From positions 1 through 64,000 of the forward strand of contig JAAYCA010000052.1 in the NCBI GenBank assembly GCA_012744435.1: DNA of 64,000 nucleotides. The letters run 5' to 3'. Position numbers and translations under genes: made by a program. Below are positions 1 to 64,000 of the stretch, piece after piece (the stretch's first letter is position 1; every line of letters begins with the position of its first letter). Source of the DNA: Bacteroidales bacterium (lineage in GTDB: Bacteria > Bacteroidota > Bacteroidia > Bacteroidales > UBA932). Under the pieces are notes generated by a model. It had not been told where the DNA came from and made no database searches. It saw only the letters and a program-made list of their open reading frames with translations.

Positions 1-149
1 CTTTGACGTCTCCTTATTTTCGGCATATCACTACTTTATTGAAACGCATTTCAATAAGGTAGTCATAAATGTAAATAAATCAAATGCTTATATGGTGTTT
101 CACCAACCGAAAATGTCTATTATATCCTGTTTTGAAACAGGATTATACA

Positions 150-262
150 AAAAGAAATGAGTTGTGACCTCACGGCGACAACTCATACTAACCACATAAT
201 TAATAACACTAAAACTAATAACCAATAGGTTGACGGGCCAGAACGGTCACTTGCTCAACCCG
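150..262 (-). ncRNA. Candidate small RNA or attenuated leader RNA on the minus strand
   Basis: Minus-strand promoter-like TTTG (+ CAAA 294-297) and TACCTTTG (+ CAAAGGTA 268-275), then a hairpin (GGTTGA 228-233 / TCAACC 256-261), then a perfect 9-bp stem ATGAGTTGT(157-165)/ACAACTCAT(178-186) followed on the minus strand by TTCTTTTTGT; no convincing ORF. Confidence 0.4.
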
Positions 263-396
263 AATGCAAAGGTACAACAAAAATCTGAAACTGCAAATTA
301 TTTTTTGAAAAATTTTTAATAATTTTTTACTTCGTTGATTTTCAACACCTTCCCGATAAGAAAAAATTTTTCTATGGTAGTATTCTGCATTTTTCT

Positions 397-404
397 TATC
401 TTTG
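397..404 (+). promoter_or_regulatory. Bacteroidota -7 box (TATCTTTG)
   Basis: Matches TAnnTTTG, 19 nt upstream of the ATG at 423. Confidence 0.55.
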
Positions 405-422
405 CATCAAATCGTGCACTTT

Positions 423-1379
423 ATGTCACCTGAAACCACCTCCATCATCGACGGCATCAATGTCACTCTCAATGCCGGCGGGATGAACACCATCAACATC
501 GTTTTGGCTTTCGTCATGTACGGCGTTGCCCTCGGCATCAAGCCGAAGATGTTCTCCGAAGTTTTCCTCAAGCCCAAGTCCCTGATTATCGGTATGGTAT
601 GCCAGTTGGTCATCCTACCGTTGCTGACCTTCCTGCTCGCCCTCGCGTTCGGGAGGTGGATCAGTTGGACCATGGCCCTGGGCATGATTCTCGTCGCTTC
701 CTGCCCGGGCGGGAACATCTCCAATTTCATGAGTTCGCTCTCCAAGGCAAACGTGGAGCTGTCCGTCAGTCTCACGGCCGTCAGCACGGCTCTCGCCATC
801 CTGTTGACTCCGTTCAATTTCTGGCTGTACGGCAACCTGTACCTCCACTTCTCCAAACTTGCCGCAGATGTCCCCCAGCTGGTCATTCCCCTCTGGGACG
901 TCTTCAAGACCATCTTCATCCTGCTGGGCATCCCGCTCACGCTGGGCGTGCTGACGGCCCGCTTCCTGCCGAGGGTGGCGGAGACACTCAAAAAGCCCCT
1001 GCAGTGGTTCAGTATCATTTTCTTCATCGTCATGGTGGTGCTCTCGTTCATGGGCAACGTCGATGCCTTCCTGAAGTGCGTCAAATACATTTTCCTGGTA
1101 GTTTTAATTCATAACCTGCTTGCCCTGAGCATCGGCTTCGGCATGGGTACCGCCTTCCGCGTACCCAAGAAAGACCGCCGCACGCTCACCATCGAGACCG
1201 GCATCCAGAACAGCGGCCTCGGCCTCGTGCTGCTGCTGGGTACCAACATCTTCGCCGGCTTCCCGCCTCACGGCGGCACCCTGGTGATTACGGCCTGGTG
1301 GGGCATATGGCATATCATCAGCGGCCTGACGGTCAGCACCGTTTTCAACCGCCACGACGCCCGGAAAAACAAAGCATAA
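423..1379 (+). CDS. Bile acid:sodium symporter (BASS) family transporter
   Basis: Multi-TM protein with SCPGGNISNFMSSLSKANVELSVSLTAVST-type motif; ORF extends to a TTG at 402 but ATG at 423 fits the promoter. Confidence 0.85.
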   Translation: MSPETTSIIDGINVTLNAGGMNTINIVLAFVMYGVALGIKPKMFSEVFLKPKSLIIGMVCQLVILPLLTFLLALAFGRWISWTMALGMILVASCPGGNISNFMSSLSKANVELSVSLTAVSTALAILLTPFNFWLYGNLYLHFSKLAADVPQLVIPLWDVFKTIFILLGIPLTLGVLTARFLPRVAETLKKPLQWFSIIFFIVMVVLSFMGNVDAFLKCVKYIFLVVLIHNLLALSIGFGMGTAFRVPKKDRRTLTIETGIQNSGLGLVLLLGTNIFAGFPPHGGTLVITAWWGIWHIISGLTVSTVFNRHDARKNKA

Positions 1380-1386
1380 ATCCATT

Positions 1387-2313
1387 ATGGCAAAAATCTG
1401 GGAAGAATACCGCGGCTACCGTCTCTGCCTCTTCCATGTGAACAACGCCACGCGGACCTGTTTCCGCTCCATCCATGCCGAAGGGATCGAGAACCTGCCA
1501 AAAGATGGCGCCGTCCTGCTGGCGCCCAACCATTGCGCCGCGCTGATGGATCCGATGCTCATACTGGCTACCCTGCCTCCGCTGATCGCCTTCGGCGCAC
1601 GCTCGGACATCTTCGCCAAGCCCCGGATCGCCAGGATCCTGCGCTGGCTGCGCATCGTCCCCATCGCCCGCGAACGCAACGGTCTCAGCGAGGTGGCCAA
1701 GAACTTCGAGACATTCGACGAGGTCATCGACTGCCTGGCGCACGATGTCCCTTTCTGCCTGTTCAGCGAGGGGACACACCGGGCCGAACGCGGCATGATG
1801 CCCGTCAAGAAGGGCATTTTCCGGCTGGCCAAGATGGCCATGGAACGGCTTCCCGGGAAAAAGGTCTATATCGTGCCCGTCGGGCTCGACTACGAATATT
1901 TCTTCCGGGGCTACGGCCGTGCTGTCGTGCGCGTCGGAGAAGCCATCGACATCAATGAGCAGTTCGCCCGGGAGGATGTCTCGGAAGCGCAGCTTTACCG
2001 GCAGCTCTGCGAGGACCTGCGGGAGCGCATCCTGGGGCTGATCGGTCGGATCAAAGAGCGCTGCCACAAGGGACTGCCCGTCCGCATCCCGCTGGCGGTC
2101 CTGTCCCTGCCCGTCTTCGCCGTCTGCGCCGTCGGCGCCCTTCCCATCTGGCTGCCTTACCTGCTGATCATGCGCAAGATGGAAGACAAGGCATGGTCCC
2201 ATACGGTCCGCTTTGCCCTGTCCCTCTGTCTGCCGCTGTTCTGGATCTTCCAGATCGGCTTCGGACGCCTGCTCGAATTCTACAGGAATATCTTCGAAGA
2301 TCTCCGGCGCTAG
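1387..2313 (+). CDS. Lysophospholipid / 1-acyl-sn-glycerol-3-phosphate acyltransferase family protein
   Basis: PNHCAALMDP (HX4D-like) and FSEGTH motifs of the PlsC family. Confidence 0.85.
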   Translation: MAKIWEEYRGYRLCLFHVNNATRTCFRSIHAEGIENLPKDGAVLLAPNHCAALMDPMLILATLPPLIAFGARSDIFAKPRIARILRWLRIVPIARERNGLSEVAKNFETFDEVIDCLAHDVPFCLFSEGTHRAERGMMPVKKGIFRLAKMAMERLPGKKVYIVPVGLDYEYFFRGYGRAVVRVGEAIDINEQFAREDVSEAQLYRQLCEDLRERILGLIGRIKERCHKGLPVRIPLAVLSLPVFAVCAVGALPIWLPYLLIMRKMEDKAWSHTVRFALSLCLPLFWIFQIGFGRLLEFYRNIFEDLRR

Positions 2314-3236
2314 AACGCAGCGCGGATATTGTCTGCGACCTGATGCACCAGCCTCAGGAGTGCCTCCCGGCTGGCCCAGGCCGTGTGCGGGGTGAAGCGG
2401 AAACGCTCCGGATGCTTCACCTGCAGCAGCGGGTTGTCGGCAGGCAGCGGTTCGCGGACATACACGTCCAGCGCCGCTCCCGCGATCACGCCCGCGTCAA
2501 CGGCTTCAGCAAGAGCCTTCTCATCCACGATGCCGCCCCGCCCGAGGTTGAGCAGGAAAGCCGTGGGCTTCATCCGGCGCAGCTGCGCCGCACCGATCAG
2601 GCCCGACGTACGCTCGTTCAGCGGAGCGTGGATGCTCACCGCATCCGAGACGGCAAGCAGCTCCTCCAGCGGCACGCTTGGATATGCCTTGCTGTGGGAA
2701 GTCCCTGAAGTAGAATAATAAATCACCCGCATGCCCAGCGCCTCGGCGACAGCCGCCACCTTGGTGCCGATGGTGCCCAGGCCGATGATGCCCATCGTCT
2801 TGCCGGACAGTTCCACGTACGGGTGCGAGATGTCGCAGAACAGCTCCCCGGCCGAGTAGCGGCCGCTTTTGACGCATTCGTCGAAATAAGGAGAATGGCC
2901 CGCCAGGGAGAGAAGATGGGCGAAGGTGGACTGGACCACGGCATCCGTGGAATATCCGGCAGCGTTGCGCACCGGAATCCCCCGGGCCGCCGCAGCGTCC
3001 AGGTCGATGTTGTTCACGCCCGTGGCCGCTTCGCAGATCAGACGCAGGCGGGGAGCCGCAGCAAGCAGCTCCGCATCGACACGGACCTTGTTGATGATCA
3101 ACACGTCGCAGTCCCCTACCCGGGCGAGCGCCTGCTCGCGCGTGCTCGTGGGGTACGTAACGAGTTCTCCCAGCGCAGCAATCTCATCCAGCGGGGTATC
3201 CCCCAGCGTGGATGCATCCAGAAACACGATTTTCAT
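2310..3236 (-). CDS. D-isomer-specific 2-hydroxyacid dehydrogenase
   Basis: GKTMGIIGLGTIGTKVA Rossmann motif, NLGRGGIVDE, HTAWASREA. Confidence 0.9.
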   Translation of the reverse strand: MKIVFLDASTLGDTPLDEIAALGELVTYPTSTREQALARVGDCDVLIINKVRVDAELLAAAPRLRLICEAATGVNNIDLDAAAARGIPVRNAAGYSTDAVVQSTFAHLLSLAGHSPYFDECVKSGRYSAGELFCDISHPYVELSGKTMGIIGLGTIGTKVAAVAEALGMRVIYYSTSGTSHSKAYPSVPLEELLAVSDAVSIHAPLNERTSGLIGAAQLRRMKPTAFLLNLGRGGIVDEKALAEAVDAGVIAGAALDVYVREPLPADNPLLQVKHPERFRFTPHTAWASREALLRLVHQVADNIRAAF

Positions 3237-3859
3237 TCGACAGCAGTCAGTTCAACGGTGGACAGGACCTTGCCCTTCTTGTCATAGGTCACGCTCTTGA
3301 CCTCCCCCACCCCCTTGGCCAGCCAGGTCTCGGTGCGGGTCTGGGACTTGACGATAGCCATTTTCGCGTCCGTCACATATTCCAGGCACCAGCAGTCGAA
3401 GGTGCCGGCGGGTACCGTGACGGATTCCCGGCGGCTCATCCGTACATTACTGAACGTCGCCGTCGTCAGGATCCCGGGGATCTCGACCGAACAGTCTTCC
3501 AGTTTCTGGCCGGCGGACGGTTGCTCCGGCACGAGCGGGCCGTGGCCCTTGGCTCCCAGCGGATCGCCGTACTGGCCCATGACGGAATTGAGGTCCATGT
3601 GGAAGAAACCGCCCTCCGTCCAGACCTGGCAGTCCCTGGGGTTCTCGACCCCGGGAATCAGTGTCTGGAAGGTTACCGTGGTCTTGTCGCCGTCCTGCGA
3701 TACGCCGGTCACGACATATTGGAACGACTCCGTCTGGGTCGCGCCCGTGCGGGTATAGGTCAATTTGGTACCCGGGGTGCCGCAGAACCACGTGTCCCGC
3801 TGTGCGAAAGCGCCGGCGCAAAGCACCAGGGCCGTCAGGAAAAGAATCAATTTGCGCAT
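3233..3859 (-). CDS. Secreted hypothetical protein (DUF3108-like)
   Basis: N-terminal signal peptide MRKLILFLTALVLCAGAFAQ; 4-nt overlap with the dehydrogenase gene; -7 box CAAATATA at 3888-3895 on the plus strand. Confidence 0.55.
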   Translation of the reverse strand: MRKLILFLTALVLCAGAFAQRDTWFCGTPGTKLTYTRTGATQTESFQYVVTGVSQDGDKTTVTFQTLIPGVENPRDCQVWTEGGFFHMDLNSVMGQYGDPLGAKGHGPLVPEQPSAGQKLEDCSVEIPGILTTATFSNVRMSRRESVTVPAGTFDCWCLEYVTDAKMAIVKSQTRTETWLAKGVGEVKSVTYDKKGKVLSTVELTAVE

Positions 3860-3935
3860 AGTGTCAGCATTTACGATTGCCTTCTGCAAATATAATGCTT
3901 ATCTTTGACAGTCCCTATCAAACTGCGGACGGAAC

Positions 3936-4436
3936 ATGAAAACCTGCCACAAAATCTTCCTGATCATGGCTATCGGAGCATTCGGGCTTATTGCCTGCCA
4001 GGCAAAGGTCCCCAAAGGGAATCTGATCTATTGCAGCTACGCTTCCAGCGGCTCGGCCGGGCTGGGCAAAGATTATTGCGAACTCATCGCCGACCCGGGC
4101 AAAGCGCCCGTCGTCCGCGTCGTACTGCGCTAGGGCAACCGTTTCGGCGACCCCGAGATCCATAAAGAGTATCCCATCGCACCCGAGGAGATCAAGCCCC
4201 TCCAGGAATGGCTGAAGAGCAACAAAGTCTATAAGCTGGACGGCTACAATCTGGACGAGGCCATCACCGGGGGCTATGCCCATCGCATCTACATGGAATA
4301 CGATTCGGGCGACAAGGTCGATGCCCGCTGGTACGGCCACCACGTCAAGGACCTGGCCATCCTGTCCTACAATTACATCGAAAGGTTCTTCGAGCCCTGG
4401 CGCAAACGCGCGCTCTCGGAAACCCCCGACGAATAG
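3936..4436 (+). pseudogene. Hypothetical lipoprotein gene interrupted by an in-frame TAG
   Basis: ORF 3936-4133 ends ...VVRVVLR*; the same frame continues open after TAG (4131-4133) as GNRFGDPEIHKEYPIAPEEIKPLQEWLKSNKVYKLDGYNLDEAITGGYAHRIYMEYDSGDKVDARWYGHH... to 4436. Confidence 0.75.
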
Positions 4437-4453
4437 TATCCGTCGGGATAACG

Positions 4454-5635
4454 CTACCGGGCCAGTTTGTAAATCGCTTCCATGTCGGCGCGGGCAAGCA
4501 CTTTGAAGCTGCCGATGGTGACCGTGCCGTCATGGCTGCATTTGCGCGCCATCTCGCCGATCTCTTCGTCCGTGATGTCGCGGCCCAGCAGCTCGTGGAT
4601 ACGGACCGGCATGCCGATGGCGCGGTAGAAGCACTCGACGGCTTCGATGCCCCGGAGCGCCGTCCCCTCCGGATCGGAAAAATCATTGGGAACATCCATG
4701 ACGTTCACGGCAAACTGCACGAAACGGCTCACGTCTTCTTTGTACACATAGCGCGCCCAGGAGGGCCAGACGGCAGCCAGGCCGGCGCCGTGCGTGACAT
4801 CGAACATCGCGCTCAATTCGTGCTCCAGCTGGTGCGTCGCCCAGTCGTCCCGCTTGCCGCAGCCGGTCAGGCCGTTGTGTGCGATGCTGCCGCCCCACAT
4901 GATCTGGGCGCGGTTGCGGTAATCCTCGGGATTCTTGAGCACCGGGAAGATGCACGCCTTCATCGTGCGCAGCAGGGCTTCGGCAATCGCGTCGGTGAAG
5001 GTCATGTCGTTATCGTGCGAGAAATAGCGCTCCATCGTATGCATCATGATATCGGTGACGCCGGCAGCCGTCTGATAGGGCGGCAGGGAGAAGGTGCGGC
5101 GCGGATTCATGATGGCGAATTTCGCGCGGCATATGTTGTTGGAATACCCCACCTTGATATCGCCGTCCTCGTTGGTGATGACGCTGGAATCGCTCATCTC
5201 GCTGCCTGCGGCCGGGATCGTCAGCACGCAGCCGACAGGCAGGCTCCGGCTGGCTTCGGCCTTGTGGCTGTAAAAGTCCCAGACCTCCCCATCGTACGGA
5301 ACCCCGTAGGCGATCGCCTTCGCGGAATCGATGGCGCTGCCGCCGCCGACGGCCAGCAGGAAATCCACGCCCTCCCGCCGGCACAGATCGATCCCCTCAT
5401 GGACTTTGGTCAGGCGCGGATTGGGCACGACGCCGCCCAGTTGGACCACCTCCAGGCCGCCTGCCTTCAGCAGCTTGCAGATTTTGTCCAGAAGACCGGA
5501 TTTAACTGCGCTCTTGCCGCCATAGTGGACCAGGACCTTGTGGCCGCCATATTTCTTGACCAGGTCTGCGACCTGCTCCTCGGAATGCTCGCCGAACACG
5601 ACCTGTGTCGGAGCATAGTAGGTAAAATCTTTCAT
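4454..5635 (-). CDS. Iron-containing alcohol dehydrogenase
   Basis: MKDFTYYAPTQVVFGEHSEEQV N-terminus, GGGSAIDSAKAIAYG, and HQLEHELSAMFDVTHGAGLA metal site. Confidence 0.9.
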   Translation of the reverse strand: MKDFTYYAPTQVVFGEHSEEQVADLVKKYGGHKVLVHYGGKSAVKSGLLDKICKLLKAGGLEVVQLGGVVPNPRLTKVHEGIDLCRREGVDFLLAVGGGSAIDSAKAIAYGVPYDGEVWDFYSHKAEASRSLPVGCVLTIPAAGSEMSDSSVITNEDGDIKVGYSNNICRAKFAIMNPRRTFSLPPYQTAAGVTDIMMHTMERYFSHDNDMTFTDAIAEALLRTMKACIFPVLKNPEDYRNRAQIMWGGSIAHNGLTGCGKRDDWATHQLEHELSAMFDVTHGAGLAAVWPSWARYVYKEDVSRFVQFAVNVMDVPNDFSDPEGTALRGIEAVECFYRAIGMPVRIHELLGRDITDEEIGEMARKCSHDGTVTIGSFKVLARADMEAIYKLAR

Positions 5636-5731
5636 GGGACTGCAAATTGGTTTCATACAAATCTATGGATTTGCAGCCACATTTGCAATAGCCTCCGAGG
5701 CGGGACGGGCTCGGGATGACAAAGATTTTCC

Positions 5732-5739
5732 TATATTTG
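5732..5739 (+). promoter_or_regulatory. -7 box TATATTTG, 8 nt from ATG
   Basis: TAnnTTTG match directly upstream of the 5747 start. Confidence 0.5.
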
Positions 5740-5746
5740 TAAATTT

Positions 5747-8011
5747 ATGTCCGAAGAACTTAATCTTGTGCGGGACCTGGCGGTCATCCTTGTGTCGGCC
5801 GGTCTTTTCACCATCATATCCAAGGCGCTCAAGCAGCCGCTGATCCTGGGCTACATCCTGGCCGGCTTTCTGGTCGGCCCGCACATTTCCTGGTTCCCCG
5901 GCATCGCCTCCGAAGAGACGGTCAGGCAGTGGTCGGACATCGGGATCATCTTCCTCATGTTCGGTCTGGGCCTGTAATTCAGCTTCAAGAAGCTCCTCAA
6001 AGTGGGCAGCAGCGCCCTCGTGACCGGCGGCAGCAAGTTCCTGGGCGTGTTCGTGCTGGGTTTCGTGGCCGGGCAGGCCCTGGGCTGGACGATCATGGAG
6101 AGCGTGTTCCTGGGCGGACTGCTGTCCATGTCCTCGACCATGGTGGTGCTCAAATCCTATGACGAGATGGACCTGAAAGGCAAACCCTGGGCCGGCATGG
6201 TCTTCGGGACGCTGGTGGTCGAGGACCTCATCGCCATCCTGCTCATGGTGCTGCTCTCGACCCTGGCGGTGTCCAACAGCTTCGCCGGCGGAGAAATGCT
6301 GTTCAACCTCGCCAAGCTGGCCTTTTTCCTGATCCTGTGGTTCCTCGTTGGCATCTACGTCATTCCCACGCTTCTGAAGAAGGCCCGGCGCTTCCTCAAC
6401 GACGAGATCCTGCTCATCGTGAGCATCGGACTGTGTTTCGGCATGGTCGCACTCGCCGAAGCCGTGGGCTTCTCTTCCGCGCTCGGCGCCTTCGTGATGG
6501 GTTCCATCCTCGCCGAAACCGTTGAGAGCGAACACATCGACCGTCTGGTCGCCCCGATCAAAGACCTCTTCGGAGCCATCTTCTTCGTGTCCGTGGGCAT
6601 GATGGTCGCGCCCGCCGTGATCGCGGAGCACTGGTTCGTCATCCTCATCATCACACTGATCGTGATGCTCAGCCACATCCTCTTCGCCGGCGCCGGCATC
6701 CTGATGACCGGCGGAGGCCTGAAGAATGCCGTCCATACCGGATTCAGCCTGGCGCAGCTCGGTGAATTCGGTTTCATCATCGCTGGCGTCGGCGTGAGCC
6801 TCGGGGTGATGCGCGACTTCATCTACCCTGTCATCATCGCCGTGTCCGTGATCACGACTTTCACCACGCCCTATATGATCCGGCTCGCGGAACCCGCGCA
6901 CCGGGGCCTGGTCAAGATCCTGCCGGAGCGCTGGGTCACCCGCCTGACGGCCGCCGAACAAAATACACGCAGCTCCGTCGCCGAGCAGAGTGAGTGGAAG
7001 AAGTTGCTGAAAGCCTATTTTACGCGGATCCTGCTCTACGGCGTCATCCTGGTGGCCATCATGATCGGTTCCGGGCAGTTCCTGGATCCCGCCGCCGCCC
7101 GCCTGTTCCCGCAATGGAGCCCGTTCCTTCAGAACCTCGCCGTGGTGGTCGCAACCCTGTTGCTCATGTCGCCCTTCCTGTACGGACTCGCCATCAACTC
7201 CGGCTCCATCAACGCCTCCGCCCGCAAGCTCCTTGCAGAGAAAAACAGCAACAAATGGCCTCTCGCCGGGCTCGTGCTCACCCGCACCTTCATCGCCATC
7301 TCGTTCGTTCTCAGCGTGATCGCCAGCCATTTCCATCTGGCCGGCTGGACCATCGTCCTGATCATCCTGGGTGGTATCGTCTTCGTCCTGACCGCCCGGC
7401 GGACCATGCACCGCTACTCCTTCCTGGAAGCGCGGTTCCTGAGCAACCTCAACGAGAAAGAAGAGGCCGAGAAGCGCCGGCGTCCGGTGACCACCTCCGT
7501 CCGACAGAAGATGGCGGGATACGACGTCCACCTCGAATTGCTCGAGGTCTCCCCCGACTCCGCCTTCGCCGGCAAGCCGCTCCAGGAAATCCCCTTCCGG
7601 GCCGAGACCGGCGCCAACATCATTAAAATCCAGCGCGGCGCCCGCAGCATCAACATCCCCTCCGGAGACGAAAAGGTCTTCCCGTACGATAAACTGCTGG
7701 CCGTGGGTACGACCCGTCAGATCAAGCAGTTGAATGCCATGCTGGAAGCCTCTGCCACCCTTCCTGGCGCACGGGAGGCCGATCCGGAATTCGAAGTGAA
7801 GAGCATCACCCTGACGGAAGATTCCTATCTCACCGGACAAACGCTCCGCGCCGCCAGGCTGCGGGACTACCGCTGCATGGTGATCAGCGTGCTGCACGAA
7901 GGGGAATTCATCACAAACCCCAAACCTGATTACAGGTTCGGGGTCGGAGATGTGGTTTGGATCGCCGGCGAGACCAGCTCCCTGGCATGGCTCGGCGGCA
8001 CAAAAGACTAG
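5747..8011 (+). pseudogene. CPA2-type monovalent cation:proton antiporter (KefB-like) with TrkA-C domain, interrupted by in-frame TAA
   Basis: ORF 5747-5977 ends ...IGIIFLMFGLGL*; TAA at 5975-5977; next codons FSFKKLLKVGSSALVTGG... are in the same frame and join the 669-aa ORF. Confidence 0.8.
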
Positions 8012-8029
8012 AGCGCCTGCCGTCCGGGG

Positions 8030-9220
8030 CTATGCGGCCAGGACGGCGTCCGCCAGGGCTTCGAGGGCCGGAACGTCGGCATCCTGCAGGCGGCTGCGGA
8101 CGGTGACTTTTTCCCCCACGATTTCGACATCCTTCATCGCGGAGAGCATCTCCGCCATCACGCGCCCGGCAGAAGGCGCCCAGCTGCCGTTTTCAATGAT
8201 GGCGGCGCGGCGGTTCTGCCAGCCCTTGATCTGCAGATGCCACAGGAAATCATGCATCGGCGGGAAGAGGCCGGCATCATAGGAGGCGGCGGCCACCACC
8301 AGGGTCTTGTAGCGGAAAGCGTCTTCAACGGCTTCCGCGATATCGTCACGGGTGAGATCCGACGTAGCCACCTTCGGGCAGCCCTTGGCGCGGAGGATCT
8401 CCGCAAAACGTTCCGCGGCCTCTGCCGTGCCGCCGTGGATGGAGGCGTAGGCCACGAACACGCCCGGGCTCTCGACGCCGTAGCTGCTCCAGGTCTGATA
8501 GAGCTGCAGGGCTTCGGCGAGGGTGTCGCGCAGCACCGGACCGTGCAGCGGACAGACCGTCTGCACGCCCAGCGGAGCCACCTTGGCAAGCGCACGCTGC
8601 ACCTGCGGGCCGTATTTGCCGCAAATATTGAAATAATAGCGGCGCGCTTCGCAGGACCAGTCGGTGTCCGGGGTGCACCACAGCCCGCCGGTGAGTTCCA
8701 AGGCGCCGAACTTGCCGAAGGCATCGGCGCTGAAGAGGATTTTCTCCGTCTGCTCGAAGCTGAACATCACCTCCGGCCAGTGGACCATCGGAGCCAGCAG
8801 GAAACGCAGCGTATGGGTGCCGAGCGGCAGCGTGTCGCCCTCCCCCACGGCGCGGGTGCGGCCCTCGAGGGAGACGCCCGGGAAGAACTGCGGGAGCATC
8901 CTGATGGCAGCCGCCGTCGCCACAAGCGTCAGCGAAGGGTATTTCTCCAGCAATGCCGCAGCGCAGGCGGAGTGGTCCGGCTCCATGTGATGGACAATGA
9001 GATAGTCCGGCTTGCGGCCCTGCAGGGCCTCCTCCAGGTTCTGCATCCAGGCGTCCGCCGTGCGGGCGTCGGACGTATCCAGCACGACGACCTTCTCATC
9101 CAGAATGACATAGGAGTTGTAGGACATCCCCTCCGGGACCGAATATTGACTCTCGAAAAGATCTAAGTCTTTGTCGTCCACGCCGATATAAAGGACGGAC
9201 GGGCTGATGGCTTGTGTCAT
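8030..9220 (-). CDS. FprA-family A-type flavoprotein (flavodiiron protein)
   Basis: Metallo-beta-lactamase-like HHMEPDHS motif, C-terminal flavodoxin domain VAYASIHGGTAEAAERFAEIL. Confidence 0.9.
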   Translation of the reverse strand: MTQAISPSVLYIGVDDKDLDLFESQYSVPEGMSYNSYVILDEKVVVLDTSDARTADAWMQNLEEALQGRKPDYLIVHHMEPDHSACAAALLEKYPSLTLVATAAAIRMLPQFFPGVSLEGRTRAVGEGDTLPLGTHTLRFLLAPMVHWPEVMFSFEQTEKILFSADAFGKFGALELTGGLWCTPDTDWSCEARRYYFNICGKYGPQVQRALAKVAPLGVQTVCPLHGPVLRDTLAEALQLYQTWSSYGVESPGVFVAYASIHGGTAEAAERFAEILRAKGCPKVATSDLTRDDIAEAVEDAFRYKTLVVAAASYDAGLFPPMHDFLWHLQIKGWQNRRAAIIENGSWAPSAGRVMAEMLSAMKDVEIVGEKVTVRSRLQDADVPALEALADAVLAA

Positions 9221-9316
9221 GGGATTCTCTTTACGGATTAATCGCACAAAGATAAATCAATTTCCGGCTTCTTGCAATTTTTGCGTAAATTTGAACGTTC
9301 AGGAACAATCACTGAA

Positions 9317-10297
9317 ATGGTCCTTCTGCTCGGCGCCAGCGGCCTGCTCGGCCACCATGTCCTCCGGCTCCTTCTGGAGCGCGGTCAGGACGTCCGCGTA
9401 CTGTTGCGACCGGGTTCCGGTCTGCTGCCGGAAGCCTTTCCGGAACGCCAGCCCCAGATCCTCCACGGCAGCCTGCTGCACTACGCCACCCTGCTCCGGG
9501 CCGCCGAAGGCTGCGAGGCCATCATCAACTGCGCCGGCACCACGGACATGAGCCTGAAGCGCCTGGACGACTATTTCCCGGTCAACCGGGACCTGCCCCG
9601 CCTGCTCTGCCGCGTCCTGGACGAAACGGGCATCTCCACCCTCGTGCACACCAGCACCGCCAACACCATCGCCCCCGGCACGCGGGAGCACCCGACCGAC
9701 GAATCGGCCCCCTTTGCCGCCCCCTTCGACCGTTCCTTCTATGCCATCAGCAAGAAAGACGGGGAACAGGTCCTGCTCGACCATGCCTCGGAGCATCCGG
9801 AGCGGCGCATCGTCATCGTCAATCCCGGTTTCATGCTGGGCCCCTTCGACCCCAAGCCCTCTTCCGGCAAACTGCTGCTCGCCGCCTGTCGGAGATCCCT
9901 CATGGCGGCACCCTGCGGCGGCAAGAGTTTCCTGCACGTCCGTGACGCCGCCACCGCCATCGCCAATGCCCTGCAACGGGGCGGGAGCGGTCGTTATCTG
10001 CTTACAGGAGAAGCCCTTACGCTTCCTGAATTCTATGCTCTCCAGGCACAGGTCTGCGGCTACCGGCAGCGTTTCATCCCCCTGCCCTCCCCCCTGGTCC
10101 GACTGGCCGGCCGGATCGGCGACCTTCTCCGGGCACTGGGGATGCGGACGATGCTCTGCACCCGGAACACCGACCAGCTGCTCGTCGAGGAGTGGTATGA
10201 CGGCTCCCGGGCCCGGCGCGAACTCGGCTTACCGCAGACACCCATCGCCGAGGCCATACGCGACTTCTTCGCCTGGCGGGACTCCCGCTCCCGCTAA
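9317..10297 (+). CDS. NAD-dependent epimerase/dehydratase (extended SDR)
   Basis: MVLLLGASGLLGHHVL N-terminal motif and YAISKKDGE active site; -7 box TAAATTTG at 9286-9293. Confidence 0.85.
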   Translation: MVLLLGASGLLGHHVLRLLLERGQDVRVLLRPGSGLLPEAFPERQPQILHGSLLHYATLLRAAEGCEAIINCAGTTDMSLKRLDDYFPVNRDLPRLLCRVLDETGISTLVHTSTANTIAPGTREHPTDESAPFAAPFDRSFYAISKKDGEQVLLDHASEHPERRIVIVNPGFMLGPFDPKPSSGKLLLAACRRSLMAAPCGGKSFLHVRDAATAIANALQRGGSGRYLLTGEALTLPEFYALQAQVCGYRQRFIPLPSPLVRLAGRIGDLLRALGMRTMLCTRNTDQLLVEEWYDGSRARRELGLPQTPIAEAIRDFFAWRDSRSR

Positions 10298-10326
10298 CCG
10301 GGTCCGGGTGCACAGGAGGCCGTTTT

Positions 10327-10363
10327 TGCACCCCGGATGCGTTAATTTCGCGATCGGGGTGCA
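10327..10363. repeat. Palindrome at a convergent gene junction
   Basis: Perfect 9-bp arms TGCACCCCG (10327-10335) / CGGGGTGCA (10355-10363). Confidence 0.7.
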
Positions 10364-10392
10364 GAAATAGCCTTCCACGCACCCCGACTGTA

Positions 10393-11679
10393 TCAGAGGG
10401 TAAGACTGTGGTCGATGCAGGCGGGGTATTCCTCCGGATAATGGGTGACCATCAGGAGGGTCTTGCCGGGTGCACCGCAGAAGCGGTCCAGCAGGCGCTT
10501 GACGCGCAGGCGCTGCGCCTCGTCCAGGCCGTGCAGCGGTTCGTCCAGCACGTACAGGGGCGGATCCTTGACAAAAGCGCGGGCCACCAGGCATAGCCGC
10601 TGCTCCCCGCTGGAGAGCCGCAGGAAGGGCCTTTCAGCCAGATCTCCTATCCCGAACTCCCCCATCCAGCGCCGTGCGCAGGCATATTGCTCCTCCGTCG
10701 GATGACGGAACAGGCCCTCCGTGTCGAAAAGCCCGCTCGTGACAATGTCCAGCGCCGGTGCGTCCACCTGAAAAGCCCGGTGCAGCTCCGGGCTCACGAA
10801 ACCGATGTGGCGTTTGATGTCCCAGATGGTCTCCCCCGTGCCGCGCGGGCGGCCGAAAAGCTCGATGTCACAGGCATACGCCTGGGGATTGTCGGCGCAG
10901 ATCAGGCTCAGGAGCGTGCTCTTGCCGCTGCCGTTGGCCCCGGTCAGCGCCCAATGCTCTCCCTGCCGGACCGTCCAGTCCAGCCGGTCCAGGATCACGC
11001 GCTCCCCGAAACGGACCATGACCCCGCGCATGCGGATGACGGCGGGGGGCAGGACCGCATCCAGATAGGTTTCCAGGGGCACTTTCTCCCCCGCCACCCC
11101 GTCCGAGACGGGAATGACGTGCGTGATGAACGGCGGGATCTCCGCCACGCGGGAAAGCACCAGCACGAGGGTGGTGCTTGCGGACAGATCCGCCAGCAGG
11201 TGCGTCAGCGCCGTGCGCGTGCGGGGATCCAGCCCGATGAAGGGATTGTCGATCACCAGGATCTCCGGGCCGCCGAGCAGCGCCCGCGTGAGCTGGAACT
11301 TGCGCAGCTCACCCGAAGAAAGCGTCACCAGCGGCTCGTCCAGCAGGGGCGACAGGCCGAACAGGGCGCTCAGCCCGTCCAGCCGCCGCAGGGCCGCCTG
11401 CGGATCGTCGCTGGCAAGCGCCTCCTTGCGCAGCTGCTCCCCCGCCGAGGGCGGGTCCCCTTCCAGGGTAAACAGGTTCCAGCGCTGCTGCATGAAGAAC
11501 GAGCGGTCGCCGTAGCTCCCGTACGAGTCCCGGAAGGTAATGAATTTCGCGCCGCTGCGGCCCGCGAAGGCGGCGGCAAGGCGGCTTTTGCCGGAGGCGT
11601 TTGGGCCCACCAGGGCCAGTTGCTCCCCGGGGCGGACATCAAGCGTCTCCATGGGCTGCAAGCGTTTTCTGATAGACAT
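10393..11679 (-). CDS. Tandem ABC ATP-binding protein (ModF/PhrA-like)
   Basis: Two Walker A motifs (GPNASGKS, GANGSGKST) and two ABC signatures (LSSGELRKFQL, LSSGEQRLCLV). Confidence 0.85.
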   Translation of the reverse strand: MSIRKRLQPMETLDVRPGEQLALVGPNASGKSRLAAAFAGRSGAKFITFRDSYGSYGDRSFFMQQRWNLFTLEGDPPSAGEQLRKEALASDDPQAALRRLDGLSALFGLSPLLDEPLVTLSSGELRKFQLTRALLGGPEILVIDNPFIGLDPRTRTALTHLLADLSASTTLVLVLSRVAEIPPFITHVIPVSDGVAGEKVPLETYLDAVLPPAVIRMRGVMVRFGERVILDRLDWTVRQGEHWALTGANGSGKSTLLSLICADNPQAYACDIELFGRPRGTGETIWDIKRHIGFVSPELHRAFQVDAPALDIVTSGLFDTEGLFRHPTEEQYACARRWMGEFGIGDLAERPFLRLSSGEQRLCLVARAFVKDPPLYVLDEPLHGLDEAQRLRVKRLLDRFCGAPGKTLLMVTHYPEEYPACIDHSLTL

Positions 11680-12406
11680 CCTGGATAAGCAGGCCGGCCA
11701 GCGTCATCCCGAAGATGGCGGTGATGTGCGCGAGTGAACCGTTGATCTGCGCCTTGTTGAAAAGCTCGCTCTCCGGCTCGCCGACGCCTCCCCGGTTGGG
11801 CAGCACCTCCTCGTCATAGACGCAGCGGAACTTGTGGCCCGGCCAGGTATGGTTCTGCTTGAACTTCTTGCGGATGGCGGCACCCAGCGGGCATCCGCGG
11901 ACATTCCAGAACTCCGCCACGCGCACCTGCGTGGGATCGACCTTGCAGGCCGCGCCCATCGAGCAGAAAAAGACCGCCGGGGTGCGCGTCGCGCGCAGGA
12001 TGAGCTCTCCCTTGTCCTTGAGCGAGTCGATGGCGTCGAGGATGTAGTCGTATCCCTCCATCTCGAACTCCCCCGCCGTTTCGGCGCTGAACACCTTGTG
12101 CAAGGCCGTGATCTGCACGTCCGGCGCGATCTCCAGCAGGCGGTCCCGGAGGGCCTCCACCTTCACCCGCCCCACCGTGTGCGGCGTCGCCATCAGCTGG
12201 CGGTTCACGTTGGTGACGCCGATCACGTCGGCGTCCACCAGCGTCAGGTGCTTTACGCCCGAACGGACCAGCCCTTCGGCGCACCAGCTCCCGACGCCGC
12301 CGGCTCCGAACAGCAGGACACGGACTTCTCCCAGGCGCGCAAGCACGTCCTGGCCGAGCAGCAGTTCGGTCCTGGCGGAATAGTCCAGATTCGTCGCGGT
12401 TGACAT
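11639..12406 (-). CDS. tcdA: tRNA threonylcarbamoyladenosine dehydratase
   Basis: ThiF/E1-like GAGGVGSWCAEGLVRSGVKHLTLVDAD motif; start at MSTATNLDYSARTELLLG; -7 box CAAAGATA at 12415-12422. Confidence 0.85.
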   Translation of the reverse strand: MSTATNLDYSARTELLLGQDVLARLGEVRVLLFGAGGVGSWCAEGLVRSGVKHLTLVDADVIGVTNVNRQLMATPHTVGRVKVEALRDRLLEIAPDVQITALHKVFSAETAGEFEMEGYDYILDAIDSLKDKGELILRATRTPAVFFCSMGAACKVDPTQVRVAEFWNVRGCPLGAAIRKKFKQNHTWPGHKFRCVYDEEVLPNRGGVGEPESELFNKAQINGSLAHITAIFGMTLAGLLIQDVYQKTLAAHGDA

Positions 12407-12431
12407 CACAGGGGCAAAGATACGCCATTTT

Positions 12432-15400
12432 TCAATTAAATGCACCGCTCGTGTCCACGAACACCCCGCGCCAGGTATCCCCCGCCGCACCGTTCTCGTT
12501 GGCGATGTACGGGCCCCACTGGCCCCGCTGCGGGACGGAGCGGCCATATTCGAAATTGGAGGTCCCCACGAGGCCGCTCCCCCATTTGGCGTCAAAGTAG
12601 TTGACGGCAGCCTGGCTCCAGTTGTTCGCAGAAGCGTAGCTTCCCTCCAGATAACGCACGTCAAAGCTGTTGACCTGCGGGAAAGTCAATACACTGGTCC
12701 CGGATGCCACCAGGTAATATCCGGTGCCGGATTTCTTATACAGGCGGGTACTGCTGAGATGATTGTACCATTCCCGTGTATCCAGGAAAGACAGCAACTG
12801 GGCCCGGCCCGACGCCGTCATCTGCGGTCCCATGCGCATCAGGTATTTCTGCGACTTGAGCGGGAGATAAAACACGCTGGCATACCGGGAGCGGGTGGCG
12901 CCGACAAAGTAGCCGAACATGGTCACATAGTTGAGTGTCAGGGAATTGTCGGCGGTCTCCATCTGCCGGTGATCCCACTTGTTTTCATACTTGAAAGAGA
13001 TGGTCTGGACCCCGTATGGAAGAAGCAGCCCGCCGGGAACCGGTTCATTCCGGGAGGAGCGCATCACCTGATGCGTCTCGTCATACAGCCATCTGACCTT
13101 GCCGCCGGACCCCGTGTCCGGCGTATCTTCCACCAGTTCCAGCACCGGGCCGTATTGAAGCCCTGACGGACAGGTAAACCGGGTTTCCGGGCCTGTCCGC
13201 GCCATCGTCACCCGGGACCAGTCGTATCCCCGTCCCCGGTATTTCACCCAGATCGAGAAGGACTCATCATCGGAAAACTGGTCGATCGGAACAGAGGCCG
13301 TCCCCTGCTGGAAGTAGTTGACGGAAAACTTCGCCTCGGACGGGTCGATGGCAAAATGGCTCTTTCCGTCTGCATTGAAGCCCTCCACCGTCAGCCGGGA
13401 GAAATGAATGGTCCGCGACAGGATGATGCCGCTGTTCAAATCCGGCTGCAGGCGAAACAGTCCGGTCGCGTCGTTCGTATAGACGCGCAAGCGTTTGCCG
13501 GTGTCCCACAGACCGGTCGAAGCATGATAGGCTTTGTCTTCCAGATTCCCGGAAGCGTTGCTTGTCGTCTTTACGCACATCGTGGCATTCTCCTGGTCGT
13601 AGGCGATCCCGGACAGGAAATACTGCGGATCAGCACTCTCCGGGACCACCCGGAAGGCAAGCAGGGAGGCATACAGCGTCGGATCAAAGTCGGACGCGGA
13701 TAGGAAAGAACCGCCGTCGAATGTCTTGTAGCCGATCCGCGGGACGTCCACCTCGTTGCCGTCCAACGGCAGGAAAGTCGGTCCGTTGTAGTCTGAGGGC
13801 TTGCTGGCCAAGGGTTCACTGATCCGCACATCCACTTCGAAGGTATCATTCAGGTAGTCCTCCGAGAAGAACAGGATTTTCCCGTTCCGGGAGGTCCAGC
13901 CGGCGTGGCAGCCCTGGAAACGGTTCGGGTAGAATGCATAGATGTCCAGCCTGCCGCCGCTGAGCCGCTGGGCCGGATAGTCCGACAGTTTCCGGCTGAC
14001 ATTCCCCGACGCATCCAGCACGGCCGTCGGGAAAGCGCCGCCGCCATGGTCCGCCTTCCACTGGCGGTTCGCCGTGTGAGAGGCCCCGGAAGCAGTATTT
14101 CCACACGGATCCTGGTCCGCCGCGTAAGCCATCGAGCTCCCGGTAAAACCGCTGACCGTGACCGTCCGTTTCTGCCCCAGGTAGAACTCGTCCGTCAGGC
14201 TCTTTCCATCCGCAACAGCCACCTGTATGTTGTCGCAGAGCCTGATCTTGAAGCGGACCGCGGTTCCGTTCGGCAACAGCGTCAGAGACAGGAGCCGCTC
14301 TTCGCCCCGGTGACTGTCGAACAGGGCTTCGTCCGTGACAGAGAGCCGGAGGCATGCTTTCGTCTTGTCCCAGGAAGGCCGGATCCCGCGGGCCGAAAGC
14401 CAGGCTCCGTCGGCCGTCGAGACGGACATCAGGTCCGCATACCAGGCGCAATCGGAGAGATCCGAAGGGATGAATGCCGCCGAGGAGGCAGCGTCCTTTC
14501 CGAGCAGCGCATTGCCGGCGGCCAGACGGCCGGAGGGATTCATATAGAGATAAAAAGCGCCGTCCCGGTTTTTGCGGACCGCCACGGTCCGCTCATCCTC
14601 CAGGCGGTCGGTAAAGGCCGGATCCGCCGTAAGGCAGAACAGACGCGTATCCGTCCAGCTGTCCAGCTGCACCTTCCAGTCAGGCTGGAACAGGCTGCCG
14701 ACGCGAAAGCTCAGGCGGATGTCGTATTCGCGGCCCCGCTCCAGGTCGAAATTGCTGCAGTTGTCCGCCCCGACATAGAAACGGTATGTCACGTCGCCGC
14801 CATAGCCCCCCGCCGCAGGGTCCAGAGAGCCCTCGAATTCGATATAGGTCACATACGGCTCCACCGCAGACTTCCCCCGGGCGATCAATTCTTCCCGCGT
14901 CTTCTTGCGGCTGTCCGTATTGCCGGGCAGGAGCGTCCCCTGCATGTTTTCGGGGACATAGAAGCTGAATGTCGCAACCGAAGCATTGGACGCCCGCATA
15001 TCCGGATCATAATCGCTCTCGGAGAGAACATCGGCTGCTTCGGCCGCCTTCTGGGAAAGGGTGGAGAAAGGGTGCAGACACCCGTTCACCTGGCGGAGAT
15101 ACAGTTTCCTGTTCACGAAGTAACCGGGGTTCGAGCCGCCTCCGTCAAAGGCGGCATGATCGATCCGCACGGTCAGCTTGCTGAACAGCCGCCTGCATTT
15201 GTCCGAATCCGGGATCCCCTTTCCCGCAGACAGCTGCGCAACCGTGTTCACGGCTTTCCGTACATGCATATAGGGAATCCCGCAAGAGGCCACTTCCGCA
15301 AAACGCTCCCTGCGGTAGGCACTGTTCAGATCGCCGCCGTCCAGGCGGTACGCCAGGGCTTCCAGATTGGTCTCGTCCATCGGGAAACCGTCTCCCAGCG

Positions 15401-15809
15401 CCTCGACCAGATGGACAGCCTTCCCGTCCGATTTGCGGATTGCGTTGAGATTGCCCAGGATGTAAAAATCACATTCCGCCAGCGGCACCCGGAGTTTGAG
15501 CGGCACCCGGTCCTGGTCCCGCAATTCTTCCTGCGTATAGAAACGGTACGAATCCATCCGCCCCGTCGCCGTCCGGAACACGAGGACCAGGGCTCCCGTC
15601 CCTTTCGCTTCTACATCCTGGAGCAGGGATGCCTTGGTCCCCTCCGTCCGGGACATGTCCGTCCCGATGCTGAGCGGGAGTTCCGCCCAGGCCGTATCTT
15701 CCCCCTCCGGCGGAGCAAAATAAACCTGGATGCTGTCGGGCTCACATGCCAGACCCAGGCAGAGCGCGGCCACACCGCACAGCCGTCTAACAGTCTTTTT
15801 TATTTTCAT
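12432..15809 (-). CDS. Very large DUF4906-like fimbrial (type V pilus) lipoprotein, putative tip/adhesin
   Basis: About 1125 aa; lipobox-like LGLACEPD; last gene of the fimbrial cluster. Confidence 0.6.
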   Translation of the reverse strand: MKIKKTVRRLCGVAALCLGLACEPDSIQVYFAPPEGEDTAWAELPLSIGTDMSRTEGTKASLLQDVEAKGTGALVLVFRTATGRMDSYRFYTQEELRDQDRVPLKLRVPLAECDFYILGNLNAIRKSDGKAVHLVEALGDGFPMDETNLEALAYRLDGGDLNSAYRRERFAEVASCGIPYMHVRKAVNTVAQLSAGKGIPDSDKCRRLFSKLTVRIDHAAFDGGGSNPGYFVNRKLYLRQVNGCLHPFSTLSQKAAEAADVLSESDYDPDMRASNASVATFSFYVPENMQGTLLPGNTDSRKKTREELIARGKSAVEPYVTYIEFEGSLDPAAGGYGGDVTYRFYVGADNCSNFDLERGREYDIRLSFRVGSLFQPDWKVQLDSWTDTRLFCLTADPAFTDRLEDERTVAVRKNRDGAFYLYMNPSGRLAAGNALLGKDAASSAAFIPSDLSDCAWYADLMSVSTADGAWLSARGIRPSWDKTKACLRLSVTDEALFDSHRGEERLLSLTLLPNGTAVRFKIRLCDNIQVAVADGKSLTDEFYLGQKRTVTVSGFTGSSMAYAADQDPCGNTASGASHTANRQWKADHGGGAFPTAVLDASGNVSRKLSDYPAQRLSGGRLDIYAFYPNRFQGCHAGWTSRNGKILFFSEDYLNDTFEVDVRISEPLASKPSDYNGPTFLPLDGNEVDVPRIGYKTFDGGSFLSASDFDPTLYASLLAFRVVPESADPQYFLSGIAYDQENATMCVKTTSNASGNLEDKAYHASTGLWDTGKRLRVYTNDATGLFRLQPDLNSGIILSRTIHFSRLTVEGFNADGKSHFAIDPSEAKFSVNYFQQGTASVPIDQFSDDESFSIWVKYRGRGYDWSRVTMARTGPETRFTCPSGLQYGPVLELVEDTPDTGSGGKVRWLYDETHQVMRSSRNEPVPGGLLLPYGVQTISFKYENKWDHRQMETADNSLTLNYVTMFGYFVGATRSRYASVFYLPLKSQKYLMRMGPQMTASGRAQLLSFLDTREWYNHLSSTRLYKKSGTGYYLVASGTSVLTFPQVNSFDVRYLEGSYASANNWSQAAVNYFDAKWGSGLVGTSNFEYGRSVPQRGQWGPYIANENGAAGDTWRGVFVDTSGAFN

Positions 15810-15822
15810 AGCATTGCAATCA

Positions 15823-16653
15823 TTATATTTCAATTTCGTGATAATGGTCGTCCCCCTCCCATTCCTGCACCGTCAGGCGGATGCCCGCTTCCGAAATACC
15901 GACCTTTACGGCAATGTCCTTCAAATCCTCCTGACGCCAGTCATATCCCTGCTTTTCAAAGGCTTTACCCAGATCCAGCACATAGTCCGCACGCCCTTCC
16001 GAAGCGTCGTCGGCATCCGGGAGAAAAAGTTCCAGCCGCATGTTGTTCTCTTTCTGGCGCGGCAGGACGCCGTACCACTCCCCGACGGCATTCGGCCCCA
16101 CAACGGAACGGTAAGCCCCTTCCACCGGCTCCAGCGTGTAGATGTTCATCCCGGAACAGTCTGCCAGCAGGCGGAAACGCCAGGGATAATCCGAAGGGGC
16201 GGTCGGAGAACCATCGAACAGAAATTTGATCAGACAGTACTGCTTGTGCGGAACGGCATCCAGGACGAAGGCATCGTTTTCCGCGGAAAAGGACGCACCG
16301 AAGGCCCACAGCAGGTCCGCCTGCCGGCCGGTCGGGATGAACAGGTTTTCTTCCGACAGCCGGCTGTTCTCCACGCCCGCAAGCACGGCCGCCCGGGCAT
16401 AATCGCGCGGACAGGCCTGTTCATATCCTCCCCGGAGATAGGACAGGAAGTTGATCTCATCCCGGATGAGCAGGCGGTCTGACGAGAAGGAGACCGTGCC
16501 GTCCTGCAGTCCCTGCTGCGCAAACCGGTCTGTCAGGACCGTCACGTAGACAGGACATTCCATCCGGTCTTCCTTGACGGTGCACGCCATGCAGGCGACA
16601 GCCGCGGCGGAGACGGCGAGCCCCCGCCGGACAAAGCTAGATATCCTGGTCAT
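15823..16653 (-). CDS. FimB/Mfa2-family fimbrial anchor subunit
   Basis: Lipoprotein with MACTVKEDRMECP N-terminus, between pilin-like genes. Confidence 0.7.
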   Translation of the reverse strand: MTRISSFVRRGLAVSAAAVACMACTVKEDRMECPVYVTVLTDRFAQQGLQDGTVSFSSDRLLIRDEINFLSYLRGGYEQACPRDYARAAVLAGVENSRLSEENLFIPTGRQADLLWAFGASFSAENDAFVLDAVPHKQYCLIKFLFDGSPTAPSDYPWRFRLLADCSGMNIYTLEPVEGAYRSVVGPNAVGEWYGVLPRQKENNMRLELFLPDADDASEGRADYVLDLGKAFEKQGYDWRQEDLKDIAVKVGISEAGIRLTVQEWEGDDHYHEIEI

Positions 16654-17725
16654 AACGGTCTCCGGAATCCCAGTCGCATACCCTGACGACACTGGTGACG
16701 TCTTCAAACTTCACCGGCCGGTTGACATCCAGGGTCCCCGGACGGTGAATGATCAAATTGACACGGTACTGTTTGTTGGCCTCCAGCCCGCCGGCGATGG
16801 ACACGGGGTAATAGTATTTCTGCCAGTCGTGACCGTTGAAGACGGAAGCTTCGAGCACCAGCAGGGTCGAACGGGGACACCAGGAGGCATCTTCGCTGGG
16901 CGCGCATGCGTTCGGATAGGCATAAAAGGCATGGGGCGTGGTGTCCACGTCACCGTAGTTCAGCAATTTGGGCGTCACCCGGTCATAAATGATTCCTTCG
17001 GAAAGGGTTGTCTGCCCCTCCATACGGGCATACCAGCTTTCCGTGGGGAGTGTCGAGGCTTCGGTGGTCCCGCCAAAATTTACACGGCCGGGTACGTTCA
17101 GCAGATAACAGTCTTCCACCCGGAACACCCCGCTTTTCTGATAAGCGGGCGAACTGAAATCCTGCGTAACCGTCTCCAGGATCACCGACGCGGCCATCCG
17201 CCGGACTTCGATCTCCACATCCTCACGGCCTTCATGGAGCATTCTGGGACCGCTCGTCCCCACCATCAGCAACTTGTCCTTGCGGGCATCCTTCAGGTCA
17301 TGGGTCAGGGCGAGGAAATCGTCTTTCGTCGCCACGGCATCCGGACCGGCGGTATGGTCCAGGGCGTCATTGACCACGGCCCAGATCTCCCGCTCCCCTG
17401 TCGAACATTTCACCGTGATGCCGTTGTAGCTGCCCGTCGAAACGTCAAGCTCCTGGTCGAAACCTGCCGACACGGCTACTTCCAGATTGCCGGCATCCCC
17501 GCCGTTCCCGCCGCGGAACACGAAGATCTGGACATTGCGGATCATCTTCTCGTTCGAGTCCGTCTGCGCAGCCACTTTCGTGGCGGGCGGACAGAAATTC
17601 ACGGACAACAGGGTCTCCCCGGCCGGGGCGGAAAGCTCTGCCTGCGGGCCTTCAAACTTGTTGCAGGCACTGAAGATCAGCGCCGAAGCCGCGGCAAGCG
17701 CGGCGATATCTTTCATTCTTTTCAT
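16637..17725 (-). CDS. FimA/Mfa1-family fimbrillin lipoprotein
   Basis: Lipobox ALIFSACNK; fimbrillin-like architecture (IRNVQIFVFRGG..., EIWAVVNDA). Confidence 0.75.
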   Translation of the reverse strand: MKRMKDIAALAAASALIFSACNKFEGPQAELSAPAGETLLSVNFCPPATKVAAQTDSNEKMIRNVQIFVFRGGNGGDAGNLEVAVSAGFDQELDVSTGSYNGITVKCSTGEREIWAVVNDALDHTAGPDAVATKDDFLALTHDLKDARKDKLLMVGTSGPRMLHEGREDVEIEVRRMAASVILETVTQDFSSPAYQKSGVFRVEDCYLLNVPGRVNFGGTTEASTLPTESWYARMEGQTTLSEGIIYDRVTPKLLNYGDVDTTPHAFYAYPNACAPSEDASWCPRSTLLVLEASVFNGHDWQKYYYPVSIAGGLEANKQYRVNLIIHRPGTLDVNRPVKFEDVTSVVRVCDWDSGDRYDQDI

Positions 17726-17747
17726 TGCGTTTTTGTCGTTTCGGTTT

Positions 17748-18806
17748 TCAGATTGTCTCGGACACGGGCGTTCCCGTCGTCCAGGGAAGGATCTGCACGG
17801 TCGCCGTGAGTTCCGCCTTGTCTATCTTCGCGAAAGGATTGTCCTCCTTGTTCCCCAGTCCGGTGATGGTCAGGTCCACTTTATACTCGGTATTGGCCGC
17901 AAGACCTCCTTTCAGGGCAACCGGATAATAGTAGTTCCGGTCCTTGATCCGGACCACGGTCATCAAGACCGTCGCCGTCGGCGTGAAGGGATCGGAGAAA
18001 CCGTTGTTCGGACTCGTCAGCGCATTCGGGAAGGCATAAAAGAAACGGTTCCCATAGGTTTTTGTCCCGCCGGAGGCGATATCGTCCCCGAGCGAATGGA
18101 ATGTGAGCTCGGCACATTCGGCCGCATTCGAGCCGGTCCCGATCACCTGCGTGCGGACATGGCCCCGGGTGGCATCGCGGTTGACGAACGAAGCCGGATC
18201 CGGGCTCGCATTCCCTTTCAGGTTCTGGTTGCCGACGGCATTGCAGAGAAAGGCGTGAACAATCTTCACGGTCCCGTAAGGGGCCGGAAGATTGTTCTTT
18301 ACGCTGTTCAGCGAGATACGCGCCACCCCGCGGACCAGATCCACGCTCGCAGCGCCGCCGGAAGCGGCACTGACGGAGACGGAAGACATGCTCCCGCGCA
18401 TCACCAGACCTGACGTCTGATTATCCGAAAGCGCATAGCTGACCGTTTCCAGGTCCGAAAGCAGGTATTTTGCATTGACCCGCGAGGCCAGCGACCCGTT
18501 CATGTTGGCGATGGCATAGACGGTCTTGACCCCCGTCTTGACCGGGAATTTTGCGGATTTCCGTCCGATCTCATCCGTTGTGCAGGCATGGACGATGTCC
18601 AGCATCCCGTCGGCATCGAAAACATACAGGGACAGGTTGTTCACCGCGTTCTCGGCATCCGTCCCGGGCGTCGCTTTCGATTCCGGGATGCCGCTGAGGT
18701 TCACGGTCAGTTCGGATTCGGTGCCGGGCACTTCCGCCCCCGGCAGCCGGCTGCATCCGGCGGCAAGCAGTACCGCAGCGGGAAGCAACATACATAAGTT
18801 CTTCAT
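17748..18806 (-). CDS. FimA/Mfa1-family fimbrillin lipoprotein (second paralog)
   Basis: Lipobox LLAAGCSR; VNNLSLYVFDADGMLD and VYAIANMNG motifs as in fimbrillins. Confidence 0.7.
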   Translation of the reverse strand: MKNLCMLLPAAVLLAAGCSRLPGAEVPGTESELTVNLSGIPESKATPGTDAENAVNNLSLYVFDADGMLDIVHACTTDEIGRKSAKFPVKTGVKTVYAIANMNGSLASRVNAKYLLSDLETVSYALSDNQTSGLVMRGSMSSVSVSAASGGAASVDLVRGVARISLNSVKNNLPAPYGTVKIVHAFLCNAVGNQNLKGNASPDPASFVNRDATRGHVRTQVIGTGSNAAECAELTFHSLGDDIASGGTKTYGNRFFYAFPNALTSPNNGFSDPFTPTATVLMTVVRIKDRNYYYPVALKGGLAANTEYKVDLTITGLGNKEDNPFAKIDKAELTATVQILPWTTGTPVSETI

Positions 18807-18831
18807 GTAAAAACAGTTTATTCTTTATAAT

Positions 18832-20847
18832 TCAATAAATCAGGTCTCCCCAATCCTCTTCCTCTTCCTGATTGAGAGCATACTTGCGGATGAGCGCTGA
18901 TATCTCCGGATCCAGGTTCCCGCGGCTCACATAGGAGCGGTCCTGGCCGCAGGCATCCAGGTAATGCTGCACCGCCTGCTGCTCATCGCCTTCGCGGGCG
19001 GACAGCAGCGCCAGCATGTAGTTGACCGGCGCCGTACGGGGCAGATCGCGCAGAATGGCCTGCGCGGAGACATTCCGGTCCAGCGCCACATAGGCAACGG
19101 CCGTATTGTAGTCCTGGTACGGGGTCAGATAATCCAAAGCCCTTTCATATTCGTGGTCCCGTATCGCCTCGATCCCGCGCATGTAGGCGGAATCCAGTTC
19201 CGTGGTATGGACGGTATCCTTGACCATGCCCTTGCGGTGCAGGGCAAAGGTGAAACGGACCGTCCGCAGGCGCGGATAGTATTGCTCCGTCAGGTGCTTG
19301 TACCAAGACTCGCCCCGCATCCGCTTTTCCCGTTCATCCGGATCCTTCAGCGCCTGCAGACGGAAGTAGTCTTCCTTTTGCGCCTCGGTCATCAGACTGT
19401 CAAGCTGTACGAAATCGTCCAGTGCCAGCCAGTTCTCCCCGCCGCTGCGCGACAGGAAGCGGATTTCGCGGGAGGCCCGGTCGGAAGTCCGCACCGCCCC
19501 TTCGGAGAAATCGTCACCAACCTGGATAATGGCTCCGTCTTCGCGCCGCACAGAATCCCGCACATATTGGATATAACGTTCAAAGTAATCCGACGCCGCG
19601 CGGGAACGTCTGTAAGTCAAGCTGTTGTTGGAAGATACCGAGCCTTCCGGCGAAGCCGAGGCAGCAATGGTCACACTGTCCAGTTCGTAGGTCTCGTTGA
19701 GCAGCAGGTTCCGCAGATTCTCTTTGATGTATGAGATTTCCCGCGCATTGTCGCCCAGTTTTTCCTCGATCTCGTGACGTCCCGTCCGGAAATCGATGTT
19801 GGAAGACGTATTCGCCTCCAGATTGCGGGAAAGGATCACGGTCTTGTAGCGCTCCGTCCCGTCCACAAAGGAGGACACCGAGGAAATGTAGAAGGTCAGC
19901 GGATCGGACTGCGGCACCGTGTAGAGCCGGCGGTCCTGCTCGAAGATCTCACCGCATAGGCGGATATCCGCCTTGCGGAGCTTGGGGCGGGTGGTGATGG
20001 TCTGGACATAGTTGTAGATGAACTCCCCCGACGAGCCGCGGATCACCGTATCGAGCCGGATACCGTCCGTGACGAGAGGCGCCTTGACATACTTCCGGAA
20101 CATCCGTTCCCGGTCCGCCTTGCGCCGTTCGTTGCGGCGCAGCAGGAACTTGTTGGTATAATGCTCTACGGCTTCCTGCTCGGAAACGCCGAAGTAGCTG
20201 GCGAAGAGTTCATCCGAAACGTAGGAGGAGTCCGTCTTCAGAGCATAGACCTGCGGGATGTTCCTCTCCAGGAAAATCTCCAGATTGCGCAGGTCCACAA
20301 AGGCCAGCGTATCGGTGACTATCCTCCCCAGGAATTTCTCATATTGTTCATAACCACGTAATTGCGCCTTCCGATAATCTGCACCCGTGATCACCACGTC
20401 ATCCAGCCTGAGGCTATCCTCGAGCAGATAGAGGTCCGGATGCAGCCGGAGCTGCCAGCGGGAATCCTGCAGCTGCTGCGGCACGACCACCTGGAATTCC
20501 AGATCGATCCGCCCGTGGCGTTCGGCCACGTTGCGGAAGCGGGCCGTGACAACGGCGGCATCCAGCCGTTCCGCGGCCACCATCTCTCCCGTCTCCTCAT
20601 CCCGGATGGCCTGCATCAGGATCATTTCCCGGCCCTGCAGGTCCGTCACGCGAAGCGTATCCCGCCGCGGGACGCCCCCCGTCGGAATGGTCGGGAGCGC
20701 TGTCCTGTCGGCCGGCAAGCGGAGGGTCGCGCCCATCTGCTCCCGCTGGAGCGTACCCAGCTTGCGCTGCGAAGCACAAGATGCAAGGATCAGCAACAGT
20801 ATGCCTGCCGACAGGCAGATCCGGGCAGTCTTATCACGATTCTCCAT
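18832..20847 (-). CDS. OmpA-like outer membrane lipoprotein associated with the pilus locus
   Basis: Lipobox LILASCASQ; ELDSVTIAASASPEGSVSSNNSLTYRRSRAASDYF OmpA-like segment; C-terminal repeats. Confidence 0.6.
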   Translation of the reverse strand: MENRDKTARICLSAGILLLILASCASQRKLGTLQREQMGATLRLPADRTALPTIPTGGVPRRDTLRVTDLQGREMILMQAIRDEETGEMVAAERLDAAVVTARFRNVAERHGRIDLEFQVVVPQQLQDSRWQLRLHPDLYLLEDSLRLDDVVITGADYRKAQLRGYEQYEKFLGRIVTDTLAFVDLRNLEIFLERNIPQVYALKTDSSYVSDELFASYFGVSEQEAVEHYTNKFLLRRNERRKADRERMFRKYVKAPLVTDGIRLDTVIRGSSGEFIYNYVQTITTRPKLRKADIRLCGEIFEQDRRLYTVPQSDPLTFYISSVSSFVDGTERYKTVILSRNLEANTSSNIDFRTGRHEIEEKLGDNAREISYIKENLRNLLLNETYELDSVTIAASASPEGSVSSNNSLTYRRSRAASDYFERYIQYVRDSVRREDGAIIQVGDDFSEGAVRTSDRASREIRFLSRSGGENWLALDDFVQLDSLMTEAQKEDYFRLQALKDPDEREKRMRGESWYKHLTEQYYPRLRTVRFTFALHRKGMVKDTVHTTELDSAYMRGIEAIRDHEYERALDYLTPYQDYNTAVAYVALDRNVSAQAILRDLPRTAPVNYMLALLSAREGDEQQAVQHYLDACGQDRSYVSRGNLDPEISALIRKYALNQEEEEDWGDLIY

Positions 20848-20852
20848 AGTCT

Positions 20853-31358: not shown

Positions 31359-32797
31359 ACCTCATGCAGCCCGAGCTCGGGAGCCCGCTTCCGCATATAG
31401 GCATCGGCCTCCTCGAAATTATTGCCGATTTCTCCGTCCAGGATGGCCTCTTTGACCATCTCCTTGAGCTGCCCGATCTCTGCGCAGGGCGGGATTCCAT
31501 ACACTTCCATCACGTATATGCCGTCGATCGGATTCTTGAAGTTGCGGATCGCATCCTTCTCCTCCACCTCCACGAGCTTCCGCTTCACCAGTTCGAAATT
31601 GGCACGGATCCGCGCCACCTTCGCCTCGTTCTTGGACGTGATGTCGGCGTTGCAGAGGAGCATCAGGTCGTCGATGTCGTCGCCGGCGTCGAAAAGGAGC
31701 CGGCGCACGGCCGAATCCGTGACCTCTTCATCCACCAGCGCGATCGGCCGCAGATGCAGCCGGACCAGTTTCTGGACATACTTCATCTCGTCGAGCGGCA
31801 GGCGCAGGCGGTTGAAGATCTTCGGCACCATCCGGGCGCCGACGACCTCGTGGCCATGGAAGGTCCAGCCCTGCGACGCGTCGTAGCGCTTGCTCGCGGG
31901 TTTTCCGATATCGTGAAGCACGGCCGCCCACCTCAGCCACAATGGCTCGCGTCCGGACAGCACAGCCTGGGCGGCAACCACGTTGTCCAAAACGGCGAGG
32001 GAATGTTCGAAATTGTCTTTGTGGCCGCGTCCGTCAACGGTTTCCACGCCCTTGAGGGCCAGCAGTTCCGGCAGCACGTATGCCAGCAGGCCGGCTTCGT
32101 CCATCAGGCGGAAGGCCATTGCGGGGCAGTCCGTCAGGAGCATCTTGTTGAGCTCTTCGGCAATCCGCTCGCAGGAGAGGATCTTCAGACGGTCGGCCAT
32201 CCGGCGCATGGACGCCATCGATTCCGGCACGATGGTGAAAAGATGGTCCGGTGTGGACAGTTTCGCGGCGAAGCGCACGGCCCGCAGCATCCGGAGCGGA
32301 TCGTCGGAATAGGTCGTGTCGGGGTCCAGCGGCGTGCGGATGATACCGGCATCCAGGTCACGGATGCCGCCGAACGGATCCACCAGCGCCCCGAAATCCT
32401 CTTTCTGCAGGGAAAAAGCCATCGCGTTGATGGTGAAATCCCGCCGCTGCTGGTCGTCCTCGAGCGTGCCGTCCTCTACGATGGGCTTGCGGGATTCACG
32501 GCGGTAAGACTCCTTGCGCGCGCCGACGAATTCGAGCTCGTCGCCATGGTAATGGAGCATCGCCGTACCGAAATTCTTGAAATAAGAGACATGCTGATGC
32601 GTCCGCTCCCCCACCGCCCGGGCGAAATCGATCCCGCTGCCCTCCACGACGACGTCGATGTCGTTGCAGGGGCGGCCCAGGAAACAGTCACGCACAAAGC
32701 CGCCGATGACGAAGGCGCGCACGCCCTTGTCGGCGGCCACCTCCGAAAGCAGGCGGAAGACCGGCCTGTCCAGAAACTGCGGGGTTATCGTTGGCAT
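31355..32797 (-). CDS. CCA tRNA nucleotidyltransferase / poly(A) polymerase family with HD domain
   Basis: AFVIGGFVRDCFLGRPCNDIDVVVEG, RRDFTINAMAF, and HDIGKP HD motif. Confidence 0.9.
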   Translation of the reverse strand: MPTITPQFLDRPVFRLLSEVAADKGVRAFVIGGFVRDCFLGRPCNDIDVVVEGSGIDFARAVGERTHQHVSYFKNFGTAMLHYHGDELEFVGARKESYRRESRKPIVEDGTLEDDQQRRDFTINAMAFSLQKEDFGALVDPFGGIRDLDAGIIRTPLDPDTTYSDDPLRMLRAVRFAAKLSTPDHLFTIVPESMASMRRMADRLKILSCERIAEELNKMLLTDCPAMAFRLMDEAGLLAYVLPELLALKGVETVDGRGHKDNFEHSLAVLDNVVAAQAVLSGREPLWLRWAAVLHDIGKPASKRYDASQGWTFHGHEVVGARMVPKIFNRLRLPLDEMKYVQKLVRLHLRPIALVDEEVTDSAVRRLLFDAGDDIDDLMLLCNADITSKNEAKVARIRANFELVKRKLVEVEEKDAIRNFKNPIDGIYVMEVYGIPPCAEIGQLKEMVKEAILDGEIGNNFEEADAYMRKRAPELGLHEV

Positions 32798-33186
32798 AAC
32801 ATCTCTTCGTAGGCGGGGATGCGTTCGCACGGGACGAACACGCCCCCTTCCAGCCTGTAAAGATACGTCAAATTTCCGTTAGTCACCACCAGAAAGCGGA
32901 CGGCGAGCACAGAATTGTAGCGCATGGCCTGCCGGAGGACCTTTTCATCGAGGGCGACATCCGGGCGTTTGCACTCCACGACCAGCAGCGGCGCGCCGGA
33001 CCGGTCATACACCAGGATATCGGCCCGCCAGGGTTTCCTGCCGTACCGGAAACCCACCTCGCTGCGCATCATGTGCTCCGGCACGCCGAATGCATCCCGG
33101 AGCTGCATGATAAACCACTGCCGCACCCGTTCCTCGGGTGTGGCAGTGACCATCTTTTTGCGAAGCGGGTCCCAGATCTGCTCCAT
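32785..33186 (-). CDS. Type I restriction enzyme R N-terminal-like (HSDR_N) domain protein, orphan
   Basis: PWRADILVYDRSGAPLLVVECKRP nuclease-like motif. Confidence 0.75.
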   Translation of the reverse strand: MEQIWDPLRKKMVTATPEERVRQWFIMQLRDAFGVPEHMMRSEVGFRYGRKPWRADILVYDRSGAPLLVVECKRPDVALDEKVLRQAMRYNSVLAVRFLVVTNGNLTYLYRLEGGVFVPCERIPAYEEMLCQR

Positions 33187-33192
33187 TATCCT

Positions 33193-34785
33193 TTATTTCT
33201 TGCAGCGCACCGCGGCCTCCTCGATGGGGAAAGCCGCCCGGTAATTCGCAAGGTAGGCCTCGAAACCGGCGACGTCAGCGGGATCCGGAGCGATCTCCGT
33301 GCCGGCATTGCCGGCAAAGACGACCTTGTCCAGGAAGTCCGGCAGGCTGAGCCGGGCGCCGTTGTTCACGAGGAAAGAGGCCAGCAGGGCGATGCCCCAG
33401 GCGCCGCCTTCGCCGGCCGTCTCCATCACGGAAATCGGCGAATTCAGCGCAGCCGCGAGGAAACGCTGCCCCACGACGGGGGTCTTGAACAGGCCGCCGT
33501 GGCCCGTGATACGGTCCACCTTGACATGTTCTTCATTGAACAGCACGTCGTTGCCGATCTTCAGCACGGCGATCGCGCCGTACAGCTGGGCGCGGAAGAA
33601 ATTGGCCAGCGTGAAGTTGTCGGACGCGCCCCGCACAAAGAGCGGACGCCCTTCGGCGAATCCCGTCACCGGCTCGCCGGAAACGTAATTGAACGCCACC
33701 AGGCCGCCGCAGTCGGGATCGCCCTCCAGGGCATGCGTGTACAGGGTGCCGTAGATGTCGGCGCCGTCGTCCCCGGGTCCCAGCAGCTGCCGGGACTCGC
33801 GGATCATCTTCACCCAGGCATTGAGCTCCGACGTGCAGTTGTTGCAGTGGACCATCGCGACGGGGTTGCCGTCCGGGGTCGTGACGATGTCGATCATCCC
33901 GTTCGGCCTGGACAGTTCCTTCTCCAGGACGATCATGGAGAAGGAAGACGTACCGGCCGAAACGTTGCCCGTGCGCGGCTTGACGGCGTTGGTCGCCACC
34001 ATGCCGGTGCCAGCGTCGCCTTCCGGCGGGCAGAGCGGGACTCCCGGCTGGAGATGCCCCGAGACGTCCAGGCGCTTGGCGCCGGTCACCGTCAGGCTGC
34101 CGGCCGGCTCGCCGGCCTGCAACACCCTGGGCAGGATCTTGTGCAACTTCCAGCGGAACCTCTTCGGGGCCACGAGGGCCTCGAACTTCTCCACCATGTC
34201 CGCCCGGTAATCTCCCGTGACGGGGTCCACCGGCAGCATGCCGGAAGCATCGCCCACACCCAGCACCTTCTCCCCGGTGAGTTTCCAGTGGATATAGCCG
34301 GCCAGGGTGGTCAGGTAGCCGATGCTCTCGACATGGGCCTCCTGGTTCAGGATCGCCTGATAGAGGTGGGAGATGCTCCAGCGGAGCGGAATATTGTACA
34401 CGAACAACTTGGAGAGCTCCGCCGCGGCAGGGCCGGTGTTCGTGTTGCGCCAGGTCCGGAACGGGACCAGCAGGTGTCCCTCTTTGTTGAAAGGCATGTA
34501 GCCATGCATCATCGCACTGATGCCGATGGCGGCAAGATGCTCGATCTCCACGCCATAGCGCTTGCGCACGTCGGCGCGAAGGTCGGCGTAGCACTGCTGC
34601 AGGCCGAACCAGATGACTTCCTTGCTATAGGTCCACAGGCCGTCCACGAGCTGGTTTTCCCACTCGTAGCTGCCCTGGGCGACGGGGATATGGTCCTCGT
34701 CCACCAGCACCGCCTTGATGCGGGTGGAGCCGAATTCGATGCCCAGGACGGCCTTGCCGGATTCGATGGTCTGTCTTGCGTCCAT
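33193..34785 (-). CDS. araB: FGGY carbohydrate kinase, likely ribulokinase
   Basis: [19 protein letters not shown] kinase motif; next to araA and araD. Confidence 0.8.
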
Positions 34786-34788
34786 GGC

Positions 34789-36324
34789 TTACTTGAGGGC
34801 CTTGTTCAGCATGTAATAGACTTCGTTCATCCGGAGCTCCTTCTTGAACTCGGGAATCGTCGTGCCCTTATGGATATGGACGAATTCGATGCCGGTCATT
34901 TCGGCGAAGTCATCCCAGTAATCGGCCGTAATGTCGTAGCTGAAGGCGGAATGGTGCGTGCCGCCCGCCAGAATCCAGGCGCCGGCGCCCACCTCGAAGG
35001 TCGGCTGCGGGACCCAAAGGGCCGAAGCGACGGGGAGTTTGGGCATCGGCTTGGGCTCGATGCACTCCACGTCCTGCGCGATGAGGCGGAAACGGTTGCC
35101 CAGGTCCACGACCGTGGCCTTGATGCCGGGACCGGTCTTCGACGTGAAGACCAGGCGGGCGGTCTGCTGCTTGCGGATGCCGATGCCGAGGAAGTGGACT
35201 TCCAGCTTCGGCTTGTCACTGGCGATCATCGGGCAGATCTCCAGCATGTGGCTCTGCAGGCAGGACGAGCGGTCGCCCGCAAAATTGAGCGTGTAGTCCT
35301 CGAGGAAGGAACAACCGGTCGGAAGGCCCTGGGACATCACCCAGAGCGTACGGTACAGGCAGGCGGTCTTCCAGTCGCCTTCGGCGCCGAAGCCGTAGCC
35401 CTCCTCCATGAGGCGCTGCGAGGCCAGGCCCGGGATCTGGTCGAAGCCGCAGAAGTCCGGAGCGTCCACGTCGGCGTCGCCGAGGTCGTCGAAGTTGGTC
35501 GTGAACGCCGTGGCGCCCTCGTCCTTCAGCACGCGGCGCAGGGCGATCTCCGCCTTGGCGGAATTGCGCACCTTCTCCCAATAGACCTGCTCGCCGGACT
35601 CGTCGATCTTGACGGTATAAAGCTTCTTGTACTCCGCCACGAGGGCCTCCGTCTCGGCGTCGGTCACCTTCTTATAGTACTCCATCAGGGAGGAAACCGG
35701 GTAATAATCGACATGATAGCCCAGGCGCTGCTCGAACTCCACACGGTCGCCGTCGGTGACGGCGACGTTGTTCATGTTCATGCCGAACATCAGGCAGCGG
35801 ACATTCCGGGCGTCGGCGACGCCGGCGGCCACGCGGGCCCACACGGCGATCTTCTTCTGGGCCTCGGGGCTCTTCCAGTATCCGACGACCACCTTGCGCG
35901 GGACGCGCATCCGCGTGCAGATGTGCCCGAACTCGATGTCGCCGTGGGCGCTCTGGTTGAGGTTCATGAAGTCCATGTCGATCTTGTCCCAGGGAATCTC
36001 CGCATTGTACTGCGTATGGAAATGCAGCAACGGCTTTTCCAGGGCCTGGAGGCCCTTGATCCACATCTTCGCCGGGGAGAAGGTGTGCATCCAGGTGATG
36101 ACACCCACGCAACGGGGCTCGTTGTTCGCGGCCTTCATCACGGCCTCGACTTCCCGGCTGCTGTTGGCAGTACCCTTATAGACGATCTTTACGGGAATGT
36201 TGCCGCCGGCGTTCAGTCCGGCGACCATCTCTTTGGAATGTCCGTCCACGGCAACCACGGCGTCTCCCCCATAGAGGAGCTGCGCGCCGGTCACCCACCA
36301 TAATTCGCAATTTTCAAATGCCAT
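34789..36324 (-). CDS. araA: L-arabinose isomerase
   Basis: ELWWVTGAQLLYGG, CVGVITWMHTFSPAKMWIKGL, WILAGGTHHSAFSYD. Confidence 0.93.
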   Translation of the reverse strand: MAFENCELWWVTGAQLLYGGDAVVAVDGHSKEMVAGLNAGGNIPVKIVYKGTANSSREVEAVMKAANNEPRCVGVITWMHTFSPAKMWIKGLQALEKPLLHFHTQYNAEIPWDKIDMDFMNLNQSAHGDIEFGHICTRMRVPRKVVVGYWKSPEAQKKIAVWARVAAGVADARNVRCLMFGMNMNNVAVTDGDRVEFEQRLGYHVDYYPVSSLMEYYKKVTDAETEALVAEYKKLYTVKIDESGEQVYWEKVRNSAKAEIALRRVLKDEGATAFTTNFDDLGDADVDAPDFCGFDQIPGLASQRLMEEGYGFGAEGDWKTACLYRTLWVMSQGLPTGCSFLEDYTLNFAGDRSSCLQSHMLEICPMIASDKPKLEVHFLGIGIRKQQTARLVFTSKTGPGIKATVVDLGNRFRLIAQDVECIEPKPMPKLPVASALWVPQPTFEVGAGAWILAGGTHHSAFSYDITADYWDDFAEMTGIEFVHIHKGTTIPEFKKELRMNEVYYMLNKALK

Positions 36325-36350
36325 ATCAGTTACTTAATGCTTTAATTGGG

Positions 36351-37082
36351 TTATTGTTTCTTTTTCTGGCCGTAGTAGGCATCGGGGCCATGTTTGCGGC
36401 TGTAGTGCTTTTCGATGAGGTTCCTGTTCATCTCGGGGGAGAAATCCGTCAGGTAGAGGCCTTTGAGCTGGGCGGCCACGTGGATGTCGATGGACAGATA
36501 CGCCATCTTCGCGACTTCTTCCAGCACCACGGCGTTGTGGACGGCACCGTCCGTGTCCGCCCCCCAGGCGAAGGGACCGTGGTTGCGCACCAGCACGGCC
36601 GGCGTGTCGTCGGGATTCAATTTCCTGAATGCCTCGACGATGACATGGCCGGTCTCTTTCTCATACTCCCCGAAAATCTCGGCTTTCTTCATGTTGCGGG
36701 TGCAGGGAATGTTGCCATGGAAATAATCCGCGTGCGTAGTGCCCAGGCTCGGAATGCCCTTGCCGGCCTGCGCCCAGGCCGTGGCGAAGGTGGAATGCGT
36801 GTGCACCACGCTCCCGATATGGGGGAAGGCCTTGTACAGCACAATATGCGTCGGGGTGTCGGAAGAAGGGTTGAGCCTCCCCTCCACCACCCGGCCGTCC
36901 AGGTCCACGACCACCATGTCGGACGGCTTCATGCCGTCATATCCGACACCGGAAGGCTTGATGACCACCAGGCCGGCCGCGCGGTCGATGGCGGACACAT
37001 TCCCCCAGGTCAAAAGGACGAGGCCGTGCTTCACAAGGTCCAGGTTGGCTTTGCAGACTCTTTCTTTCAGTTCCTCAAGCAT
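36351..37082 (-). CDS. araD: L-ribulose-5-phosphate 4-epimerase
   Basis: [42 protein letters not shown]. Confidence 0.92.
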
Positions 37083-37085
37083 AGA

Positions 37086-38807
37086 CTACCAGAAATAAAT
37101 GTAGAACGCGACCGTGAAGGCCAGGATGATGCAGGTATGGATGATGTCCCATTTGCCCCAGGAGGCGCGGGTGGCTGCCTTCTGCTCCGGGGTGGCCGTG
37201 CCGAAGCACAGGCCCTCCACCTGCTTCTCCGTCGGTTTCGGGGTCAGCAGCGTGACCACGATGGCGAGCACCACGCAGAAAAGGAACATCCACACGCAGA
37301 AAGCGTACACGTTCAACTCGTTGAAGACAAAGGTGAATACGTTGTGCGCCGACGGATTGATGATCATGGTGATCAGTCGGGTGAAGCCGAGCACCAGACC
37401 CACGACGAGGGTCCACATGCCGGCCTTCGGGGAGGTCTTCTTCCAGCAGATACCCAGCAGGAAGACCGCTGCGATGGCCGGGGCCAGCAGGCTCTGGACG
37501 CTCTGGATGTAGTTATAGAGGCTCTTGCCCATGCGCTGGATGACGAAGATCCACAGCACGCCGAGCACGACCACCACCACGGTGGCGATGCGCCCGATGA
37601 GCACGAGCTTCTTCTCGTCCGTATCCGGATGCTTGCGCTTGTAGATGTCGATCGTGTACAGCATCGCGGAGGAATTGTACAGCGAGGCGAGCGAACTCAT
37701 CAGGGCGGCGAGGATACCGCAGATCACCACCCCCTTCAGACCTACCGGAAGCAGGGTGTTGACCAGCATCGGGAAGGCGATGTCCGGGTTGGCGACGGTG
37801 CCGTCGGGCCGGACGCCGAGAGCGGTGGCGAGGACCTGTCCGATCTGGGAATCAGGTGTCTTGGTAAGTGCGAAGGCGATCATGCCCGGAATCAGGAACA
37901 GGAACACCGGCAGGAGCTTGAGGTAGGCGCCGAAGATGGTGCCGCGCCGGGACTCCTTCTGGTTCTTGCCGGAGAGGACGCGCTGGACGATGAACTGGTC
38001 GGTACACCAGTACCAGAAACCGATGATGGCGGAGCCGAACAGGGCCCCGTACCACGGGAAATCCTTGTCCTGGCCGCTGCGCATCAGATTGGTCATCGTG
38101 TCGCCGTACTCGTTGACGGGCTGGGCGTTGCAGATGTCCATCATCGCGTTCCAGCCGCCGAGTTCACGCAGGCCGAGCCAGAGGATGACCAGGGATCCGA
38201 GCAGCAGGATCGGCGTCTGCAAGACCGAAGTCTTCAGCACGGATTCCATGCCGCCGATCACCGTGTAGATGGCGGTGATGATCACAAGGGCCAGGGCGGC
38301 CACCCAGAAGTTGATGCCCAGCAGGGTGTTCAGCGCGAGGCCGCCGGCCAGCACGGTCACGGACACCTTGGTGAGAACGTAGCTGGCGAGGGACAGCCAG
38401 GTCAGGATCCCCCGGCTCTCCTTGTTGTAACGCTTCTCGAGGAATTCGGGCATCGTATAGACCATGCTGCGCTCGTAGAACGGGACGAAGACCCAGCCCA
38501 GGATGAGGATCATCCAGCCCTGGATCTCCCAGTGGGCCTGCGCCATGCCGGCGGATGCACCCGTGCCGGCCAGGCCGATGAGGTGTTCGGAGCCGATGTT
38601 GGAGGCGAAAATGGACGCGCCGATGGCGATCCACGTGGCCGTGCGGCCGTTCAGGAAATAGTCCCCCGAGGTTTCCTTTTTCTTGCGGGAAACGTCCCAG
38701 CAGATCCACACCATGGCCAGGAAAAAGATCCCGATGACGATCCAGTCCCAGGACGCGAGGGAAATACGGTTCAGGTCAGCAGCCTGAAGAGGCAGGATTG
38801 ATAGCAT
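37086..38807 (-). CDS. Sodium:solute symporter family transporter
   Basis: SSS-family topology, NIGSEHLIGLAGTGASAG and GFWYWCTDQFIVQRVLSGKN. Confidence 0.88.
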   Translation of the reverse strand: MLSILPLQAADLNRISLASWDWIVIGIFFLAMVWICWDVSRKKKETSGDYFLNGRTATWIAIGASIFASNIGSEHLIGLAGTGASAGMAQAHWEIQGWMILILGWVFVPFYERSMVYTMPEFLEKRYNKESRGILTWLSLASYVLTKVSVTVLAGGLALNTLLGINFWVAALALVIITAIYTVIGGMESVLKTSVLQTPILLLGSLVILWLGLRELGGWNAMMDICNAQPVNEYGDTMTNLMRSGQDKDFPWYGALFGSAIIGFWYWCTDQFIVQRVLSGKNQKESRRGTIFGAYLKLLPVFLFLIPGMIAFALTKTPDSQIGQVLATALGVRPDGTVANPDIAFPMLVNTLLPVGLKGVVICGILAALMSSLASLYNSSAMLYTIDIYKRKHPDTDEKKLVLIGRIATVVVVVLGVLWIFVIQRMGKSLYNYIQSVQSLLAPAIAAVFLLGICWKKTSPKAGMWTLVVGLVLGFTRLITMIINPSAHNVFTFVFNELNVYAFCVWMFLFCVVLAIVVTLLTPKPTEKQVEGLCFGTATPEQKAATRASWGKWDIIHTCIILAFTVAFYIYFW

Positions 38808-38827
38808 GTATGACACGTTTTGGTTGA

Positions 38828-39913
38828 TTATTTCACGCTGAAGGCGAAGATGCAGCGGCTGCGGTAGGTCTCGCCCGGACGCAGGACCACGGAGGGCCAC
38901 TGCGGCTTGTTGGGGCTGTCGGGATAATGCTGCGTCTCCAGGCAGATGGCCCGGCGCTGCTCATAGACCACCCCGCCCTTGCCGGTCACGGTCCCGTCGA
39001 GGAAATTGCCGCTGTAGACCTGGATGCCCGGCTCGTCGGTGTAGACCTTGAGGTCGATGCCGGTCAGCGGGCAATACAGCTCGGCGGCCACCTGCGAGAG
39101 ATCGCCGCGGGTGTCCAGCACCCAGTTGTGGTCATATCCGTTGCCGTTCCGGAGCTGTTCGAATTCGAATTCCGTGATGTGGTCCCCGACCCTGTGCATC
39201 GTGGTGAAGTCCATCGGCGTACCCGCAACGGGCAGGATCTCGCCGGTCGTCATGTAGGTCTCGTCCACGGGGGTGAACTGCGTGGCGTTGATGTACAGTT
39301 CGTCATCGCAGATGCTGTGGTTCGCGGGATCGCCGGACAGGTTGAAATACGAATGGTTGGTCATATTGATGATGGTCGGCGCAGAGCAGACGGCTTCGTA
39401 GGCGATGTCGATCCTGCCGTCGTCCGTAAGCGTGTAGGTGACGTGGGCCGTGACGGCACCCGGAAAGCCGTTGTCCCCGTCCGGGGAATCCATGCGCAGG
39501 CGGATGTGGCGCGCATCGGCCTCGATGACCTTGTAGGACTTGTACTGCCACCCGTCCGGCCCGCCGTGCAGGCAGTGCCCGAAGTTGTTCTTCGGCAGGT
39601 CATACTCCACTCCGTCGAGGGTGAAGCGGCCCTGGGCGATGCGGTTGGCATAGCGTCCGATGGAGGCGCCGAAGTCTGTCTGGTTGTTCTCGGGGTAATA
39701 CGCTTCGACCGTGTCGAATCCCAGTACCACATCGCGCTTGACCCCGTCCCTGTCGGGCAGCACGACGGACACGATGCGGCCGCCGAAGTTGGTGACGGTC
39801 ACTTCCATGCCGGCATTGTTCCTGAGTTTGTAGAAGCGGTCGCCTTCGTCCTTTACGCAGGAGAGGGCCCCAAGGGTGCAAAGCACCGGCAAAAGCAATC
39901 TGGCAAATTTCAT
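38828..39913 (-). CDS. galM: Aldose 1-epimerase
   Basis: TNFGGRIVSVVLPDRDG, GRYANRIAQGRF, NMTNHSYFNLSG. Confidence 0.9.
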   Translation of the reverse strand: MKFARLLLPVLCTLGALSCVKDEGDRFYKLRNNAGMEVTVTNFGGRIVSVVLPDRDGVKRDVVLGFDTVEAYYPENNQTDFGASIGRYANRIAQGRFTLDGVEYDLPKNNFGHCLHGGPDGWQYKSYKVIEADARHIRLRMDSPDGDNGFPGAVTAHVTYTLTDDGRIDIAYEAVCSAPTIINMTNHSYFNLSGDPANHSICDDELYINATQFTPVDETYMTTGEILPVAGTPMDFTTMHRVGDHITEFEFEQLRNGNGYDHNWVLDTRGDLSQVAAELYCPLTGIDLKVYTDEPGIQVYSGNFLDGTVTGKGGVVYEQRRAICLETQHYPDSPNKPQWPSVVLRPGETYRSRCIFAFSVK

Positions 39914-39918
39914 ATGGG

Positions 39919-39948
39919 TTAAAGATAGCTATTATCTATCACTTTTAA
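39919..39948. promoter_or_regulatory. Candidate operator in the galM/ara leader
   Basis: TTAAAGATAGctattatCTATCACTTTTAA lies between a -7 box (CAAATATA 39959-39966) and the galM start. Confidence 0.4.
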
Positions 39949-39987
39949 TCGTTTTACACAAATATAAAAAAAACGGCGTTCCGGTTG

Positions 39988-40584
39988 TCAAAGTTTTTCA
40001 ATCATCTTGAAACCCCCGCTGCCCAGTAGCAGCGCGCTGAATCCTTCCGGGATGCGGGCATAGAGGGTATCGGCTGGATAGCGCGTCAGGCGGTTGCAAT
40101 GCGAGCAGCCCGGCATCTCGAAGAGCGTCCCGTGGGTCCCGCAGAGGAAGAAACTGTCCCGCAGGGGATCATAGCTGAGCGAGCAGGGCGTGACATCCAA
40201 CTCGCGCCGCTCCCCTTCTTCGGTATAATCCAGGGAACGGGCGCTCCACACCGTGCCGCGGCTGGAGGTGTAAACGGCCAGATGGCCGTCGGGGTCCAGT
40301 CCGGCCACCATCACCGCACCGCCGCCCGCCGCCACGGCCCGGAAGTCCATCTGCGGGTAATAACCGGCGTATGCTTCATTGAAGTCCAGGACGGTCCACG
40401 CGGAACCGTCCGCCGAATGCAGGATCTCGCCGGCGTCGGTGACGGCCCAGCGAAGGCCGTCCGGGTCCTCGCAAACGGCCTGCAGATTGCCCCGGGCTGC
40501 TGCACGCAGGCCCTCCTGCGCGTGCACTGCCGGGAAGGAGCACACGAGCAGGAAAAGCGTCAAAATGCAGCGCAGACCGGACAT
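39988..40584 (-). CDS. Secreted hypothetical protein (BNR-like repeats)
   Basis: Signal peptide and DAGEILHSADGSAWTVLDFN-like repeats; 2 nt from the GH3 gene. Confidence 0.5.
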   Translation of the reverse strand: MSGLRCILTLFLLVCSFPAVHAQEGLRAAARGNLQAVCEDPDGLRWAVTDAGEILHSADGSAWTVLDFNEAYAGYYPQMDFRAVAAGGGAVMVAGLDPDGHLAVYTSSRGTVWSARSLDYTEEGERRELDVTPCSLSYDPLRDSFFLCGTHGTLFEMPGCSHCNRLTRYPADTLYARIPEGFSALLLGSGGFKMIEKL

Positions 40585-40586
40585 GA

Positions 40587-43500
40587 CTACTTGCCGCGGC
40601 TATCGATCCCGAAGTCCTCGAAGGCCACCTTGAACGGTGTGGCGGCAGGCAACTGCATGCCGCCGCGGCCGCCACCGGCGAAGCCGCGCATCATCGCGGG
40701 CATCTCGCCCTCACAGGCCATCACGCCCACGCGGATGTCCTTCAGTACAGCGTTTGCGACGCCCATCTTCTCGTATTTCCTGCCGTCCACGGAGTACCAG
40801 GCCGTGTAGGCGTCCGCCTGCTTGACAAGACGCAGCCAGAGCACCTGGTCCGCGCCGATGAGCCCGTCGAGGCTCAGGCTGAGCAGCGATTTCTGCGTGC
40901 CGTTCTCTTCGACCAGCAACTGGAGCTGTCCCGCGCCGGGACCGGCATCCGGGGCGCGGCGCATGCTGAACGCGGCGGCGTACACGAATTTGACGAAGCT
41001 GTCGTCCGACTCGTAAGCCACCAGCCCGGCATTCTGCGCCGGCATCGCCGGGGCGGAGAAGCAGCGCATCTTCAAGTCCACGGTCCAGTCCGTATTGGCA
41101 CTCTGCAACAGCAGGTTCCCGGCCGAATTGCCGGCTCCGGCGATGTCGCCCGGGCCGGCGGTCAGCACCAGCGAGCCGATCTCCTCGGTGAGCGTCCAGG
41201 CGGCGGGATCCTCCCGCACCCAGCTCCATGCCTTGTCCGGAATGCTGCTCATCGCGAAACTGTCGGACGAACCCTTCGTACCGAAATTCACCGTCCAGAC
41301 GCGGCTGTCGCCCGTCTGCGGGTCGCGCAGCGTCACCACGGCGGTGCCGGGTACGCGCCCGGCCTGCTGCACCTCGACAGTCACACCCGGATGCGCAGCC
41401 GCCGCTTCCACGAACGGAGCCTTGCCGGCCTTGAGCAGATAGCTGACCTGGGCGGCATCGCCGGGCTTCACCGCCTTGCCGCCCACCTTCAGGGACGACA
41501 GGGCGAAATCCGGCATCACCTTGACGGCGAAGCAATCGGAAACGGTGGTCCCGTCGATGGTGACCGAACAGGTAATCGTGGCCACGCCCATCGACACGGC
41601 CTTCACGAGCCCGTCCGCCGAGACGGCGGCCACGTCGGGGTTGTTGCTCGACCAGACGGCCTGCGCCCCTTCATAGAAGCTGTCGTCGTTCATGCAGGCG
41701 GAGAAAGTCCCCTGCGCCGTCTGCCCGATGCGCAGCACGGAAGCGTCGGCCGCGGCCCAGACGGTCTTCAGGCGACGGTCCAGGCTGCCGGACATGACGG
41801 CGCTGACCGTCCCGCGGATGTCCTGCGAGGACGAACCGATCTCGAAGACATAGCGTCCCGGATCGTAAGTCATCCGCTCCGCCTGCATATCCCAGAACCA
41901 GAGGTCGGCACAGTCGATTTCGATGTCCACCGTGCGGGTCTGCCCGCGCGGGACGGTGACCCGGCGGAAACCCTTCAGGCGCTTGATGGGGCGCTCCAGC
42001 GATGCCGGGCTGTCCGGAGTGGCGACATACACCTGCACCACTTCATCCGCGCTGTATCCGCCCGTGTTGCGCACATCCACGCTCACCGTGACCTTGTCGT
42101 CGGGGGTGACGGCGCTGCGGCTGATGCGGAAGTTGCCGTACTCGAAGGTCGTATAGCTCAGGCCGTAGCCGAAAGGATAGGACACTTCGCGGTCGAAATA
42201 CCACAGCGTGCGCCCGCCGGCCCCGGCGCTGCGGCGGAGGTGATAGTCCGTGATGGCCGGCAGGTCCTTCACGCTCTTGAACCAGGTGGCATTGAGCTTG
42301 CCGCCCGGGGAGACCTCCCCGAAGAGCAGGCGCGGAATCGCCTCGCCCTGGGCCTGGCCGTTGTAGCCCGTCCAGAGGATGCCGCGCACCCCGTCCAGGT
42401 GGCGGAAGTCTTCCACCTCCACGCAACCGAGGGTCTGCATCACCACGACCGTGCGGGGATTCACCGCCGCCACGGCCTGGATCAGGGCGAGCTGGTTGCC
42501 GGGGAGCAGCAACGTCAGGCGGTCGGCCTCTTCGGTGGCCGTGTTCTCGTCGGTGCCCACGAACACGAGCGCCACGTCGGCGTTGCGCGCCGTCTCGAGC
42601 GTCGCCTCGTCGATCGGGGCGTCCTGCGGAGCCTTGTAGACCAGATACAGGGTCTGCGGGCCGTTGAAGCCGAGCTTGAGGGCAGAGGTCTTCATGGGCA
42701 TGCTGGCGCCATAGACGCCGCCCACGCGGGCACCGGAGGCCTTCGTCGCCTCGATGCGGCCGATCAGCTGGCCGTCGGGACCGCCCACGCGGATCTCCAC
42801 GATGCCGCCTTCGGTGGGGATGTTGAGTCCGACGGTGATGTCCTCGATGTCGGTGATGTCGACGTTGTCGTAAGCCGTCCAGGAGCCGTCGTCGATGGTA
42901 CGGACCTGCTCCTCGGTCCCCATGCCGGAACCCACGGTGATGCCGTCGGCGCAGGCGGTGTAGTGCGTGGCATCGTAGCGCGCCGTGCTGCCGTCCGTCT
43001 TGCCGATCTCGAACCAGGCGACGTACAGCAGATTGCTCTTGCTCTTGATGTCGCCGCCCGCCGCGAGCTGCAGCTCGACATCATATCCTTTCTGCGCGAG
43101 CCAGTTGCGTATGCCCGCATACGGGGAGATCATCGCGTCCTGTTCCGGCCGGCCGGAATACGGACCCAACTCCACGTCGTCCGCCTGCGGGCCGATCAGG
43201 GCGATGCTGCGGAGCGCCCCGGGGTCCAGGGGCAGCATCCCGGCTTCGTTCTTGAGCAGGACCGGGGTGCGCACGGCCAGTTCGGCCGCCAGCGCCCGGT
43301 TGGCCGCGGAGCTCACCCGGGACGGCTCGTATTGCGTGTACGGGACCATCTGGTCGGGGTCGAATTCGCCCGTCCGCATCCGGACGGTGAACATGTTCAC
43401 CAGCGCCCGGTCGATCTCCGCCATCGACAGGAGGCCCTGCTCATAGGCCCCGATTGCATATCGCTGGTAGATGCTGCCGCAGTCGGTGTCCACGCCGGCC

Positions 43501-44387
43501 TTCAGGCCCGCCGCAGCGGCTTCTTCCTGCGTTTTGACATAATAATGGCCGTTCCAGATGTCCTCGATGGCCGCGCAGTCGCCGGTCACATAGCCCTTCA
43601 TGCCGTAGGTGCGGCGGGCCAGCGTGTCCAGGTAGAAAGCGCTCGCGGAAGTCGGCACGTGGTTCACGGCGTTGTAGGAGGACATGATCGAAGGCAGCCG
43701 TTCTTCCTCGATCAGGCGCTTGTAGGGATAGAGGTAGAATTCGCGCATGTCGCGGCTGTCCATGTCCGAACTGCTGACATGGCGGTCGAATTCGCTGTTG
43801 TTGGCAAAGTAGTGCTTGGCCGTCGGCACGGCCTTGAGGTATTTCGGGTCACTGCCCATCAGGCCACGCACGAAGCCGGCGGCCATCTCGGCCGCGAGGA
43901 AAGGGTCCTCTCCGTATGATTCGCCCGTCCGTCCCCAGCGGGGGTCGCGCACGGGCTCCACGACCGGCGACCAGAAGGTCAGGCCCTTGGTGCCGGTCTG
44001 ATAGATGGCGCGCGCCTCCTCGGCGATGGCCGATGCCATGCGCTCCGTCAGCGCGGGATCCCAGGTGGATCCGAGGGCCACGCTGTTGGGGAAGGAAGTC
44101 GGTCCGGCCAGGCCTGCGGAAGGGTTGGCTCCGGTCAGCACGCCGTGCAGCGCTTCGCTCCAGACATTGTAGTTCTTGATGCCGAGCCGCGGGATGGCGG
44201 CCATGTTGTTGCCCAGCAGGCTCTGCTTCTCTTCGAGCGTCAGGCGGGACACCAGGTCCGTCGCCCGTTCCTCAAAGGAAAAAGACGTGTCCAGATAGAT
44301 CGGAACCGTCTGTTCCTGGGCCTGGGCGGAATAGAAGGGACACAGTGCAAGCAGCACGCAGCACAGAAAAGTCAGTTTGTTTTTCAT
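40587..44387 (-). CDS. Multidomain glycoside hydrolase family 3 protein
   Basis: GH3 motifs KAVPTAKHYFANN and YVTGDCAAIEDIWNGH; C-terminal Fn3-like, Big_2-like and lectin-like regions. Confidence 0.88.
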   Translation of the reverse strand: MKNKLTFLCCVLLALCPFYSAQAQEQTVPIYLDTSFSFEERATDLVSRLTLEEKQSLLGNNMAAIPRLGIKNYNVWSEALHGVLTGANPSAGLAGPTSFPNSVALGSTWDPALTERMASAIAEEARAIYQTGTKGLTFWSPVVEPVRDPRWGRTGESYGEDPFLAAEMAAGFVRGLMGSDPKYLKAVPTAKHYFANNSEFDRHVSSSDMDSRDMREFYLYPYKRLIEEERLPSIMSSYNAVNHVPTSASAFYLDTLARRTYGMKGYVTGDCAAIEDIWNGHYYVKTQEEAAAAGLKAGVDTDCGSIYQRYAIGAYEQGLLSMAEIDRALVNMFTVRMRTGEFDPDQMVPYTQYEPSRVSSAANRALAAELAVRTPVLLKNEAGMLPLDPGALRSIALIGPQADDVELGPYSGRPEQDAMISPYAGIRNWLAQKGYDVELQLAAGGDIKSKSNLLYVAWFEIGKTDGSTARYDATHYTACADGITVGSGMGTEEQVRTIDDGSWTAYDNVDITDIEDITVGLNIPTEGGIVEIRVGGPDGQLIGRIEATKASGARVGGVYGASMPMKTSALKLGFNGPQTLYLVYKAPQDAPIDEATLETARNADVALVFVGTDENTATEEADRLTLLLPGNQLALIQAVAAVNPRTVVVMQTLGCVEVEDFRHLDGVRGILWTGYNGQAQGEAIPRLLFGEVSPGGKLNATWFKSVKDLPAITDYHLRRSAGAGGRTLWYFDREVSYPFGYGLSYTTFEYGNFRISRSAVTPDDKVTVSVDVRNTGGYSADEVVQVYVATPDSPASLERPIKRLKGFRRVTVPRGQTRTVDIEIDCADLWFWDMQAERMTYDPGRYVFEIGSSSQDIRGTVSAVMSGSLDRRLKTVWAAADASVLRIGQTAQGTFSACMNDDSFYEGAQAVWSSNNPDVAAVSADGLVKAVSMGVATITCSVTIDGTTVSDCFAVKVMPDFALSSLKVGGKAVKPGDAAQVSYLLKAGKAPFVEAAAAHPGVTVEVQQAGRVPGTAVVTLRDPQTGDSRVWTVNFGTKGSSDSFAMSSIPDKAWSWVREDPAAWTLTEEIGSLVLTAGPGDIAGAGNSAGNLLLQSANTDWTVDLKMRCFSAPAMPAQNAGLVAYESDDSFVKFVYAAAFSMRRAPDAGPGAGQLQLLVEENGTQKSLLSLSLDGLIGADQVLWLRLVKQADAYTAWYSVDGRKYEKMGVANAVLKDIRVGVMACEGEMPAMMRGFAGGGRGGMQLPAATPFKVAFEDFGIDSRGK

Positions 44388-44413
44388 ATCCAGTGATCAA
44401 AATTTATCTTGTT

Positions 44414-46261
44414 TCACAGCTCGCCCGCATCCAGCATCCGGCGGTAGCGGGCCATGGCATCCGGCGGCATTCCCCCGGCAGGATCGGCGCAACTGGCCCG
44501 GAATTCCTGCAGGGACGCCCCGGGATGCTCCGCCCACCAGGCGCGGACGACGGAATCGGCATTCTTCAGCCGCCGGCAAACGTCGCAGGTCCCGCAGTCG
44601 GGCGACGCTTCCTGCCCGAAATAGCGCAGCAGCCAGCGGGAGCGGCACAGTTCCGTCTGGGAGGCGTATTCGGCCATGGCGTCCGCCCGCCGCCGGGCAT
44701 TCTCCAGCAGGAAGGCGTATTTTTCCTTCTGCAGGTCCACGTTGCCCGGCATGAGGCGGTTGTGGTGCAGGAAAACGACGCTGCAGCGCTCTCCCGGGAT
44801 GTAACGGATCACATGCTCGAGCGAGAGCCGGTAGAGCAGCTGGCGGAGCTGCGGCACATCCACGCCGCAGGCCGAGGAAAGGGCGTCCTCGCGGACCGGT
44901 ACCGGATACGAGAAGATCCCGGCGTAACGCCGCATCAGGGCCTCCAGGAGCGAAACCATCGCAGGATCCGGCAAGTCAATATCATACAGCAAGTTGCGAT
45001 CCACCAGAATCCGCACCTGCGTGGCTACTTCCACATCCTCCGAGAAGGTCAGATGCTCCGAGCGTTCCAGGTATTTGAGGGCGTAGTGGACCGGCGCCCG
45101 CTCGAGCCGGAAGTGCTTCGCGAATGCCTCCAGGTCAAATTTCAGCTGCCGGCCGGCGCCGGCCTCGTAAGGAATCTCGAAAAAGACATGCAACTTCTGG
45201 TAGATGTCCGCAATATAGTCCAGGGAAGGAAAGGATACTTCCAGCAACTGCTTCAGGCGCCGCACATCCGTACCGTTCCAGAGCAGGACGGCCCAGGAAC
45301 GTTCTCCGTCCCGTCCGGCGCGGCCGGCTTCCTGGAAATAGGATTCCGGGCTCTCGGGCAGCCCCGTGTGCGCCACGAAGCGCACGTCCGCTTTGTCGAT
45401 GCCCATGCCGAAGGCATTGGTGCAGACCATTACCCGGATCTGTCCCCGTTTCCAGGCCTCCTGACGCTCCGAGCGCACTTCCCCGCCCAGGCCGGCATGG
45501 TAGGACGAGGCGCTGACGCCGTTCTCCGACAGGAACGCCGCCACTTCCTCGCAGCGGCGCCGGTGGCGCATATACACGATCCCCGAGCCCGCGACGCCGC
45601 GGCAGATATCCAGCAGCTGTCCCGTCTTGTCCTCGCAGCGGCGCACGATGTAGGACAGGTTGGGCCGTTCGAAGCCGCTCCGCAGCAGCAGGCGCTCCCG
45701 GAAACCGAGCTTGTCCATGATGTCCTCCGCCACCTGCGGCGTGGCCGTGGCCGTGAGGGCGATCACCGGCGCGTCCACCAGTTTGCGCAGCGCGCCGATC
45801 TCCAGGTAGTCCGGCCGGAAATCATAGCCCCACTGCGAGATGCAGTGCGCCTCGTCCACGACGATGTAGCTGACCGGCAGCACCGGGAGATAGGAGCGGA
45901 ACAGGGCGGTCCCCAGGCGCTCGGGCGAGACGTACAGGAACTTGAAATCCCCGTAAGCCGCGTTGTTGAGCGTGAGATCCACCTGACGCCGGTCCATCCC
46001 GGCATGGATGGCCAGGGCGCGGATGCCGCGGTCGGTGAGATTCTGCACCTGGTCCTTCATCAGGGCGACCAGCGGCGTTACGACCAAGGCGAGCCCCTCC
46101 TTCATCAAAGCAGGCACCTGGAAGCACACGGACTTGCCCCCGCCCGTGGGCAGGATGGCCAGCACGTCCCTTCCCTCCACCGCTGCAGAGATGATTTCCT
46201 CCTGCATCGGGCGGAAGGTTTCATAACCCCAGTGGCGTTGCAGAACTTCCCGTGCTTCCAT
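44414..46261 (-). CDS. recQ: ATP-dependent DNA helicase RecQ
   Basis: LPTGGGKSVCFQVPAL, VDEAHCISQWGYDFRPDY, GRAGRDGE, zinc-binding CGTCDVC. Confidence 0.92.
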   Translation of the reverse strand: MEAREVLQRHWGYETFRPMQEEIISAAVEGRDVLAILPTGGGKSVCFQVPALMKEGLALVVTPLVALMKDQVQNLTDRGIRALAIHAGMDRRQVDLTLNNAAYGDFKFLYVSPERLGTALFRSYLPVLPVSYIVVDEAHCISQWGYDFRPDYLEIGALRKLVDAPVIALTATATPQVAEDIMDKLGFRERLLLRSGFERPNLSYIVRRCEDKTGQLLDICRGVAGSGIVYMRHRRRCEEVAAFLSENGVSASSYHAGLGGEVRSERQEAWKRGQIRVMVCTNAFGMGIDKADVRFVAHTGLPESPESYFQEAGRAGRDGERSWAVLLWNGTDVRRLKQLLEVSFPSLDYIADIYQKLHVFFEIPYEAGAGRQLKFDLEAFAKHFRLERAPVHYALKYLERSEHLTFSEDVEVATQVRILVDRNLLYDIDLPDPAMVSLLEALMRRYAGIFSYPVPVREDALSSACGVDVPQLRQLLYRLSLEHVIRYIPGERCSVVFLHHNRLMPGNVDLQKEKYAFLLENARRRADAMAEYASQTELCRSRWLLRYFGQEASPDCGTCDVCRRLKNADSVVRAWWAEHPGASLQEFRASCADPAGGMPPDAMARYRRMLDAGEL

Positions 46262-46266
46262 CTTTG

Positions 46267-46274
46267 CAAAATTA
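46267..46274 (-). promoter_or_regulatory. -7 box TAATTTTG 6 nt from the recQ ATG
   Basis: Plus strand CAAAATTA. Confidence 0.5.
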
Positions 46275-46332
46275 GCTGATAATATCCGGAAACTTCCGTC
46301 GCCGGGGCTTTGGAAATACGGTGGAAAAATAT

Positions 46333-46340
46333 TATCTTTG
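46333..46340 (+). promoter_or_regulatory. -7 box TATCTTTG for pckA
   Basis: TAnnTTTG match 63 nt upstream of ATG at 46403. Confidence 0.5.
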
Positions 46341-46402
46341 TCCGATTTTTTGGTAGCTATAATACCAGCATATTCAAAATAAATTTTAAAAACATAAAAG
46401 TT

Positions 46403-48019
46403 ATGCCTAAGATCGATTTAAGCAAGTACGGTATCAAGGGAGTGAGCGAGGTTCTCTACAACCCGACCTACGAAGTCCTCTACAACGAGGAAACCAAGCC
46501 CGGCCTGGAGGGCTACGACAAAGGTCAGGTGACCGAGCTCGGTGCCATCAACGTGATGACCGGCGTCTTCACCGGACGCTCCCCCAAAGACAAGTACATC
46601 GTCTATGACAAGACCTCCAAGGAGGGCGCCCCGGGCGAAGTCTGGTGGACCACCGAAGAGTACCCCAACGACAACCACAAGATGTCCGAGAAGGTATGGA
46701 AAGAGGTCAAGAACCTCGCGCTCAAGCAGCTCAGCGGCAAGCGCCTCTTCGTCGTGGACGGCTTCTGCGGCACCCACAAGGACACCCGCATGAAGGTCCG
46801 TTTCATCGTGGAGGTGGCCTGGCAGGCCCATTTCGTGACCAACATGTTCATCCGCCCGAAGAACCAGGCGGAGTTCGACCAGGAGCCCGACTTCGTCGTC
46901 TTCTGCGCCTCCAAGGCCAAGGTGGACAACTACAAGGAGCTCGGTCTGCGCACCGACACCTGCGTCGCCTTCAACGTGACCAGCAAGGAGCAGGTCATCC
47001 TCAACACCTGGTACGGCGGCGAGATGAAGAAGGGTCTGTTCTCCATGATGAACTACTACCTGCCGCTCAAGGGCGTCGCCGCGATGCACTGCTCCGCCAA
47101 TACGGACATGAACGGCGAGAACACCGCAATCTTCTTCGGTCTGTCCGGCACCGGCAAGACCACCCTCTCCACCGACCCCAAGCGTCTGCTCATCGGCGAT
47201 GACGAGCACGGCTGGGACGATGAGGGCGTGTTCAACTTCGAGGGCGGCTGCTATGCCAAGGTCATCAAGCTGGACAAGGAGTCCGAACCCGACATCTACA
47301 ACGCCATCCGCCGCGACGCGCTCCTCGAGAACGTGACCGTCGACGAGGCCGGCAAGATCGACTTCAACGACAAGAGCGTCACCGAGAACACCCGCGTCAG
47401 CTACCCGATCTACCACATCGAGAAGATCGTCCGCCCGGACAGCCACGGCCCTGCGGCCAACCAGGTCATCTTCCTGTCCGCCGACGCCTTCGGCGTGCTG
47501 CCTCCGGTGAGCATCCTCACCCCCGAGCAGACCAAGTACTACTTCCTGAGCGGCTTCACCGCCAAGCTCGCCGGCACGGAGCGCGGCATCACCGAGCCCA
47601 CCCCGACCTTCTCCGCCTGCTTCGGCCAGGCCTTCCTGGAGCTGCACCCGACCAAGTATGCCGAGGAGCTCGTGAAGCGCATGGAGAAGAGCGGCGCCAA
47701 GGCCTATCTGGTGAACACCGGCTGGAACGGCACCGGCAAGCGCATCTCCATCAAGGACACGCGCGGAATCATCGACGCCATCCTGGACGGCAGCATCGAC
47801 AAGGCCCCGACCAAGCAGATCCCTTACTTCAACTTCGAGGTTCCGACCGAGCTCAAGGGTGTCGACACCGGCATCCTCGATCCGCGCGACACTTACGCCG
47901 ACGTGAAGGTCTGGGACGAGAAGGCGAAGGATCTCGCCGGCCGTTTCATCAAGAACTTCCACAAGTACGAGTCCAACGAGGCGGGCAAGAAGCTCGTCGC
48001 CGCCGGCCCGCAGCTGTAA
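46403..48019 (+). CDS. pckA: Phosphoenolpyruvate carboxykinase (ATP)
   Basis: [52 protein letters not shown]. Confidence 0.95.
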
Positions 48020-48041
48020 GGCTCTCTGCGCCTTACAGCTG
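48011..48041. repeat. 12-bp perfect inverted repeat spanning the pckA stop
   Basis: CAGCTGTAAGGC (48011-48022) / GCCTTACAGCTG (48030-48041). Confidence 0.75.
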
Positions 48042-48127
48042 GGACGAAGTCCCCGGTGACTGAGGGGCGTTCCCTTCCGGCTCCCCCGGTCGCTTCGCTC
48101 CGACTGCCAGGTGCAACCGAGTGCAAT

Positions 48128-48157
48128 AAAAAACCGCTCCATCCGGGGCGGTTTTTT
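48128..48157. terminator. Intrinsic terminator downstream of pckA
   Basis: AAAAAACCGC (48128-48137) / GCGGTTTTTT (48148-48157). Confidence 0.85.
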
Positions 48158-48205
48158 GTTTTTTTTCTTACCTTTATGCGTTTTTAACTCTAAACCAACA
48201 CAAAC

Positions 48206-48754
48206 ATGGGAATTATTATCGCCATCGCAGTCGTCGCCCTCCTCGTTTTATGGGTGATTTCCGTCCAGCGCAAACTCGTCAACAAGGACGAGCTTTGCCA
48301 GAATGCCATGAGCACCATCGGCGTGCAGCAAGAGAGCCGCTGGGACGCCCTCACCGGTATGGTCGAACTGATCAAGTCCTACAACGAGCATGAGTACAAC
48401 ACGCTTCGCGATACGATCGCCCAGCGCCGCCCGATCGACTCCAGCAGCACCGCCGAGCAGGTCGACGCCCAGGAGGACCTCATGGGCCAGGTGATGAGCC
48501 GGCTGAACGTGGTCGTCGAGCAGTACCCCGACATCAAGGCCAACGCGAACTACGCCATTGCGATGGAAGCTGTCGACAAGTACACCAACATGGTGCGTAC
48601 CAGCAAGATGGTGTACAACGATACGGCAACCAATTACAACAAGCTCATCCGTCAGATTCCCGATTCCATCGTGGCTTCCCTGTTCGGATTCAAGGTCCGC
48701 GACTACCTCAAGACCGAGGAGCAGAAGACCGGAATGCCTTCCCTCAATATTTAG
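48206..48754 (+). CDS. LemA family protein
   Basis: N-terminal TM then NKDELCQNAMSTIGVQQESRWDALTGMVELIKSYNEHE. Confidence 0.88.
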   Translation: MGIIIAIAVVALLVLWVISVQRKLVNKDELCQNAMSTIGVQQESRWDALTGMVELIKSYNEHEYNTLRDTIAQRRPIDSSSTAEQVDAQEDLMGQVMSRLNVVVEQYPDIKANANYAIAMEAVDKYTNMVRTSKMVYNDTATNYNKLIRQIPDSIVASLFGFKVRDYLKTEEQKTGMPSLNI

Positions 48755-48756
48755 CC

Positions 48757-50427
48757 ATGAAAAAGTGGCTCGCCCTCATGGCGGCATTGGTCTCGACCTT
48801 TGCCGTCTTTGCCCGTGAACAGAAAGTCCGCGACCTGGACATCGAGGTGACCCTTTTCCGGACGGGAGAGGCCCTGATCCACGAGGTGTGGGATGTCGAC
48901 ACCGGTGACGAGATCACCGAGTGGTACCTCCCCCGGGAGAACCTCGGCGACATCGAGATCGGCGGATTCAAGGTCTTCAGCGACGGCACGGAGCTTTCCG
49001 ACGACGGAGAATGGGACGTGGACCGCAGCCGGAGCCAGAAAGCCGGCCGCTACGGCATCGTCCACAAGTACAGCGGCGTCGAGCTCTGCTGGGGCATCGG
49101 TGAATATGGCGACCATGTCTTCGAGCCCGTCTATGTCATGACCAACGTCGTCAAGACGCTGGGCGACTACGATATGCTGCACATGCAGTTCGTCACCGAC
49201 GAGCTGGCGGCTCCCCCGCAGCACGTCCGCGTGACGGTCAGGCTTTCCGAAGACCTTGGCGTGCAGTTGGATACGACCAACACCCGCGCCTGGGGTTTCG
49301 GCTATAACGGAACGGTCGCTTTCGAGAACGGTACCGTCGTCTATGAATCCGACGAGCCCTTCGTCTACAAAAGTTCGCTCATCTCGCTGCTCCGCTTCGA
49401 CAAGGGGATCTTCGACTCCCCCAGCGTGCAGGACCGCAACTTCGACGCCGTGCTGGAGCGCGCCATGACCGGTGCCGACTTCGGTGACGGAGGAGAAGAC
49501 AGTGACATGGCGGATGGCATCGCCGGCTTCTTCACGTTACTGGTCATGTACCTCGTCGGCCGGGGGTTCTTCCGCAAGGCTACGGGCAAGGTCAGCCGGC
49601 GTGCAAAGAAAAAGGTCCTGGGTGCGGATCCCTCGTCGGTCGGCTGGTGCCGCGACGTTCCCTTCAACGGCAACCTCATCACGTCGGACTATACCCTGAC
49701 GCGCCTCGGCGAGGACCGCAAGAAGAACGCCCTCGCCTCGGCGGAAATCCTCCGCATGATCTACAAGGGCTATCTGGATGTCTCCAAGGATGCCGACGGC
49801 AAGGTCGAGATCTCCTTTGCCGGCAAAAAGGAAGGCAAGGAGCCGGTCGATGCCATCGCCAACGACCTCTGGAGCATGATGCTCGAGGCCTCCGGCGACG
49901 ACCGCGTCCTGCAGGACAAGGAATTCTCCAGGTGGTCCAGGAAGAACTCGAAGCGCCTGTACAACTGGACGGGCAAGATCGGCCTGATGGGCGCCAACCA
50001 GATGAGGCAGAACGGCTGGATGGCCGGCACCACCTACTCGACAAGCGGTCAGGCCGAAGCCCGCAAGCTGTTGGGATTCCGCAAGTTCCTCCAGGATTTC
50101 ACCCTGACCGGCGAGCGCGGGGTCATAGAGGCCCATCTCTGGCAGGAATATCTGGTCTTCGGCGCCCTGCTCGGCGTGGCCGACAAGGTGGCGAAGCAGC
50201 TCAAGGACATCGATCCCGTCCTCTTCGAGAAGACGGTGGGTTATGACTATGGCACCTTCAACACGGTGCTCATCAACATGGACAGTCTCTCCCGCGCCAT
50301 CACCAACGCCTCCGTCATGGGCGCTCCGTCCTCCTACAGCGGCAGCAGCGGCGGTTTCGGCGGCCGCTCTTCCTTCGGCGGCGGCGGCGGATTCAGCGGC
50401 GGCGGCCACGGCGGCGGCGGACGCTAG
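48757..50427 (+). CDS. DUF2207-family membrane protein with Gly-rich tail
   Basis: Follows lemA by 2 nt; ends SGSSGGFGGRSSFGGGGGFSGGGHGGGGR. Confidence 0.8.
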   Translation: MKKWLALMAALVSTFAVFAREQKVRDLDIEVTLFRTGEALIHEVWDVDTGDEITEWYLPRENLGDIEIGGFKVFSDGTELSDDGEWDVDRSRSQKAGRYGIVHKYSGVELCWGIGEYGDHVFEPVYVMTNVVKTLGDYDMLHMQFVTDELAAPPQHVRVTVRLSEDLGVQLDTTNTRAWGFGYNGTVAFENGTVVYESDEPFVYKSSLISLLRFDKGIFDSPSVQDRNFDAVLERAMTGADFGDGGEDSDMADGIAGFFTLLVMYLVGRGFFRKATGKVSRRAKKKVLGADPSSVGWCRDVPFNGNLITSDYTLTRLGEDRKKNALASAEILRMIYKGYLDVSKDADGKVEISFAGKKEGKEPVDAIANDLWSMMLEASGDDRVLQDKEFSRWSRKNSKRLYNWTGKIGLMGANQMRQNGWMAGTTYSTSGQAEARKLLGFRKFLQDFTLTGERGVIEAHLWQEYLVFGALLGVADKVAKQLKDIDPVLFEKTVGYDYGTFNTVLINMDSLSRAITNASVMGAPSSYSGSSGGFGGRSSFGGGGGFSGGGHGGGGR

Positions 50428-50438
50428 TCCTGTTTTCT

Positions 50439-50519
50439 GGCCGAAACGGCCACCCGGTTGCGGCCAAAACGGCCACCCGGTTGCAGCCAAAACGGCCACC
50501 CGGTTGCGGCCGAAACGGC
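50439..50519. repeat. 23-bp tandem repeat, about 3.5 units
   Basis: GGCCGAAACGGCCACCCGGTTGC at 50439, variants at 50462 and 50485, partial unit GGCCGAAACGGC at 50508. Confidence 0.9.
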
Positions 50520-50589
50520 GACTGACCCCTGAAAGCAAAAAAGCTCCCCGCTGGGGAAATGCTTTCGGGGGTCAGTGCCGTCTTCGGCC
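50508..50589. repeat. Extragenic nested palindrome, copy A
   Basis: GGCCGAAACGGCgACTGACCCCTGAAAGC ... aaaaaagcTCCCCGCTGGGGAaat ... GCTTTCGGGGGTCAGTGCCGTCTTCGGCC. Confidence 0.85.
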
Positions 50590-50644
50590 TCCGGGCTTGA
50601 CCCGGAATCTCCGGGAACCCGGCAGGACTATGCGGGGTTTTTTG

Positions 50645-50652
50645 TATATTTG
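50645..50652 (+). promoter_or_regulatory. -7 box TATATTTG overlapping the recG start region
   Basis: TAnnTTTG followed by cATGtctATGgcc. Confidence 0.5.
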
Positions 50653-50653
50653 C

Positions 50654-52936
50654 ATGTCTATGGCCAAGGAACTGGATACCAGCATACAGTACCTCAGCGG
50701 GGTGGGTCCCAAACGGGCCGCCCTGCTGCAGCGAGAACTCGGGATCGAGACGCTATCGGACCTGATCCATCTGTACCCGTTCCGCTACATCGACCGCAGC
50801 GGCATCACCCCGATCGCCGAGGTCGCCCCCGATCTCGCCCATGTCCAGCTGCAGGCCACCGTGGTGCGCCGCACCCTCTACGGGCCCGGCAGCGCCGTCG
50901 TCTCGCAGGAGACCGACCCCATCCACTGGGGCGCCTGCAAGCGCCTTTCGGTCATCGTCCGGGATGACTCCGGCGAGATGGAGATCGTCTTTTTCAAAGG
51001 GATACGCTGGAACTACCAGCGACTGGTGCCCGGCGGGACCTTCCTGTTTTTCGGCAAGCCGCAGGCTTTCGGCGCGCGGATCAACATCGTCCATCCCGAG
51101 GTGGACGCCGCACGGGAAGCAGACGCCGTCCCGGGGACGCTCACGGGCGTGTACCCGAGCACGGAGAAACTCAAGGCGGGCGGCATCACCGGCAAGGTAA
51201 TGTGCAAGCTGCAGTCCGCCGCCCTGGCTCTCTGCCTGCCGGAGATCCAGGAGACGCTGCCGGAATACGTCCTGCGCGACCGGGGGCTGGTATCGCTGCC
51301 GTACGCGCTGCGCAACATTCATTTCCCGAAGGACACATACACCCTCCAGAAGGCCACCTACCGTCTCAAATTCGAAGAACTGTTCTTGCTGCAGCTGTCG
51401 CTGCTCAAGCAGAAATACATCCGCTCGCGCGGCGAACGGGGGCTGCTCATGCCCAAAGTGGGGCCTGACTTCCATGCGTGCTACAACGCCCTCCCCTACG
51501 AGCTTACAGGCGCCCAGCAGCGCGTCATCAAGGAGATCCGCTCCGACCTGATGAGCGGCCACCAGATGAACCGCCTGCTGCAGGGGGATGTCGGATCCGG
51601 CAAGACCATGGTGGCGGTGCTCAGCTGCCTGATGGCCATCGGCAACGGTTTCCAGACCTGCATCATGGCGCCCACCGAGGTGCTGGCGCAGCAGCATTAC
51701 GCCAATATCCAGAAATACCTGAAGCCCACTTCCGTATCCTGCGCGCTGCTGACCGGCAGCACGCCCCAGAAGGAGCGGCGAGCCATCCACGCCGCCCTGG
51801 AGGACGGCAGCCTCGGCATCATCGTCGGCACGCACGCGCTGCTGGAGGACAATGTCGTCTTCCGCAACCTCGGCCTCGCCGTCATCGACGAGCAGCACCG
51901 CTTCGGCGTGGACCAACGTTCTAAATTATGGAGTAAAGGTCCCTTGGCCGAAGGAGCTCCCGCCCCTCTGGACTTCGCTTCGCTCATCCCCCCCACTGCT
52001 TCGCAGCGGGTCCCCCCCATTTACGAGGCCATGGGTGGCCACGGTCCCGGAGGGCAGGACTCCTTCGGCCAAAACCGCATTCCGCCCCATGTGCTGGTGA
52101 TGACGGCAACGCCGATTCCAAGAACTTTGGCGATGACGCTGTACGGGGACCTGGACGTGTCGGTGATCGACGAGATGCCCCCGGGGCGCAAGCCCGTGCA
52201 GACGATGTGCATCGGGCAGAACCGCCGGGCGGCGATGTACAAGTTCATGCGGGAGGAGATCGCCCGCGGCCGCCAGGTGTTCGTGGTCTATCCGCTCATC
52301 TTCGAGAGCGAAAAGCTGGACCTGCAGAATCTGGAACAGGGCTACGAAGAGATCGTACGCGCCTTCCCGCTGCCCGGCTACAAGGTGGCCATCGTCCACG
52401 GACAGCAGACGGCGGAAGAAAAGAATTTCAACATGGCCGCCTTCGTGGCGGGCCGCGCCGACATCCTGGTCTCCACCACGGTCATCGAAGTGGGCGTGGA
52501 CGTGCCCAACGCTTCCGTAATGGTGATCGAGAGCGCCCAGCGCTTCGGGCTGAGCCAGCTCCACCAGTTGCGCGGCCGCGTGGGACGCGGCGCCGAGAAG
52601 TCCTATTGCATCCTGGTCAAGGACGTCAAGACGTCCAAGGAGGCCCAGCAGCGCCTGGATCTGATGTGCGCGACCGAAGACGGCTTCGAGATCGCCGAAC
52701 AGGACATGAAGATGCGCGGCCCGGGCGACCTCGAGGGCACCCAGCAGAGCGGCCTGCCCATCAACCTCGGGCTCGCCTCGCTCGCCCGGGACGGGCGCCT
52801 GCTCGAGGAGGCGCGCCGCTACGCCATGCAGATCCTGGATGCGGATCCCACGCTCGCAACACCGAAAAACGCCCCCTTGCAGCGGGAGCTGCGCAAGAAC
52901 AAATACGAAATCAAAGACTACAGCAAAATATCATGA
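50654..52936 (+). CDS. recG: ATP-dependent DNA helicase RecG with in-frame insertion
   Basis: LLQGDVGSGKTMVA, VIDEQHRFGVDQRSKLW, HVLVMTATPIPRTLAMTLYGDLD; extra GPLAEGAPAPLDFASLIPPTASQRVPPIYEAMGGHGPGGQDSFGQN between conserved motifs. Confidence 0.92.
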   Translation: MSMAKELDTSIQYLSGVGPKRAALLQRELGIETLSDLIHLYPFRYIDRSGITPIAEVAPDLAHVQLQATVVRRTLYGPGSAVVSQETDPIHWGACKRLSVIVRDDSGEMEIVFFKGIRWNYQRLVPGGTFLFFGKPQAFGARINIVHPEVDAAREADAVPGTLTGVYPSTEKLKAGGITGKVMCKLQSAALALCLPEIQETLPEYVLRDRGLVSLPYALRNIHFPKDTYTLQKATYRLKFEELFLLQLSLLKQKYIRSRGERGLLMPKVGPDFHACYNALPYELTGAQQRVIKEIRSDLMSGHQMNRLLQGDVGSGKTMVAVLSCLMAIGNGFQTCIMAPTEVLAQQHYANIQKYLKPTSVSCALLTGSTPQKERRAIHAALEDGSLGIIVGTHALLEDNVVFRNLGLAVIDEQHRFGVDQRSKLWSKGPLAEGAPAPLDFASLIPPTASQRVPPIYEAMGGHGPGGQDSFGQNRIPPHVLVMTATPIPRTLAMTLYGDLDVSVIDEMPPGRKPVQTMCIGQNRRAAMYKFMREEIARGRQVFVVYPLIFESEKLDLQNLEQGYEEIVRAFPLPGYKVAIVHGQQTAEEKNFNMAAFVAGRADILVSTTVIEVGVDVPNASVMVIESAQRFGLSQLHQLRGRVGRGAEKSYCILVKDVKTSKEAQQRLDLMCATEDGFEIAEQDMKMRGPGDLEGTQQSGLPINLGLASLARDGRLLEEARRYAMQILDADPTLATPKNAPLQRELRKNKYEIKDYSKIS
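51944..52072 (+). repeat. In-frame palindrome-bounded insertion element, copy 2 (recG)
   Basis: Perfect 13-bp terminal inverted repeats TTGGCCGAAGGAG (51944-51956) / CTCCTTCGGCCAA (52060-52072); core GAGGCCATGGGTGGCCACGG; 129 bp = 43 codons. Confidence 0.88.
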
Positions 52937-55131
52937 AACGAACATTCTTTGCAATTATCTGTCTAGTTATGGCTATCAGTTGTGTACAAAAAGAGGACAG
53001 CGGCTACGTCGGCCCTTCCGACATCCGCATCGAGGACGGCGTGATGACGCCCGAGACGCTGCTCTCCCTCGGGCGCCTGTCCGATCCCCAGCTCTCCCCC
53101 GACGGAAGCAGGATCCTCTACGGCGTCTCCTATACCGATATCGCGGCCAACCGCAGCTGCCGCAACCTCTTCCTCTGCCATCCGGACGGCAGCGGCAAGG
53201 TCCAGCTCACCCGCTACGCGAAGAGCGTCAGCGGCGCCCGCTGGAGCCTGGACGGGGAGAGCATCTATTTCCTGCAGGGCGGACAGCTCTGGAAAGCTCC
53301 GCTGAAGGGCAACAAACTCGGCAAGCGGGTGCAGCTCAGCGACGTCCCGAACGGGATCGGCGACTTCAAGCTCTCCCCGGACCAGGAGCAGGTGCTGTAT
53401 GTGAGCACCGTCAAGAACACGGCCCTGGAGCAGCCTGCAGACAGCGATCCGGCCCTGGACAAGGCCAAGGCCTACGCCACGGAGGACCTGATGTACCGGC
53501 ACTGGGACCACTGGGTGACCGAAGTTCCCCGGACCTATGTCGCCCCCCTCGGCAAGCAACGGATCACCCCGGAGAATTCCGTGGACATCCTCGGCACGGA
53601 AGAACTGTTCGAGCTGCCGACCGAACCCTTCGGCGGCGCCGAACAGCTGGACTGGGCCCCGGACAGCCGCCACATCGTGTATTCCTGCCGCAAGAAAGTG
53701 GGCAAGCAGTATGCTTTCAGCACCAATACCGCGATCTACATCTACGACACCCTGACCGGGAAGACGATGGACGTCAAGACGGACGGCGGCTACGACACGG
53801 ACCCCGTCTGGAGTCCCGACGGCACGCATCTCGCCTGGATCTCGATGGAGCGGGACGGCTATGAGGCGGACCGCCAGCGCCTGTTCGTCGCCGATACCGA
53901 GATAGACGGAGACGGCGTGCGGGTGCAGAATATACGCGAGCTGCTGCCCGAATTCGACCATGACGTCGCCGGTCTTATGTGGCATGGCAACGAGCTCTTT
54001 TTCAATGCACTCGTGGGCGAGGGCATCCAGGCGCTCTGGTGCGCCGACCTGAGCGGCGATGTGCAGCGCATCACCGCTCCGGACTGGAATTACGACTTCT
54101 TCTCTCCCTTTGCCGTGCTCGACCGGGAAGACGGCGTAGAGTTGCTCGCCTCCTACTACTGCCTCAAATTCCCCACCGAACTGGTGTCCGTGAAGATAAC
54201 GGAAGAGGGCGTCAGCTTTGCACAGCTCTCCCATGAGAACCAGGCCATCCTGGACCAGCTTGCGGACGTGCGCGACGAGCGCGTCTTCGTGGAGACGGTG
54301 GACCACCAGCAGATGCTCTGCTGGGTGCTCTATCCCCCGCAGTTCGATCCGTCCCAGCAATATCCTGCCATCGAAATCGTGCTCGGAGGCCCGCAGGGCA
54401 GCAATTCCCAGGACTGGAGCTACCGCTGGTGCTACCGCCTGATGGCCCAGCAGGGCTACATCGTGATCCTGCCGAACCGCCGCGGCACCACCGCCTTCGG
54501 CCAGGCCTGGAAAGAGCAGATCTCGGGAGATTATCCGGGTCTCAACATGCAGGACTACCTCAGCGCCGGACGCTACATCAAGAGCCAGCCCTATGTGGAT
54601 AAACTCGCCTGTGTGGGCGCTTCCTACGGCGGCTATTCCGCCTACATGCTCGAAGGCCTGCACGGCGACCTGTTCGACTGCTTCGTCGCCCACGCCGGCA
54701 TCTTTGACGAGAAACAGCTCTGGTACACCACCGAGGAGATGTGGTTCGCCAACTGGGACAACGGCGGCCTGACCGAGTACGCCTACGACCCGGATCTCGG
54801 TATGGGTCCGGCCCGCGACGGAATCACTTTCGGCGGCATGCAGCAGGCCGGTGCGCCTTACGCCTCCACGCCGAAAGCCCAGCGCCACTATGCCAACTCC
54901 CCTTCGTCGATGGTCACCAAATGGCACACGCCGATTCTCTGCATCCACGGCATGATGGACTATCGCATTCCCTACGAGCAGGGCATGGCTGCCTTCAACG
55001 CCGCCCAGATGATGGGGGTCCCGTCCAAGTTGCTGGTCTTCCCCGAGGAGAGCCACTGGATCCTCCAGCCGCAGAACTCGCTGTACTGGCACCGTGTGCT
55101 CTACGACTGGCTGGACCGCTGGATGAAATAA
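52933..55131 (+). CDS. S9 family prolyl oligopeptidase-like lipoprotein
   Basis: Beta-propeller repeats (LSPDGSRILYG) and GASYGGYSAYM serine nucleophile motif; ATGA overlap with recG. Confidence 0.9.
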   Translation: MKRTFFAIICLVMAISCVQKEDSGYVGPSDIRIEDGVMTPETLLSLGRLSDPQLSPDGSRILYGVSYTDIAANRSCRNLFLCHPDGSGKVQLTRYAKSVSGARWSLDGESIYFLQGGQLWKAPLKGNKLGKRVQLSDVPNGIGDFKLSPDQEQVLYVSTVKNTALEQPADSDPALDKAKAYATEDLMYRHWDHWVTEVPRTYVAPLGKQRITPENSVDILGTEELFELPTEPFGGAEQLDWAPDSRHIVYSCRKKVGKQYAFSTNTAIYIYDTLTGKTMDVKTDGGYDTDPVWSPDGTHLAWISMERDGYEADRQRLFVADTEIDGDGVRVQNIRELLPEFDHDVAGLMWHGNELFFNALVGEGIQALWCADLSGDVQRITAPDWNYDFFSPFAVLDREDGVELLASYYCLKFPTELVSVKITEEGVSFAQLSHENQAILDQLADVRDERVFVETVDHQQMLCWVLYPPQFDPSQQYPAIEIVLGGPQGSNSQDWSYRWCYRLMAQQGYIVILPNRRGTTAFGQAWKEQISGDYPGLNMQDYLSAGRYIKSQPYVDKLACVGASYGGYSAYMLEGLHGDLFDCFVAHAGIFDEKQLWYTTEEMWFANWDNGGLTEYAYDPDLGMGPARDGITFGGMQQAGAPYASTPKAQRHYANSPSSMVTKWHTPILCIHGMMDYRIPYEQGMAAFNAAQMMGVPSKLLVFPEESHWILQPQNSLYWHRVLYDWLDRWMK

Positions 55132-55137
55132 GCGACA

Positions 55138-55216
55138 GCCGAAACGGCAACTGACCCCGGATTGCAAAAAAATCCCCGCTGGGGAAAAGCAATCCGGGGT
55201 CAGTTCCGTTTGCGGC
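55138..55216. repeat. Extragenic nested palindrome, copy B
   Basis: AACTGACCCCGGATTGC (55149-55165) / GCAATCCGGGGTCAGTT (55189-55205) perfect 17-bp arms around aaaaaaaTCCCCGCTGGGGAaaa. Confidence 0.9.
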
Positions 55217-55226
55217 CTAACGGGTA

Positions 55227-55979
55227 TTATCCGAAGAGCAGCCTTTCGATAAACACCTGGCGGTCGTCCACCCGGCCTTCGACTATGTGGGCCCCGTCGG
55301 GCGCAAGGGCGTGCCAAAGCGTGACGGTCTCGCCAGGGCGGGCCTCTCGGTTAAAGTTGATGGTCAACTCTTTGAGCTGTCTATTATAAACCAGTTCTTC
55401 AGGAAGGGAATCCATCGCCCAGACGGTATACTTGACATTGTTGGCGTGATGGTTGTAATCCACGTCGGAGAACTGCACGCGGTGTGCGCCGATTTGGGCA
55501 ATCTCCACCTCGCGGGGCAGCACGACCTTGGCGGAAGGCTCTTCGATCGCGTGGTCCGGACTCTGCGGGTCCAGGGAAACGATCTCCGACAGGAAGTCGG
55601 GCCGCACGACGCGGCGCTCCGCGATGTTCATCACCACCCAGGAACTGGTCGAGCGCACCGCCGGCGTGCCGTCGGCTCCCAGGATTTCGTAATCACGGAG
55701 GAAATACAGCCCCTGCAGGCCTTTGTGCCAGGTCAGGATCCGGCATGCCTCCTTGTGCATCACGGGCCGCTCGAAACGGACGGTCTGGCGGGCAAGGACC
55801 CAGGTGCATCCGTACGGACCGAGCTGTTCGTCGCCAAAAGCGAGCTTGTCCGCTCCGAACACGGCCATGTGCTGCGCCAGGTCCAGGAAGGCGGAGGGGC
55901 GCAGGATCTTGCGGCAGTCTACCTGATAACAGGCCGCCGTGAATTCTTCATAAAACTTATCTTTGAGGAAATCTGTCAT
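55227..55979 (-). CDS. Acyl-ACP thioesterase family protein
   Basis: Hot-dog fold-like VQFSDVDYNHHANNVKYTVWAMD motif. Confidence 0.82.
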   Translation of the reverse strand: MTDFLKDKFYEEFTAACYQVDCRKILRPSAFLDLAQHMAVFGADKLAFGDEQLGPYGCTWVLARQTVRFERPVMHKEACRILTWHKGLQGLYFLRDYEILGADGTPAVRSTSSWVVMNIAERRVVRPDFLSEIVSLDPQSPDHAIEEPSAKVVLPREVEIAQIGAHRVQFSDVDYNHHANNVKYTVWAMDSLPEELVYNRQLKELTINFNREARPGETVTLWHALAPDGAHIVEGRVDDRQVFIERLLFG

Positions 55980-56799
55980 AGCAAATGGGGTTGGTGTTCA
56001 AGGCGGTCTTGACAACACGCAGACCGGGACAGTTCGCCCTCAGATACTCCAGCAGGAGATCCTGCGTGTATTGCTCGCTCTGGTAATGACCCAGCTCGCA
56101 GAGCAGTACGCCGCCGTTTTCGAAATAATCATGATAATGGAATTCGCCGCTCAGGAAGCAGTCGGCCCCGGCATGGATCGCATCGCGCAGCAGGAAGGCG
56201 CCGGCACCGCCACAAAGCGCCACACGGCGGATCTGCCGCCCGTCCGTCCCGGAATGGCGCAGGCATCGAACGCCGAAAAGGTCGCGGACACGCATGAAGA
56301 AGTCGCTGTCCCGCTCCGGCTCCGGCAATTCTCCGATCAGACCGGAGCCACCGGCGCCGTCTTCCCGGGGCTGGAGCCACTGAAGATCCTTCAGTCCGAG
56401 ACGTTCGGCAATCCGGTAGTTGACCCCGCCGGGAGCGTTGTCCAGGCTGGTATGGGCGGAATAAATGGAGATTCCTTCCGACAGCGCACGCACCACGCAG
56501 CGCTGCTGATACGTCGCATCACTGACCTGACGGAGCGCCTTGAAAAGCAGCGGATGGTGAGAGACGATCAGGTTGCATTTCTCCGAAACAGCCTCTGAAA
56601 CAATCTCTTCCGTGACATCCAGACAGACCAGGACGCCGGAGATTTCCGATCCCGGGAAACCGACCTGCAGACCCGAATTGTCCCACTCGTCCTGCAGACG
56701 CGGCGGAGCGAGACGTTCCAGCGCTGCGATAATCTCCTTCAGTGTCATCTCCGGGAGAGCCGTTCGCGGACGATGCCGGGTTTGGTTTTCAGGTGTCAT
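55957..56799 (-). CDS. Nif3-like dinuclear metal center hexameric protein
   Basis: DEWDNSGLQVG, NLIVSHHPLLFKAL, SAHTSLDNAPGGVN, ELGHYQSEQYTQ. Confidence 0.9.
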   Translation of the reverse strand: MTPENQTRHRPRTALPEMTLKEIIAALERLAPPRLQDEWDNSGLQVGFPGSEISGVLVCLDVTEEIVSEAVSEKCNLIVSHHPLLFKALRQVSDATYQQRCVVRALSEGISIYSAHTSLDNAPGGVNYRIAERLGLKDLQWLQPREDGAGGSGLIGELPEPERDSDFFMRVRDLFGVRCLRHSGTDGRQIRRVALCGGAGAFLLRDAIHAGADCFLSGEFHYHDYFENGGVLLCELGHYQSEQYTQDLLLEYLRANCPGLRVVKTALNTNPICYDRFPQR

Positions 56800-56832
56800 A
56801 GCATGATTGTTTAGCCGGTGCGAAGATACGAA

Positions 56833-59208
56833 TTATTTCCGCTCCTGCCAAGGACGGATCTTGGCATATTTGAGCAGCAGGAGCTTCTCCCCGTAGGCAT
56901 CGAAGCGGATGCGGGCTTTCATGTCCGGAGCGCTGCCGGACAGCTCGAGAATGGTGCCGGCCCCGAAGCGGTTGTGCTCGATGCGCTGGCCCTCGGACAG
57001 TTCCGTCATCGGCACCCCCACGAAATCAGCATCGGCCAAAACATTTCTGGCCGTTACGGCGGGAGCACCGGCTTGCCGCCGGGAGGCGTGGCCGCCCGTG
57101 GCCTCGCGGACGGGGGAGGCAAACGGGGTCCGGGCTGCAGGTCTGCCACCGAAACGCTCGAGCCGGCCGCCGGTGAAGCGGCTGCCGAAGCCGCCCCATT
57201 CGTGCGTAACGCCCGTATTGTCGAAGTCCTCCTCATCCAGCGGATTCTCTACAAAGCGCGGATCGATCTCCTTGAGGAAACGCGACGGCGCATTCGACTC
57301 GTGCTTGCCGTTGCGCATGCGCGTGCCGGCAAACGAAAGCGCCACCGCGCACTTGGCCCGCGTCACGGCCACGTAGAAAAGCCGCCGCTCCTCCTCCACC
57401 TCCGACTTCGCCGAAAGCATCGTCACGCTGGGGAAGAGGTTCTCCTCCATCCCGGCCACGAACACGTACGGGAACTCCAGACCCTTGGAAGAATGGGCCG
57501 TCATCAGCGCCACCTTGTTGTTGGTGTCCTCCTCCCCTTCCGCCACGTCCACGCTGCTGAGCAGGGAGACGTTCTCCAGATAATCGTCCAGGGTGAACAC
57601 CCCCACCTCGCCGCCTTCGTCGGCATATTCGGCCGCCTCGTCGGTACGCTCCTCGACGAACTGCGCCACGCTGTTGATGAGTTCGTCCAGGTTCGCCAGC
57701 CGCGAGAGTCCTTCGATGGAGGTGTCCTGCTTGTAGGAAGCATACAGCGAACTGCGGTCGGCGATCAATTTTGCCAGCTCATAGGCGTCGGTGGTCCTGA
57801 CAAGGACCGAGAGCTCCGTGATCATCGCATGGAACGCCTGCACCTTCGGCACCAGCTGCGCCGCTTCGAACAGCGGACAGCCCCGCTGCCGGGCCTCGGC
57901 CTCCACGGCCGCGAGCGCCTTGTCGCCGATCCCCCGCGCGGGTTTGTTGACCACCCGCCGGAACGACTCGTCGTCGCGGGGATTGACGACCAGCTTGAAA
58001 TAGGCCATCATGTCCTTGACCTCCGCCCGCTCGAAGAAAGAGTTGCCGGAATAGATCATATAGGGAATGTTGCGCCGGCGGAGCTGCTCCTCCAGGGCGC
58101 GGGACTGGGAATTGGTCCGGTACAGGATGGCGAAATCCTGATATTGCGCCCGGGCGCGACGCATCCGGTCCTGGATCTCGGAGACGATCATTACCGCTTC
58201 TTCCTGCTCTGTATAAGCCTTGATCAGGCGGATGCGCTCCCCCGTCTCGCCCACGGCGTAGCACTCCTTCGGGATGCGGCCTTCGTTGTGCGCGATGACG
58301 GAATTGGCTGCGTCCACAATCACCTGCGTGGAGCGGTAGTTGCGTTCCAGGCGGAAGAGCCTGCACTCCGGATAATCCTTCTTGAAGCTGAGGATGTTCT
58401 CGATCCGGGCGCCGCGGAAGGCATAGATGGACTGGCTGTCGTCGCCCACCACGCAGAGGTTGCGGTGGAATTGCGCAAGTTTCTTCAAGATCAGGTACTG
58501 GGCCCGGTTGGTATCCTGGTACTCGTCCACCAGGATGTGCGTGAAGCGGCCGGCGATGGTCTTCAACGCCTCCGGGTCGTCGTGCAGCAGGCGGTTCATG
58601 TTGAGCAGGATGTCGTCGAAGTCCATCACCCCGCTCTGCTTGAGCTTCTCCTGATAACGCTTGTACACTTCCCCGAGCCGGGGCCGCTTGCTGTGGTAAT
58701 CCTGTGTCTGGAGCTCCTGGCTGGAAAGATAGGACTGCACCGAAATGAGGTTGTTCTTGGCCATGGAAATGCGGGAAAGAACATCCCGCGGCTTGTAAAC
58801 CTTGTCGTCGAGGCCCATTTCCTTCAGACAGGCCTTGACGGCGCTCTGCGAATCCGAGGCATCGTAGATGGTGAAATGCTCCGGATAGCCCAGCGAATCG
58901 GCGTATTCACGGAGGAAACGCACGAACACGGCATGGAAGGTCCCCATCACGACGCGGCGCACCCGCCGGCCTCCCACCATCGCGGCGATGCGCTCCTTCA
59001 TCTCCCCCGCCGCCTTTTTGGTGAAGGTCAGCGCAAGGACGCGCGCCTCCTCCTGCAAGGCAAGGATATAAGCCACCCGGCTGGTCAGGACGCGGGTCTT
59101 GCCGGAGCCCGCTCCGGCTACGATCAGGACGGGTCCGTCCACACAGCACACAGCCCGCCGCTGCTCGTCGTTCAACTCCTCCAGAATCAAGTTCACATTC
59201 TCTTCCAT
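56833..59208 (-). CDS. UvrD/PcrA-family ATP-dependent DNA helicase
   Basis: LNDEQRRAVCCVDGPVLIVAGAGSGKTRVLTSRVAYIL, DEYQDTNRAQYLIL, TAHSSKGLEFPYVFV. Confidence 0.93.
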   Translation of the reverse strand: MEENVNLILEELNDEQRRAVCCVDGPVLIVAGAGSGKTRVLTSRVAYILALQEEARVLALTFTKKAAGEMKERIAAMVGGRRVRRVVMGTFHAVFVRFLREYADSLGYPEHFTIYDASDSQSAVKACLKEMGLDDKVYKPRDVLSRISMAKNNLISVQSYLSSQELQTQDYHSKRPRLGEVYKRYQEKLKQSGVMDFDDILLNMNRLLHDDPEALKTIAGRFTHILVDEYQDTNRAQYLILKKLAQFHRNLCVVGDDSQSIYAFRGARIENILSFKKDYPECRLFRLERNYRSTQVIVDAANSVIAHNEGRIPKECYAVGETGERIRLIKAYTEQEEAVMIVSEIQDRMRRARAQYQDFAILYRTNSQSRALEEQLRRRNIPYMIYSGNSFFERAEVKDMMAYFKLVVNPRDDESFRRVVNKPARGIGDKALAAVEAEARQRGCPLFEAAQLVPKVQAFHAMITELSVLVRTTDAYELAKLIADRSSLYASYKQDTSIEGLSRLANLDELINSVAQFVEERTDEAAEYADEGGEVGVFTLDDYLENVSLLSSVDVAEGEEDTNNKVALMTAHSSKGLEFPYVFVAGMEENLFPSVTMLSAKSEVEEERRLFYVAVTRAKCAVALSFAGTRMRNGKHESNAPSRFLKEIDPRFVENPLDEEDFDNTGVTHEWGGFGSRFTGGRLERFGGRPAARTPFASPVREATGGHASRRQAGAPAVTARNVLADADFVGVPMTELSEGQRIEHNRFGAGTILELSGSAPDMKARIRFDAYGEKLLLLKYAKIRPWQERK
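57071..57125 (-). repeat. In-frame insertion element core, copy 3 (truncated; uvrD/pcrA linker)
   Basis: Plus-strand CGTGGCCGCCCGTGGCCTCG identical over 20 nt to copy 1, short TTGCC/GGCAA ends; encodes SPVREATGGHASRRQ. Confidence 0.7.
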
Positions 59209-59265
59209 AGCGGCACGAAAATACAAAAAAAAAGACTAACTTCGCGTCGCGTTTTTCTGAAACTT

Positions 59266-59279
59266 ATATAACGTTATAT
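59266..59279. promoter_or_regulatory. Perfect 14-bp palindrome upstream of nqrA
   Basis: ATATAACGTTATAT, 2 nt before the ATG at 59282. Confidence 0.5.
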
Positions 59280-59281
59280 TC

Positions 59282-64000: not shown

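Follow-up and report, generated by a model that had tools for sequence, protein, structure and literature searches.

An in-frame palindromic mobile element in the recG gene of a Bacteroidales bacterium, most likely translated

The 129-nt insertion in the recG gene described here is real and well delimited, a palindromic mobile element that is most likely translated in frame and not an intron. It lies in a window of 64,000 nt (the whole stretch of DNA that was analysed). The family to which it belongs had not been catalogued before; its members are short palindromic mobile elements of about 110-190 bp, non-autonomous, and they have repeatedly inserted, flipped and decayed inside the housekeeping genes of these bacteria. 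From the comparison of sequences we consider it highly probable that the reading holds as a whole, namely that a mobile palindromic family is tolerated in frame in a variable surface loop and is translated. Copies landing in genes would be tolerated only in such a loop and only in frame, and would then be translated, and the RecG protein would be made with the loop and would be functional.

The insertion in recG

The gene, the insertion and its arms are located as follows.

50660..52936, forward strand: recG, ATP-dependent DNA helicase, 758 aa with the insert included (NCBIfam, PDB 1gm5)
51944..52072, forward strand: in-frame insertion, 129 nt, 43 codons (gap-free absence in L190, 100% presence in L185)
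51944..51956, forward strand: outer left arm, 13 nt, TTGGCCGAAGGAG (inverted-repeat comparison, fold)
51957..51971, forward strand: inner left arm, imperfect stem (fold, compensatory differences against the L188 insert)
52046..52059, forward strand: inner right arm, imperfect stem (fold, compensatory differences against the L188 insert)
52060..52072, forward strand: outer right arm, 13 nt, CTCCTTCGGCCAA, exact complement of the left arm (inverted-repeat comparison, fold)

The open reading frame of recG is uninterrupted, the NCBIfam RecG models match it above their curated cut-off with the insert skipped, and the alignment to RecG of PDB 1gm5 (E 2e-146) is split around the insert. The insert is placed between the HRFGVxQR block and TATPIPRT with the frame kept and zero stops, its 43 residues coming after the DEQHRFGV..KGP segment and ahead of the strand that leads to TATPIPRT. 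The encoded peptide includes GPLAEGAPAPLDFASLIPPT, and the RecG flanks on either side are KGP and NRIPPH. In the AlphaFold2 model insert residues 432-471 had pLDDT < 50 while the flanks were mostly at 80-94, so that the insert is predicted to be a disordered loop, in agreement with the expectation of the initial annotation that it could be tolerated as a loop.

The initial annotation had described an insertion that contains a family core and ends in perfect 13-bp inverted repeats, and this was confirmed to the base. When the recG flanks were joined without the insert, they gave an ungapped 181-nt alignment to recG of L190 (Red_deer_4_mag_112). L190 is the nearest neighbour in the RecG tree (support 100/100) and is without exactly these 129 nt; therefore the net insertion is exactly the interval 51944-52072 proposed earlier. 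Empty sites, whose absence from all relatives would have spoken against the initial reading, were common in relatives, L190 included. The relatives that have names are MAGs of Bacteroidales from rumen and gut, and one of these is labelled Candidatus Cryptobacteroides. The possibility of an assembly artefact, also raised at first, was ruled out by L185, a contig from another metagenome that is 100% identical across the whole recG with the insert included, and by the in-frame orthologues. A search of metagenome contigs for strain-level polymorphism recovered a single same-species contig, which was identical.

The 13-nt arms have no other occurrence in the 2.04-Mb genome and are unique to the RecG copy. 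Beyond what had been noted before, the repeats extend inward as a further imperfect stem, and the insert with a few flanking bases folded more stably than 200/200 dinucleotide shuffles (z = -3.98). Just upstream of recG, at 50430-50600 of the window, we also observed repeats of the CGGCCACCCGGTTGCGGCCAAAA type, three of them in near-tandem order, and after these a long hairpin, TGACCCCTGAAAGCA...TGCTTTCGGGGGTCA.

The element family and its conserved core

Between the arms lies the core by which the family is recognised, and a second copy of the family is present in the window.

51972..52045, forward strand: conserved family core, 74 nt (genome-wide core matches)
51992..52010, forward strand: core helix P2, CCCACTGC-TTC-GCAGCGGG, the inner hairpin CCCACTGCttcGCAGCGGG (covarying helix)
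52016..52035, forward strand: core helix P3, CCCAT ... ATGGG (100% of cells paired)
52027..52040, forward strand: core helix P4, GGCC ... GGCC, overlapping P3 (97% of cells paired)
30300..31358, reverse strand: xerC-like tyrosine recombinase gene hosting the second copy (best NCBIfam match XerC, under its cut-off)
31125..31232, reverse strand: second family copy, in frame in the xerC-like gene (core match, frame classification)

The genome under study (G000) has 32 core matches at E < 1e-4 and one partial match, that is about 33 copies, and its congener G096 has 31. The core is present in at least 66/101 congeners and in 50/151 genomes of the family, across 11/26 genera, and it also occurs in two sampled genomes from other families of the order. 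Named hosts include DnaX, PolA, KsgA, an RlmB/TrmH-like protein, RsmE, TrmB, the RluA family, RNase R, TldD and the XerC-like protein, and several of these host genes are normally essential. A search of two genomes with half-core patterns found no larger autonomous version. The corresponding xerC-like place in G096 holds a different subfamily of the element. In three G096 copies (H2:681611, H1:525311, H4:52132) the core encloses a second hairpin, identical in all three (CTCGAAGAGAAAATGTCCCCT...AGGGGTTAGA), and the nested hairpin at the PolA site is also present in G445.

Core helices beyond the inner hairpin, which alone had been noticed initially, were found to covary. Among 38 distinct cores, the four-helix model had 86% of cells paired and 119 double changes vs 39 in shuffles, with a covariation score of 0.289 vs 0.091 shuffled (0/500 shuffles) and at most 0.065 when slid. 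P3 is always paired although A-U, U-A and G-C types occur at one pair, and P4 has G-C, A-U and U-A at one pair. Since the candidate pseudoknot of P3 and P4 would have a one-base crossing loop, we read the two helices as alternative folds, which probably alternate. The arms behave differently from the core: they are complementary within each copy and different between copies (in 63 copies the mean complementarity was 19.8 for own pairs and 7.8 when pairs were swapped), whereas the core is nearly identical between copies.

Turnover, spread and possible inversion

At the same codon position, RecG orthologues are empty, carry the element in sense or antisense orientation, carry a second family, or retain short in-frame remnants. 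In the RecG tree the occupied site of G000 is sister to the empty L190, and L188, with the core in sense orientation, is sister to G096, with the core in antisense orientation, at about 97% RecG identity. The second, unrelated insert family (GTGCGTGGGC...GGGGGTGCAGGGGGTGA) was observed in frame in the same loop of L035, L038, L037 and L054 (recG of G079, G027, G064 and G080). Between G000 and L188 the identity was 85-87% in host DNA, 77-79% in the arms and 72/73 in the core, and the arms showed paired changes such as TTGGCC/GGCCAA to TTGGTC/GACCAA, so that in this sequence comparison the core is shown to diverge more slowly than the arms. It was considered whether the two had recently exchanged the RecG segment by horizontal transfer, and this was rejected, as the flank identity is not raised. 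Across the genome, several sites have been inherited vertically and have homologous arms. At most inverted sites no homology of the arms could be recognised, and orientation changes at one site could partly be independent insertions. Core variants specific to a species recur in its copies at different sites, a sign that cores are homogenised between copies, as would follow from conversion or re-insertion.

We infer that DNA-polymerase template switching between the arms at replication would keep the arms complementary and could flip the core. At inverted repeats, template switching is known to make the arms alike and to turn the spacer round, in coding genes included (PMC8604942), and it can create and maintain hairpins (PMC8794818). 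It would thus explain both the compensatory arm changes and the in-place inversion without a dedicated enzyme. The likeness to the cases described (PMC8604942, PMC8794818) extends to arm homogenisation, compensatory changes and spacer inversion; unlike their tiny spacers and 2-5 bp substitutions, a whole core of about 74 nt would be inverted here.

The origin of the arms is less certain. A small mobile core may land, and fold-back copying of host DNA (or inverted target duplication) may build copy-specific arms, after which template switching would keep the host-built hairpin perfect and could flip it. In G154, copies have near-identical cores and unrelated but perfectly complementary arms, 24-38 bp in many copies; in three intergenic copies the palindrome extends into the neighbouring gene's stop codon, and the gene-side end of the degP-rpoD copy is host sequence in relatives. 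Perfect arms entering stop codons suggest a host-derived arm extension in this genome. On the other hand, several copies with the same arms in G137 and G426 mean that arms can also travel with the core, which is counter-evidence, at the level of sequence, to the proposal that each insertion makes its own arms around a mobile core. We therefore put that proposal forward only tentatively and think it rather unlikely to hold for each insertion. The degP-rpoD spacer in the genus of G154 (L360-L375) is itself empty in many relatives and holds palindromic elements in several species.

A transposase acting in trans would spread the element. Four RAYT-like genes occur in G000 (C73, C46, C14, C31), a tandem array of the RecG-type element comes directly after the C73 gene, and RAYT was present in 58/66 element-bearing vs 20/35 element-free congeners, in a comparison uncorrected for kinship, genome size and completeness. 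Hence the element could be of REP type and be mobilised by the RAYT (Y1/HUH) transposases of the same cells. However, the element is present without a detected RAYT in some genomes, the array-adjacent C73 gene and at least C46 have their own short palindromes at their flanks, which differ from the element, and the GTAG tag was not found in the elements. The case for RAYT as the cognate transposase is circumstantial, and we regard this origin as doubtful though a serious candidate. Beside the RAYT gene in C31, an ORF (L084:88-1167) encodes the REP-like peptide CHPERSEG, another in-frame repeat insertion.

Inverted repeats that flank a core with open frames in both orientations, and close relatives that have the core in opposite orientation at one site, would also be seen if a recombinase flipped the core between the arms and produced two RecG isoforms, i.e. 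in a programmed intragenic inverton. We consider this improbable: the arms vary from copy to copy and thus offer no shared recombinase site, arm homology is usually absent at inverted sites, the hosts are housekeeping enzymes, and template switching can explain the inversion without a recombinase. Slightly less probable again is recruitment of the insert as a functional RecG domain for regulation or partner binding. Nucleotide conservation of the core does exceed that of the flanking gene, but sister species have the site empty, inverted, eroded or filled by an unrelated insert, one core gives different peptides, and disorder is predicted.

Reading frame, stop codons and known palindromes

The coding frame of gene-internal copies was fixed by homology to the other genome (G000 vs G096), and all 43 copies classified in this way (24 in G000, 19 in G096) were in frame and stop-free, including C33 ("frame different") and G096 H1:87532 ("stops"), both of which proved to be in frame and open when checked by eye. 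The length at the insert site was a multiple of 3 in all 113 RecG loci compared, and about two dozen long RecG inserts are among them, in which neither the reading frame nor the strand of the element is always the same. Four intergenic copies, by comparison, differed in length from the congener by numbers that are not multiples of 3, and so provide an internal control for the frame constraint on gene-internal copies. The core had 4.1/6 open frames, where shuffles gave 3.9 and segments of the genome matched for G+C gave 4.4; it is therefore not unusually stop-free for its G+C, and no special adaptation to coding was indicated. At one RecG locus, L250 (Reindeer_2_mag_58), the arms enclose about 60 nt of AT-rich sequence with stops in place of the core, which is possibly a chimeric assembly or a genuine broken insert.

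These counts bear on the suggestion of the initial annotation that the insert might be removed at the RNA level, which they do not support. A removed insert would need neither frame nor freedom from stops, and the present insert is under both constraints, so that excision from the mRNA, as a hairpin-shaped intron or an RNase-excised intervening sequence, is disfavoured. The strong hairpin, the exact ends, the structured conserved core and the stops in L250 would fit excision; the 43/43 and 113/113 counts and the fact that one and the same element is read in more than one frame and on both strands speak against it, as does the comparison of Rfam covariance models with the element, which gave no match at the gathering threshold or at E up to 10. 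We consider excision very improbable. Skipping of the hairpin by the ribosome (translational bypassing, cf. T4 gene 60 and yeast mitochondrial byps) is the least probable explanation of all, for although a hairpin does lie within the coding sequence, the frame and stop constraint would be needless and no compared gene-internal copy breaks frame. Both removal from RNA and bypassing were thus rejected on the frame and stop statistics. Judged from these sequence comparisons, the insert is most likely translated as an extra, probably unstructured 43-residue peptide loop in RecG.

Translated palindromes have a precedent in the Rickettsia palindromic elements (RPEs), which are inserted in frame inside genes (PMC10969869), and RPE-decorated proteins are expressed in R. 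conorii (PMC3733652). Like RPE-1 and its relatives, which are palindromic, multi-copy, in frame, translated and about 100-150 bp long, with diverse hosts, pseudouridine synthase and DNA repair genes among them (PMC10969869, PMC3733652), the present element is a multi-copy palindrome (129 nt, about 33 core matches) inserted in frame and stop-free in coding genes (43/43 gene-internal copies). The likeness is one of description, and the phylum is different; the arms here are copy-specific, the covarying core has several helices, and either orientation often occurs at one site. The element also resembles the intragenic GTAG/CGTC REPs, short palindromes found within genes and preferentially in those for enzymes of DNA synthesis, repair and RNA modification (PMC3733652). 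Unlike REPs, which are 20-40 bp with a tagged tetranucleotide end, it is about 110-190 bp long with a multi-helix core and long variable arms, GTAG was not seen, and CGTC was confined to one subfamily. As in MITEs, it is non-autonomous and has terminal inverted repeats with no internal gene and no transposase; unlike MITEs, the terminal repeats in this genus are mostly copy-specific rather than one common sequence. No obvious target-site duplication was found at RecG among the sites inspected by eye, and some palindromes enter the host sequence.

Mobile palindromes that are translated were so far a matter of Rickettsia and of scattered REP cases, and the finding adds a rumen and gut Bacteroidales family, with copies inside enzymes of replication, repair and RNA modification such as DnaX, PolA, RecG, the XerC-like protein and KsgA. 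It also carries a warning: where a metagenome protein of this group has an odd insertion of 40 residues, the cause can be mobile DNA and not a domain or an assembly error. At one RecG codon position the relatives provide, as a natural series, alleles that are empty, inserted, inverted, replaced or eroded, which makes the evolution of palindromes, the upkeep of arm complementarity and the gain of loops by enzymes directly testable.
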